Assembly (NCBI GenBank): GCA_019633425.1
Contig: WSUB01000062.1
Location: forward strand, 70,907-134,906
Direction of reading: 5' to 3'
Length of the DNA: 64,000 nucleotides
Origin: Tulasnella sp. 424
Taxonomy: Eukaryota > Basidiomycota > Agaricomycetes > Cantharellales > Tulasnellaceae
Shown: positions 1 to 64,000 of the stretch, in pieces
How positions within the stretch are numbered: the first letter of the stretch is position 1
Layout of the letters: every line of letters begins with the position of its first letter
The notes under the pieces: generated by a model
What the model was told of the DNA's origin: nothing
The model's database searches: none
The model's input: only the letters and a program-made list of their open reading frames with translations
Position numbers and translations under genes: made by a program

Positions 1-3000
1 GGGGCCGTCGTTCATGAAGGTGGCGCGCCAATCATCATTCAGCAACCCCAGCCTGTCATGCAACAGCCAACCGGGGTTCAACCACAGCCATCGGGGCAGA
101 CGATCATAATCCAACAACCTCCTCAGCAGCTTCCACTCCAGACCGGGCAACAGCCAATTGTATTCGGCCAACCTGTTCAGCCAGTACCGACTGGCCAGAC
201 TATGCCAACCATCCTAACTGGTCCGACAGGGGAACCCATCGTCACCACTCAGCCGACTCAACCTATCATCACCATCCAACCACCCCAACCCATCATGGGC
301 CAGCCTGGTCAACCAGTGGTTATCGCTCCGCCTCTCCAGCCTGCAGTGACTGGTCAGCCTCTCCAGCCGATGTTCACAGGGGCTCCCTCATTTGACAGCG
401 GCGAGTCGATGTACACCACGCAGCCGATGCAACCTGGTTACACAGGGCAGCCGATCCAAATTGGGTATACGGGGCAACCTCAGCAACCAGTCTATACAGG
501 GCAGCCGATGCAACCAGGTTTTACGGGGCAGCCAATCCAACTCGGTTATACGGGACAGCCAATCCAGCAAGGTTATACGGGGCAGCCAATCCAACTAGTT
601 CCTGCGGGACAGACGATCCAACTAGGTCCTACGGGACAGCCGATCCAAATGGTTCCTACGGGACAGCCGATCCAACTGGTTCCTACGGGACAGCCAATCC
701 AGCAAGGTTATACGGGGCAGCCAATCCAACTAGTTCATACGGGACAGCCAATCCAGACTGGGTATACAGGACAGCCTATTCAACCAGGACAACCAGTGTT
801 CATGTCAGGCCCGCAACAGCCCGAGGTTGTTGTTCTTCCTCCACCTGGCCAGCCCGTAGGAGTCCAGCCAATCTTCACCGGCCAGCCTCCGCCCCAACAG
901 GTCCTTCTCCCTGGCCAAGTTCTGCAGCAGCAGCCAACGCATATTGTCCCGCCTATGATCTCAGGTGCTCCCACTCAAATCATTCCTCCTCCTGGACCGA
1001 TCGTACAGCCGCCAATCACCGTCGTGCAACCACCTACCGAGACTATACAGCCTGTACAAGTCGTGCCTGGCCCACAGTTGCTACCTCAGCCGACGTTCAT
1101 TCAAGGGGCACAGACTCCAGGAGTCATTCTCACGCACCCCAGTGGAGCTACTGGCCAGTCTATTCTCCTGGGACCTGGGGGGCAACAATATCCTGCTATC
1201 GTTCTCGCGCCTCAACCAGGAGTCCAGCCTCTCGCCACAGGTCAAGGCCCAATCTATGTGGCCCAACCGCAACAGCCGCTGGGAACCGGGCAACAGCCAG
1301 TCGTCGTCACGCACCCTGGAGGCCAACCTCTTGTATACGGGGGACATCCCGGTCAGCCAATCGTGCTCGGTCCTCAACAGACGATCCCAATGGCGGGTGT
1401 CCCAACAGGTGGTCAACCGATATTCGCTCAACAGCCTGGCCAACCCTTCATCGTCAGCGCTCCTCAACCTGGCCAGCCTCTCGTTGTGCCGACTGGTCAG
1501 CCGATTATGATACCTCTGCAACCCGGACAAACTGGTCAGCCACCGATCATGCTCCAACAACCCGGCGGAGGCCCAGCAATTCCTTTACATCCAGGGCAAC
1601 AGTATATTATTGGCCAACCTGGAATGCCATTCGTGCAACAGCTGCAACCCATGACTTCCGGTGTCCAGCCCATGCCTACCGGTGTGCAAACCATCTATAC
1701 CGGTGTGCAACAGCATCCTACAGGTGTCCAACCCGTCCAGTATACTGGTGTGCAGCCCATCTATACCGGTGTCCAACAGCATCCTACAGGCGTCCAACCC
1801 GTCCAGACTGGTGTGCCCATCTATACTGGTGGTCAACCCGTCCAGTATACTGGTATGCAGCCCATCTATACTGGTGTGCAACCGCATCCTACAGGTGTCG
1901 AAGTACCGATTGGCACTCCCTACGTCGTCAGCCCTCCGTTTGTTCCTCAAGTCACTGGTGTGGAGACGCAGTACACTGGTGCTCCGACTGTCCTACCGAC
2001 TTTCACGGGTGTCCATACTGTTCATCCTCATCCCACAGGCCAGGGCCATATCCATCGCGTGCAGTCAGGTGCCCAACCGGCTTACCCGAGCGGCGTGCAG
2101 ACATCATACACCGGTGACGTGCAATCAGTTTACCCTAGCGGCGTGCAATTCGTTCCACAGCCTGGTCTTGGACAGACGTCCGCAGAGCGTCCTCATCGTC
2201 CGGAATCCGCACCTCATCACACAGTCATTCAGCTTCCTCCTCAACCGATGCCCCATGTCATCCGAATCACTTCGCCTCATCGCGCTAGTCCGCCCGCACC
2301 GTCACCCCGGCCAATCACGGTCGTTCAGGAACCTCCAAGACATTCTTCACCAGTTCGGATCATTGAGCGCGTGGTGGAACAGGTTGGGACCCCCACTGTC
2401 CTCCGCATCGGAAGGGACGCTGAGCCTGCTCGGCTCGAGGGACCTTCAGTCATCCGTATCGGTGCTCCTACTCCTCAGCCAGTGCAGATCGTTGAGCGCG
2501 TGGTGGAACAGGCTGGGACTCCCACTGTCCTCCGCATCGGAAGAGAGACTGAGCCTGCTCGAACCGAGGGACCTTCAGTCATCCGTGTCGGTGCTCCTAC
2601 TCCTCAGCCAGTGCAGCCAGTGCAGATCATTGAGCGCGTGGTGGAACAGGCTGCGACTCCCACTGTCCTCCGCATCGGCAAGGAGGCTGAGCCTGCTCGA
2701 CTCGAGGGACCTTCAGTCATCCGCGTCGGGGCTTCAACTCCTCAGCCAGTGCAGCCAGTGATTCCGGAGATAGTTCGAATTGCGGGTGCCGCAGCTCGTG
2801 AGACTCCCAGTCCCACCATCATCCAGGTTGAGTCGGGTCAGCCCGCGCCAACAGTGCCTGCATCCGTCATTCGAGTCGGTACATCTCAGGCGGCGGCTAG
2901 GGCTGAGGAACCTCCAACTCGCATCACTGTCGAAGTTCCTCCTGCAACACCTCAGCCACCCCTGGGCACTCCTGCTATTGTCAGGATTGCTGGTGTTCCC

Positions 3001-6000
3001 CAACCTCCTCCAGAACCGGTTCAGATCCTTCGAGCTCCAACTCCCCCGCCAACCACAGTGCGAGTCGAATATGGGACGCCACCGGAGCCCGTTCCTCAAC
3101 CAGCGCCTCAGGTAATAAGAATCACAGCTGCCCAGCTCCCTCCTCAGCCTGTGACTGTGATGGCTCCTGCTCCTGTAACAATGGCTACGCCAGGACCGAT
3201 GCCTGCGGTCATCAGGATCGATGCCAGTGCTCTTAGACGGCCTGCCACGACTGTATCGGGTGCTCCAACTGGTCAAACGGAAATTGTCGTTGTCGAGCCG
3301 CCATCCGAGTCAGGGTCGGAAGTCGTCACCGAAGCTCCAAGCGAACCGATGGAAGCTCCTGGCGAGATAGAGGTTGTGTCAGTCGGCGAAGGTCCTCGTT
3401 ATCCGTCTGTTGTGGAAGAAGAGGGACCATATCTCCACGATGAATCTGTCTCGTCTGTACATGCAGAAGAAGTTCCTGTTGTTGAGCAACCTCCACCCCC
3501 CTCGCCTCCCAGAACGGCACCTCCAACCATCATTCGACTGCCTGGTTCTGGTCATCCTCCTACGGAATTGCCACCGGCTGTCGTGAGAGTTGGAACTTCC
3601 TTCGGTACTCGACCCGTCTCTCCGACATTCGTACAGCTTCCTGCCTCCAAACCCGCGACTCCAGCAATCGTCAGGATTCATGGTGCTCCAATCACAGCTC
3701 CTCCTCCGCCCCCCACTGTTGTTCCCTCGGTGATCCGTATTACCTCGCCTCCAGCAGCAAGGCCTACCCCAATTGTGGTCGCTCGTGCACCCCCCACCGT
3801 CTTCACTGGACCAACTCCCATTGGTATTCCGATAGGTCAGCCTCCACAGGTGGAACTTGTCACACCGACAGTAAGTCCATCAAGTATTGACATAGGTATT
3901 CAGCTAACGTATTTCTCTCAGGGCACTGCGAGACATCCTCTTACCGTTATTTCGTATGAATCATCCCCGTCTCGTGTCGAAGAGCCTCCGTCGCCAGAGC
4001 GCCCACCGCAGACAGAGATCAGCGCACCATCCACGACGTACACGATTCCCGCTCCTGCTATCCATTCACCGCCCTCTACCGTCGCAACCCCAGTACCTCA
4101 CCGGGTGAGCATGGCCGACCTAGATCGCCTTCAAGAACAGGCGCGTCTCCAGGATGAGCAGCAGAGGATTTTGGCGGAGCAAGCAGAACTTAGACGTCGC
4201 GAGATGATTGAATTGGCGGAAAGACGAGAACTAGAACGCCAACAGATGTTCGAACAACGTGAACTGGAGCGTCAGCGCGCCTTCGAGCTAGCAGAAGCCG
4301 AAAGACAAGCAGCTGCAGAGGCTAGGAGAGAGGAATTATTCCGCCTGGCAGAGGAGCGCCGAGCACAGATCGCAGAGGCTACAGAGCGTGCCCGCACCGA
4401 CGCCGAGGTCTCAGTTCGCGACAGTGTCGTCTCCGCTACCGAAGCAATCCAAGAAGTCATCGAACGGTCGGAGAGGGAGAGAGAACGCATTACGGAGCAA
4501 TGGAAAGGGGCATTAGAAGAAAGTCAACTGGGGAAGATCACAGCGGAGGAGCAAGCTCAAAGGCTAGGCAGCGAAATCGAACTAGAACGGAATCAACGGT
4601 TCTTGGAGCAACAGGACCGAATCAGACTCCTGGAAGAAGAGCTTGAACGACAGAGGCAGGAGTGTGCTGAAGAGAAGCGACGATTCGAGGAGATCGAGAC
4701 TGAACGATACGAGTTCCGCCGGAATTGGGATGAAGAACGTGATGCAGCGGTACAACAACAGTTGGGTGATCTCTCGAACAGGTTGCAAGATCGTACGATG
4801 GAAGCTCAGAGGTGGCGAGAACTTGACGAGCAACGCATCCAAGAGGCCGAGAACAGACGTGCCGAGAAGACGGAGAGGACGCAAGAGCTCCACGATTTGG
4901 TTCACTCAATCATCGCCGACCGGGAGGAAGAAAAACGAAGGGCTGAAGAGGAACGCGCGGCAGCGGCAGCGAAACCTGGTGTGTTACCTAGTCCCGTGAC
5001 CACTCTTGAACGATGACTGACGCTAGTCCTTGATATGTCAGGCATCGAAAACATCCTTGAAGCCATCATGCAACACAACGCCCAACAGCAGGTATACATG
5101 GCTAGGATGGTTGACGGTACGTCACAGCAACCCTCGGTAAATGGCTGCAATATTGATGACATTATGATAGAAATGCGGACGGAGGCTGACCGACGTCATC
5201 AAGAAACGCTGGAGATGGTTCAGGCGACGGCACATGAACGCATCGATTTCAATCTGAATCATGTTAGTATTCTTATCCTTGGACCTCTGAAGCTTTTGGC
5301 TAACTTTGGCGGCTTTTTAGTATATGAACGACTTCAGCAAGGCTCTAGCATCCGAAGTGCGCCTGCTTCTCCGCGAAGTCGGTTGTCTCTACAAGGAAAA
5401 GCGGACTCTCCAACAGTATGTAAAGACTCAAATGACTGAAGAATGACTGTTGACCCGTTCCATTTTCAGCGAAATCTCGGACCTCATGCGATTCAAGTCA
5501 CAACATGGTCCGGGTGGAGAATTCGACCCCAACTGGTAAGTAATGCGCCGGTCCACGTGCGAACCACTACTAACACACCTAACAGGCAAGGTCCATCTAC
5601 ACGCGATTGCCCGATCCCTGTCTCCGAAGCACCTATCCCTGCACCAGACGTCGTCGAGGTTTCACCCGATCCTCACATCCTTCCCGCGGAGGAAGTTCCC
5701 GTTGCGAAACCCGCGACCGCATGGAGGACGAACCAGAAGAGGAAGCTTACAAAACGTGGACCCGGTGCTGCTACCCCTCGCGATACCGTCGTCGAATACG
5801 CAGAACAGGTCGTACCAGAAACCCTTCTTCCGATGCCCGGACCAATCTCTGTTCATCCAACTTCTGTGTCTGGAGCTAAAGATTCGTGGGCTTCTTGGGA
5901 TCGTGAAAGTGAGTCAACCTAGACTGAACCGCAGTTTGAGATTTCACTCTGATGAGTTTGATTGAGCAGCTCGTCAACTACCTTCGCCGCTTGGAACTCC

Positions 6001-6061
6001 TGTACCTACTATTGCTGTTGAGCGAACGCTCTTCGGCCCTCGTTCTCCCCGTCCTACATAG
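1..6061 (+). CDS. Giant Gln/Pro-rich repeat and coiled-coil protein (5' partial)
   Basis: The frame is open from the first base, so the gene starts upstream; the first ATG seen is at 58. Introns are read at 3871-3921, 4979-5041, 5263-5320, 5416-5469, 5536-5585 and 5909-5969, all GT-AG and phase-consistent, giving about 1,907 residues to a stop at 6059-6061. Residues about 1-800 are low-complexity Gln/Pro/Gly/Thr sequence with short TGQPIQ-type and TGVQP-type repeats. The middle is Pro/Val-rich with recurring VIRI/VLRIG blocks. From about residue 1,350 there is a long charged coiled coil rich in Glu, Arg and Gln. The C-terminal exons carry a compact conserved-looking segment (SDLMRFKSQHGPGGEFDPNW). 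No enzymatic domain is recognised. The composition suggests a scaffold or structural protein with a disordered N-terminal half. The in-frame intron at 3871-3921 could be retained without changing the frame. Function unknown. Confidence 0.8.
415..790 (+). repeat. Coding minisatellite, TGQPIQ-type heptad-to-decad repeats
   Basis: Inside the large Gln/Pro-rich gene a short unit encoding roughly [GYTGQPIQ x x] recurs more than ten times, with several units nearly identical in DNA (for example those around 540-600, 690-730 and 735-780). The unit length is about 30 nt. A related but different TGVQP(I/V) series lies at about 1665-1905. Such repeats expand and contract easily and generate long false ORFs in the other frames. 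Confidence 0.85.
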
Positions 6062-6276
6062 ATATGATACTCCTTGGTATATTCGTTAATAGCGGGTCTA
6101 GATACCCATTTCTATTTCTCTATCTCTCTCATATGTAGCTGTTTTTACTTGTAGTATGTTCCCGTCTTTTATGCCTTCATCTGCTGTAATGGAATATGAT
6201 ATCTCTTCGCGTTCGCTTTGTTTGGCCCGTGGGACGTTCGAGTTTCAGTGTCGACCGACCACCAACCTCTACGACG

Positions 6277-8296
6277 ATGATCGAGGACGACCAAGACGTA
6301 ACGTCTGACCAAGCATCTCAGCAAGCATCAGAAGATGAAAATGAAGAGCCTATTGAAGAAGTAGTTGATGAAGAAGAAGAATCTGAACACGAAGAGGCTG
6401 ATGTCGAGCAGCCGAGTGATGGAGAGGACAGCGATCCGGTCGTCGGGCCTGGCCGGGGGCGAGGTAGAGGTCGCGGACGGGGTCGCGGTCGTGGTCGACC
6501 TAGAGGCTCAGGCCTTGGAAGAGGGCGGGGACGGGGGCGGGGACGGGGACGCAAGAGTGGGATTATCGTTCTGCGCAACCCTCTGTACACTGGGGCTTCA
6601 GCAGCGGCAGATGACGAAGGCGGAGAGTCGTCCCAAGCTGGCACGCCTGGTATGGACGTTGATTCTGAAGCTGCTTGTGAGTACGGTCTAAGGGAACGAG
6701 GAAAGCACCGCGTTCTGACGCGTTCTTGTTGCCAGCTGCTGAAACCCGGTGGTATCGCGAAATTGATGGTGTTCGGTACGAGACCGATGGAGAAGAACTA
6801 TTTTTACCAGAAGACGTTGCTGGAGAAACGAAGATAGATAAGCTCGGGAACCTGCTCGGCGGTGGGTCTGCGTTGCAAAACCCCATTTACGACTTCTGGA
6901 CTGAATGAAGCTCACCCATCACAGGTCGCAAGTTCAAAGGCTCGACTTTCACCAGTGCCATACGCCCTAACCCGCACAAAAGATACATTCTATCTATTGA
7001 GGCCGCACGTGCCACCGGCTACCGCGACTCTTTGTACTACTTCCGCCGGAATCCGCTCCTGGTCAAAATCACCCTCACGCAGAGCGAGAAGGAGATCCTT
7101 ATTGCCGACAAAATACTATCTCAGAATCTACGGAGCCGTATTGTGACGATGGTTACCGCCCGCTCCGCGTTCATGGCAGGGGGGTCGAAATTAGTCAAAG
7201 GTCAGTTTCCATCGCATCGAGCGCTTAGCGATTCAACTCATGGACTCTCCCATGTTTAGATGGAAGGTGGGTGGACGACGACTACTACGAGGACAAAGCT
7301 CGCGAAGAGTGTATCACGAAAGGGTTCAAGCCAGGCGACTTAGTGGGAGAGGTTGGGGATAATTCATTCACCGATCCGAATCGAGAAGCGAAACTTGCGG
7401 CTGCCGCAGCTGCAGCCGCTCAACAATTATCGACCTCGACGGACCGTGCATCTGCAGTATACAAAACCGGTGGACCTACTACTTTCTTTGGCGGTGCAGG
7501 GTTGGGCCCCTTCGCTGGTGAAATGCCCTCAAGCAGGAAGGCGGCGCTCAGTCGGGACGATGTCACAGAAGTCAACTGGTTGACGATGATGGCAACTGCT
7601 GTTGTGGAAGCCAACGAGCAATTCGCAAAGATTCGGAAGGAAAGATTGGAGCAAGCTGGTACCGGGTCTGCTTCAACGACAGCGCCAGCAGGCGCACCTG
7701 CCCCTCCCGCTCCTGCCGATGGTGTCCCGGCCTCGGCCGTCCCCTCAAATCTCCTGCGAGCGCAGTCAACAGTGACAGGTTCACGAGGCGGAACACCCGC
7801 CCAAGGAAGACAACCTTCCCCCAACGTCGCCGCACTTACGGCCGCGCCATCTCCAGCGCCTCCTCCACCCGAGCCCGAGCCAATCTCTACAGAAGGCCTT
7901 TCGCAGGCAGCTCTTCGTGCGCTCAAGCTTGATGCAAGAAGAAAAGCCGGTCCCAAGAAACCCAAGAAAGCCCAGGTTCCTCTCGATGACCGACCAAAAG
8001 GCGTGTACGAGCCTCATACGGGCTTGACGCATTGTAAGTCAGCACCGGGCCTATAGGGTCATTCCTCATTAACGCTCCTTTTATTAGATCGTGTTGATAC
8101 GCAACCGACGTACGCTAAGATGGAACGATTGACTGGACCAGAAGCTGAGGCGAAAAACATTCTTGGAGGGACTTTTACGGGTTCGGGTGCTTGGGGCTTG
8201 GCTTGGGTCGACACTTGTGCAGAATATCGAGACTACGAGAAGGAGAAGGAAGAAGAGATGCGGAAGCTGTACGACTCTTTGATGTCCCAACAGTAG
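6277..8296 (+). CDS. RSC7/SWP82-family chromatin-remodelling complex subunit
   Basis: Five exons (introns 6677-6735, 6862-6924, 7201-7259, 8034-8087) join to 594 residues. The start is taken at 6277 (MIEDDQDVTSD); an in-frame ATG at 6196 would add 27 unconvincing residues. The N-terminus is acidic, followed by an Arg-Gly tract (about residues 65-90) with an AT-hook-like GRPRGSG core. The conserved CRC_subunit domain begins at the tryptophan of RWYREIDGVRYETDGEE, then the LLGGRKFKGSTFTSAIRPNP block, and the C-terminal PHTGLTHYRVDTQPT motif typical of Npl6/Rsc7 and Swp82. Known family members are accessory subunits of RSC or SWI/SNF remodellers, which slide or eject nucleosomes in the nucleus. 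The RGR tract points to DNA or RNA contact. Ala/Pro-rich linker sequence separates the two conserved parts. Confidence 0.85.
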
Positions 8297-8411
8297 ATAC
8301 CTGTAATTTTATTTGGCTGGAGGTGGCTGTTGTGCAGAAGACGGCGAGCGTCGGTGACCATTTCACATATCACAACGGTTTGCTCCTGAGTCTCCGCATG
8401 TTTTTGCTGTC

Positions 8412-10440
8412 ATGGCCGACCCCCAACACTGGAACGAACTCCTCTCCCAACGAAATCAGCTCTCTGAAGCACTCGAATCTCTGCCGCTAGTACTCTTAAA
8501 AGTACCCAGGCCGCCCATAATCAATCTTGTCTCGCCTGCAGATGAACCTGTGGATGACGACAACATCAACAGTGTGCCAGGTCTGAGAGGCTTTGAAGGC
8601 AATATCGAAAAGGAAATAGATGCGTTGGACAAGGCAAGGAGAACTCTAAGTGATCCTATTTCTTTGTTCTAATGGCATGCCGGGAAGCAGTATCTGGAGA
8701 AAAAGTCCGCGTCGTCAAACGCATCCAGCAACGCACCATATTTTTTGAGCGTATGGAAGGAGATTCAGGCTACCACGTCGCTAGTATCCGTCGGACAAAA
8801 CTTTCCGGTACCTAAACCACTTTCTCGAAACAACGTGGAAAAGACTCAGCACAAGAGAAAGGAATCTACAGTCCCAGTAAAGGTCGACATAGTCTCCGAT
8901 GAAGGAACCACCTGGATCAGAGTCAATACGTAAGTGGGTACGCCCTCCTCTGCATTCTAGGCATCTACTGTGCTATCTATCACTTCATTTGATCGTACTT
9001 ACTGATCCGCGTAGTATCAAAAACTCTCGCCTGAAAGCCGAGTTCAACGAAATTGATGCCTACACAGATTCCGAAAACGAGGACAGTGATGAAAACGACC
9101 ATGTGGCAGCTACGGAACGTCCAGATTGGCGAAATAACTCGGTCATACGGATGGCCACTTCTCTACTAGCAGCAGCAACAGCCCATCCAATCCCTGGAAC
9201 AACTCGGCCACCTGTTGTGTATTTGCGACTAACACGCCTCCGCCCTGATGCAACAGAACCTCGGATAGCCCAAACGATAGAGGAAGTAGAGAGAATGGGT
9301 ATTCGATTATGGAAGGGAGAACGAGAAGCGATTCCCTCCAATCCTAGCCCGCCAGGGCCGACCTCCTTCGTCCAGACGGAACCTATTCCAACCATCGATA
9401 TCAACCTCGACCTCTCGCTCCTCGTGGCGATCGTATCTGACATCACACATGCTCCGACACCATCCGACCCGGAGGAAGCAAAAGAACGATATAAACCTCT
9501 GGTCCGCCGCCCGTGGAAGAACAAGTCCGACGCTCCTGGACATCTGCACGGTGGTTCGGAAACGCCCCCCGAAAACAGCGGTATCAGCATCCACTCCCGA
9601 GCGCTTTGTAACCAGGCAGAGCAAGAACGACAGCACGGCCTCTTCAACGAACTTCGCGGGAGGCTCCAACGCACTCACCCCTCGTCCGTGGCGACGTTTT
9701 ACTCTTCAAGCGAAGCACGTGATCGACTAACCAGGATCATGACCAAGATTGCTGGTCCCAATGAACGGAGAAGAGCGGAAGCGCTGTTCAGCACCGAGCC
9801 GGACGCCGAGCAACGATTCTGGCAGGGGTCAAGATTTCCTGCGGGTTACGTGGAGGGGCTGATCCCGATCCGAGCGCATGTCGAGACCAACGGTTCGGTT
9901 TCGCAACGCCCGCCCCGATCTCCCTTCTTCGCCCAACTCGAGACCACGTGCAGAAACATCCTCAAAGATGTACACGAAGAAACGCGTTCTGCAGAAACCG
10001 TAGCCGAACACGCCGATCTCCCCACCAAAGTCGTCGTCCAACGACTTAAAAAACACTCAAACGCTACGCCGTCTCCAGCCCTCACGCCACACACCGTTCG
10101 CTCGCTGTTGCTGGGGGCTCAGACAGGGATGACCACTCTCACCGCCAACCGGACTAGTGTCAAAGCTATCGTCAGAGAGATGAAGCAGATACGATTCAGG
10201 AATGAGCAACTAGATGCAGGGGGAGAAATGGGATCTCTTCAAGCAGGGCTGGAAACGATGACATTTTCCACCGAGGATGCCAGCAACGGAGCACAAGTTG
10301 CTGCGCTATGGGTTGTGGAGCCAAGGAGCTTAGCAGAGAATATGCGAGCAGATGCTGATGTCAACAGTCTCGGGGGGGAGCAAGCCATGGAGGCTGCAAC
10401 ATCTGACGCTGATGGATTACTGGAGGAAGAGGCGAAGTAA
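8412..10440 (+). CDS. DUF1308 (UPF0415/C7orf25-like) protein
   Basis: Three exons: 8412-8633, 8688-8929 and 9015-10440, giving 629 residues. The first intron begins with GC, not GT (AAG/GCAAGG); no GT donor nearby gives the right phase, and the branch-like CTAAT and 54-nt length fit. The family signature is visible as VKVDIVSDEGTTWIRVNT, split by the second intron, and as the C-terminal TANRTSVKAIVREMKQ, which belongs to the conserved PIN-like C-terminal part of DUF1308 proteins. A hydrophilic acidic segment separates them. The biochemical role of this family is not established; the human relative is C7orf25. The start at 8412 follows the stop of the RSC7-type gene by only about 115 bases, so the promoter is very short. 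Confidence 0.8.
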
Positions 10441-10713
10441 TCATCCTAAGACGGCGTTGAAATGGATCGGGACGATGAGTCGCGGAAACCATCTTTGGCA
10501 ATTCCTGTAGCAGGCTGTCTCGAACGCTTTGTTCGCAATGCGGCATTCTTCTTATGACGATTCTTCAGTGAGGCTTGTTTCTATCATATTTTCCACCCAA
10601 CTAAGCAGTATGGTCTACGATTGAAAAGGTTTTGGAATGTATGTCATAATAATAATAGAAGATAATCATGGCAAAACTTTGGTCCTTGGCATATCGTCGA
10701 TGGCTTGAACCTT

Positions 10714-13487
10714 TCAATCGCAACCTTCCACCTCGGATTCCGACTCTGAATCTCCCTTGGCAACACCCTCCCACTCTGACTCCTCTTCGACTTCCTCGTC
10801 GTCCAAGGCGACTCCATGCTCGGAAGCTGATGAAGAGGGTGACTTCCGCCATTGTTCTTGCACGACGTTGCCGCCATCGCCGATCAACTCTTCATCCGAC
10901 ACGTGTTCGTCAACTCTGGCTCCTGATTCGTTTAGGGGTGGTGGTTGCGGGAGGTTGGCGGTATAATTCTTCTCTTCACTTGAATCGTCTTCTTCATCCT
11001 CTTCGTCTCCCTCCCTATCACCAACGGCTCTTGTATTAAGGGATTCCAGTTCGTCGGAATCCTCCATTTCCTCGTCACTTTCCGCTTCTTCCGCACTATC
11101 AAAAACAGATTCGTCCTCTCCAGTGACCTTGGGTATGGCTCCGATTGGCATTGCGCTGCTGGCAGGTGCAGGGGAGGGCGATGAGTGGTTTTCAACATCG
11201 TCATCTTCCGACTCGGCTGGGTCGGCTTGTTGCTCTGGCTCCTCTTCGTCGGAATCTTCTTCATATTCCTTTTCGATCCTTCCAACCCGTACAACACCAC
11301 CCAATCCGACGGGTAATGTGTTTTTCGCAGGAGTGGGAGCGGCATCGTCGCCTATTACGTCTGACTCTTCATCCGAGTCTGACTCCGGAGGACCTTTCGC
11401 GAGGGAGCTTTGATTTAGAGGTGGTCCAAGTCTATCCTCCCGATCATCCATGCCTTGATCAGATTCACTCTCCGAATCCTCTCCGTCGAGGTTTTCATCT
11501 ACTGCGTCGTCATCATCTGAAGTTTCGTCGACTGATTCAGATTCATCAGAGCCAGATTGGACGTCTCCGGGGAACAAGGGGTCCGAGTGGGTTTCAGGAT
11601 CAGTTTCAAGAGGCTTCGGCACACGTTCATAATCGTCTTCGTCATCTTCCATTTCGTCGGATCCTGCGTCGGCTTCGAGTTCATCCACCTCCTCGTCGGC
11701 GGGAAGGATGCCTTGGGCTGTTTGTTCTTCCTCCGCTCCCTCGTCAGCGCTCTCTTCGCTCTCTTCTAGAGGGACGTGCACAGCCCATCCACTGACGGTT
11801 TTTGAGGGAGATTCATCGGTGGTTGAAGGCTGTCGAACTTGAACTTCATTCGCGGCGTATGAAACCTCGGGGGTCGCTCGATCGTCTTGGTATTGTTTTC
11901 CCCCATCATCCCCCGTAGAACTAGTCTCCGATGATGCAGGAGGGGATTCGGCAATGCTCATACGATCTTCTGGCTCCTCTTCTTCTGGTGCGGGCGACTT
12001 AGACACCCTTCCGTTTTCCGTGTTGGCATTTTTGGGACTCTCGCTTTGCTGTCTACTCTCCGGGGTACTGTCGCTTCCTGAACCTAATTCATGGTCTGGC
12101 TCAACTTCGCTTTTGTTTAAATTTCGTCTTGTAAGCTTTAGAAGGAGCTGTTGAGCGTCTTTCTTTGCCTGCAATCGCTGGTGAACTGGGGTAAAGACCC
12201 GGAGTAAGTCAGCTTAAACTCGAATCAAAACGAACCTTATTGGAAACTCACTTTGTTGTGCATTGTCCAGGAAAGCGAGGTCGTCGTTCAAGTATGACAA
12301 GTAGTTGCGAGGAGGAGCTGAATCAGCGGATTTGGATGCAGATCCAGACCCAGAAGGCCCATCCGAAGCCGACGTGTTGTGGACTAGCGGAGCGAACGGT
12401 TAATGAATTGTGGCTCTTCCCATCAAAAAACCGTACATCGCTGGGTCTTCCTGGGCCCAAAAATCTTTTCGAGCCTCGCTTGTGTTCGTTCGATCACTCT
12501 AAGGAGCTCATCCCTGTCAGCAAAGGGGCAGCGCTCTGCTGATAATACAGGCTCTGACTTACGTTGAGTCTACGACTCCGTTTTCGGCCAATATCTCCAT
12601 CGCGAGTTCCCAATTCATTGGAGGTATTCTCAATTGCGTGCTTGGAGCCGTACTAGGCCGATACTGATGTAATAGCCCAAATGTTTGATCCAACAACGCT
12701 TTACATCGAACAGCCAGAGCGTTGACAGAAGCGTCGGGTAGGAAAGGATGTGATCCAGAAGGGTCGGTAAAGCCTGGGAGAAGTTGAACATCGGGAGGTA
12801 AAGGGTATGGATTCGGTTGAGTCGAGATGTGGCGTTGTGCGATGGACCGAACTTCGTCGATGAGCGAGAACTTTGGGGTTTGGATGTCGCTTGGTTGAAG
12901 AGGCCAGGCGGATTTGAGCTGCAATTGATGCAGCGGAAAGGAGTTTCCGGTTAGCTATCATGTTGCACAAGCCGAGAGAGGCATTCCTACGTTCGGTGGT
13001 TTTGCTCCGCTGGGTTTGATGTTGGTTTTAGGCCCCTCGCTCCGTTCCTGGAGGGAGTGATCCGGTGCGCCGAACGGCTCCATGACAAGCGAGCGGTGAA
13101 AATTGACGATATGGGAGCCCACGTCCTGTACATGGTCCGTTTCTAATGTTCGCAGGAGTTGGGAATAACCAGAAAGTTCTCTGCGTGCGCCGACTCCAAG
13201 ACGCCGGATCTTCCGCTTCCGAGCATTTTCTTCCTCTCTAGCACATGAAAAAAGCGGAAATTTAACGATATAGTAGCCTCAGGAAAGTATTAAAGTCCGT
13301 ACAACTCGCTCTCGCCTAAACTTTCATAGACGTCGAGGGGACCAACGGCGGTATCCGAGTGCTTCCGCTTCTTAGAACGTCTCCTGCCGTGGAGACCTTC
13401 CTCTTCATGTTCATCAGAATAATAATCTGGGCTTTGTTTGTCGTGGTCGAATTGGCGCAGGTCAATCTCTTCAGCGTCCGACGACAT
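10714..13487 (-). CDS. Acidic nuclear-type protein, unrecognised
   Basis: Six exons read on the minus strand (introns 13302-13238, 12990-12919, 12562-12514, 12436-12384, 12251-12186) give 822 residues. The start is MSSDAEEIDLRQF at 13487. Residues 1-145 are basic and include a KKRK cluster (RRRSKKRKHSD) resembling a nuclear localisation signal. Residues about 145-265 form the only compact, possibly folded part, with a W-P-L-Q-P...DEV motif. The C-terminal 450 residues are extremely rich in Asp, Glu and Ser. The third intron has two in-frame acceptors 15 nt apart (ending at 12514 or 12499). An Rrn9-like RNA polymerase I factor is a weak possibility from the W-P-L...DEV pattern, but I do not recognise the family with confidence. 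The convergent neighbour is the DUF1308 gene; the two stops are 270 bases apart. Confidence 0.7.
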
Positions 13488-13911
13488 ACAAAGGGGGAGG
13501 GGAGTGAGACTCGGAGAGTAAAAAAGCTGTCGCGGCGGAGACCTCGGCGACTTCACATCACATCACATCTTCACTCTTCTCCCGCCGCGCAACCACGCCA
13601 GGTCCTCGACTCTGCATCCCGTTATATCCAATTCAGAGAACTATGGTTTAAGCCTTGCAATGGCACTTCCAGGTGATGACTTGTGAATATTTTTTGATTT
13701 TCCCCTCCGCATCTGGTACAGTCTACATGACACGCCACGAATGACAAGTCTGTGCAAGTAATTAGATACCGTCCATCAGATCATATTGGCTAGATTAAAT
13801 TTGGCATATATGTACTCTAGCTCAGCTAAAATAGTGCTTAAAGTGACCGATTCATGGAGTACATGGTAGCGGTTACCCTCCTATTATCAATCTATGCATA
13901 GATTCGATCCA
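13488..13911. other. Intergenic, no gene seen
   Basis: Contains the 5' flank of the acidic-protein gene and the 3' flank of the F-box-like gene. No supported ORF, RNA gene or repeat was seen. Confidence 0.5.
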
Positions 13912-15313
13912 CTACACCATAAAAAACAAATCGCTCTGCAGCCCCGCAATGCAATCCTGATTTGGGAACTTCCCAGAGCTACCTCGGGTAGCCTTGAGGA
14001 AGATATATACGCGAATTGGTGCCTGTCCCACCCGGGGCACGAAGTCTTTGAAAAAGTCCGGCCATTGGGAGTAGTTGTGGTCTCCAACATCAATTTCTAT
14101 CAAGGTCTTCCTTGTCTGGAGTTTATACGTTGATGGACCCAACTCTAGACAGAATGATGATTCTGTCATGGAATGAAGCACCGCCCATATCTTGGATCGG
14201 ATATAACCTTCAAGTTTGCTAGTGCATGCTGATACATTCCAATCCGAGGAAAACATCTGTATGCTAGCTGATGGTGAAAGTTGGAAGCAGTCAAGAGTAC
14301 TGCCCATGGCATGATTGGTGCCGCCGATATGGAGAAGCTGGAGGTTGGGCATGGGTAGGGGCTCTACTTGAGATTTGTTGTCTGGGCCTTCGTCCATGAG
14401 TCGGTCCACCCGGAGGATGCGAAGCCTCGGCGCACTCAAGACAATCGACTTGAGGGCCCCGAGTCTCACTTCCTCCAGCGGACATTCAATAGTTAGTTCT
14501 TCGAGCCGGGCGTACAGTGTCGGCATGGTGGGGAGTGCGCTGCCAATGAGGTGGATCCAACGTGGGGAAGGAATTCCGAGTGCAGAAGAGGTTTCATTGA
14601 ATGGAATATCTTCCGCTCCCCCTACTAGCAAGTTTTGGACCGTTGGGAGATGCGTCAAAAGTGGGGCCAATACCTGATTTCCAAGTGTCAGGTCGATCAT
14701 CAAACTCCCGATGCGACTCGACAATGGCAGAACCATGTCCATGAAATGACGCAGGCTTTCTTCTTCATCGCGTTTTGCTCTAATACAAAGCCTGGTCGAC
14801 TCTTTGGCTCGCGTGAGAGCGACCTTGATCATGTTTTTCGGCATTGTGGTGCTGATGAGGGACCAAAAGGGTGCGTAAGAGACGATGATGTCGTGCCACC
14901 TCCTATTCACCCTCTGGATGGAGTAGAGATCGCGGTAATAGAGCCAAAGGTCACGATAAGAGGCGTCCCCGGTGATGTCTGTGACCCAGTCGAAGTTGAC
15001 GGCGAGCTTGAGGATGTCTAGAAGGATTTCGTCCGGGAATTCCACGCGCAATAGGCGGTTCCGGTGTTGGAAAAGACGACCAAGGATAACATCCAGTGCT
15101 TTACTTGCTTTGCCTCCTCGCCGGCTTTCGCATTGTTGCGTTATGAAACTGTGACGTGGGGTTGGTGAGTCATGGCAGGAGTCACACTGGTGACTGGGAG
15201 AGGATCCGGTATCTCACTCACCGGTCGAGATCATTGAAACCGACACCGAATGCCTGAGCAGCAGTCTCATCTGCCAGGCGCTCTAACTCCAAGTGATTGA
15301 ATACCTCCTTCAT
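13912..15313 (-). CDS. F-box-like protein
   Basis: Two exons, 15313-15222 and 15148-13912 (intron of 73 nt), give 442 residues. The first exon supplies an ATG and a short helical leader (MKEVFNHLELERLADE), making the in-frame ATG at 15051 internal. An F-box-like helix follows at about residues 63-110, with FPDEILLDILKLAV and later VNRRWHDIIVSYAPFWS, the usual agaricomycete F-box layout of leader helix, F-box and a long diverged LRR-like region. F-box proteins recruit substrates to SCF ubiquitin ligases; the substrate of this one cannot be inferred. The remaining residues carry weak leucine-rich periodicity (PNLQLLHIGG, APRLRILRVDRL). The family is large and fast-evolving in agaricomycetes. 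Confidence 0.75.
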
Positions 15314-15601
15314 AGTTCGCAAGGCTGGGACTCGATTGATCCAAGTTTGGGTGAAGGTTGGTTGGTTGGTTGAATCTCCGTTTATTACCCGCAAGCAGAC
15401 AGCCTTAAGGGCGTCAAGGTGCGGGGGGTTTCCCCAGTACTATTTACATAGTAATAATTCAAAAATGTTAGAGAGAAATCGGGAGTCCATCGAGCAACGC
15501 AGAAGGGGGGGTGAGGAAATCGAGAAAGTCTAAACTATAGTGGCGGCGTTCCGGTCAAAGGCTTTGTGAGGAGCATAGAGAAGAACATAGAAGTACGCAT
15601 A

Positions 15602-15950
15602 CTACTTAACCTCTTCCGAGCGGTCCAAGGGTCCGCTCGGTAGTTTCCTGAAAGCATTCGTGTGGGCAAGGAATCGGCCCAAGGCTTTGATTCCGTCCTT
15701 TGTTCCGAAGATGTCGGCGAGGTTGAGGTCGGGTATGGCCTCTGAGAGTAGCTCTCTCGAGTTCTCGAAAAGTGGGCAGTCTTGGATGACATGAGTGCGA
15801 GTCTGGAAACGTTCTCCGCATGCGCAGCCGGTCTCCTCCGAGAGGACGAAGCGGTGGTAATATTCTCCTACGAATGCGTGACCCGTCCGGCACTGAGTGA
15901 GCCTTGCAGTTTGGGTGAAGGAATCACAAACCCGTGGGCCACGTGATGAG
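15602..15950 (-). mobile_element. 3' end of a degenerate retroelement (RNase H / zinc-knuckle tail)
   Basis: Minus-strand translation from about 15950 to a stop at 15604-15602 reads through ARLTQCRTGHAFVGEYYHRF, then a CACGERFQTRTHVIQDC block (Cys-X-Cys-Gly...His...Cys), and ends at DRSEEVK. This is the C-terminal tail following RNase H in non-LTR retrotransposons common in agaricomycetes. No reverse transcriptase or endonuclease part is present upstream, so it is a fragment. It lies between the F-box gene and the P450 pseudogene, marking a small insertion or decay zone. Confidence 0.65.
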
Positions 15951-16029
15951 GAAGAACGATTAGATCAGAGTCAACCCCTATCCGTCCCATTCGACCTCGT
16001 AACAATGGTCTCATTCTACGCCGGCGCTC

Positions 16030-16525
16030 CTACATTTGTGCATTAGCCGTTCTCTACGCTATTGTCCGTCACATTCGATGGAGGCGGGACATGAAGCGGA
16101 GGAATCCACAATGCTTGCCCTACCCACCGGAACCAAAGCCACTCCCCATCATTGGAAGTATGTCAGCCGATACTTATTACTCGGAATTGGGCCCAGGTTG
16201 ATACACCTGAATTGCTACAGGTGTTTTCGATATGCCTTATGCGAAGTCGGTGTTGACGTTCAACAAATAGAGGTATCTCTATGGTCAACTGATGTGGGTT
16301 GTTACCCCGGGACGACCATTCCTAGTTGTAAACGACTTCGAGACGGTCAAAGAGCTGTTTAGCCTGAGCGCTTCCTTAGAAAATACATGGCGCTTCAAAC
16401 TTGATCCAAACGTACTCGATCCTCGGGACTGGGCGTTTGGCCTCGGTCGTCGCATTTGCCCTAGTCGAGATCTCGCCATGAAAGGTGTTTGGGTCTCTGC
16501 AGTGCTTGTCTTATGGGCATTTTAA
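16030..16525 (+). pseudogene. Cytochrome P450 pseudogene with large internal deletion
   Basis: A membrane-anchor-like start (VLYAIVRHIRWRRD) leads into the proline-rich hinge (LPYPPEPKPLPIIG), followed by an intron at about 16148-16220 and the FDMP-type block of CYP N-termini. An in-frame TAG follows at about 16268. The frame then gives VVTPGRPFLVVNDFETVKEL, also N-terminal, and jumps directly to the C-terminal haem region LDPRDWAFGLGRRICPSRDL. The cysteine ligand is kept, but the usual Gly after Cys-Pro is Ser. About 300 residues of the core (helices C to K, including the ExxR motif) are missing. With the nonsense codon and the deletion it cannot encode a P450. Confidence 0.8.
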
Positions 16526-17192
16526 ATCAAGCCCAAGTTCGGTCGGAATATGGACCATGGATATGAGGCAACTGACAAGGGTAGGTTAGATTTTGGTTTC
16601 TTGGCGTGAGTCCCTCTCTACGTTCGATGAGATAGTGGTGAGCTGACAAATTATATCCTATAGCGTCGTGGTAATGTTACAGGCGAACACTGTCTTTCGA
16701 GTGTGAGTTTACTCCCAGGTCTGACAAGGTCAAGCACATGGCTGCCGAAAAGCAGATGAAAGGAGGATGTCCGTGAACCAAGCGACAAAACGTCACCCAC
16801 GTGCATAGTATAGAAACCCCTGTGATAGATACTTTTTTGTATTTCTGATTTCAAGCGGTGCTGAGGATGACCGCGTTCCGGATCGTGAAATGACGACGAT
16901 CGGTTTCCGTGACTCGTGCCTGCGTTATGTATGCGCTGTCCTATCTCTCTGAAGCTCTGAGTTGTACCAAACTGCTCCTCTAAAATTATTCAATGTCTTA
17001 CGCCCTCTGGCAACTGAAGATCCGGGCGAGAGTCTTTCGAGTCTTCGATTGCGCCCAAAGTGCCCACATTGAGGCGTGTGAACTGTGAGAATTGGGGAAG
17101 CAACTGGCCAATCACTCGCAGCACGTTGTCACACTCTCCATTCCCGTCCCAACTCTCTTCCCTACTTCGCCCACTTTCCCTCATTTGACCTC
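16526..17192. other. Intergenic, no gene seen
   Basis: This stretch separates the P450 pseudogene from the phosphatase gene and includes the phosphatase promoter. No coding frame with supporting motifs was found. Confidence 0.5.
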
Positions 17193-19766
17193 ATGGACGA
17201 CATAGAGCGAGCTGGCAGGGAAGGAGCCCGCCCCATCGCCCACGAGCAATATCCAGCCCATGATTTAAACGCAGACCGTTTCGATGAGGAACATGCACTC
17301 TTGCAAGACAATTCCTCGGCTCCCCTTACCGGCCTGAAAGCAGTCACATTGGAGATGGATAAAGAGGCTCAAGGAGGACTGGGCAATGATGCCTTGTATA
17401 GCACACGGAACCCGTCGTCAAAACCTCGATGGGCCCATGTATTGTCCTACAGCGGCGCTGTGCTCGCAGGCGTCTTGGCTACGCTGGCGGTCCAAGAGGT
17501 GACACAAACGTATTTGCCGTCCAGCTACAGAGGATACTGTCGACAGTCTTCATCGTCGTCCTCTTCTCCGGCCAATTTGGCGGACATGGCACCAACCGGT
17601 TTCCACTTCCCTCCCGCCTCACCCACCAACGGGCAACATACCACTTACTTCCCCTCCAACATTGGATACGCCGGACCAACACCGACGGGCAATGAAGCTG
17701 CTCTTGTCCAAACTGCACCTGCGTACCCAGTCCACACGGGTGCACCAAACCTCGTCGGCCCCGCAAGCATCGGGGGAGCCAAATCCGCAGACGATGTCCT
17801 GGCTGCAACGTCAAAGGGCAAGAAGCCGTTCGATATCTTCAAGCACTGGGGTAATTTGAGGTCAGGATCCGGCATCATGTGTCTTGTTATGTAATGGGCG
17901 GTGGCTTACAGCGGTATTCTTTGTAGCCCATGGTACTCTGTCCCCTCATCGACGTTCGGCTTGCCCCATACCTCGGCCGAGGCACCAGAAGGGTGTAAGG
18001 TTGTTGGATTGCACTTCCTTCATCGCCACGGTGCGCGTTACCCAACATCTTCCAAGGAAGGCCCGGAGAAGTTCAAGGACCAGCTTGAGGAGTTGGCGAA
18101 ACAAGGCAAGAAATGGAAGGCGAAGGGATCATTGGAGTTCTTGAATACCTGGTACAGCACCCTCAAAGCTCTTAGAAAACGCCCAAACTAACTTGCCCCG
18201 TTTGTTCCGAAAGGGAGTACGCTCTTGGAAATGAACTCCTAACACCCTTCGGTCGGCAACAAATGTGTAGGGGATCTCCGACGTTTGGAACTCTTGCTTT
18301 CCCATTTCCTAACTTCGTGAACCCCTAGACGATCTTGGAATCAACCTCCGCATCAAATATGGATTCCTTCTTAACAACTTCACCGATGCCCTTCCAGTCT
18401 TCCGGACCGAGTCTCAGTACGTGTCGGCAGTATGCCCTTGTAATCCTCTCGTCTAAACGATTTTTACCAACAGGGATCGAATGCTCCACTCAGCCGCCAA
18501 CTTTGCCATCGGGTTCTTCGGTTACCCTCACGAGGAGCAGTATTTGAATAGCATCACCTATGAGACCCCCGGTGTTAACAACACCTTGGCGCCATACATG
18601 ACTTGCCCCAACGCTAACGAAGGGACCAAAGCTCATAGAGCGCGATTCTTCCTGGCTGAGTGGGTCTCGAAGTATTTGAAGAAGGCGGCGAAGAGGCTGC
18701 AGAAGGATATTCACGGAATCGACATTGGTCCTCAGGAAGCATATAATTTCCAACAGGTGAGAATAGCAGAGGCAATGGGAACTGGTTTTCTGGGATCGAG
18801 TAACTGACACACCGCGTCTTTGTGTTTCCACCCAAGTTGTGCGCGTATGAGGTATGTCTCGTTACAACTCCGTGTCGAGATGCTTCTGAATGACTAATTG
18901 GTGCTCGGGTTTCCAGACTGTCGCTCTTGGCTACTCCAAGTTCTGCGAGCTCTTCACTGAAGAAGAGTGGGAAGGGTTCGAGTATGCAATGGACTTGTGG
19001 TTCTGGTACGTTTGGTGCCCCTGAGCTACCAAGTGTGTGGTGGAACTAATCACTACTCTCTCAAAGGTACGACTCCGCTTTTGGTTCACCTGTCGCGAGG
19101 ATCCAAGGCCTTGGCTATCTCCAAGAAATGGTCGCTCGCCTTACCCATACCCCAATCCCTATCCACAACTCTACGACCAACTCCACTCTCGACGACAACC
19201 CAATTACGTTCCCGCTGAACCAGGCGCTTTATGTCGATGCTACCCATGAAGTCGTCGTTCTCAACATCATCACTGCTCTGAATCTGTCCAACTTTGCCGA
19301 GACCGGACCTTTGCCTGCTGATCATATCCCCAAGAAGAAGAGTTTCGTGGCTAGCCAGTTGGCGCCGTTTGGGACCCACATACAGTTCCAACGTGAGTAT
19401 AATCTCGCATTCTTTTCAATACTATTCGTTTCTGATGACCTGGTTTTTGCAGTCCTCTCATGCGACTCCACGCCTGGCGACCAAATTCGTATCATCATCA
19501 ACGACGGCGTATCGCCTCTCACAGGAATCGAAGGCTGTCCCGAGAACAAGGACGGTTTATGTCCTGTCGACACGTTCGTCAAATCGCAAAAGAAGATTAT
19601 CAGCGAGACGGACTGGGAGTGGGGATGCTTTGGAGATTGGGAGGTTTTGCCTGGTACCGGGTGGAATACGACTACCGGAGACGCTCCTAGCAGAGATGAG
19701 GTCGGGAAAGACGGGAGCGGAGTCAGCAAAGGGAAGAAGCATGAGATCCGCGACATTGTTCGATGA
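17193..19766 (+). CDS. Membrane-anchored histidine acid phosphatase (phytase-like)
   Basis: Nine exons (introns 17861-17926, 18152-18213, 18267-18328, 18417-18473, 18757-18836, 18852-18916, 19006-19066, 19393-19452) give 686 residues. A hydrophilic N-terminus of about 75 residues precedes one membrane segment (HVLSYSGAVLAGVLATLAV), suggesting a type II anchor with the enzyme outside the cytosol, then a Ser/Pro/Gly-rich stalk. The catalytic domain starts at HWGNLSPWYSV; the active-site motif is LHFLHRHGARYPT, with the nucleophilic His in RHG. WEYALGNELLTPFGRQQM is the typical phytase-branch block. The second catalytic motif reads THEVVVLNIITAL, so the usual His-Asp is His-Glu here. The family removes phosphate from phytate or other monoesters. 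One exon (18837-18851) is only 15 nt. Confidence 0.88.
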
Positions 19767-20026
19767 GAGTTCCACGAATAATCATCACAAGGAGAGAATG
19801 ACGGATGCTTGATCGTTTTGCTGCATTTACGGACCCGCATTTCTCCATCATTGTTTATAATTCTTTTTCCATCCTTCATTGATGCTACTACGTCTCTCGT
19901 TCATATGACGGTACAACGAGGGCGGAAGGGTGCCACTAAATGCTACGGCAACAGCTCATATCGACTTCAATTTACAAAATACAAAGACTGCCAACGTTCT
20001 CCGACCCTTTCCCGTACGCCTCGACT

Positions 20027-21822
20027 TTAAAACACGGTCCCGTCGCTCTCGATCTCGATCGGAGGACCTCCGGTCTCGGGGCGCTTCTGCTTCGCGATCT
20101 CTCGTCCGCCTTTCCACGTGGCACTTTCGAGCACTTGAGCCAGAGTGAAGGGGAAGTTAAGTTTCTTGCGAATTCCGTCGGCGATGCGGTCACTATGAGA
20201 GGAAGAAATGGAACGTGAGATGGAGATATTCATCTGTTCAAGAGGAGAGGGTGAGTGAAGGATCACGACGTACAGCTCGATTACGGTCATTGCGCGCCAC
20301 TCGATTATAGCAGGGTGTGAAGGCGGGAGCTTGGGGAGTGAGGTTGGTGTCTCGCGGTACGAGGAGACTGCTCCTGGGCGGAGCGTTAGGACTTCAAAGT
20401 CCACGAGGAGTCCACCTGCGAAATGAGTTAGAGAAGTCGGGCCACGCAGAACGCTAGTAGGAGCATATTCTACGCACCGTTTCGGTACTCGGGTAAACCA
20501 GTCATATCCTCCATCCCTTCCACCTCCCACCCAAGGACCTTTTCGATCGGCTCCACAAGCGAATACGTCGTCCACTGAGTCAACTTGTGGAACGGTACCA
20601 AATCTTCCCCCGCAGCAGCTGGGCTTTTCGTTTTAACTCCAGGAGAGAACTTGACGTTGTCTGGGATGGAGTTCTTACGTTTCGGATTTCCGCTTCCCGC
20701 GAGGGAGGTGCATGGCCAGACGTCTCCGAGCGAGACGCCGCCGAGTTGCGTTCGGGAGGGGGGCCAGATGGAGTTGAGCCCTTCGATTAGGAGGCCGAAT
20801 AAGGAGGATATGTGGATTTTGGTGGCTCCTGTGGGAGAGGACACGGACTGGGTTTTAAGGAAGTCTGCGTGAGGGTGGTCAGGTGACATGTCAGATGATA
20901 CTTGGTCGACAAAGCGTTGCACGAGGTTGACGATACACGCACCAAGCATGTTTCCTGGTCTAGCGGAGTCTCCGAAGAACCCGGGTTGAGACTTGAGAGC
21001 TAAGCCGAGGTTGGCGAGCAAGCCCGTGCGTCCTTCGATCCCGCTCATTGGGTTGGATGAGGAAACCTGCATAGCTGCGGCAACCTTCTCTGTGGAGATC
21101 TTGTCCAATGCGGCGGCTAATCCGTGCAACATACGCAATCAGGCATCCGTCCATCACGAATTTCTTACTGGAAATCTCACCGTCAACTCGGAAAGGATCC
21201 TTCGCATCCGCACTGAAGAACCCATTGACAAACATATCAAAACTGGCCACAGCGAGACCTTCACTCCTGGAGAAGGAAGCAGAGGCCCCCTGTTCCGTGT
21301 ACTTCCATTGATTGCCAGCCCCTGCGTCGAGCAAGACCGAGACGAGGAACAAGTCGATGAGACGTTTGGCGATTTCAAGATCCGGTGGAGCGGGACTGGA
21401 CGATTTCCATGAGTCGATAAGGGGTTGGACGCGTGGTCTGCCGACATCAAAGTGTCTCCAGCGACTATGCGGAGGTATCTATGAGAGGCGCAGGGTGAGT
21501 TTAAGGGACGTTCACGGCAGATAGGTTTGTATAAATTTAGAAGCACCTTGCTGTAATCTGTTCCGAAATCTCGCTGCGACGGATCATAATATATCAGCCG
21601 AGAGGTCTGTAAAGGCTTCCTGTATGCACTCACTTGGATGATCTGACTGCAGAAATCGATCACTTCGCTCTCCTTCTCTGGATGGTATTCGAAGTACTCC
21701 AACTTGCCCTTTTGAGCGAGATTGTGCACCCGAGTACATCTCTCTCGAATAGCAGGTAGAGATCTCAAGTACTGAACTTGATTCGCAGCTGAAGATGCCA
21801 AATCGACGGTTTGGAGAGACAT
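20027..21822 (-). CDS. URC4: URC4-like uracil catabolism protein (DUF1688)
   Basis: Six exons (introns 21633-21574, 21546-21479, 21180-21117, 20477-20416, 20273-20193) total 486 residues. DUF1688 hallmarks are plain: YLRSLPAIRERCTRVHNLA near the N-terminus, RDFGTDYSKIPPHSRWRHFD across the second and third exons, then GRPRVQPLIDSW, and LTQWTTYSLVEPIE later. The second exon is only 27 nt (RDFGTDYSK). In yeasts with the URC pathway, Urc4 is needed to use uracil as a nitrogen source, but its chemistry is not settled. It is divergently placed from the ABC transporter with about 315 bases between starts. The other URC genes are not in this window. Confidence 0.85.
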
Positions 21823-22137
21823 CGGAAGAACTTGTATCTGGGGTTAGGAGAGTCAGGGGTTCGCGGCTGGTGGCGGCTATTGTGGGTGATGAGAACATGA
21901 TTCCCAAGCCACCGTAAATAGCAATCAACTGCGGTTCGCAGCAAACACCCCTTGCTTTGAACCGTTCACGACCTTCCATCACCCTCGACCTCTCTTCATG
22001 TCCATGTTCTAGCTCTTAACTACCACTCTGATATATTCATAAACATTTTCTCACTTCTACAAGTTTTCGGCTATTACTCGCAAGAGACGTAATCGCGCTT
22101 TTGAAATTCCTTTCCATAACCACTGGACTCGAGCCAG
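21823..22137. other. Divergent promoter region between URC4-like and ABC transporter genes
   Basis: These 315 bases separate two start codons facing away from each other, so they must hold both promoters. A CT-rich stretch lies near 22040-22070, as is common upstream of fungal starts. No specific factor site is claimed. Confidence 0.4.
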
Positions 22138-25100
22138 ATGGAGTCTAGTGAGTTTTGTTGCCACGTCATTCAAAAATTCTTCACTGACTATTACTCGACC
22201 TCTCTCCCCATCATCTCCGCCGCTGAACCAGAGCCATACGTTCGACCAAAGTTCAAATCGACCCCACCCAGCGACGAAAAGGCAAACGACCCCACAAACG
22301 GAGATTACGACCAACATGAACACGACGAGTCAAAACAAAAGCCCCTATCAAACACAAAGGGGAAATGGGGATTAGGCGGCAAATGGTCTCCGCTCCAAAC
22401 ACCCTCTGAACGGCTTGCTGCATGGGAGGCATCGCGTTTAACGAGTGATGGACCTCCTTTGCCAGCAAGTTATGCGCGTCCCCTCAGTGGAAGGAACATT
22501 GGCATTGCTGTACGACTGGCTCCCGCCACATTGGCTGAGCTCGTCCTGCTCTATTGGAATGCTGCCGGATTCGGGCTCATTCTCTACCTCTTGGGGAATG
22601 TGGTCACTGGGATGCGTAAGTAGAACGTGAAATTCCTTCCTACCTATTTACCTAACCCTATCTACGCGTCCTCAGTTCCAGCTTGGCACGCCGTCACGCT
22701 AGCAAACCTGCTTGATTGTGTGAGTGTTCAGTCTTTTTCAGTTCCCAGCCACGTCACTGACTGATTTGACTGGACATTCAGGTTCAAGACACCCTCGCTT
22801 CCAATGGGCCAATAGACAAACACCGAATCGTCAAACTGGCCCTTCTCAACCTATTCGCAGCTCAGGCCGAGCGAATCCTAGACGCACTTCTGTACGTGCA
22901 TGTGACGCTGCCCTCTATCGTTGATACTGACAACTTCATCATGAAATCAGGTACTATAATAACCAAAATGTCCGATACAATATTGACGAGAAGATTGAGT
23001 ACGCCTTCTTTTGGTTTCCGAGCAAGCAAGAAGCTAACGGAATTCAAATAACGCGTTCAGGTACCTGTATTTGAAGTCTCAGCTCACCTTAGACATCCCA
23101 ACCCTCTCCGATGACCGAGTGGCTCCGCTTCTGGCCGAAGCTGGTGCCTTTGCTGGATTTGAGAGCTTCACTTCCAGCAACGGTCAATACTCAAAGTCAC
23201 CTTCTCGTCAAATGGCCGCCCCGACAGACATGCTACGGGATATGTGAGAACCTGCCTACCTAACCTGCTTGCACGTCTTTTTGGTCTAATCCTTTTTTGG
23301 TCTGTTGTTAGCGTCGCATTGGTGTCCCGAAGCAGCGTCGTCATCCACACCGTCTTGGGAACCACGAAACACGGAAAATTCAGCCTCTCAACTGTCCTCT
23401 TCCTATTCATGTCATTCTTACCCTCCCTCCTCGGCCTCCTGACCATCGTCAACCACCACTGGCCACGATTTTTCTTACCCCCGATGACGAAGCGAGAGAT
23501 CCACGAACTCGGTCGGAACGGGCAGTACAAACAAGAAATTCTTCTCTTCGGACTCGGGGATTGGGTGATGGAGAAGTGGAAGCAGGCGAACGAGCTGACT
23601 AGACAGGAGAGGGATATGGCGAGAGATGATTTGTGGAAGACTGGTGTGAATATGGTTCGGGATAGTATCGAGTCGATTTGCTACGTGAGTCCCTCACAGT
23701 CTGTCTGGCCTATCGGTCTTTCAAGAGGAATAACACGCTGAGTTTACCATCCTTTACAGGCTCTTATCGCCCTTGGAGCATTCCCAACAACGATTTCGAT
23801 TGGAAACATGCGTCTTTGTCAAACGTGCGCCGATTCCTTGGTCAACATCATCAAGCATCTCAACGGCCAAATGGAGGAGCTCGTTCTCTACGTTTACCTC
23901 GGGACGGCGTTTATCGAGTCTTTGAGGATTCAAGAGACGCTTTTGAAATCGGAGGAAAAGCTTATCGACTATCAACCTGTTCAGCATTTGAGTGGAAGGA
24001 GCGGTATGAGGATTGAAGCTAGGTATGTGAGCCCGTTTGCGCTTCTGCGTTGGTAGGTGCTAGGCGTGGAGGACTAATGGGCCCTACACTAGAAACCTGT
24101 CGTTTACATATCCGGGGGCGACGACCCCGACACTCAAGAACATTAACATCGTCATCGAACCGGGAGAGACTCTTGCTATTGTTGGGTTCAACGGCGGCGG
24201 AAAGACAACTTTGGTCAAGGTAACTAGGAGACTGAGCCCTTCCAAACTTCGTAGTGCTTTTGACTCATTATCATCCGTCCCACAATTTCCTCTTTTAGGT
24301 CCTGATGGGTTTATACGACTGCGAAGGGACACTCCTGATCAACAACAAGCCAGCCTCATCGTACAGCAAATCATCGTTGCACGCTCATACGACAGCGTGT
24401 TTCCAAGATTACGCCAAGTATAATTTGACGGTCAAGGATAACGTCGGCACCGGGAATTACCTCAAGATTGACGACAAGGCTCTTATGATGGATGCGTTGA
24501 ATAAAGGAGGAGCGGCCGGGCTCGTCTCCAAATTCCCAAAGGGAATCGAAGAGGAGCTAGACAAATTCTGGAACCCTGCAAGAGGAGAAGATATGGCTCC
24601 AGCTCAAATTCCATCCCTCCCACCTCCACCACCTATGGGAGGAATGCCTCCCCCTGGACCGCCACCGCTTGGAGGTGAAAGAGGAGGGCGAGGACCCCCA
24701 GGACCTCCCGGTCCCATTCGTTTACCTACTTCTGGCCCCGTCCCGAAATCAAGGAAAGGGAAACATCAAATGCGTTTGCAGTTGAGAGATGCCAAGAGTT
24801 TGTCTGGAGGACAGTGGCAAAGGATTGCCCTTGCGAGAGCGTTTATGAGGTCTGATGAAGCGGACCTTGTTGTATTCGAGTGAGTGGGAATTCCTCTTTT
24901 TTTCCCGTGGACCGAAATGTTCGGGATCTGGAACAGACGAGGGAGTACTGATTTCGTTAACTCGGGTAGTGAACCGTCGGCGTCTCTCGATGCGCGGGCC
25001 GAACACGAGCTCTTTGAGAGAATTCATGCGTTGTCGCTTTCCGAGGCAGGAGAAAAGATACGGTATGTTGGAATGGGAGGTCCTGTCTTCCAATAGTTTG

Positions 25101-25304
25101 GTTGACAAAGCTTTCTTTTTGTGGCATGCATATAGAACGACGGTCTACGTCTCTCACAGGTTCAGCACGACTCGTCGAGCAGACAAAATCGCCGTGGTCG
25201 AAGAAGGCACTATCACCGAGCTGGGTTCTCATGATGAACTTATGAAGTTGGAAGGTCGATACGCCGAGTTTTTCAACTTGCAAGCGAAGGCCTTCGTGGA
25301 TTAA
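22138..25304 (+). CDS. Half-size ABC transporter with proline-rich insert in the ATPase domain
   Basis: Eleven exons (introns 22616-22675, 22720-22781, 22892-22950, 22999-23060, 23244-23311, 23685-23759, 24023-24092, 24220-24298, 24880-24969, 25063-25135) give 822 residues in one frame. Hydrophobic segments include [20 protein letters not shown] and a pair near [20 protein letters not shown], fewer and less regular than in a standard six-helix exporter. The ATPase domain has Walker [10 protein letters not shown], a Q-loop-like CFQDY, signature LSGGQWQR, Walker B LVVFDEPSASLD and H-loop [10 protein letters not shown]. About 85 residues rich in Pro and Gly ([16 protein letters not shown]) sit between the Q-loop and the signature, an unusual place. 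Export of a hydrophobic substrate is likely by analogy with ABCB proteins; the substrate is unknown. Confidence 0.82.
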
Positions 25305-25575
25305 AAGCCATCCGAAACTTCAATTTGCCGCCAGTAAATTCTGTTGGCCTCGATCGATTATACGTAAATACGCGCACGCGATGTTCCACCCAAAGAGGAT
25401 TCTCTATGTATAGCTATAGATAGCCAGATAATACGCTAGTCCGACTAATGGGGGAATATGTGTACTCTAAACGACGCCATACCATAGCAAGACAGTTACG
25501 AAAGCAACACGCGAGAAGCAAAGCGAATAGATAAGAGCGAAAAATGAGAACGGTCATCCGGCAGAGGTCGAAAGA

Positions 25576-27031
25576 TTATTGTGTTGCCTCGGCCTTTCGG
25601 ATGTCGGCGTCGACGTCTTTCATGGGGATTCTCTCATATCCACCAGCTTCCATCTTGGACTGGGTTGTCCCTGCAGTCCGCTCATTGGCGGATTGTTCTT
25701 CGTTCTTGAGCCAGGTGTAGTATATTGAACCAGCGAGAATGAGGGCGATGGAAGATCCACGTCCGCTGTTAAAGGTGTTCCGTAAGCGAAGTGCTAAAAT
25801 AGGAAGAGGGCAAAGGCACTCACGTAGTGATGATGTCGCCGAAGAACCACACTGCAAAGAGCGACTGAACGACACCGCGGACGGCCGAGGAAACCATATG
25901 CGTGATTGGGGAAGTGATTTTGATGCTAAGGAAGCCAGCGATGCCAATGAGGAAACCGAAGACGCCCTACAAATGGGGAGAATGGAATATTAGGTCGGTC
26001 CAGCGGAGGGACCGAGATGAAGACGCACTGTGATGGCCGAACCATAGATGAAGGTAGTCAAGGGCTGTCCACCTTCGGCAAACAGCTTCATGACGTTGGG
26101 AACTTCACCAGCCATTACAATGCAAGGGACCATGATGATGGAGCAAAGCACGTTGTTGTGCCATGACAAGTCCATCGCATTTCCTCCGACGACACCCAAC
26201 GCCTGCTTGATGACGACAGCTTGAAGAGCAGTGGTAACGGAAGAAAGAACACCGCAGATGACTCCGATGGGAGAGGTCGTGGTCATGCCTCCGGGAGCCA
26301 AGTCGAGGGCGACACCAAGGAGGAATCCGCCGGTGACGAGGCCAATAGCAACGATAATGAGCAGCGATGGGCGATGGTGGAGCATGATAGAGGAGAGTAT
26401 AACGGTGAAAGGGAGAACGAGACCCCGAGCGACTTGGTAGAATGATGCGTCGACGTATTTCAAGGTAAAGTTGTTCAGGCTATTGCAAGTCGGGCCGTTA
26501 GGTAAAAGAAAAATGCGACGAGCACAAAATAGCGGACTCGAACTTACTTGAGATTAATGACGCCGAGAAAAACCATAGGAGCCAAGCCCTTGAACAGTGT
26601 CATGTCCATGGGCTTGTCAGGAATCCTGAAGAGGAAGCCAGAAACATGGAGACCCGCAAATAGCACGACTGCGATGACGAGTTGTGTGAACAGGAAGAAC
26701 AGTGGAACATCCGTTTTGTTCAAGACCCATTTGTTTCTAGAGTGCGTATTGAGCGGTTAATGAGCGCGAACCTGTGAATTCGAGCAGCGACTTACGCCAT
26801 GACCATCTAGAAGAGGTAAACGGGTCAGCACTCCGCAGCCAGCGCGTCAGACCAAGAAGTACACTCACAGCAATCGCAGCTACCAAGTAGAACGATACAG
26901 TGGCAAGCTATAGCCATCACCAAGACGAAGAGAACAGTCAATACGGATTGTCCAAAGCGCAACTTCGTGGCAAGCGTGAAGCCACCTACCACCGTCAATC
27001 GTGAGGCTGGTTTTTCATTATGACCTGCCAT
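25576..27031 (-). CDS. Nucleotide-sugar transporter, GDP-fucose (SLC35C1) type
   Basis: Seven exons (introns 26989-26908, 26868-26807, 26795-26737, 26547-26480, 26028-25967, 25823-25766) give 354 residues. About ten hydrophobic helices are visible, starting with LATVSFYLVAAIAMVMANKW. The NFTLKYVDASFYQVARGLVL block and the MVSSAVRGVVQSLFAVWFFG block match the triose-phosphate/nucleotide-sugar transporter fold in its GDP-fucose branch. The C-terminal tail is charged and cytosolic. Such proteins exchange a nucleotide sugar for a nucleoside monophosphate across the Golgi membrane; the substrate is inferred from the subfamily. The third exon, 26806-26796, is only 11 nt (ATGGTCATGGC) and is flanked by good splice sites on both sides. 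The original start at 27031 holds through phase arithmetic. Confidence 0.82.
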
Positions 27032-28639
27032 TTTTTAAAGAGTTGTGCTAGAGTAGCAACAAGTTTTGATTCGTGTAAAACAAGTAATTGAGGTCTTGAC
27101 GGGGAATAACGAGCGACGAGAAAAAAACAGGACAGGTTAAACGTCGAGGCTAGCGAAGAATGAAATTCCAATGCTGGCCGTTCAGGGGCAGCCAGGCCAG
27201 ATTACCGCGGTTCGTTTTCGCCTCGATGCTACCATTTCGGGCGTTACCCGACTGCGAAGCTAACAACGGCGAACGAATGGCCTGTAGAGTGTCTGGACGT
27301 ATAAATGATGCAGTCCTCTGTCCTAAGCTCGGTAAATGGCGCTGAAGTCGATCTGGGCGAGGTCGCAATGACGAGGACATCGACCACTCGCTCTGATCAG
27401 GCCGTTGGTTTCCGCTTCGGCGCCCAGTCTGCAACAGAGATATGTGGCTCAAAGATGATAAATACGATGACATTGGTGAGCCGTGGGGATCGATAGATCT
27501 GGGTGAAGAGATCGCTTGGACAGATTCGGGCCGTCACGCGACAACGTCGAGCAGAAATGCAGTTGCACATTCGCAGGAGCCATTCGAGATATGCGTACAT
27601 TCAGGGAAAACAAACAAACAAAACTGATTACATTCGACTTGGTTAGGTGCTTGATGCAAGTAACGTCCCTCCAGGTGTCTGACGACATGATGATTGCTGG
27701 AACGCCGAAGCGGTTCTGTGTTGAGGAACGTCCGCTGCCGGACGTACGGACCATCGTAGCGCTAGAACGAGTGCGATTGGTGGTGAAAAACCTCTTGTGG
27801 ATGCCAACAGCCGTCACGACGTCATAACCGGGCGAGGCGATTACTCTGGAGAAACGAAGCCGACGGTCAGAAAACGATCACAGATACAACGAATGGTCGC
27901 CCGGAAAGGCTACGCTTATCACGTACTAGAACGAGCTCTCATCTGTGAAGATGTAAGGAGATGGTCAGCGACTGATATTCGTTACAATATCAACCGACGA
28001 GGAAAGACGCACCTTTCTTCTTTTACGCTTGAGCCTGCGTGCACGCTTTTTCTTCCACTTCTCTCTCATACTGGTAGTGAGTGCGTCGTCAGATAAGGAG
28101 TGTTATAGATGCTGGACTGCATGCACGTACCTTGCTCAGCGAGTAGATGAGTGTAGAGAATCTGGAATCGAGTTGCGGGGAATTGGATGATAAGGCGGGG
28201 TCTGCTGACATAAGAACTACAAACTGCAATCGTGCTTTGGCGGTCGGTCCGCCGCATCGTGACCTCGACTTTGCCTACGCTAAGACTCATGCTATACATA
28301 GCTATAGTAGGTTTAAGGATGAGAAGGAAGCCTTAGCCTTGAGCGAGTCGTATGAAACTTGCTACTCCCACAGATCGCTGGGGTTTGGAACGTCGGGATC
28401 CACTTGGATGTAACACTGCTCCGAATGCACCATGCTCTCAGCAGCCGAATTCAAGCGATTATCGCTACGGGGCTGAAAGACGGATACGAATGTGGGCACT
28501 GGGCTCTAACACTATCATGCTTGCACGTACAGACTTGGACATATCTTACTGTCGTAAGGCATTATAATCAACGACTGTGAGTGTATCCCGGCATCGTGTT
28601 TTCGAACAACAGGGTAACGGGAGGGAAAGAGAGGCTTTT
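27032..28639. other. Gene-poor stretch, nothing recognised
   Basis: About 1.6 kb with only short overlapping ORFs on both strands, none with motifs, convincing splice chains or a recognisable family. It could be decayed sequence, since a broken gene follows it. Confidence 0.5.
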
Positions 28640-29140
28640 CATTACATGGTTACATTCAAGCTTTTGTCCTGATTAGTTCTGCTGTAGCTCCGGATAATGT
28701 CTTTCACCAACGGCGGGGTAGCTCCTGGAAATGTGTTGATCGTTGGATAGCGCTGGAAAAAGAAAAGACCAGAGAAAACGAGAAAGGCTACGGACTTGAT
28801 ACGGTTGACTAATTGAACCAGAGAACTCATGGCTATATTCTGACTAGTTGACAGCTACATGCAAAGAGTTTGAGTTTATGTTTTGTATTCTATTGAATCC
28901 TACTCACCATCCCGGTCTTTTACCGCTATTGAACCAGCGCCTCTACATCGGGAGGAAGGGGGACGCCCTCTTCGAATACCTCCATATTATTTAAGTAGAT
29001 TGACGGCGAGATCTGCTGGAAATACGGAATGGAATGGCGTGCCCCGAGCGTGGGATCGGGCGAGAGCACATGATGGCAAGTGGCTCTTGCGACGCCGTGG
29101 GTTACGACCTCCAATCCTAGAATGACGTGTAATACCAAGT
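28640..29140 (-). pseudogene. Relic of an isopenicillin-N-synthase-like 2-oxoglutarate/Fe(II) oxygenase
   Basis: Minus-strand translation from about 29135 gives LEVVTHGVARATCHHVLSP followed by GARHSIPYFQQISPSI and PPDVEAL. In this superfamily that is the stretch holding the distal iron-binding His (here ATCHHVLSP) and the R-x-S 2-oxoglutarate site (RHS). Stop codons follow at about 28926. Across an apparent intron, a further piece (VNRIKS...RYPTI) resembles the C-terminal RVKSHPDVAERHYP motif. The N-terminal two thirds of the domain, with the HxD pair, is absent. It is a fragment, not a gene. Confidence 0.55.
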
Positions 29141-30259
29141 CTTAGCAAACTTGGGTTGCGATTCTGGTTTCGGACCGAACCGAAAGAACCAAACCGAATG
29201 AAACCGGCTCGGAACTAGTTGTTGCCGAACCGGCAACACTCGTCCTCACCGCCACCTCTGACGCGTAACCGCAGCAAGCCTGGAGTCCGGTTAGGTCCTT
29301 GCTCCTCGCAGCCGAATTCAACCCTGAGTCGCTTGGTCATATGGTTTGTTTTATCGTGACCCGCCGGACTGTTTGAGATGTTAATTCCAAGCAAAAGACC
29401 TCAACTTAGACTTGCAAGGAAATTCCATGGAAAACTCCAAAGGGAAGTCTGGAACGCGGGCAGGGCGACCAACCCCCTGCAGGCCGTTGCCTCGGCTCAA
29501 ACTGCGAGGTAGCGATGCTGTGAGCACTCCGGGAGTCTCTTAAGACTTGCCGATTTACCTCCTTGAAACCTCTTCTCTTGTTTTCCCCTACCCCCCAGGC
29601 CCTGAACACTCACCGCTGACCACCGACCCGTAGTACCACGCGCTCTCTCTCCGCTAAGCCCTTGATGAAAGAGGAAACGTACTCTGCCCACGTTCTCCGT
29701 TCGGCCCGATTCGACCCAAGTGGTTCTCGCGGTGGATACAAGCTGAGCGCCAAGATGGTGCGTCGCGTCCAAATTTCAAAGTTTAACTCTAACGACCAAT
29801 CGCTCGTAGAGAGCGAGGATGAAGAAGCTCGAGAAATGGCGAATTCGTCCTTCCTCGATCAAATCTCCCAAAGACGCGCGCCAATTCCATGGAGGGCATG
29901 CGACGGTATCAAAAGCCTTTCTGCTTGACAGAGTCGAAAATACCTACTATAACTGGTTTCGGCCCCAGTCCTACCGATACGACTGGTACACGCCGAAGAA
30001 CGTGATGCAATTATGCCGTCGATCCTCCGAATCCGATGACCACGTTCGAGGGGCAGCGGACCACCGGCGAGAGGCCGAAAAGGAGCTTGGTGATGAAGAA
30101 AAGGATGACGAGGAGGAGCACGGGTCTGATAGTGACAAACGTTGGCTTGGAAAGGTCAGCCGTGATCGATTTCTCTGCTCTTTTGGAATAACCGCTGAGC
30201 GGATTTCGAACCTCGATTTGAAAGTTCGTAGCAGTAAAGAAATCGAGGATGGGAGATAA
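29141..30259. other. Region upstream of the kinase-TPR gene, with an unexplained ORF
   Basis: A plus-strand frame from 29819 to a TAA at 30257-30259 (147 codons, acidic: DEEKDDEEEHGSDSDKRW) lies exactly in frame with the kinase that follows. It may be the true N-terminal part of that gene cut by one stop, or the upstream exon of a structure I could not resolve. The 29141-29660 part shows nothing recognisable. Confidence 0.4.
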
Positions 30260-33089
30260 TATAGTTCTAGAGCGAGTACTGGGAGTAAGCATGCTTCGTT
30301 TAGCTCCGTGAAGGTTTCATCGGGAGCTAAGCCCTTCCAGTTGGCACTCAGGGAAACGGAATTTCTAGTTGAACTTGATCATCCAAACATCGTCAAGCTC
30401 AACGGCTTCGTTGAAGACCTATCTAAGGATATAATCTGGCTGGTATTCCCTTGGGCGGGCAATGGCAATTTGAAGGACTTTGTCGCGTCCCGAGACTGGG
30501 AAATTCCAGAGCGGATCTCGTTGGTAAGATCAAAGGACTCCTGGTTGAACTGACTCTGAGAACCTTTACGCTAGATCAAGGACGTGGCAGAAGGGTTGGA
30601 ATATCTCCATAACCAAGAACCACCCATACGCCACGGTGACCTCAAGTCGGTAAGTTCCAGACGTGCGACGATAGTACGCATGAGAAGCTTAGTCTTGAAC
30701 AATACAGTTCAATGTATTAGTAAACTCGGAGCGCGTCGCAGTGATTACCGACTTTGGGTCTGCTCGTCGCCTCACCGAACATGATCTCAACAGACAAACG
30801 GGGCCAGTCCAAAACCAACAGCGGCCGGTCCAAGCAACGTTGTCCACCCTCAGCAAAACCATAACCCTTACCGGGAATATATACACCCTTCGCTGGGCCG
30901 CCCCAGAGCTGCTAAATGACGACCAAATAAGCCTCTGGAGTGATATGTGGGCATTGGGCTGGATAACGTATGAGGTAAACCTCTAGATTTGAATTCGATG
31001 TGTATCCGAGGCTCACAAACTCACTCCGAAAAAGGTTCTGACCAACTCCATCCCGTTTCAAGATGTCCCGAAGGACGCCGTCGTTATCGAACGCGTCATC
31101 AAAGGAGACCTTCCATCCCTTACTGAGCATGCTCGCGTGTCGTTGTTTCAGAACCTTTGCTCCCTTATGACCATGTGTTGGAACAGCGATCCTTTTGAAA
31201 GACCGACAGCTAAAGACTATGTACGTGCCATCAGGGATATGGTGAGTGATGCTGGTTTATCGTTCGTGAAACGCAACTGACCCATTGTGATATAGCCGAT
31301 GGTCGTTCCAGACACGAGGCACGGGGCATATTCCACGTTTTCCAGCAAATTATCCTCCGAAGTTCTGATACGGCGGGGAGGGAAGGGGCGGGAGTCCGGT
31401 GACTCTGCAATGGCGTTTGCTTGCTTCACCGAGGCTCATCGGATTTACACCAAGGTCGGTGATAGGACAGGCGAAGCCAACGCTCTGGACTGTCTCGCCC
31501 AAGTGCATCTGGATCGAGAAGAGTACAGCGAGGCCACCGCGCACTACTCCGAAGCACTGGAAATCCATACTGGACTCGGCACCATGGAAGGCAGAGCTTC
31601 CGCTCTGAAGGGTCTAGCTCAAGTGCATAAGCTTCAAAAGCAGTACGGCGAGGCCATTGTGCACTACTCCGAGGCACTTAAAATCTACAATGGCATCGAC
31701 TACATGGAAGGCAGAGCCTCCGCTCTGTGGGGTCTCGCTGAGGTGTATCAGCTTCGAAACGAGTACAAGAAGGCCATCGACATCGACGACAGGCGAGGCA
31801 GAGCCGACGCTCTGAGCGGTCTCGCCGAGGTGCGTCAGTTTCAAAAGCAGTATGGCGAGGCCATTGCACACTACTCCAAGGCACTCAAAATCTACACTGG
31901 CATCGGCATCACGGAAGGCAGAGCCTCCGCCCTGTGGGGTCTCGCTGAGGTGTATCGGCTTCGAAACGAGTACAAGAAGGCCATCGACGTCGATGACAGG
32001 CGGAGCAGAGCCTCCGCTCTATGGGGTCTCGCCGAGGTGCGTCAGCTTCAAAAGCAGTACGGCGAGGCCATTGCGCACTACTTCAAGGCACTCAAAATCT
32101 ATACTGCCATCGGCAATATGGAAGGCAGAGCTTCCGCTCTGTGGGGTCTCGCTGAGGTGTATCGGCTTCGAAACGAGTACAAGAAGGCCATCGACATCGA
32201 CGACAGGCGAGGCAGAGCCGACGCTCTGAGGGGTCTCGCCGAGGTGCGCCAGCTTCAATCCAAGTACAGCGAGGCCCTTGCGCACTACTCCGAGGCACTG
32301 AAAATCCATACTGGCATCGGCAACATGGAAGGCAGAGCTTCCGCTTTGAAGGGTCTCGCTCAAGTTCATCAGCTTCAAAAGCAGTATGGCGAGGCCATCG
32401 CGCACTACTCCGAGGCACTCAAAATCCACACTGATATCGGCAACATGGAAGGCAGAGCCTCCGCTCTGAAGGGTCTCGCTCAAGTGCATCAACTTCAAAA
32501 GCAGTGCGGCGAGGCCATTACGCACTACTCTGAGGCACTCAGAATCTATACTGGCATCGGCAACACGGAAGGCAGAGCCTCCACTCTGTGGGGTCTCGCT
32601 GAGGTGTATCAGCTTCGAAACGAGTACAAGAAGGCCATCGACATCGATGACAGGCGAAGCAGAGCCTCCGCTCTGTGGGGTCTCGCCGAGGTTCGTCGGC
32701 TTCAATCCAGGTACAGCGAGGCCATCGCGCACTACTCCGAGGCCCTGCAAATCCGTACCGACCTCGGCGACAGAAGAGACCGAGCTCCCGCTCTGTCAGG
32801 TCTCGCTCTAGTGCATAAGCTTCTAAAGGAGTACAGAGAGGCCATCGCGCTTTATTCCGAGGTCCTGCAAATCTGTACCGACATCGATGACAAGGAAGGC
32901 CGAGCCGAGACTCTGTCGGATCTCGCCGACGTTCATAGCCACCAGAACCACCACGATCTTGCAAGATCTCTGTATGAGCAAGCCGCTGAATTATTTGAAC
33001 AATCTGGAAACGGTGATGCGGCAGCTTCTGCGTTGAGGAAAGCGGCCCGTGCCCACTTCAACTCGATATGTCTTGTTGAAGCAGCATGA
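30260..33089 (+). CDS. Protein kinase with C-terminal TPR array (start unresolved)
   Basis: Introns at 30524-30574, 30650-30707, 30975-31034 and 31242-31295 keep one frame to a stop at 33089. Kinase motifs: alpha-C region RETEFLVELDHPNIVKLNGF, catalytic loop HGDLKSFNVLVN (HGD in place of HRD), DFG in ITDFGSAR, APE in WAAPELL, and the CWNSDPFERPT helix. The glycine loop is not recognisable; the beta-3 lysine is probably in SSVKVSS. After a short linker come 14 TPR units (from 31470). Kinase-TPR proteins of this layout are multi-copy in agaricomycetes, and their roles are not known. No ATG opens the frame after 30260, and a TAA at 30257 blocks the frame upstream. The gene therefore needs an upstream exon I could not find, or it is a 5'-broken copy. 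Confidence 0.7.
31470..33017 (+). repeat. 14-unit TPR-coding repeat with a 207-nt higher-order period
   Basis: Ten units of 40 codons (type GRASALKGLAQVHQLQKQYG...) and four shorter units of 29 codons (type GRASALWGLAEVYRLRNEYK...AIDIDDRR). A short unit followed by a long unit forms a 69-codon composite, seen at units 3-4, 5-6, 7-8 and 11-12. Neighbouring copies are nearly identical in DNA, showing recent expansion or conversion. Long antisense ORFs over this stretch are by-products of the repeat. Confidence 0.88.
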
Positions 33090-34077
33090 GGTCTCTCTCG
33101 TATAGTCGAGAGTGAAGAGGATCTTACTTTTTCTTGCCACTTTGAATCACCCTGTTATAATAAAATGTACGAATCGTAGTGCTATGTGTTCTGTCGATCA
33201 ACGAACTTACTGTTTTATCGAATCTAAAGACTAGTGCTCCCCATGTTTCAGTTTCCTTGCCCGTGTACACATCTTTGCGCCATTTGTTGAATGGATGCCT
33301 TTAAGGATGGATTGGCAGGTGAACCGTACGTGTGCATGCGAACCTGGCCAATCACAGGGTCTCCGTTGCTGTACACCGGGTGAGCTTCCTTCCTATCCTT
33401 CTCCAATTTCACTTCCACTTGCTTTTCGATTCTCTTCGCCTTCCAATCGGATTTCGAGTCTCGCCGGCGAAGGAGTACGATGTCATTTATTGTTGCGCCT
33501 GTTGAGTTGAGTCTATGAATGATGAATTAGAGGAGGCAGGTATGAGCCCAAGGAGAGGAGAAAAGAGCTGTTAGGGTTGCAATGTTGACGGACGAGACGG
33601 GGCCTTGGAGAAGAGGAACAGCCATTACCACCGACTCAATCCCCAACCATTTACAGCAGCACTACTGATAACAACGTGCCCTGAAGATCGACATCTCCTG
33701 CCCATCCTCGCTAGACCTAATCCCCCCGGAGATCCGCGCGCCTTCGTCAGCAAGCTCTGTTGTTTGTTCGGTTTACCTTCGCGCATAGTCCACATTCCAA
33801 AAATGTGTTTGGCCAAAGATATGAATGAAGTAGTAGATCTGAGCCCTAGATAATGTTATTATATATTGAAATCCTACATTCTAAAGGCTACTATCTGTCC
33901 TCCGAGAACCACCGATCCTCCGCTCCCCGCCAATCATTAAACAGCTATTCTTGTTGTGATAAGTATGGGCCTGGCTCGGTTATGAACGACCTTACGACCG
34001 ATGACTTTTTAGACAGGGTTTCATTAAAGATTCACATAGAACAGTACATCTAGCAAAATACAGCAGAATAGGCTCCG
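33090..34077. other. Intergenic between convergent kinase-TPR copies
   Basis: Nearly 1 kb separates the plus-strand kinase-TPR gene from the minus-strand decayed copy. No supported gene or RNA was found. Confidence 0.5.
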
Positions 34078-36000
34078 TTAAGTATGACCTTCTTCTCCTT
34101 CTCCTGCTCCGATGATTTCCTGGAGGTCCTTGATGCGTGAGTCGCATGTTGATACGTCCGCTGCCGCCCCAATGTCCTGGAAAGTCCGGCTGGCTTCCTG
34201 CAGGAGTGTGCATGCATCGGCGTATTTTCCTTCGTCTATGAATACTCCCGCTCGACGGTCTCTCAACGCAGCTGCCAAACAGGCTTTATCGCCTATCCGT
34301 TCAAAATTCCTTGCGCTTCCAGGTAGAGCGAGGCCGCCTTGAGGTGATCTTTCTCAACCAAACGCAGATAGGCCAGTCCAGCTATCGCATTAGCAATGCC
34401 TAAGTCGACACCCAGAGATAAATAGATACTATGTGCCTCCACCAAGGCTGTGGCTGCCTCTTCGTACTCGGCAATGTATGCGGATCCAAGGTCGTAGTGA
34501 ATATTTGCGATCCCACAGTCATGATCGAGTGGCGTGTAGATGTCTCGCGCTTCCATAAGAGACGATATTGCCTTGGAATGGTCGCCGTTACGCTGGTAAA
34601 CCCTCGCCAAACCTGACAGAGAAAGGGCAATGCCATCCTGGTTGCCAAGTTTTGTGTAGATAGCGTGGGCATTTTTGTACGCCGCCTCTGATTCTGGAAG
34701 ATCGCTAATTCTGTAGTAGGCCTCGCTGAGATCGCTGAGAGCGCCGGCTGCACCCTCATCGTTGTTGGTTGAACGGGATATGTCTAGAGATCGTCGAATC
34801 TGTTCCATCCCTGCCTGCATCCTGCCGCGCTGAACGTGAATTCGGCCAATTGATCGTAGAAGCGCAGCTGAATGATTTGTCTCGCTGTCTCCCGAGTTAT
34901 TTTCCGAAGGAATGATACGGGTCTGTATGAGATAGACATTTATCGACAGGCTGGACCTTTCGTTGTAGTCAACCGAAGGGAGATCTCCGGCGGCGACACG
35001 GAGAACAACCCCACCATCTTGTTTGACGTCCGCGAAAGGGTACGTGTCGGTCATAATCTAAGGCAGTAAAGTCGAATAAAAGTTGAACAAGGGCCTAAAT
35101 AGTACGATGAACCACGCACCTCCCAACATATCCACCCAAAAGCCCAAATGTCGCTGGGTAAATCGGGGAACTCTCCATCCAGGACCTCAGGAGCCGCCCA
35201 TCGAAGAGTCCAGGCAGGTCCGGTGAAAGTGGTGACTGTATCGGTAATGAACATTTCAATTCTTGGGGAGCTATCCTTCTCGCCATCGTTTTGGGCCCTC
35301 GATCGGGTTGGGATTTTGGCATCGCTTGCTGCACCTTCCGTTGTACGGTCGAGCAATCGAGCCGATCCGAAGTCTGTAATGACTGCACGATTTTCGGAGT
35401 TGACCAGGATGTTGAGCTTAACAGTTATACGACTTAGCTACTGGAAAGCGTCAAGGAATGCATATGGCGGATTTACCGATTCAAGTCCCCGTGACAGATA
35501 GGGGGCTCATGGCTGTGAAGGTACTCGATACAGCATGCTACGTCGCGAATCTAAAGCGTATTCAGGAATAATACTCAGTAATAGCTTCAACTAATTGAAC
35601 ATACCAACGAAATGCGCTCTGGGATCTCCCACGTTCCGGACTGGAGGAACTCGCGAATGTTCCCGTTTGTCTCCCATTGAAAGATCAGCCACGCAATGCC
35701 CTTGGAAACGTCCTCAACGAACCCAGTAAAAATGACGGTGTTTTCATGGGAAAGGCTGCTCAATAGACTGAGTTCACGAACAACAGACTAGAGGGAGCGA
35801 TTTTAGTGTCTCCTCCTGTCTGAGCGACAGGATAGATCTGCAGCTTTCACACTCACCCGGAGCACGCGCTCTTGGTTGGTATCGTCGCCGATCTTCAGTT
35901 TTTCTACGTCAACGTGTTGAAAGCTCTCCTCGGATAATGAAATATCAAGGGGGAGAAGAATAGCCAATTCGACGTCCGCGCTTGCTCCCTGTTTCGAAGT
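34078..36000 (-). pseudogene. Decayed kinase-TPR gene
   Basis: Exons can be followed from about 36000 (35857, intron 35856-35788, exon 35787-35605, intron 35604-35551, exon 35550-35477, exon 35416-35120, exon 35057-34293). Kinase pieces: GFVEDVSKGIAWLIFQWETN, HGDLN, LNILVNSENRAVITDFGSAR, WTLRWAAPEVLDGE. Three lesions are visible. At the HGDL junction one base is missing relative to the intact paralogues, so the usual splice shifts frame. The C-lobe end (the CW...RPT helix) is absent, the frame passing from LPSVDYNERSSLSI straight into TPR-type sequence. In the last TPR a one-base loss near 34310 creates the TAG at 34295-34293, while the next frame continues as RNFERIGDKACLAAALRDRR to a stop at 34078. 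Five TPR-like units remain readable. Confidence 0.7.
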
Positions 36001-36569
36001 TCAGGTGTCCAAGGGTTTTATCCTTTTTCTTTCTCAATACGATAGTTAGACATAGATTCAAGCTCATGCATCTATAGGGGCCGCTAAAACGATCAACTCG
36101 AGGTCTGGCTTCCAATTCGCTGATTCACTAGAGGGTCTTCCTTCTTTGGACGTTGCTCCTTGTGCTTGTCCATGGGCAATCTGCTTGTGTTCGGCTGAAC
36201 CTCTTCATCAGGATTGATTGCGCTCATTTGGAATTTCTGGAACGTCGGGAGTCGTATGTTGCTAGGCGGATATTTTCTGCAGGACGTTTCAAGTTGTGAC
36301 CAACCTTCGGAGCGGCGTCCTGGGACTCCTGGCTCTTTGGCAGACCATAGTAGTACTTAAGTTCGACCACGGTGACAGCTCGTATCTCTGCAGATGGCAC
36401 GCAGCCCGAGACTCTAGTACACTCGAATCACAGACATTCAATCTGAGCCGATTTTCTTTGCTAGGTACGAGGGCTCACACAGAAGCGCATTGCGTCACCT
36501 ACATCCGAAGTTACTTCGAAGTGCGCCGCTATGTGAGAACGCCGCATTCATCAGCCCAAACTTCAATCC
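36001..36569. other. Intergenic, no gene seen
   Basis: Contains the 5' flank of the decayed kinase-TPR copy and the promoter of the J-protein gene. No further feature is supported. Confidence 0.45.
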
Positions 36570-37446
36570 ATGACCACCCGAATCGCCAGAGCATCCCTGC
36601 CAGCTCGACTAACTCGACTGAGCTCTGGCCAAACTGCATTCCGAGCACCAGCGCGCCATGGCTATCCTGCCACGCAATTTGCTTTAGGGACCCGTTCATT
36701 TGGAGTGTCCCCAGCGTGCCGAGCCACTCACTATGACGCGCTCGGACTTCCAAGAGGTGCAAACAAGCGGGAGATAAAGACAGCATTCTATAAGGTGCGT
36801 GTTATTGTTTCTCTTCGCGTTGCTCTCTGCTTACTCGCACCGTATTCTTTCGGCTGAACAGCTCAGCAAAGAGCTCCACCCAGACCGAAATCCGGAAGCG
36901 GACGCAGTTTCTAAGGAGAAGTACCTGAAGGCCAGCGAGGCCTATGCCATCCTGGTAGATGATAGAAAACGGTATGGTGCTACTCTCTTCCCTTTAGCTG
37001 TGTGCCGTTGACATATCATCCTGCCTTGGCTTTTCAGGCGGGCGTACGATCGAACTCTGGACCCGTCCTCCGGCTCGCATGCACCAACTCACGCAAGCGC
37101 TCCCCACCATCACTGGACCAACCACGCGGATCTCAGTCGTCGTCCGCGAGCATCGTATGCTTGGGACCTACCGCGTCGACCTCGAGCGACCGCTTCCCCA
37201 CATCCTCATTCACATACCCACACGCATCCGCACCGAGCAAATCCCTCCCCAAGTGGGAAAGCGTATCATTACCCAAACGCCCGACGGACAAGCACACAAT
37301 CCTCCGACAGTCGAGCTGAAACCGAATACGAGCGGGTTTTGGCTGCCGAGGAGCGGGTGCGGAAGGATTCGGGTTTCTTGAGGACATTGCAAGTTGCTGG
37401 GTTGATTACCGCCGTTGCCGCTGTTGCGGGGTTCGCGAAAGGTTAA
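36570..37446 (+). CDS. Mitochondrial-type J-domain protein
   Basis: Three exons (introns 36795-36861 and 36972-37037) give 247 residues. The N-terminal 50 residues are rich in Arg, Ser and Ala and lack acidic residues (MTTRIARASLPARLTRLSSG), as in a mitochondrial presequence. The J domain follows: THYDALGLPRGANKREIKTA, then across the intron LSKELHPDRNP with the invariant HPD, then YAILVDDRKRRAYD. The linker is rich in His, Pro and Ser. A single hydrophobic stretch ends the protein (LQVAGLITAVAAVAGFA), suggesting a tail anchor in the inner or outer mitochondrial membrane. J domains stimulate Hsp70 ATPase; partner and client are not identifiable from sequence. Confidence 0.85.
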
Positions 37447-37595
37447 GCCGACATTACTTTATAACTTCCCGTTTACGGGTTAATACATTGGTATGGGACC
37501 AAGGCAGCTGGACCGCCGTGCGGTAGTATTGGAAAGCGAGGTGACCCATTACTCGAACGAGTTCACAATCCAATTCTAAGATGACCTGACGACAA

Positions 37596-39323
37596 TTATG
37601 GAACTACATCAGGTAAGACCGTCTCTGGATGTTGTGTGATATCCACTGGATTTTCGGTCGCTTTCGCAGCCTTCTCCCTCGCTAATCGCCCTTTCCCTCG
37701 TGCCAAATTCACGTCCTCCCAATTCAATTTCGCTTTCCGCATAAGCTCATCCGGGCGTTTGTATTGGGCCCCGAACCTCCGGATTTCCTCGTTGAATCGC
37801 TCTTCGGCATCGGGTGCTGACGACACCTCGGCAAGGAACGCGCGAATATCGGCAAAGAAGCGGGATAGGACTGAGAGGTTGTGTGCGGCCAGGAGAACGT
37901 GGGCTGTCATTTCATGGGTGTGAAGGAGATGGTGAATGTAACTCCTAGTGAAAGGTGGAGGTGCCTCTTCTTCACCCGCTGGTGATTCATCGATGCTTGA
38001 ATGGAGGATCGGAGTCGAGGAGAATTTGGGAGTGCAGGCAATGCACGGGCAGATCGGGAGACCCGGATCATGCTGTTCTGCGCCGCCACGAAGGCTTGTT
38101 GCAAACCGAGTAAACGCCATCTCGTACTCAACCTCGTACAAGTTCACCCCGATTTCAATAGCCTCCTCATCCACTTGAGGCGGGGTTGCTGGGAATCGAA
38201 AGTCGAGCGCGACGCCCCAATCGGCTGCTTGTTGAGCAAAATGGGAGTCGAACAAGTCCAACCCTGATTGGACGAATTGGAGGATGTCGTGTGGCGAATC
38301 GCACCCGCTCAGGAGTCGGGGTTTGCCCTCTGGCAGAGGTCGCAGGGAGGTTTGTGTCAGAGTGACAAGTTGGGAAGTACCGTCGTTTTCGGTTGAAGAG
38401 GTTTGTTGGAGTCTCTTGAGAGGCGCCAAGTCTACGGTGTACCCCGCCACACCATCGTTCAGAGTGTGGAAGCCAAGTGGTTGGAGTTCTCGTGCCTCCG
38501 AACCCTCCAGAGCTTCCAGGAGACCAGTGGCAAAGTCGTCCCGCGCAACGTCATCGAGCAGCCCGGCCATTGGAACGAAGACATTGGCGTGGTTGACCCG
38601 GAGTAGCTGACCCAACCATAGGAGAGACCGCTCGAGGCTCTTGACAAGGCGTTTTTCGGATGGAGGTGTGGAACTAAACGGTATGTCGCTTAGAGCGACG
38701 ACAATATCGGGCCGTATAGCTGTTATGTAGGAGTTGTACGCTGCCGGAGTGACCTATTTCACAACTTCTCAGTGGAACCCGAGAGGCGACGGTTTTTGGG
38801 CAGGGACTTACCGCACGAACCCCTCTCACACACAGAGCGCTCACAGAGTCTTTTCCGTTAGGAATTATGTCTCTGGCATCGTTCCAGTTCCTTAGTGAGA
38901 CTGAAACGATGTGCCTGGAAGGGTCAAATCCTAGGAAGCCGTGCAGGGGACGCTCGGAGGGGTAAAGGGTCGGCACCGGAGGAGTTCGTTCAAGGCTATT
39001 CAGTGAGTGAAATTACAATATAAGGTAATTGAGTGGTTCTGTTCGAAGTGGTATAATATCAATTGACTGACTGACAACGACTCAAAGGGCACATGAACCC
39101 AACCAATCGCGTCCGTTTTCTTGACGTGATCCCTCGAGAGATGTGGTATACTGCCACGTGCAGTCATGGTAAGAAAGTTTGGAGTTGAGATCTCGATTGA
39201 ATTAGAGTCTTGGCGGGGTAAAGTGAGAGTGCCGACTCGTGGCGAGAATGGCCCATTTCCATTGAGTCGACATCCAAGTTGGAAGGAGAGTGGTGGGGTG
39301 GCTGGCTGAGCGGATGTTGCCAT
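37596..39323 (-). CDS. QTRT2: Queuine tRNA-ribosyltransferase accessory subunit 2
   Basis: Three exons (introns 39078-38996 and 38811-38754) give 528 residues. The start at 39323 (MATSAQPATPPLSFQLG) is preferred; an ATG at 39350 adds nine residues. Family blocks include GSIPHLSRDHVKKTDAIGWV near the N-terminus, LHGFLGFDPSRHIVS, and the zinc site CPCIACTPKF followed by RSYIHHLLHTHEMTAHVLL. QTRT2 pairs with catalytic QTRT1 to exchange guanine for queuine at position 34 of tRNAs with GUN anticodons. It is found in many fungi, but budding yeast lacks it. Its presence implies that this fungus salvages queuine from outside sources. The first intron has a weak donor (GTTGTC), but only that site keeps the frame. 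Confidence 0.87.
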
Positions 39324-39749
39324 CCTGCGAAAGAAGAGTAGCGATGCCAATGTGAAATAGTATCCTGTGCCAGAGCCAAGAGAACGGTCTCGGTCTTACT
39401 GACTACAACTTGCTGGTCGTCGTTTGGGACGCAAGTCAAAGAGTGAGGAGTCACGTGATATTTGCTCGGCTGCTGGGTTTGTTTATCGACGCCACTCCCA
39501 CCGGCAGTGATTACGATTGCCCGAAGGATTTCCCAGTCTTGTTTCCTTAAACATCAATTCATGGATAATCACATACGCATTATGCGAAAGAAGACCAAAA
39601 ACGAAGGATTCAATCGTCCGTCTCGCACCGCTATCCCACATACGGCGTATGACGTTCAAGTTGCCCACCACAATCGCAATGTCGGACAACGCCTTGGAGG
39701 ATGTGCGCTTATCTCCATCTAGGCCCGAAGTAGCTATTTGCGATGTACA
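39324..39749. other. Region 5' of QTRT2, overlapping ORFs only
   Basis: Holds the QTRT2 promoter and leader. Small ORFs occur on both strands without motifs. Confidence 0.4.
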
Positions 39750-40007
39750 TCAGAATCGCCTCACTTTACTATCAGCCCCATTGGAATGTTTTGGACCCCA
39801 CCTGTTCTCGATGCGGCGCAGCCTCAAATCAATATCGTTCAGTCTCCCTCGATAATCCCTCGCAGAGTCAGCATGTCTCCGATTTATTAGGTGAAGTTGA
39901 TTCAGGATGAACGCATTGTTCGTCTCCATTTCCGCTATCGCCTGAGACTGCCCCCGAATTAATTCGCGGAGCAGGCGGTTATCGACACGTGTAGGTGGAG
40001 CGGACAT
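39750..40007 (-). CDS. Small coiled-coil protein, hypothetical
   Basis: An 85-codon ORF starting MSAPPTRVDNRLLRELIRGQ, with a heptad-like run of Leu, Ile and Glu through about residue 65, predicts one amphipathic coiled coil. It lies 220 bases downstream of the S1/P1 nuclease on the same strand. No family is recognised, no introns are evident and it could be spurious; a longer in-frame ATG exists at 40142. Confidence 0.35.
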   Translation of the reverse strand: MSAPPTRVDNRLLRELIRGQSQAIAEMETNNAFILNQLHLINRRHADSARDYRGRLNDIDLRLRRIENRWGPKHSNGADSKVRRF

Positions 40008-40229
40008 TGGCAATAGAGGCTTGGGAGAGAAGAGGTCTAGAAGGCGAAGTGGTGCGAAGGCTGTCAAGGTTAATGTAATGTATGAGGCGTTCGTGCAGCT
40101 CGCTTGTGTGAGATGAAGGCCGTGTGGTTGGATGACGGGCACAGTTAATCTGGGTCATCGGCGTTCGGCGCGGGTTTATTGATTCGCGGAGCGAAGTAGA
40201 TAGAATGACAGCACTACAGGCAAACAAGG

Positions 40230-41647
40230 TTACCAGAATCCAGGATAACCAGCGAAAATAGTGTTCAGCCATGCTGCAAGTCTCACACCGCCTAATGAGG
40301 TGATCTGCAGTCAGCCTCTGCATACTGCCGAATTAGGAACGAGGAGCATCTATCGCAGACACACCTTTTGCAATCTGCATCTCAATAATCGGGGCAGCAC
40401 CGTCGTAGTAGGCCCCGGAAGCTTCCTTCCCAGTCGGATCTGTCTTCAGGACATACGAGCAGACGAAAGAGTTGGCCTCCCGGGCCCAGACGAGTGGACA
40501 GGCCTTTGTGAAGAGTAAATCAGTTCATGCCACTATACAGCTGTCCAGGCAAATGAAGGGGCTACTCACAGCTCCAGCGTCGATGTCCGTACAAGATACC
40601 CAATCCCACTTGTGGCGACGGAATTGGCCGAACTCGAGTTCCTTGACGATCTTCTTGGTCCAAGCATTTACGTTCTCCGGGGTGAACGTTCCGGCGAGCT
40701 TTGTGGGCATTTCAGTATCCCAGACTTAGGTGCGAGGAGACCAAAGGTACGATTGGATCAACATCTTTTAACTTGAAAATCTCAAACGAAGTAGCCCTTA
40801 CTATGATGCAAGTTTACAACCGTTCCGTTCCAAGTGACGTTTATCTGATTACCTCCAATCGCAATAGCTTCGTCGTGAAGAGGCTGTTGGATGTCTCCAA
40901 GGAAGTGAGTGATCCACTTAAGGGCCTGAGCCCTCTGTTTCGCGTCAAGACTGTGATCTTGCACTCGAGTAGTCTACAGAATGGAAATGATTAGTAACGA
41001 TCCAGACGGTCTCAGTAATAGCCACGCACGTAGTTAGCGCTGGATATAAGAAGGGACAGAAGCCATGAATGTGAGCCCATTCGCGTTACCTCACCGACTA
41101 GACGATAGCATAAGGCACTTACATCGCAGACAAGATGCACCCACTATCACCACAATCTCTCTTATACTTTACGTTGCACTTCTTGGGCGGCTCATCCTCC
41201 GCGTCGACATAATGGAGGCTCGCCGAAAACGACCCCTCTGGCGTGTACCGAAAGTCGTCAGCCCAGCTCGCGATATCAACCAAAGTGATTTGTTTCGTCG
41301 GGGACGCAATGGGAGATAGTGTCAACGAGATAACTGATGCAGAAGTCGAGGTGGTTGCAGATGCTGCGCTGGTGGAGGAGCTGGACGCAGTGGAGACGAA
41401 TGGAGCGGGATCGTTCGCCAGGATTTTGTTCACGTGGGAGCGCGTCTCCGGAAGGAGGTATTGCATTGCAACGGATGCAACGGTCGCATGGCCTGTAATA
41501 GTGCACAATATGAAAGGACACGGCGACGTTTATTAGAAACGCGGGACAATGCCTTGGAGCGGAAAGGACCGTACCAAGGGGTCCCCAGGCATTTGCACCG
41601 ACAGCCAACAAGGAAAATCCTACTGCAGCGACGCTAAGCTTGATCAT
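40230..41647 (-). CDS. Secreted S1/P1-type nuclease
   Basis: Seven exons (introns 41574-41493, 41122-41040, 41029-40974, 40801-40725, 40569-40504, 40364-40292) give 326 residues. A signal peptide (MIKLSVAAVGFSLLAVGANA) ends just before WGPLGH, so mature Trp1 and the first His are zinc ligands as in nuclease P1. Other ligands: Asp in IASWADDFRY, His in LHYVDAEDEPP, the HFLGDIQQPLH cluster and NLHHIWDTEM. The enzyme hydrolyses single-stranded DNA and RNA and removes 3'-phosphates using three zinc ions. A Ser/Thr/Ala-rich insert of about 35 residues precedes SWADD and is unusual for the family. The third exon (41039-41030) is only 10 nt and supplies the conserved SAIANYT motif across two introns. 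Confidence 0.9.
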
Positions 41648-41799
41648 TTGATAAATATGCCAAGGAAGGTTGGACGTAGAGGAGAGAGAATGCGAAGTTG
41701 AGAAGGGGAAGCCGGGAACAAGACTGTCGAACTCCAGCACATCCCAGAATCTCTGGTAAGAGATCTATAAACGCCCTTCTCTCTTCGGCAGCGACAGGT

Positions 41800-42066
41800 T
41801 TATCTCAAGTTGACAGATACACGCGGAACGTCCTTCCCGTTCCTTTTCTTCATATGGCGTTTTGCAACGTTCGGTCTTCTTGGATTTTTTATCAAGGCTT
41901 TTATTTCTCCATATGGCATCGAGTCCACGGAGGCGCGTAGGTCGAAGTCGTTTAGAATCGCTGAGAAGTCCGGGGTAAAGTGTCGCGAAGCAATACGAAG
42001 CACAACGGTGGATGCATGGGTGGCCAACGTGGTTGGGGCAAAGAAGTTGGGAGGTTCGAAATTCAC
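41800..42066 (-). CDS. Short ORF, doubtful
   Basis: An 88-codon frame beginning MNFEPPNFFAPTTLATHAST with a basic tail (RRPNVAKRHMKKRNGKD). It is upstream of the nuclease on the same strand. The basic end is reminiscent of small mitochondrial ribosomal proteins, but no family is recognised. It may be an exon of a gene not resolved here or a chance ORF. Confidence 0.25.
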   Translation of the reverse strand: MNFEPPNFFAPTTLATHASTVVLRIASRHFTPDFSAILNDFDLRASVDSMPYGEIKALIKNPRRPNVAKRHMKKRNGKDVPRVSVNLR

Positions 42067-42506
42067 GTGGTCCGCGCAATGGTATTCTCACGGCCTGCGC
42101 CACCACCGGATGGTCTCCTTGCTAGACCTCGGTCTCTCATGTAGCATTGTGAAACAAAGGGGAAGAATGTAATGCGCCAAAATTTTCTCGCGCTTTGGAC
42201 ATTCTTTGTCACCGTGATATACGAACTACACGTAGTGTTGGAGAGAGCAACGGGCGAGCGCGATTCTTGTTACATCCTCCACGCCGTATTATTTTATATC
42301 ATGCTGTGGGAAATATGATATGGAGGCGAAGCTCGAGACAATTAATCTCGTTTTCAGAAGATCCTTTTCCTGTGATGACGGCGTCTTGGCAGTCGCTTGT
42401 CTCGAGAGACCACTTCAAGAACGACACAAGACGTGGGCATAAAGCAGATTATTTGGTTTGTTACTTAGTTGGGCATCTAATGGAGTCAATATCAAACGAA
42501 AACGTT
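42067..42506. other. Intergenic, no gene seen
   Basis: AT-richer stretch upstream of the doubtful ORF and downstream of the dioxygenase gene; nothing supported. Confidence 0.4.
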
Positions 42507-44139
42507 CTACGCGACCCCCAACTCCTTCCTCAACACCCTAATTTTATCATGGACCGTATCCGGCTCGACATAGCATCCCTTCAACCACCGATTACTCTCG
42601 CCGTCCGAGGCTGGACTTGCGTCATCCCCTGATTCATGCTCCGCGAAAGCCTTCCTCGCATGCAGGACTCGTCGATTATCGAAAACAATCAAATCTTCTT
42701 CCTTCAACAAAACCTCCAACCTGGCTTCCGGCCGTCGCAACAAGGCAGCGTATTTCTGGAACGCAGCGTAGAACTCGGGAGGGGTTGAAGCTGGGAATGG
42801 TGATTGGAATGGAGGGCCATAGTTGATTGCGGTTATTTTGGGTGGGGAAGAAGATGATGAGGAAAGGGGGGCGTTGTAAGGATTGACGACGATTGTTTTG
42901 TGCTTCCATGCTAAACGGTGGCCATCGTTGTCGTAGTGGAAGCCAACGTCCGTCGAGGCCAGCAAGTCAAATGCTTTCCGATCCTCTTCCCATAGTGTGT
43001 GTGCTGCTTTGAGACCGTCGACGAGGATCGATTGGCCTCCGGTGACGTTCCGGTTCCTCATACAGTGGATGAGTTGGTAACGAGGCGGGGTTTCAAAGTA
43101 CCTACGTGGGATAACCAGACAGCGTAAGTGGTCGATTTTGAGAAGGGCCAGTACGATTGACTTACAACAAATCCATGTGCAGATCAAGGTCCATCTCGGT
43201 AAAGGCGACGTTTCGACCGGGGAGGCCCCTTCGAGACGGGACACTCTTCACGTCCCACATTTTCCCCCACATGGTCTCTCGGACTTGAGAGAACATGTTG
43301 GCGATCTTCTGGACCTCCCAGTCTCCGGCTTTGTCCTTCGAAGTCGGTACTCCCTGAAGGAAGACGATCCCGTAATTGGTGAGCTGGGTTAAGACGTCTA
43401 GAAGCACGCGTTTGTTGCCGTTGAGCTCCTTCCAAGAATGGAAAAGTTTCCCCCCTCCATTAGGGTTGATGAGATCCTGCCGCAGCCACGGCACCATCTC
43501 TAGAGCGCTCTCGTGGTATCGTTCCCGGACTTTGGTATGATCCGCCCAGGTCTGGAACCACCTTTCGGAATACCGACTTTTATGTCCGCCAACGGCGTCT
43601 TGAGGGTATCCCTCGATCCCGGTGCTACCGGTATCGTGCTTCCATAACGGGCGGTCCCATTCGACTTCAAGATCCCAACGCGCGCCCTTGTCCCGGGAGT
43701 TGACCCAGGCTAGACGTTTTGGCTTGATATCGAGGGGGACGTCGGTGGTGCGGTGGAGCTTCTGACGGGTCTCTGGATGGACGCATGAAGGACAGGGACA
43801 GGAGTCTCTGAGCCAGACGTAGGGGAGGGTCGAAGGCGATCGGGAGTGGGGCAGCGTGAGGGCGAGATGGGTGGTTTGAAGATCGACGGAAGGGTTATTG
43901 GGGGCAGAAGTCAGCGAGACGAACCCCGCTGTTCCATCATGCTTAGAGTCGGAGCCGGATTTTCGAACTTGATTGTCTTTCGAGGATGCCAAACCGCCCG
44001 GCATGCCCGGTTGTGCCTTGGTGGTAGACACCCAACGTCGAAAACCGACCCCGCAAGAGGACTGCCTGTCGAAGGGTCGCATTATCACCCCTCTCCGCAA
44101 CGGCGCTAAACCGCTGGATATCATGCTGAGCTTAAACAT
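42507..44139 (-). CDS. Gamma-butyrobetaine dioxygenase / TMLH-like oxygenase, copy 1
   Basis: Two exons (intron 43165-43102) give 522 residues from MFKLSMISSGLAPLRRGV, an Arg/Ser-rich leader suited to mitochondrial import. The N-terminal zinc-binding domain shows WLRDSCPCPSCVHPETRQ. The TauD-type oxygenase domain carries the iron ligands in LDLHMDLL (HxD), just before the intron, and the distal His in RRVLHARKAF. Family enzymes use Fe(II), 2-oxoglutarate and oxygen to hydroxylate gamma-butyrobetaine (last step of carnitine synthesis) or trimethyllysine (first step). Sequence alone does not separate the two here. A diverged paralogue with the intron at the identical codon lies at 57,833-59,452. 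Confidence 0.87.
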
Positions 44140-45622
44140 GGAGTGTGTTCGAGGCTGAATGGCTTTGAAGAAAACGGTGGACGATTTGATGGCGGCTGGA
44201 GGAGAGCAGGAAGGGGGAGAGGAGGGGAAATGGATAAACGCCAGACAGGAAGGAAAGTGATATTGCTTGCATCTTAATGCTCCGGTACTTGAAGACGTCA
44301 AGCTTCGAGGGATTAAGTCGAGAGCCGGGCATGGGGAACTTGCCACGATCCGCCAAGCCACCAAGTGAACGCCAAAATGAAAATACGTCACCGGGGATCG
44401 GTGGCTTACATACGGGGGAAGGACCCCCCACTCCTACGGAGGTTACGTGCAAAAGATCTTGACAAAATTCCCGTTGTCCACGCAAAATTGGCGAAAGATA
44501 TCAGTTCTACACGTAACCTTGCTGCTGGCGCCCAGGCTAGTAGCGCTCGACTGCCATCGCCGTTATCCACTTTTGGGGTTTATGCGCGATGAGGTTTTAG
44601 GGATCTCCCCAAAAGGTGAAATCCTGAATTTTGGAGTCGAAATCCTCACTTTCGATTCTAGCTGAAAAAGTCATCCATTTTCCTCCCTGGTCGACCGCAT
44701 ACACCTGCCTCGGGGCGCTCTCGAGTCGTCACAGCGTCCGCCGCCCGAGATATCACTCCTGCGTATAACCTACGCAAAAATGCCCCCAAGATATCAACTC
44801 TGCACATAACCTATGTCCCCAACCCGTTATCCTTATCGCACATAACCTCCGCAGGGGGGTCCTACGGGGGATTGCCTCTTTCTCATCGTCCAAAGTGAGT
44901 TTCGGAGGGGATTTCATTGGATAATACATCAGCAATTCCCTGATACGAGCATGTCCGCGACATGAAGGCCTTCCACATGGCCGTCTTCAAGCTCTAGTGA
45001 AGAAGGGATTCACACGAGGCTTTTCGATCGCAGAACGCTGTTTAGACATTGCGAGAAGCTCAAAGAATGAATTGCTGATGGTTTCTGATTCACTTGCACG
45101 CCCTTATGACGTCATTTGCATCCTGCGGCACGTGCAAAACCGTTTCAATCACCATTGGCTGGAGTACGGGTGCCACAGCTTGATGATCTTGGTTCAGATC
45201 GTCGTGTCCTACGCGACCTAGGAGTTAAATCTGGCTGTGTCACATGAGTATCGAAGTTACGTTCACCGGAGGTTGGTCAATTCAACGGGGAAATAGACAT
45301 GCGTTGTCTATGCACTTGAACGTACTTGAATACAGTTGTGCCCTACTTACAACAGCCCCTCAACATCCCAGGCCACGACTTTTAAAACCCGGTTCGACAG
45401 TTGTCCCGGAGGACAGGCCTACGAAAGATAAGGTTTTTTTGGAATATCATTCCGAATTCGGAGCGTCTTGGGGTGCGACCGCCTGAGCGGGAATCGAGTC
45501 GCAGGTTGCTTCAGAACCTATCTTCTCCTCTTCCTCGATCCATTCTTCAAAGGGATACGACTCTCTCCAAGAATCATCCGTGGCTTCCTTCAAAAAAGGG
45601 AGCTCTGCCTCCAAGCCCGCGT
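44140..45622. other. Intergenic between dioxygenase copy 1 and kinase-cyclin copy 1
   Basis: Holds the dioxygenase promoter (44,140 onward), a short degenerate repeat (44,496-44,812) and the 3' flank of the kinase-cyclin gene. At 45,447-45,622 the next reading frame still encodes the former cyclin C-terminal tail (RLNAGLEAELPFLKEAT...) that copy 1 no longer reaches. Confidence 0.55.
44496..44812 (+). repeat. Three copies of a 24-nt degenerate direct repeat
   Basis: AGATATCAGTTCTACACGTA-ACCT (44496-44519), a variant ending GCGTATAACCT (44748-44771) and a variant ending GCACATAACCT (44789-44812) share the frame AGATATCA..TC..(A/G)C...TAACCT. A further partial CACATAACCT lies at about 44839. 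Their function is unknown; they could be regulatory or the remains of a terminal repeat. Confidence 0.5.
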
Positions 45623-48131
45623 TCAAACGACTTCCTCCCAATGGGATCTTGCCCAATCGTAGAAGAACTCCGAGGCCATCATTCTAGACGTCGAGGCAAA
45701 CATCTGGAAAAAATTCTCGAATCTTGGCGGACTACACAGATACCGCACCATGGAGGTCGCGGCGGGAAGTAACTTGTCCGTTCCGTAGCTTGTGCAGTGC
45801 ACTAGGCCCTCGGGCTGTTTCGATATGAGCCTGACAATCGCATAAAAGTTAAGGAATAAGGTCCTCCTCACCCAATCGAACTTTTTGAGAGATATCCTTG
45901 TCAACCAATAAGCAGAAGCTGCAATGACGCTGGGAGGGTATTCGAGAAGTTGAGGGTCGAAGCATTGCATCAGCACCAAGTATTTCGCAAGCCGGAAGCT
46001 CTTATGACGGGGAAATTACTGTTTAGTACAAGTAAAGTTAAGACTATTGTTCACTTACTAAGACGTCAGAGCCATCGGCAATTGAAATCCTTCTCAAGAA
46101 GGCGAGCGGATTTGGACATTCCAGATGCCAGCCCAAAGACTGACACAGTGCCAATTCGCCGGAAAGAAACATTTCCGCGGTATCCTCATCATTCGAGGAG
46201 TATTTCCACCAGTTAACCTGACGAGGGGTGCCCTCTTGGCTCTTGGCCGCGAGGGAAGCGCAGACGAGCCCTGTAAATGGAAACCTGGCCACGCGAACTG
46301 TCCGTACGGAGAGAAGCCGGTCGAAGAGGTTGACTGTCATCCAAAATGTCTCAGAAAGCAATCCCAATTCATGGAGCAGGCTGAGCAACTGGTCCACTAC
46401 GATGCCTCGCGCCAGCCACGCCTGCTCGGGAAGTTCGTCCATGAAGCGGTGACGGGGCATTCGGGCCGCCTATAATATATAGAGTCGCAGTACGTGAATC
46501 AGCAAGAGGAATATCTAGAATCGAAGGGCACCGACCTCTAGGTCTTGAAGGTACTGATAAATATCTTCAGCATATTCGCTGGACGATATGCGATCCTGGC
46601 TTGAATCTCCGTGATCGTTACGTCTGCCTTCGGTCAGGGACATCTCATTCTTTGAATCGCTTGAGTGGTGAGGTTGAGACCTGAAGGGGGTAGCGGGAAA
46701 CGGACTACGGAGCTGGGGGGCCACCCTTTGGGACTTCGAAACCGGTGTCCGGTCTTGCAGCCACGCCCTAGAGGACATCGTATGGACGGAGTCAGAACTG
46801 AAAGGGTATCGGCAGGGGACGTGCATACATTCTTTGTCTCTTTAAAGGCCTCGAGTCTGGAAACGCAACGTCGTTTGCCTTCCTTTTCGGCGTGCAAACA
46901 GTACTTAAAAGAGAAAGATTTGGGACCAGCGCCCCTCCATTAGCTCCATTCCTGGAGCCGTGGTTGAGAAGGACTCATTAAACACAGGTACAAGCAGACT
47001 CACACCCCAGACGTGGAAAGTTTGCTTGAGCTTTCGATGACCGATTGACGAGTCTTCGTGGGTGTCTCTGCAGTGGAATCCGAAAGATTGCGAAGGACGT
47101 CCAACATAGACGGGCGTTCCGCAGGGTCGTCCGACCAACACCGAGCAGCTTCCGCCCAAATTCGCAAGTACGATGTACCGTCAGATGCTGAGGGAGGTTC
47201 CATTGGTGGGCGAACTCCAGCAAAGATGACCCCGGCAATGATACTGCCCAAGCCGGTGTGATCGAAGTACGGTTCCTTGCCGCTCAAAACCTTCGAAGCG
47301 AGATGATAAATCAAGATCGTTTCACAGCTACAGAGCAGCAAAGTGAAAGTTACCTCGTATATAGTAATACCAAACGCATATACGTCGGTTTCAAAGCTCT
47401 TGGAGGCGCCATCTCGTAAGACTTCGGGGCTCTGCCAAGGTACACTCCCGGCCCCTTTAAGAGCGCTGAAAGTTCGAACGTCAACGTGTCTTGCGAGACC
47501 GAAATCGCAGAGTCGGGCACGATGATCCGAAGAAATGAGGACGTTGTTGCCTTTGACGTCTCCATGGATGATCCCAGGTTCGAACCGATGAAGATAGGCT
47601 AAACCCTCGGCAACCTCGATAACCTAGACAGATTGATGCAAAAGGTGAGTAAAACGTATCAAAGTGTTTCAGAGGCTAGGAGACTCAGAGAGACTTACCA
47701 AGCGACCCCTATCCGCATCGGGAAAGCTCGCCAGGTAATTCGGAAGCGAACCATATTCAGCAAAAGGTGACACAAGGTAGATAGAGTCTTCAACTGTGTA
47801 GGTGCCCAAGAAATTCAAGATACGAGGGTGGCTCAGCTTGACCCACACAGCCGCCTCCGTTTCTATTTGCTGACAGGTGGAGGCGTCAATTTGCTAAACG
47901 TTGGATGAAACAACGACCAAAGTCGGGATCTCTGGGGTATATGAAAAGGCGTACCTTCATCAAAGTTTCATTATAACTCCCTCGAGGGCGTTTCAAGGCC
48001 ACTTTGCCGGCGATCGGGTGGACGCCGGTGAACAAGTCACAGAATGCGCCAGAAGTGTTAGCGGGTACGGTGCTGTCGATCGAGATAGGGCCTTGTAGAG
48101 CGAAATCCGGTGGCTGAGCAGAGTCTGTCAT
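45623..48131 (-). CDS. Protein kinase-B-type cyclin fusion protein, copy 1
   Basis: Nine exons (introns 47954-47870, 47698-47624, 47353-47291, 47003-46952, 46828-46768, 46535-46470, 46058-46001, 45871-45815) sum to 663 residues in one frame. Residues 1-300: a tyrosine-kinase-like kinase with beta-3 Lys47 (GKVALKRPRG), HGD at 136-138, DFG at 156-158, SPE and CWSDDPAERPS; the glycine loop is degenerate. Exon 4 joins to exon 5 through a consensus GTGAGT donor into a linker with TPKRKAND. Exons 6-8 are a cyclin: YAEDIYQYLQDLE, FWMTVNLFDRLLSVR, CPNPLAFLRRIS, YPPSVIAASAYWLTR. The cyclin hydrophobic-patch motif reads RGIVVDQ where B cyclins have R..LVDW. Kinase and cyclin could be separate genes, but the linker has no good separate start. 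No PSTAIRE helix: the kinase is not a CDK. The C-terminus is shortened by a 4-nt difference from copy 2. Confidence 0.7.
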
Positions 48132-49638
48132 GGAGCCGTGACTTCTTGCACTTTGGGCGCTCTATCGGCGATTTTAGAGTTCGGTGGTGGTGGGTGGGAA
48201 CGAGAGGGCTCCGTTGGCCGGCAGACCGCTGAGCTCAAATTGGGATGTGCACGTGACCCATTGCAAAGCCCGAGTCCTCGGAGCTGCCCGCGCAGAACGT
48301 CCCATGATTGCTGGAGCTTATGTAGCAGAACAGCGATATTTTTTGACTTGATAGGTATGCAGATTTAACAGTGCACCAAGGGCGCATTCGGTACCCACGC
48401 CCGTCAACCCCAACACAGCTATTCAATGACCTACATCCCGAGCATAAAATACTTGATTTGCCATGGGAGTACGTATAATTGCTGTCTAGCGTTTAACAGG
48501 CAAACCCCAATCAGCCTCAGAAAATTTCTCCAAGTATCCAGACAGAGAACCGGATTTGGCAATAGAGATACCTGACCCTACTCCACTCCATCGATCTAGT
48601 AAATCCCAAGAAGTTGTAGAGTGCCGGGATACCTACGCGGCACCCTTAAGCTAGCTTCCGCTTTTATGTGCTCCAAGCAGTGGCGTTTCAATGATACCAT
48701 AACACACCCTCCCCGTCATAACGGCGCGAGTAGTGTAACAATCACCTCGAAGTCGCTTCAGAGCCACTTTCCGGCGGTGGAATGTGCCCGAAAGAGCACG
48801 CAAAAGGGCACCTGATGTATTGACATGAGAAACGTTGTAACTTGTCGATTTCAATGAAACCCTCAAGACGTAAGGCTGGAGCTCCTGTGGAATATTCCAT
48901 TATGGTTTTTTTCGTTAGATAAAGGAGATGTAAATGTCGATTAGCAGAAGGTATGCACTACGACTCCTGCACTGGTCACCAACATCCAGGTTTGATGCTG
49001 ACGAACCCTATAAGATATGCTGAGCGGCATCTGTCGATTGGAATGATTGAGGAGCAGTCTCGAGCAAGTAGGGTCCACCCTTGAATGACCGACCTTTCGG
49101 TCCTTACTATAGCCCAATCAACACTAGTGGTTGTTGGTAATGGGAGGAAGGATAACAATGGGCGTATCAGCCATACCATGTGTCAACGGTCTCAGGCTGT
49201 TAACCTCATTCAATGACCGGGTATCATGAGCTCAGCCTTTGGCGCACTTTGTTCGCATCGCCTCGACCCATCTTCGTCGCAATCCCTCAACTATTTGGCG
49301 CGTGACTCCTCTCTATCTCTCTGCGTTTCGATTTTCGGAGTGAGAAGCCACAACAAATAGAAACAGCGTTTTCACCACAAAACGATACAAAGAAACGATC
49401 CTAAAAAGTCTTTACAGAGATTCAAAGGCCATGTGAAGCCCTTAGCTCAGATTGGTTCAAAGAAAAGGTCCTACAAGGGTAAAAAGGCCCGTTAGTGTGT
49501 CTCTTCAAGGTGCCCGGAGTAGCTTACCGGTGCAGCTTCCCCACCGTAAGCGGCATCTGCTATAGGTCTGAGATAAATGTAACCTGAGGCACTCTGATTG
49601 GTGCGAATAGTGAGAGAGGCTAGCGGAATTAATATTTG
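48132..49638. other. Intergenic with a kinase relic
   Basis: Upstream of kinase-cyclin copy 1. Apart from the kinase relic (48,650-48,870) and the beginning of duplicated segment A (from about 49,070), no gene is supported. Confidence 0.5.
48650..48870 (-). pseudogene. Relic of the kinase first exon
   Basis: Minus-strand translation gives VNTSGALLRALSGTFHRRKV followed by ALKRLRG, aligning with VPANTSGAFCDLFTGVHPIAG and VALKRPRG of kinase-cyclin copy 1. Only the first exon (glycine-loop and beta-3 lysine region) is present. It shows that at least one further kinase copy once lay upstream. Confidence 0.6.
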
Positions 49639-51023
49639 TTAACACTCCTGAGGTAGGGCAAGACCTTCCATCACTGCACCTGTTCCATTTGAGGCGCTTA
49701 CTCTAAGGAGCTGAGTGGCGTCGGATGGCATCAGAGAGATATGCCATATATCGGTCATTTGTGGTCCCGAACATGTTGCGTCTATAGAGGTACCGCCACC
49801 ATTCTGGTTTATTCCGCAAACGTACGCATGGCTGCAACTATATTCAGAGCATCACTCAAGAATACTAGGCGAAGGCTACGAACCTGCCTGGTCGTGTGAT
49901 ATCCGATAACCATCGCGCCCCAAGCGTGTCATAGCCGGGGACTTGTACCTGAACCATGCTCAGTCCGCCAAAACCGAACGAAGGATGAATCAAAACTTAC
50001 ATCGGGAATGTGCAGTTGGTAAGGGCCGCTTAAAGAAGGATTGTACTCAACTTCGAGTGCCTCGGCTAGAGAAGCCGTGGCTTTTAGGCCGTATTCGGCA
50101 GAATTCTTGGACACGTAGGATATCGTGGAGTCATTCCTCTTTAACAGGATCCGGCCCCTTTTCTTAGTTTTCTGGGGAGCTGCAGCAGGCGTTGGCATTC
50201 TGTTGAAGGGTAGCAGAGTGTTAATCGGTGGGTATTCCTGCTCCGAAAAAGCCATACTTCAACACTGGTCCAGATTGGTCTTCGCGAGGATATTGGGCCA
50301 GTATCNNNNNNNNNNNNNNNNNNNNNNNNNNNNNNNNNNNNNNNNNNNNNNNNNNNNNNNNNNNNNNNNNNNNNNNNNNNNNNNNNNNNNNNNNNNNNNN
50401 NNNNGTGGGTATTCCTGCTCCGAAAAAGCCATACTTCAACACTGGTCCAGATTGGTCTTCGCGAGGATATTGGGCCAGTATCGCGACCTGCAGTAACTTC
50501 CAATTTTCTTGGATGCTTGAGTCAAGTGACACATGGAATCTCAGAGCATTTCCGACAAAGGAGTCCGAGATGAAGGCAATAATCCAGTCGTTATCTTTCT
50601 GCTTTCCTGCGTCCCGCGCTCGTTGACGAACTGAAAAAACAAACTGTTCGGCTTCTTCTCCGTTCTTCCCGCAGAATATGGGATGGTATCGTGTAAACAT
50701 TGCTTGTCGAAGCAACTCCCAGCTTCTCCGAGTCTCTTCATCCAGCCAACTCCACCACCTAAGTGCATCGTGGACGAAGCAGCTTGCTGCAAAGTCGGCG
50801 ATCCATTCGTCATCTTGCAGCTTTCCCTGACTGTAAGCATGCTTGACCACTGCAGCAATGAACTCTTCGCATTCCTTTGCATCCGTGCCACGGAACTGGG
50901 GTAGTCCGGTCCCTGTTTAGAGAAGACGCAATCTTGCATGACCAAAAGGGCATTTTCAAGTGGGGTGCGACGGTGCGTACCATCGATTGTTATTACGTGT
51001 ACTTCGGGTTCCATACTTGCCAT
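49639..51023 (-). CDS. Gag-like tandem-domain protein, copy A (contains gap)
   Basis: The start is MASMEPEVHVITIDG at 51023 (or 51014), with a first intron just after it, then LPQFRGTDAKECEEFIAAVV. Two gag-like helical units follow: DEWIADFAASCFVHDALRWW...LLRQAMFTRY and DWIIAFISDSFVGNALRFHV...LLQVAILAQYPRED. These resemble capsid-like domains of LTR-retroelement Gag, domesticated and multi-copy in agaricomycetes. After a further intron comes a small basic domain (KKRGRILLKRNDSTISYVSK). The last exon ends ALPQEC at 49639. The copy is interrupted by 99 N at 50306-50404 with a 78-nt duplication on both sides, almost certainly an assembly fault, because copy B is continuous there. Function unknown. 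Confidence 0.6.
50228..50482. other. Assembly gap with identical 78-nt flanks
   Basis: Bases 50228-50305 and 50405-50482 are identical and enclose exactly 99 N (50306-50404). The paralogous segment at 53,696-53,773 has the 78 bases once. The simplest reading is two contig ends that overlap but were scaffolded with a default-size gap. The ORFs drawn across it are artefacts. Confidence 0.92.
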
Positions 51024-51564
51024 AAAACGCTTCTCCTTGTAGAGTATTCAGTCCTCGGCGGTGGTGGAGGGGAGGGAGAAGGCACGTTCGGCACGTTGTC
51101 ACGGAGAAGACGGGGATTAGCCTCCTGCTTCACATCGACACCGCACGCCAGTCTTGACCTTAGCATGTGGACTGAATACACTTATTCAGCGTACGCCACT
51201 GTCCATTTATCTGTAGAGATTGAATTGAAAATCCTGTTTCTTTAGCACCTAAATCAAAGGTCTCAAATAGAAACCTAGTCGGAAGCATTTTTGTGACCAA
51301 GGCTCCTGTCAACACCCCGGTCGCTGAGAACAGCGGCCGATAAACACCAAGTTGGAACAGGGTTTATATCATCGCCACAAAGACGCTCATATATGTAATC
51401 ATAACACAACTCGCTTCAATACGTATGATCTTCTTTCACTCTCTGTATTCGATTATCGCCCTCGGCGCGTCAGCGCTTGACCGCATGCGCGGGAGCGTCG
51501 TAGGTTGCTCATGATCCCCTTTGTCCCTCTTGAGCAAGCCAGGTTTCAAAAGGATACGAATCTC

Positions 51565-51690
51565 TCCAATCGCAAGATTCGTTCGTTCTTGTCATCCAAA
51601 ATGGTAGCTCTACCTCCAAACCCGAAGTCAATCGACTACCTTCCTCCCGATTCGCGCTTGCCCAATCGTGGAGAAATAATGAAGCTCCGT
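51565..51690 (-). pseudogene. Tail of a third cyclin copy
   Basis: This stretch matches the last coding exon and the downstream flank of kinase-cyclin copy 2 (54,849-54,970), including the segment encoding RLTAGLEVELPFL. The rest of the cyclin and its kinase are missing; unrelated sequence begins at about 51,690. Confidence 0.65.
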
Positions 51691-52544
51691 TCTACTTCGG
51701 TTCGATCGAGACAATGCCTATCGCTAGGTCAGATATGACCGTCAATTAGAGTACAGCGCCTGATTAGTTTGGGAGCTATGATTGGACGGTGTAGCTTTAG
51801 GGGTGAGTGCTGAAGACGCAGAATAACCAGGGGGAGGTTACGGTCACTGGAGGTCAAGGGATGTTTGCGACGATGGAGGTGGGGTATTTTGCCTCAGACA
51901 GATGCGTCGAAATCTGTAAGACGCCCCTTTCTGGTTCTCGAAGCCACAAACGCGGGGTATACTGTACATACTGACGGGGAACGCAAGCGCTTGCGAGACT
52001 CGGCTATCACCGGCCCCCAGACTTACGTCGTACCCATAAGCGCGTTAGGACTAGGCGGAGTCCCAGTGTATGGGGGAGAACTTAGCGCTTTCGCTGCGGA
52101 CGACGACCAACATCGCAACCAGCACCCTCATCCAACCCGCCGACCATGTTCGCATGACTCGCGATTTCCTCCGCCAGTCGGTCTTCAGCGAGGTTTCGGG
52201 CCGCTTTCTCAGCGTCGCGTCTTGTGGACCAGCATCGGAGGTGTCTGCGTGGGCAACATCAGAGGATGGGCTGACCTGACGAGGACTACCGCCATCATGG
52301 GCAGCGGCCTCTTCAGAAACGCTTACCTATGTACGGTATGTACATAGACGGATTGTCCGTGGTTGAATTCACTTCGCGCGCGCGCGTCTGACTCCTCGAC
52401 CATGTCACCTTCCCATCACCCCCACTACAAATGGCTTTACAATCCACTCAAGGTCGCATAGATAGTTTATAGATGGCCCTCTCATTAGCTCCAAACTAGC
52501 GCAAAAATAGGGAGGAGGCAAAAAAAAAAAAAAAAAGAAATGCG
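51691..52544. other. Unique spacer between the two duplicated segments
   Basis: About 850 bases with no counterpart in the other copy. A plus-strand frame at 52070-52279 (MTRDFLRQSVFSEVSGRFLS) looks protein-like in composition but has no recognisable family, and no splice chain could be completed. An A-run of 16 lies near 52,520. Confidence 0.45.
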
Positions 52545-54970
52545 AGTACACCCTTGAATAACCGACCCTTCAGTCGTTACTATGACCCAGTCAACACTAG
52601 TGGTTGCCGGCGATGGGAGGAAGAATAACAATGGGCGGATCGGCTGCATACCATATGTCAACGGTCTCAGGCCGTTAATCTCACTCAATGACCGGGCATC
52701 AAAAGCTCAGCCTTGCCGCACATCGGTTACATCGCCTCGACCCATCCTCGTCGTAATCCCTCAGCTATTTGGTGCATGACTCCTCTCTCTCCCGCGCATT
52801 TCGATTTTTGGGGTGAGAGGCCACAACAAACAGAAACGGCGTTTCAAGTTTCACCACAAAAAGATACAAAGCAACGGTCCTGAAAACTCTTTCTAGAGAT
52901 TCATATGGCCATTCGAAGTCTTTAGCTCAGACTGGTTCGAAGAACAGGTCCTACAAGGGTGACAAGGCCCGTTAGTGTGTCTCCTCAGGGTGCCTGTAGT
53001 AGCTTACCATATCAACTTCCCCGCTGTAAGTGTTTGTTACAGCTCTGAAGAAAATCCAGGCACCAGAATTGGTGCGAGGAATAAGAGAGCCTAGCGGAAT
53101 TAATATTTGTTAGCACTCCTGAGGGAGGGCAAGACCCCCCATCACTGCACCTGTTCCATTTGAGGCGCTCACTCGAAGGAGTTGAGTGGTGTCGGATGGC
53201 GTCGGAGATATATGCCATATATCGGTCATTTGTGGTCCCGAATATGTAGAGGCACCGCCACCATTCTGGTTTGTTCCGCAAATGACCGCATGGCTGCAAC
53301 TATACTCAGAACACCACTCAAGAATACTAGGCGAAGGCTACGGACCCATCCGATTGTGTGGTATTTGATGAGTGCCACCGCGCCCCAAGCGTGTCATAGC
53401 CGGGGACTTGTCCCTGAATCATGCTCAGTCCTCCAAAACCGAACGAAGGATGGATCAAAACTTACATCTGGGATGTGTATTTGGTAAGGACCGCTTAAAG
53501 AAGGATTGTACTCAACTTCGAGTGCCTGGGCTAGAGAAGTCGTGACTTTTAGGCCACAGCTTTCAGTATTCTTGGACACGTAGGATATCGTGGAGTCGTT
53601 CTTCTTTAACAGTCGGATCCGGCCCCGCTTCTTAGTTTTCTGGGGAGCCGCAGCAGGCGTTGGCATTCTGTTGAAGGGTAGCAGAGCGTTAATCAGTGGG
53701 TATTCCTGCTCCGAAAAAGCCATACTTCAACACTGGTCCAGATTGGTCTTCGCGAGGATATTGGGCCAGTATCGCGACCTGCAGTAACTTCCAATTTTCT
53801 TGGATGCTTGAGTCAAGTGACACATGGAATCTCAGAGCATCTCCGACAAAGGAGTCCGAGATGAAGGCGATAATCCAGTCGTTATCTTTCTGCTTTCCTG
53901 CGTCCCGCGCTCGTTGACGAACTGAAAAAACAAACTGTTCGGCTTCTTCTCCGTTCTTCCCGCAGAATATGGGATGGTATCGTGTAAGCATTGCTTGTCG
54001 AAGCAATTTCCAGCTTCCTTGAGTCTCTTCATCCAGCCAACTCCACCACCCAAGTGCATCGTCGACGAAACAGCTTGCTGCAAAGTCGGCGATCCATTCG
54101 TCATCTCTCAGCTTTCCCTGACTGTAAGCATGCTTGACCACTGCAGCAATGAACTCTTTGCATTCTTTTGCATCCGTGCCACGGAACTGGGGTAGTCCGG
54201 TCCCTGTTTAGAGAATACGCAATCTTGCATTAACAAAAGGGCAGTTTCAAATGGAGTGCGACGGTGCGTACCATCCATTGTTGTTACGTGTACTTCGGAT
54301 TCCATACTTGCCGTAAAACGCTTCTCCTTGTAGAGTATCCAGCCCTCGGCGGTGGTGTAGGGGAGGAGGAGGCACGTTCGGCACGTTGTCACGGAGAAGA
54401 CGGGGATTAGCCTCCTGCCTCGTCCCGCACGCCGGTCTTGACCTTAGGATGTGGACTGAATACACTTATTCGGCGTACGCCACTGTCCATTTACCTGTAG
54501 AGATTGAATTCAAAACCCTGTTTCTTTGGCACCTAAATCAAATGTCTCAAATAGAAACCTAGCCGGAAGCATTTTTGTGACCAAGGCTTTTATCAACACC
54601 CCAGTCACTGAGAACAGCGGCCGATAAACACCAAGTTGGAACATGGTTCATATCATCGCCACACAGACGCTCATATATGGAGTCACAACAACTCGCTTCA
54701 ATACGTATGATCTTCTTTCCCTCTCTGTTATTCTATTATCGCCCTCGGAGCGTCAGCGCTTGACCGCATGCGCGGGAGCGTCGTAGGTTGCTCGTGACCC
54801 CCTTTGTCCCTCTTGAGCAAGCCAGGTTTCAAAGGGATACGAATCTCTCTAAGACTCGTTGGTCCTTCTCATCAAAAAGGGTAGCTCTACCTCCAAACCC
54901 GCGGTCAATCGACTTCCTTCCTCCCAATACGCTCTTGCCCAATCGTGGAAAAATAATGAAGCTCTCAGCC
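52545..54970. repeat. Segmental duplication, copy B
   Basis: Counterpart of 49,070-51,690, continuous and without gap. It runs into the intact 3' end of kinase-cyclin copy 2, so this copy shows the ancestral junction between the gag-like gene and the cyclin. Confidence 0.85.
53110..54305 (-). CDS. Gag-like tandem-domain protein, copy B
   Basis: First exon 54305-54272 (MESEVHVTTMDG), intron 54271-54204, exon 54203-53726, intron 53725-53668, exon 53667-53466, intron 53465-53414; phases agree to that point. The last part, to a stop at 53110, needs one more intron, probably 76 nt beginning GTAGCC. The content is as in copy A: LPQFRGTDAKECKEFIAAVV, two gag-like units with WWSWLDEETQGSWKLL and FHVSLDSSIQENWKLL, then a basic small domain (KKRGRIRLLKKNDSTISYVS) and a C-terminal block with GPQMTDIWHISP. 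No protease, reverse transcriptase or zinc knuckle is attached, so it looks like a host gene derived from a retroelement Gag. The role is unknown. Nearby copies differ by scattered substitutions, several of them coding. Confidence 0.65.
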
Positions 54971-57457
54971 GACTTTTTGAGGCCTGCCTTTTGAAAAAGT
55001 TCTCAAATCTCGGCGGGCTACGGAGATACCTCACAATAGAAGTTGCGGGGGGAGATAGCTGGTCGGTTCTATAGCCAGTGCATCGCACCAGTCTTGACGG
55101 CTATTTGAGTTATGAACATCCTGAGCTCAGTCGGGAGTGCGAAACAAAATTCACTCACCCAATCAAACTTTTGAATACATATCCGGGTCAGCCAATAAGC
55201 GGAACTTGCAATTAGACCCGGAGAATACTCGACAAGATGGGGGTCGAAGCATTGGGTCAAAACGAGATATTTGGCGAGGCGTGAACACTGCAAGGACAGG
55301 AAGATCAGCTAATATACATCGCCTACTGTGGTGGGGTATCTACCAAGGAGTTGTCATCATCGCTAGCTGCAATTCTTTTCAGAAAATCAAGCGGATTGGG
55401 ACACTCTAGCCGCCACTCCAAAGCCTTGGCCACTAACAATTCGCCTGCGAGAATGGCGTTCGCGTCATAAGCACCGTCCGCGGAGTGTACCCAAGCACGG
55501 AGCGCGGGAGGGGTAATCTCAAGGTACTTGGACGCGAGGGAAGAACAAACAAGTGCCGCCAACTGGAACTTCATCACGTCAACTTCCCGGAGAGATATAA
55601 AGCGGTCGAAAAGATTGATCGTCATCCAAAAGGTATCCGGACGCAGTCGGAAATTTTTGTGCACAAGTTGAAGCCAGTCCACCACGGTACCTCGTGTTCT
55701 CCATGTTTGCTCCGGCTTCGTATCCAGATAGCGGTGCGGAGGCATACGGGTTGTCTAAAGCAAATGCAGCTGCATCATGAACGACAACACAAATGTCGTA
55801 TCTGGGAACAACAAAACGGACCTCGAGATCTTTTAAGTATTGGTAAATTTCTTCGGAATACTCAACGGACAAAAGGAGTTTGTTATCTGTCTCGTGCTGG
55901 ATGGGTCGATCGTCTATCTCAGGAGGCTCGTCGAGGGATAGGCTTTCGGGCTCAAACGATGCTTCGGGTGTACTTGAAGATGGAATATGAAGTTCCGGAA
56001 CTGCTTCTAGATCCTGCGACGTTGATGCGGTTGACTGGTCTAATAATCTGAAGGAGTTCGGCGATGCATATGTTAAGCCCGAGCAGAAGGGACGGGATCT
56101 CTGAGAGACGCACAATCTATGTCTCTTTGGGGCCCTCAGAATTGAATCATCGACATCTTCTGCCTTCCTCTTGGGTGTAGCAGCAACATTGGCACCAGTG
56201 GGAATTTGGGCGCGCGATCCTCCAGCGAGTCCAGTCCTAAGGTACAACCGCAGCCTGAGGGAAAATCGCTGATCGAGGTGGGAGGGGCAAGCTCACCGAA
56301 GGGAGATGGATGCAATGTTTTGGGACTGATTTTGGGTGGATAATTGAAGGGGTACAGTTTTCGGCTCATCGGTAGGGTTAGAAAGACTTTGAAGAACGTC
56401 GGCCATAGAAGGGCGTTCTGCCGGGTTGTCCGACCAGCACCTCGTTGCTTCGTTCCAGAATCTCAAATAAGACGTGCCATCAGGAGCAGCGGGCGGTTCC
56501 AAGGGTGGTCGCAGACCAGAAAAGAGGACGCCAGCAATGATAGCACCGATACTGGGGTAGTCGGAATAGGGTTCTTTCCCGCTCAAGATCGTCAGGACGT
56601 AATAGGAAATCAGCAAAGACTCCAGAGAAAAAATGCTTTGAAGGTCCAACATGCCTCGTATATAGTGATGCCGAACGCGTACACGTCACTTTGAAGACTT
56701 TTGGAAACACCATCCCTCAAGATCTCCGGGCTTTGCCAGGGAAGGCTTCCAGCTCCTTTCAAAGCCGTCGCGGTGCGGGCATCAACATGTCTTGCGAGTC
56801 CAAAGTCGCAGAGTCGAGCATGATGATCCGAAGCAATCAAGACGCTGTTCCCCTTGACGTCGCCGTGAACGATCCCCGGCTCGAACTGGTGGAGGTATGC
56901 CAAACCCTCGGCAATTTCGATGACCTGTGAATTACATCGGTCTCCACACCGTCAATAGGTGAAAGTAAGCGAGTAAAAAAAAGGAAGTATAGAAAGATTT
57001 GGAACAGGGGCTCGACTTACTAAGCGTCCCCTATCAGCACTGGGAAAGCTCTTCAGGTAGCTGGGGAGCGACCCGAATTCGGCAAATGGGGATACGAGAT
57101 AGATCACCGCGTCAAACGTATATAAGCCTAAGAACTTCAATATGCGCGGGTGGTTCAACTTGACCCACACCCCAGCTTCGATTTCAATTTGCTGAAATGA
57201 GCAAGTGAGCAGAGGTTCCATAAAATAGGACGAGTAGGCTCAGTCTGAATTTGAGTTTCTAATTTGAAAACACTTACCCTCATCAACGCATCGGTATAGC
57301 TAGCACCTCGGGGTCTTTTCAAAGCTACTTTACCCGCGATGGGGTGTATGCCCGTGAACAGGTCACAAAAGGCACCGGAAGTATTAACGGGTCCTGCCGT
57401 GTCGATCGTAATAGCCCCTTCAAGAGCGAATTGCGGTGGTTGGGTAGATTCCGTCAT
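54849..57457 (-). CDS. Protein kinase-B-type cyclin fusion protein, copy 2 (kinase part probably damaged)
   Basis: Exons: 57457-57278, 57191-57021, 56924-56655, about 56589-56297, 56236-55822, 55754-55344, 55287-55159, 55100-54849, which would give 706 residues. Kinase motifs: GKVALKRPRG, HGDVKGNSVLIAS, LCDFGLARHV, PWQSPEIL, CWSDNPAERPS. The linker has no Met and carries ATPKRKAEDVDD, homologous to copy 1. The cyclin is well kept: YSEEIYQYLKDLE, RGTVVDWLQLVHKNFRLRP, FWMTINLFDRFISLR, SLASKYLEITPP, CPNPLDFLKRI, SPGLIASSAYWLTR. The join between exons 3 and 4 is faulty: the donor is GC and the acceptor expected from copy 1 (AAG) reads ACG, so no intron restores the frame cleanly. The kinase may be truncated in this copy, or a non-standard site is used. 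The kinase-to-linker intron (56296-56237, 60 nt) is sound and in frame. Confidence 0.62.
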
Positions 57458-57832
57458 CGCCGCGAGTCCTTTGAGCTTGGACCACGCTCTAATGAGGATC
57501 GGAAGGTGGGGTGTTGGTTGTGAATCCTCGCTGCCTCACCCGGGACGGGAATACATCGGTGAGTCATTTCGATGTCCCTCTCGCGCTAGGGGATCTTTCC
57601 CAAAAAATCCAAATTACTTGCACAGTGCTCAGACCACGAGTGAGCGGATCCAACGATACCCGTATAATACAAACAGTCTTTTGCTCATCCGTTGTCAAGG
57701 CCCGACAGCACCCAGCTGTTGGACCTCAATTGTATATCATACATCCTGAGCGTACAGATACTTCACTATGGGAGTACATACCATCACTTTTAAAAACAAA
57801 AGATCGTCCAAACCAACCAGTTTTTCATTCAT
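57458..57832. other. Short spacer between kinase-cyclin copy 2 and dioxygenase copy 2
   Basis: 375 bases containing the kinase-cyclin promoter and the dioxygenase 3' flank. No other feature was seen. Confidence 0.45.
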
Positions 57833-59452
57833 TCATTCCACTCCCAACTTGGCCCTCAACACTCTAATCCGATCTGCAACGGAATCAGCTTCAACATAAC
57901 ACCCTTTCAACCACCTATTACACTCTGCGTCCTCCTTTTCCTTGGCCGACGCTGAAGAAGTTGAAGATCCGTTACCGGAACCTCCCGAAAACGCTCTCCT
58001 CGCGTGCAAGACCCTGCGATTGTCGAAAACCACGACGTCTCCTTCCTTCAAGAGGTACTCCCATCGCCCTTCGGGTCTGCGCAACGTCGCGGCGAATTTC
58101 TGCAACGCTTTGTAGAACGCTGGGGGTGTGGAAGATGGTAAAGGAGCTTGGAAGGGAGGGCTGTAGTTGATGGCGGTGATCTTGGGTGGGGAAGAGGAGG
58201 ACTGGGAGTCGTAGGAAGGGTCGACGACGAACGTCTTGTGTCGGCGGGCGAGATGGTGGCCGTCATTGACGTAGTGGAATCCGACGTCTGTCGTCGCTAA
58301 GAGGTCGAATGCCTCTCGGTCTTCCTTCCAGAGGGTCTGAGCGGCTTGGAGTGCGTCGACGAAGATGGATTGACCGCCTGAGACGTTTCGGTTTCGAAGG
58401 CAGTGAAGGAGCTGATACCGAGGAGGATTTTCAAAGTACCTAAAAACAAGGTAGGTTTTAGTTTCACAATCATATAGGAAGAGGGGAGGGAACCTTGAAA
58501 CTCACAAAAGGTCCATATGCAAATCAAGATCCAAGTCGGTATACGCGACATTTCGAGCCGCGCTCAAACTCTTGACGTCCCATAGTGGGCCATAAAAAGT
58601 CTGCCGGACGTATGAGAACAGGTTCGCTACCTTGTCTAGCTCCCATTCTCCGGTAGTGGTGGTCGGAACGTTCCTCACGACGGCGAGACCGTAGTTCGTG
58701 AGCTGCTTCAACGCTCCCAACAGGGCCTTCTCATCCCGCTGGATCTCGTCGTAGGAGAAAAACAACTTTGATTTCCCTCCTTCCTCAACCAGGTCCTCGG
58801 CCAGCCAGGGGACCATCCCCAGGGCGCTATCGTGGTTCCGCTCTTTCACTCTGCTTTCATCACTCCACGTCTTCAACCACCTCTCGGAGTACTGACTCCT
58901 ATGGCCCTCGCCGCCAACGTGACCTCTGTTCGCAGTATGACCTTCCACACCGGTACTCCCCGTATCGTGCTGCCACAACGGCCGATCCCACTCAACTTCC
59001 AACGCCCACCGCGCGTCTTTATTGAGCGAACGGACCCAGGTTAGACGCTTCGGCTTGATATCGAGCGGAACGTCCGAAGTGCGGTGGAGCTTTTGTCGCG
59101 TCGAAGGGTGGACGCACGACGGGCAAGGGCACGAATCTCGCAGCCAAACGAACGGGAGGGTGATAGGGGGAGAGGACGGGAACGTGATCGAGACGTCGGC
59201 CTCTTGGAGGTCGGCTGAAGGGTGGGATGCCGCAGACAGGGAGCTTGAGGAATAGTGCACGGGGAGGATCCGAGAGTCCAAGGTCGTTGGCTTGGAAAGT
59301 CCGGCGGAGGAAGACGGGGACCCAATGGGAAGCTGCGGTTTGCTGGAGAGAGATCCGAGAAGTCGCGTTGACGTCGGGACGTTTCGGGTGGCTGGTAGCT
59401 GAGAAACGGCTCGAATCCGGGGGGTCAGGTTACGCATAGCGAGCGTGGACAT
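57833..59452 (-). CDS. Gamma-butyrobetaine dioxygenase / TMLH-like oxygenase, copy 2
   Basis: Two exons (intron 58505-58440) give 517 residues from MSTLAMRNLTPRIRAVSQLP, a basic Ser/Thr-rich leader consistent with mitochondrial import. It shares with copy 1 the zinc domain (WLRDSCPCPSCVHPSTRQ), the iron-binding LDLHMDLL ending at the same intron position, YFENPPRYQLLHC, and RRVLHARRAF. The copies differ greatly in the leader, in the region after GSTGVEGH, and in a Ser-rich insert before the C-terminal ECNRWLKGCYVE block, so the duplication is old and both seem under selection. One may be the trimethyllysine enzyme and the other the butyrobetaine enzyme, but that is a guess. Confidence 0.87.
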
Positions 59453-60101
59453 CCGTTAGTCGTCGTCGAGAGTGAGAGTTGTCAGTCCTGAAAGAGCAGA
59501 ATTTCATGAGTCGTCGATGTTGAGGGATGATGAGTAGAACTTACGGTTAAATTTTCTTCTTCAAGTTCAAAAAAGTTCCAGCGACCGGGCCTGGTCAGCC
59601 TACTGACAAGACTGGGTGAAATGACAAGGACGAGATGGAGAGGAATGGGGGTGGATGGTGGGCATTGCAGGATGGCATGAACTCGTTGTAGAAAAAGGGC
59701 GCCCCCCGCAAGTTTGCTCGTGTTTTTCTCGATTCACGAGGTGCACCGGCTTTTCCCGGTCTTCCGACACGCCGAATCCCCGAATGCACCGACTGCCTTG
59801 ATCCATGTGCATTGCGAAGGCCTTGCTTCAGGGATTCTACTCGCACCTTCAGCTCAGTCCCTGACTCCGAAACCGAAAAGTAAAATCATCTTTAGGCCGA
59901 CGGCACACCGTCCAACCATAACGAAACGAAGCAAGGATTCCATATGCAATGCAACGACAAGGGGGTTCTTCAACTACAATTTTGGACATGAGGGATAGGA
60001 GTGTACCTAAAGCTTGGCCGAAGACGGACTTCCGGGGAAAGAAGAGACGTGATAGGTAGGCTGGCACTCCCAATCCCGTTTGAGACGTTATTGTGTCACG
60101 C
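59453..60101. other. Intergenic, no gene seen
   Basis: Dioxygenase copy 2 promoter and superoxide dismutase 3' flank. Small ORFs on both strands show no motifs. Confidence 0.45.
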
Positions 60102-61066
60102 TTACTTGCTAGCCTCCAGGTAACGCTGTTCAGCCTCCTGCCAATTGATGACGTTCCAAATCGCCTTCAGGTACTGCGATCGAAGGGCCCATGCCGTTAT
60201 CAGACACACTGCCAGAGTAGAACCTTAGAATTGAGAGTCACTTACGGTAACCTTGTCGTTCTTGTATTGGAGGTAGAACGCGTGCTCCCAGATGTCAATG
60301 CCGATGAGGGGAATGGAACCTATTCCGTCAGAAGAACGCAACTGTTAGTTCAGACGTTCATACTTTGGCACAAGGACATGCGCATACCGAGGACGGGATC
60401 TTGGTTAGCGGTGGTGGCGACTTCGACACGCTTGTTCTTCGGGTTGTAGACCTGGTAATCGAGTCGAACAAAGTATTAAGCGCCGTTGCGTCATTGACGC
60501 GATTTCACGCTTTTCGACTCACGACCCAACCCCATCCAGAACCTTGGATAGCAGCGGTCTGAGTGTTGACTTCGTTCTTCAAGTTCTCGACGGAGCCAAA
60601 GTCCTTGTCAATAGCCTGCTTGAGCGGACCATCCTTGAGGACACCGCCGATACCACCCTTGCTGGCGTCCGGGGCGAGGTTCTTCCAGAAGAGCGAATGG
60701 TTGATGTGACCTGACAAAAAACGGATCATCATGATAACGTGCTCGCATTGAGACGCGGCTTCTAATTCCGAAGCGCGTGATGAGCACTAACCTCCACCGT
60801 TGAACTTGATAGCAGCCTGGAGCGCGATCTTTTGAGTCGGACTTACAGCTTTCGCGTAGTTTTCCTCGGCAGCGTTCAAGTTGTTTACGTATGCCTGGTG
60901 GTGCTTGGTATGATGGAGTTTCATGATCTCCTCAATGATGTGAGGCTCGAGAGCATTGTATTCGTATGGAAGAGGGGGAAGAGTAGCAGACTGCAACCCA
61001 TGAACCAACGCACTTCAGTCTCAATACTTTGCCCTTCACTCCCCCATCTCATGGTTAACGCACCAT
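60102..61066 (-). CDS. SOD2: Manganese/iron superoxide dismutase without targeting peptide
   Basis: Six exons (introns 61063-60991, 60791-60711, 60522-60452, 60387-60320, 60245-60174) give 199 residues. The first coding exon is just the ATG (61066-61064); the second begins [18 protein letters not shown]. Metal ligands are visible in [24 protein letters not shown] and [12 protein letters not shown] (Asp and His). GSGWGWVV is the usual family block. Superoxide is converted to oxygen and hydrogen peroxide. With mature-like sequence starting at residue 2 there is no mitochondrial presequence, so a cytosolic Mn-SOD, as known from several fungi, is likely unless another first exon is used. Confidence 0.9.
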
Positions 61067-61872
61067 TTTGACTTTTTTGTGAGAGAGGAGGGTTGACTTG
61101 GGAGGGAAAAGGAGATGCGCGAACTTGGTATTCCCGAAGGAACGGGATTATAAACGGTCGCGGTCGAGATTAGGATCGGTGATAACGGATCTTCATCCCC
61201 GCTCATAATGATATCATTTCACGCAACTTCCGCCAGTCATTGGCATGAGACATCCCGTCGACGCTTCCTTCACTTTTGTCAGCACTTCATAGTTGATGAC
61301 TCAGAAGACTGCGCATTTGGCCGAGTGGACCGCGTCATGGTCTCTGCAGGTTCGAAGTCGGCTTCCCGCTATCACGGCCGCGGGACCCGTCGGCGACGCC
61401 GAACCTCCTTGGCGCACTGCAAGAAAAAACAACGTAACGTCGTCTCGCATGCATCTACGACACTTGAGATTTATCTCGGAGAATAGTCGTCCGAGCTAGA
61501 CAGATTTTCACATGGGGGCAAGCAGCCTTCCCTAAAAATATTATTGAGACTCGCTTCGCCGTTCGACGTAGATCCCGTATCCCTGCTCTGGTGTTGCCCG
61601 GCTTGTCGCTGCTTGCGGTTTCACGACAAGCAAGGGACTTCTGCTATCGGCATTCTATCTACCGCATTCTTTGGACAAGACTCAGACAAAGGGGCAAGGA
61701 CCATAGCTAAGAACGACAGAACGAGATCGACATGGCAAGCACAAGTACACCCACTGCGATCCGTACAATCACTATCGAGGCATAGAGAAGATTACACCAA
61801 TTAGGAATGAACAAAAGGACTGCGGTTGGGACTTTGCAACGTGAACGCCAACATCGAATGAATTCCGAGCGT
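61067..61872. other. Intergenic, no gene seen
   Basis: 800 bases between the superoxide dismutase start and the kinase-TPR stop. No coding or RNA feature is supported. Confidence 0.5.
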
Positions 61873-64000
61873 TTAAGCACTAATATTACCCAACTGCGCC
61901 ACCGACCTGATCCGCCGATAGAGAGAGTTAAGCTCCTCGTCAACGCCTGGTAAACTCTCTTTCAACCCCAACCTCCAGAGGATAGGAGATGCCTCGGTGA
62001 GCAAACGCTCTGCCTCATCGTTGCGCTCCTGGCTTCCGCGGATGGCGGCCAAGCCGAGCAGCCCCTCAGCCCGATACTCATCTGCCTCGCCAAAAAGCAC
62101 CCCAACTTCCGTATACGCTGCCTCCGCCTTGATATAGTCGCTTTGCAATCGATAGACATGCCCCAGCCCCAGAGCAGCTTCGGCCGCGCCCTTCAAGCAT
62201 CCGCTTCTAGTGAGGACTAGCTGTGATAGGATGTAAGACTCCTCCGCCTTGCAGTAGTGGCCTCTCCCGCGATGAACGTCACCGAGTCCCAGTTGTATAT
62301 GCCCATGTTCATGTTGGTTGCCACAAAAGCTTTCCTGAGCGCTATGGTACAGTGCTTCAGCATCGTCGTAGCAACCTTTCAAGGCGCTTATCCCGGCCAC
62401 ATTGCACTCCACAAGCCTAGCACAACCCTTTTCTCCAATCTGCACGAGGAGCTTTTTGGCCTCAATGCAGTATGCTTCAGCACGGTCATAGTCGGATCTC
62501 CTGGAATGGATAGTTCCTAAATGCTGCATGGCATGCGCGGCCTGGTGGAAGTCGCCAGAATCGGTGAGGGTTTCCACAGCCTCAGTGAGCGACTTGATCG
62601 CCTCGGTGAGGTTTCCCTGCAAAGAAGAGATATATCCTATCACGAAGAGCGCAGGTCCAGTATCCGACTTGTTTTTCGTAAGACGAGCTGCAGCTAATTG
62701 TCTCCTCCCGCAGTGCATGGCTTCGCTTAGCCTGCCGTTTTTCGCATGAAACATGCTAATGGTTCGCAGAAGTCGAGCAGAGTAGGCCTCTTCTCCTCCA
62801 TTGAGCCTACTCTGTGACGGTACGATGCGTTCCTTTTAGGGTAAAATCAGTATGTTGTTGTTGAAAAGACTGGGTTGTACTGAATCATACCATCATTCCG
62901 ACGTCCTGGGCACACCTCTGAGCACTTGGCCTTTGACAAGGATCAATTAAAAGGCATTCTTTCATCAGAAGGCGGAGCGAATGTATTTGAGATAGATGCT
63001 CGTCGCTTGCGATAAGGGGGAGGTCGCCCTCGAGGACGCGGATGGTGACCATCACATCACTCCCAACATCTTGAAACGGTATGTTGCCTGTAATTATCTG
63101 GTAGGATAAAGAACTGGAATCAGAAACGTCCGCAGGAGGCGAGAACTCAAAGCCACGTGCCTCCCAGCAAATCCAAGCAAATGCCCAGATATCGCTGGCC
63201 AAGTCTGGCTGCTCGCCATTCAAAAGTTCCGGAGCTGCCCATCTGAGGGTCCAACCAGTGCCCGTTAGTTTGATTGATGTTTCAAGTTTCGTAGTTGAGG
63301 TGCCAAGTTGTTCAATCACGACTTGCGGCGACATCGTTACTTGACGCCATGAACCTCCCGGCCTCTGGTCCGACGTCGAGAGACGGGTTCTCCTTGTTCT
63401 GGATGCCCCAGGGAGTCTGCTGGCGGAGCCAAAATCGGTAATAACGGCGTGACACTGCGAGTTAACTAAGACGTTTAACTACAGGACAATACCTATTAGA
63501 CTCGATGGGATTTAAATGAGCCAATCGTCAACGAACCGATTTTAGGTCACCATGACAGATTGGTCGCTCTCTGCCGTGAATAAATTCGATTCCTTGAGTA
63601 ATATCGTAAATCTGTAATGATTTATCTGTGAGTCGCCTCCTCGTGACCAAGCTCAGTAGCGTACCAATGAGAGGCGCTCCGGAATCTCCCATTTCCCCAG
63701 AAAAACAAACTCCCGAACGTTTCCGTTCGCCTGCCAAGGGAGTATCACCCATGCATCACTAGTATCTGGGCTCTCCACAAACCCCCTCAGCTTTATGATA
63801 TTCGGGTGCGAAAGTTTCACCAATAAGCTAAGCTCGTGAGCGAAGGGCTATGTGGTGGCGCGACGTAAGTACTATATTGGCGTTGTGGGGGGTTTCAGGA
63901 TACTTACCCCGAGAGCCCTTTCGGGTTCAGTCCCACCTTTGGGCCTAAATTTCTTTACAGCAACGTACTCAAAGGCATCTGGGTCCGCCGAACCCAAGAA
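61873..64000 (-). CDS. Protein kinase with TPR-like C-terminal half (5' partial)
   Basis: Exons 63908 to beyond the window edge, 63847-63665, 63611-63537, 63478-63161, 63097-62891 and 62832-61873 agree in phase. The N-lobe shows beta-3 lysine in EYVAVKKFRPK and LSLLVKLSHPNIIKLRGF; then HGDLKS, ITDFGSASRL and WAAPELLNGEQ, closing with CLLIDPCQRPSAQ. After the kinase come about seven TPR-like repeats (LGTIHSRRSDYDRAEAYC, LGLGHVYRLQSDYIKAEAAY and others) to a stop at 61873. These are more diverged than the tandem units of the 30-33 kb gene. The intron at 63160-63098 starts with GC and is a multiple of three, so reading through would only insert 21 residues. The exon layout matches the other two kinase-TPR copies. 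The role is unknown. Confidence 0.78.

Follow-up and report, generated by a model that had tools for sequence, protein, structure and literature searches.

The window, by which we mean the whole stretch of 64,000 nucleotides analysed here, lies on contig C408 of Tulasnella sp. 424 (Agaricomycetes, Cantharellales), a fungus of the kind found with orchid roots, and contains two gene models in which a kinase is followed by a cyclin, both on the minus strand. Copy 1 (48131-45623) is spliced from nine exons into 1992 nt, encoding 663 amino acids plus stop. Exon 1 (47955..48131) carries the start codon and the kinase N-lobe with VALK at residues 44-47, exon 2 (47699..47869) alpha-C and the hinge, and exon 3 (47354..47623) the motifs HGDVKGNN (136-143), CDFG (155-158) and DVYAFG (196-201). 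The C-lobe and tail of the kinase are encoded by exon 4 (47004..47290), which ends in phase 2 at intron 4 (46952..47003; GTGAGT...CAG), at 52 nt the shortest of the eight introns and placed at a junction common to the kinase subfamily. Exon 5 (46829..46951) is a linker exon of 123 nt with symmetric phases 2-2, reading TPKRKA...KRQR. The remaining exons encode further linker and the N-terminal cyclin helix (exon 6, 46536..46767), Cyclin_N (exon 7, 46059..46469) and Cyclin_C (exon 8, 45872..46000, and exon 9, 45623..45814, with the stop). The frame ends in ...WEEVV, before a C-terminal stretch found in copy 2 and in the public proteins P0001 and P0118, so that the C-terminus is shorter than in these relatives. 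Intron phases after exons 1-8 are 0,0,0,2,2,0,0,0. Seven of the eight donors start with GTA or GTG, the donor of intron 6 is a weak GTCGGT, and the acceptor of intron 8 was picked by homology to copy 2. Pfam profiles matched PK_Tyr_Ser-Thr at residues 28-275 (6.6e-38), Cyclin_N at 411-536 (3.3e-20) and Cyclin_C at 539-648 (1.3e-18), all above cut-off. In the genome as a whole (46.8 Mb, 448 contigs) there are at least 8 Cyclin_N sites, all above cut-off, 2 of them within the window. Coordinates and domains thus agree with the first-pass annotation, which had joined nine exons into one 663-residue frame with a kinase and then both cyclin folds; the kinase-to-linker intron at 47003-46952 has the GTGAGT donor that it described, and a second copy of the fusion gene, implied by its label "copy 1", lies within the window at 57457-54849.

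Copy 2 (54849..57457, minus strand) has the same layout of nine exons (57457-57278, 57191-57021, 56924-56655, 56589-56297, 56236-56114, 56047-55822, 55754-55344, 55287-55159, and 55100-54849, with the stop TAG at 54851-54849). Its linker exon is likewise 123 nt long and of phase 2-2, and the protein comes to 684 residues when intron 3 is read across by homology. This intron (56590..56654, minus strand) has a GC donor in place of GT, and the homologous acceptor is without AG. The copy 2 kinase may be impaired by these non-standard sites while the cyclin is kept.

Several other genes lie around the pair. Between the two copies there are gag-like ORFs at 50221-50850 (21.7 bits, below the cut-off of 24.1) and 53689-54141 (27.2 bits), and these suggest a retroelement in a tandem array. 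Oxygenase-like genes flank the pair at 44391-42507 and 59452-58502, with GBBH-like_N and TauD on one side and GBBH-like_N on the other; a block of oxygenase and fusion gene may have been duplicated. Other kinases of the window adjoin TPR repeats, by eye at 30353-33089 (plus strand) and by Pfam at 35544-34293 and 63334-61873 (both minus strand), and the kinases at 30.4-31.3, 35.5-35.1 and 63.3-62.9 kb gave weak or no match to the fusion kinase cassette.

Public annotations of the two copies conflict. Copy 2 is annotated as fused in P0002 (FRC05_009470, from the near-identical Tulasnella sp. 425), which by eye is the same gene with other splice choices and whose model omits part of the kinase at intron 3. 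Copy 1 is split: P0117 (Tulasnella sp. 424) is, by eye and up to splice choice, its cyclin as a separate gene, with its start in exon 6 at MSLTEG (residue 385). P0118 from Tulasnella sp. 417 is also a cyclin-only model, on a contig of 3020 bases whose upstream part is unread. No annotated protein for the kinase half of copy 1 was found among the protein matches listed, and no separate kinase model on the contig of P0118 among the 61 kinase matches listed at E 1e-30 or better, the latter absence favouring neither reading. The two cyclin-only models fit a reading in which a kinase gene ending at the TGA at 47002-47000 and an adjacent cyclin gene, with its start in exon 6, are joined only by the gene model. 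Since intron 4 combines phase 2 with a GTGAG donor, its retention stops translation at that in-frame TGA (residue 303) and leaves a kinase of 302 amino acids; exon 5, taken alone, is moreover without measurable constraint, its dN/dS between copies 1 and 2 of 0.76 (0.28-1.86; 37 codons) being indistinguishable from neutral. Set against this, the fused frame has no Met wholly within exon 5 (the first, Met 343, spans the exon end), copy 2 has a linker exon of equal length and phases, the TPKRKA motif of exon 5 recurs in copy 2 and P0001, and P0001 is one ORF across the linker exon. Because of P0001, the kept length, phases and motif of the linker exon, and the agreeing trees of the two halves described below, the two-gene reading is given low weight: we consider it highly improbable, and the kinase-cyclin fusion very probably genuine at the gene level. 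The mere openness of exon 5 was tried as evidence for the fusion and dropped, as 30% of random 123-nt stretches of the window are open in a given frame; the exon counts because of its likeness in copy 2 and P0001, not its openness.

P0001 is a single ORF of 701 amino acids on a contig of 2878 bases, with 70% identity to copy 1 over 100% of its length and the same domain order. At the eight junctions of copy 1 it shows no insertion of at least 4 amino acids; insertions of that size are confined to 4 amino acids in the variable tail at 288 and a C-terminal extension. Four proteins with the same source tag as P0001 (lgn) occur among the 61 kinase matches listed, and three of them (P0149, P0166, P0176) have intron-like stretches of 16-22 amino acids no more than two residues away from junction 116 and/or 206 of copy 1; the remaining one, P0140, is free of inserts inside the kinase. 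With intron-like inserts in three of four, the lgn gene calls appear unspliced, which argues that P0001 derives either from spliced RNA or from a gene copy without introns; we read it as a probable transcript (a cDNA contig), its sample type being presumed from the sequence. The comparison also took in five proteins from other sources: the junctions are free of inserts in P0135 and P0144 (jgi) and in P0118 (ncbi), an insert is present at 118 in P0168 (ena), and P0158 (jgi) has inserts of 5 amino acids at 58, adjoining junction 59, and of 20 at 107, off the junctions. A search for a kinase and a cyclin in one protein in other genomes, proposed in the first-pass annotation, thus yielded P0001 and no further fusion beyond this genome, the protein search reaching only relatives that share exact words with the query, and one such search missing even P0002; the arrangement was seen in copies 1 and 2 and in P0001.

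To estimate constraint, copies 1 and 2 were compared codon by codon. The dN/dS was 0.05 for the kinase domain (bootstrap 0.03-0.10; 248 codons), 0.22 for the whole cyclin (0.11-0.33; 236 codons), with 0.34 for the Cyclin_N part and 0.11 for the Cyclin_C part, and 0.51 for the linker (102 codons), all rough values since the synonymous distance is near saturation. By these estimates the kinase domain and the cyclin are both under constraint. The trees of the two halves agree in pairing copy 1 with P0001 to the exclusion of copy 2; UFBoot support is 90 in the kinase tree and 100 in the cyclin tree, where the group also contains P0118. Part of the fusion family may nonetheless be decaying, as the intron 3 sites of copy 2 and the C-terminus of copy 1 suggest. 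Together with the cyclin-free copies at C95 described below, these losses are what would be seen if the fusion were a chimeric duplicate that serves no function and is being lost. Such a fate we judge very unlikely, as both domains show constraint at a near-saturated synonymous distance and a relative has an apparent transcript (P0001).

The copy 1 kinase has the catalytic residues K47, D138 and D156 (of DFG), with E64 assigned by eye. Its catalytic loop, HGDVKGNN, is of the non-RD kind (HGD) and does not match DL(R/A)A(A/R)N, given as the tyrosine-kinase catalytic-loop motif in the accessible part of PMC3937382. In a sequence search, the best 60 of 2629 matches were headed by EGFR (two domains summed), followed by CTR1, DLK, B-Raf, TAK1 and some tyrosine kinases. 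The best 50 matches of a fold search were kinases only, led by BRAF, CTR1 and RIP2, with tyrosine kinases such as Lyn and Syk further down; being kinases throughout, these rows bear on the kinase half alone and not on the cyclin. On the strength of these matches the fusion kinase is classed as TKL-type, nearest RAF, CTR1 and RIPK. Cyclins are separate subunits of CDKs, and the covalent join, with both cyclin folds intact by profile, invites the thought of a cyclin working in cis, on the kinase joined to it, as it would on a CDK. However, no PSTAIRE-like helix, the mark of a CDK, was found in the fusion kinase; a non-RD kinase of the TKL type would probably not be activated in the manner of a CDK, and the two domains are separated by a long linker predicted with low confidence. 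Action in cis is therefore regarded as improbable.

The cyclin half is B-type by its matches: among solved structures it matches human cyclin B1 best (5.2e-29), ahead of A2, D1 and E1. Its 3' part has three introns in common with both the C301 cyclin B gene and the C357 F-box-cyclin gene of this genome, and two of them also with the cyclin B gene at C2; these kept introns indicate that the cyclin arose by duplication of DNA rather than from an RNA copy. In an unrooted tree of eight sequences the fused cyclins form one group (UFBoot 100), and a further split (UFBoot 99) separates this group plus the C357 cyclin from P0119 and both cyclin Bs. Among residues invariant in the fused cyclins, 15 are common to C357 and neither cyclin B, and 7 are common to both cyclin Bs and not C357. 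The C357 gene (about 11630-13990) combines a cyclin with an F-box-like domain (2.6e-4, 21.2 bits against a cut-off of 24.3) in one ORF of 485 amino acids, an architecture that we take to be that of animal cyclin F. Its cyclin groups with the fused cyclins and has the same introns, but C357 has an F-box-like domain where the fusion has a kinase. R441, D470, K496 and E525 are kept in all four fused cyclins; we take K496 and E525 to be the CDK-contact Lys/Glu, and R441 and D470 the cyclin-box Arg/Asp. The MRAIL patch, presumably the cyclin hydrophobic patch, is lost in the same four proteins, its Met being replaced by A or T and its Leu by V. Compared with B-type (G2/mitotic) cyclins, then, the fused cyclin is alike in its best structure match and in the introns common with the C301 and C2 genes, and differs in sitting behind a kinase, in the replaced MRAIL residues, and in copy 1 in a linker without RxxL or KEN. 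RxxL-like strings do occur in the linkers of copy 2 and P0001. This distribution lends at best weak support to the proposal in the first-pass annotation that the cyclin serves for degradation, and no evidence was found for its other proposal, interference with the CDK of another organism.

The kinase-to-linker junction proved to be common to kinase paralogs with other partners, a feature absent from the first-pass annotation. We compared 21 kinase tails from genome loci; ten of them, copies 1 and 2 among them, have at least 55% identity over the C-lobe piece and count as the closest. In 9 of these ten, and in 0 of the 11 distant tails, a GTRAG donor in phase 2 overlaps a stop codon in frame. 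Eight of these nine have the junction 40 residues from the start of an RP(S/R) motif, the distance being 38 in copy 1 and 39 in P0001, where the junction was placed by homology. Downstream of the junction the partners differ. Twice, at C408, the partner is the cyclin, and a C95 kinase paralog (P0003, about 27.2-28.4 kb) has a tyrosine-phosphatase region (PF00102) in one unverified public gene model; that phosphatase may have its own start codon. An F-box/LRR reading of the kinase C-termini at C47, C176 and C427 was made by eye only, and these are called other C-terminal regions; one of them, at C47, gave no Pfam match even at E 10.

The three kinases at C95 belong with copy 2 (UFBoot 100), and a wider group of C95 and cyclin-fused kinases stands apart from all others (UFBoot 89). 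Two of the three C95 copies have kept the linker of copy 2 (tblastn in seven loci, 4.4e-27 and 4.5e-7), with MPKRKA in a copy that would have lost the cyclin; the linker of copy 1 reached only E 0.11 against a C95 copy, no clear match by tblastn. A cyclin query had no match at 1e-4 at the C95 loci (seven loci searched). Having the copy 2 linker and no cyclin, these copies look like fusion genes that lost it. We infer that the fusion join came about by a partner swap at the phase-2 intron among kinase paralogs. The simplest reading is a single gain of the cyclin that predates the split between copies 1 and 2.

The same junction could act as a switch, retention of intron 4 giving the 302-aa kinase and splicing giving the fusion. 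The recurrence of the donor with its in-frame stop in the close tails and its absence from the distant ones would fit a switch, as would the shortness of intron 4. A phase-2 GTRAG donor makes the stop automatically, however, and the paralogs are not independent. Such a switch is compatible with the explanation that we prefer, set out below, and we hold it to be unlikely.

In all three fusions with a known linker (copy 1, copy 2 and P0001) the linker contains TPKRKA; P0118 begins after the motif. TPKRK matches the full CDK consensus and lies inside a bipartite basic motif. Structure prediction of the fusion, suggested in the first-pass annotation, gave a poor first run (mean pLDDT 42.6) and was repeated with 40 sequences. 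The kinase was then mostly confident, with most blocks above 84, and the cyclin moderate, with most blocks at about 57-85 and residues 502-541 below 50. The linker was of low confidence (residues 283-420 and 422-426 of P0001), and the prediction gave no readable interdomain arrangement.

Our preferred explanation is a true fused gene together with cyclin-mediated tethering to a CDK, and its chances as a whole seem to us evenly balanced. A TKL-type cassette, its last kinase exon ending at the phase-2 intron, would have gained a duplicated B-type-cyclin part in place of another C-terminal partner. The fusion protein would enter the nucleus via the bipartite basic motif of the linker, and the cyclin half, with its CDK-gripping residues kept, would bind the fungus's own CDK. 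The TKL kinase would thereby be placed next to the CDK or its partners, and the CDK might in turn phosphorylate the TPKRK site. What the analysis establishes is the gene structure, the homology, the conservation of both halves and the conserved residues; the partner swap, CDK binding, nuclear location, kinase activity and direction of signalling are predictions from these. For the mechanism itself, in which the cyclin tethers the kinase to a CDK in the nucleus, we put the chances slightly below even. The idea in the first-pass annotation of the cyclin as a targeting module thus gains plausibility from the CDK-contact residues and the basic motif, its functional steps being predictions.

The kept CDK-contact residues and the lost MRAIL patch in all four fused cyclins would equally suit a decoy or scaffold that sequesters a CDK, or a dimerisation part, with kinase activity secondary; so would copy 2, which may be without a working kinase and yet keeps its cyclin. 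Against this reading, constraint is stronger on the kinase domain than on the cyclin (dN/dS 0.05 against 0.22), and the catalytic residues of the kinase are kept in copy 1 and P0001. We consider a decoy rather unlikely and return to the tethered kinase as the preferred explanation.

Fusions of kinase and cyclin have a precedent. The accessible part of one report on Phytophthora infestans describes four CDKs with C-terminal Cyclin_N/Cyclin_C, the fusion being confirmed by RT-PCR, and related CDK-cyclin genes in other oomycetes, ciliates and Theileria (PMC3019232). According to the same part, these are CMGC kinases, one with PSTAIRE and all with a D-to-N change in subdomain VIb, and are perhaps inactive (PMC3019232). 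The Tulasnella genes likewise encode Cyclin_N and Cyclin_C behind a kinase in a single polypeptide, but here the kinase is TKL-type rather than CMGC, the catalytic Asp is kept (HGD) and the organism is a basidiomycete. No TKL-cyclin fusion was found in a search of the open-access literature. The first-pass annotation had taken the arrangement to be unknown; as far as these sources go, kinase-cyclin fusion as such was already known and the TKL-type version appears to be new. The kinase also resembles the Agaricomycete TKL/FslK lineage, described in the accessible parts of PMC3937382 and PMC2838846, in belonging to a large lineage-specific family without the tyrosine-kinase AARN motif, and is at most a candidate member of FslK. 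It differs in carrying an extra domain, as only 16 of 241 FslK members are stated to have extra domains in the part of PMC3937382 available.

These data show how automated annotation, by calling the cyclin a separate gene, masked the fusion in copy 1. At the phase-2 junction, the exchange of domains at an intron that would have built new kinase architectures can be traced among the living paralogs of one genome. The fusion itself fixes a cyclin to a kinase of another group, with both domains apparently kept by selection. Tentatively, and with the balance of probability somewhat against it, a non-CDK kinase may dock on a CDK by its own cyclin and have its NLS-linker phosphorylated back by that CDK, a covalent TKL-CDK bridge built by an intron-located swap in a partner-switching kinase family. 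The fusion would provide a simple test case for the use of a cyclin as a movable module that docks on CDKs.
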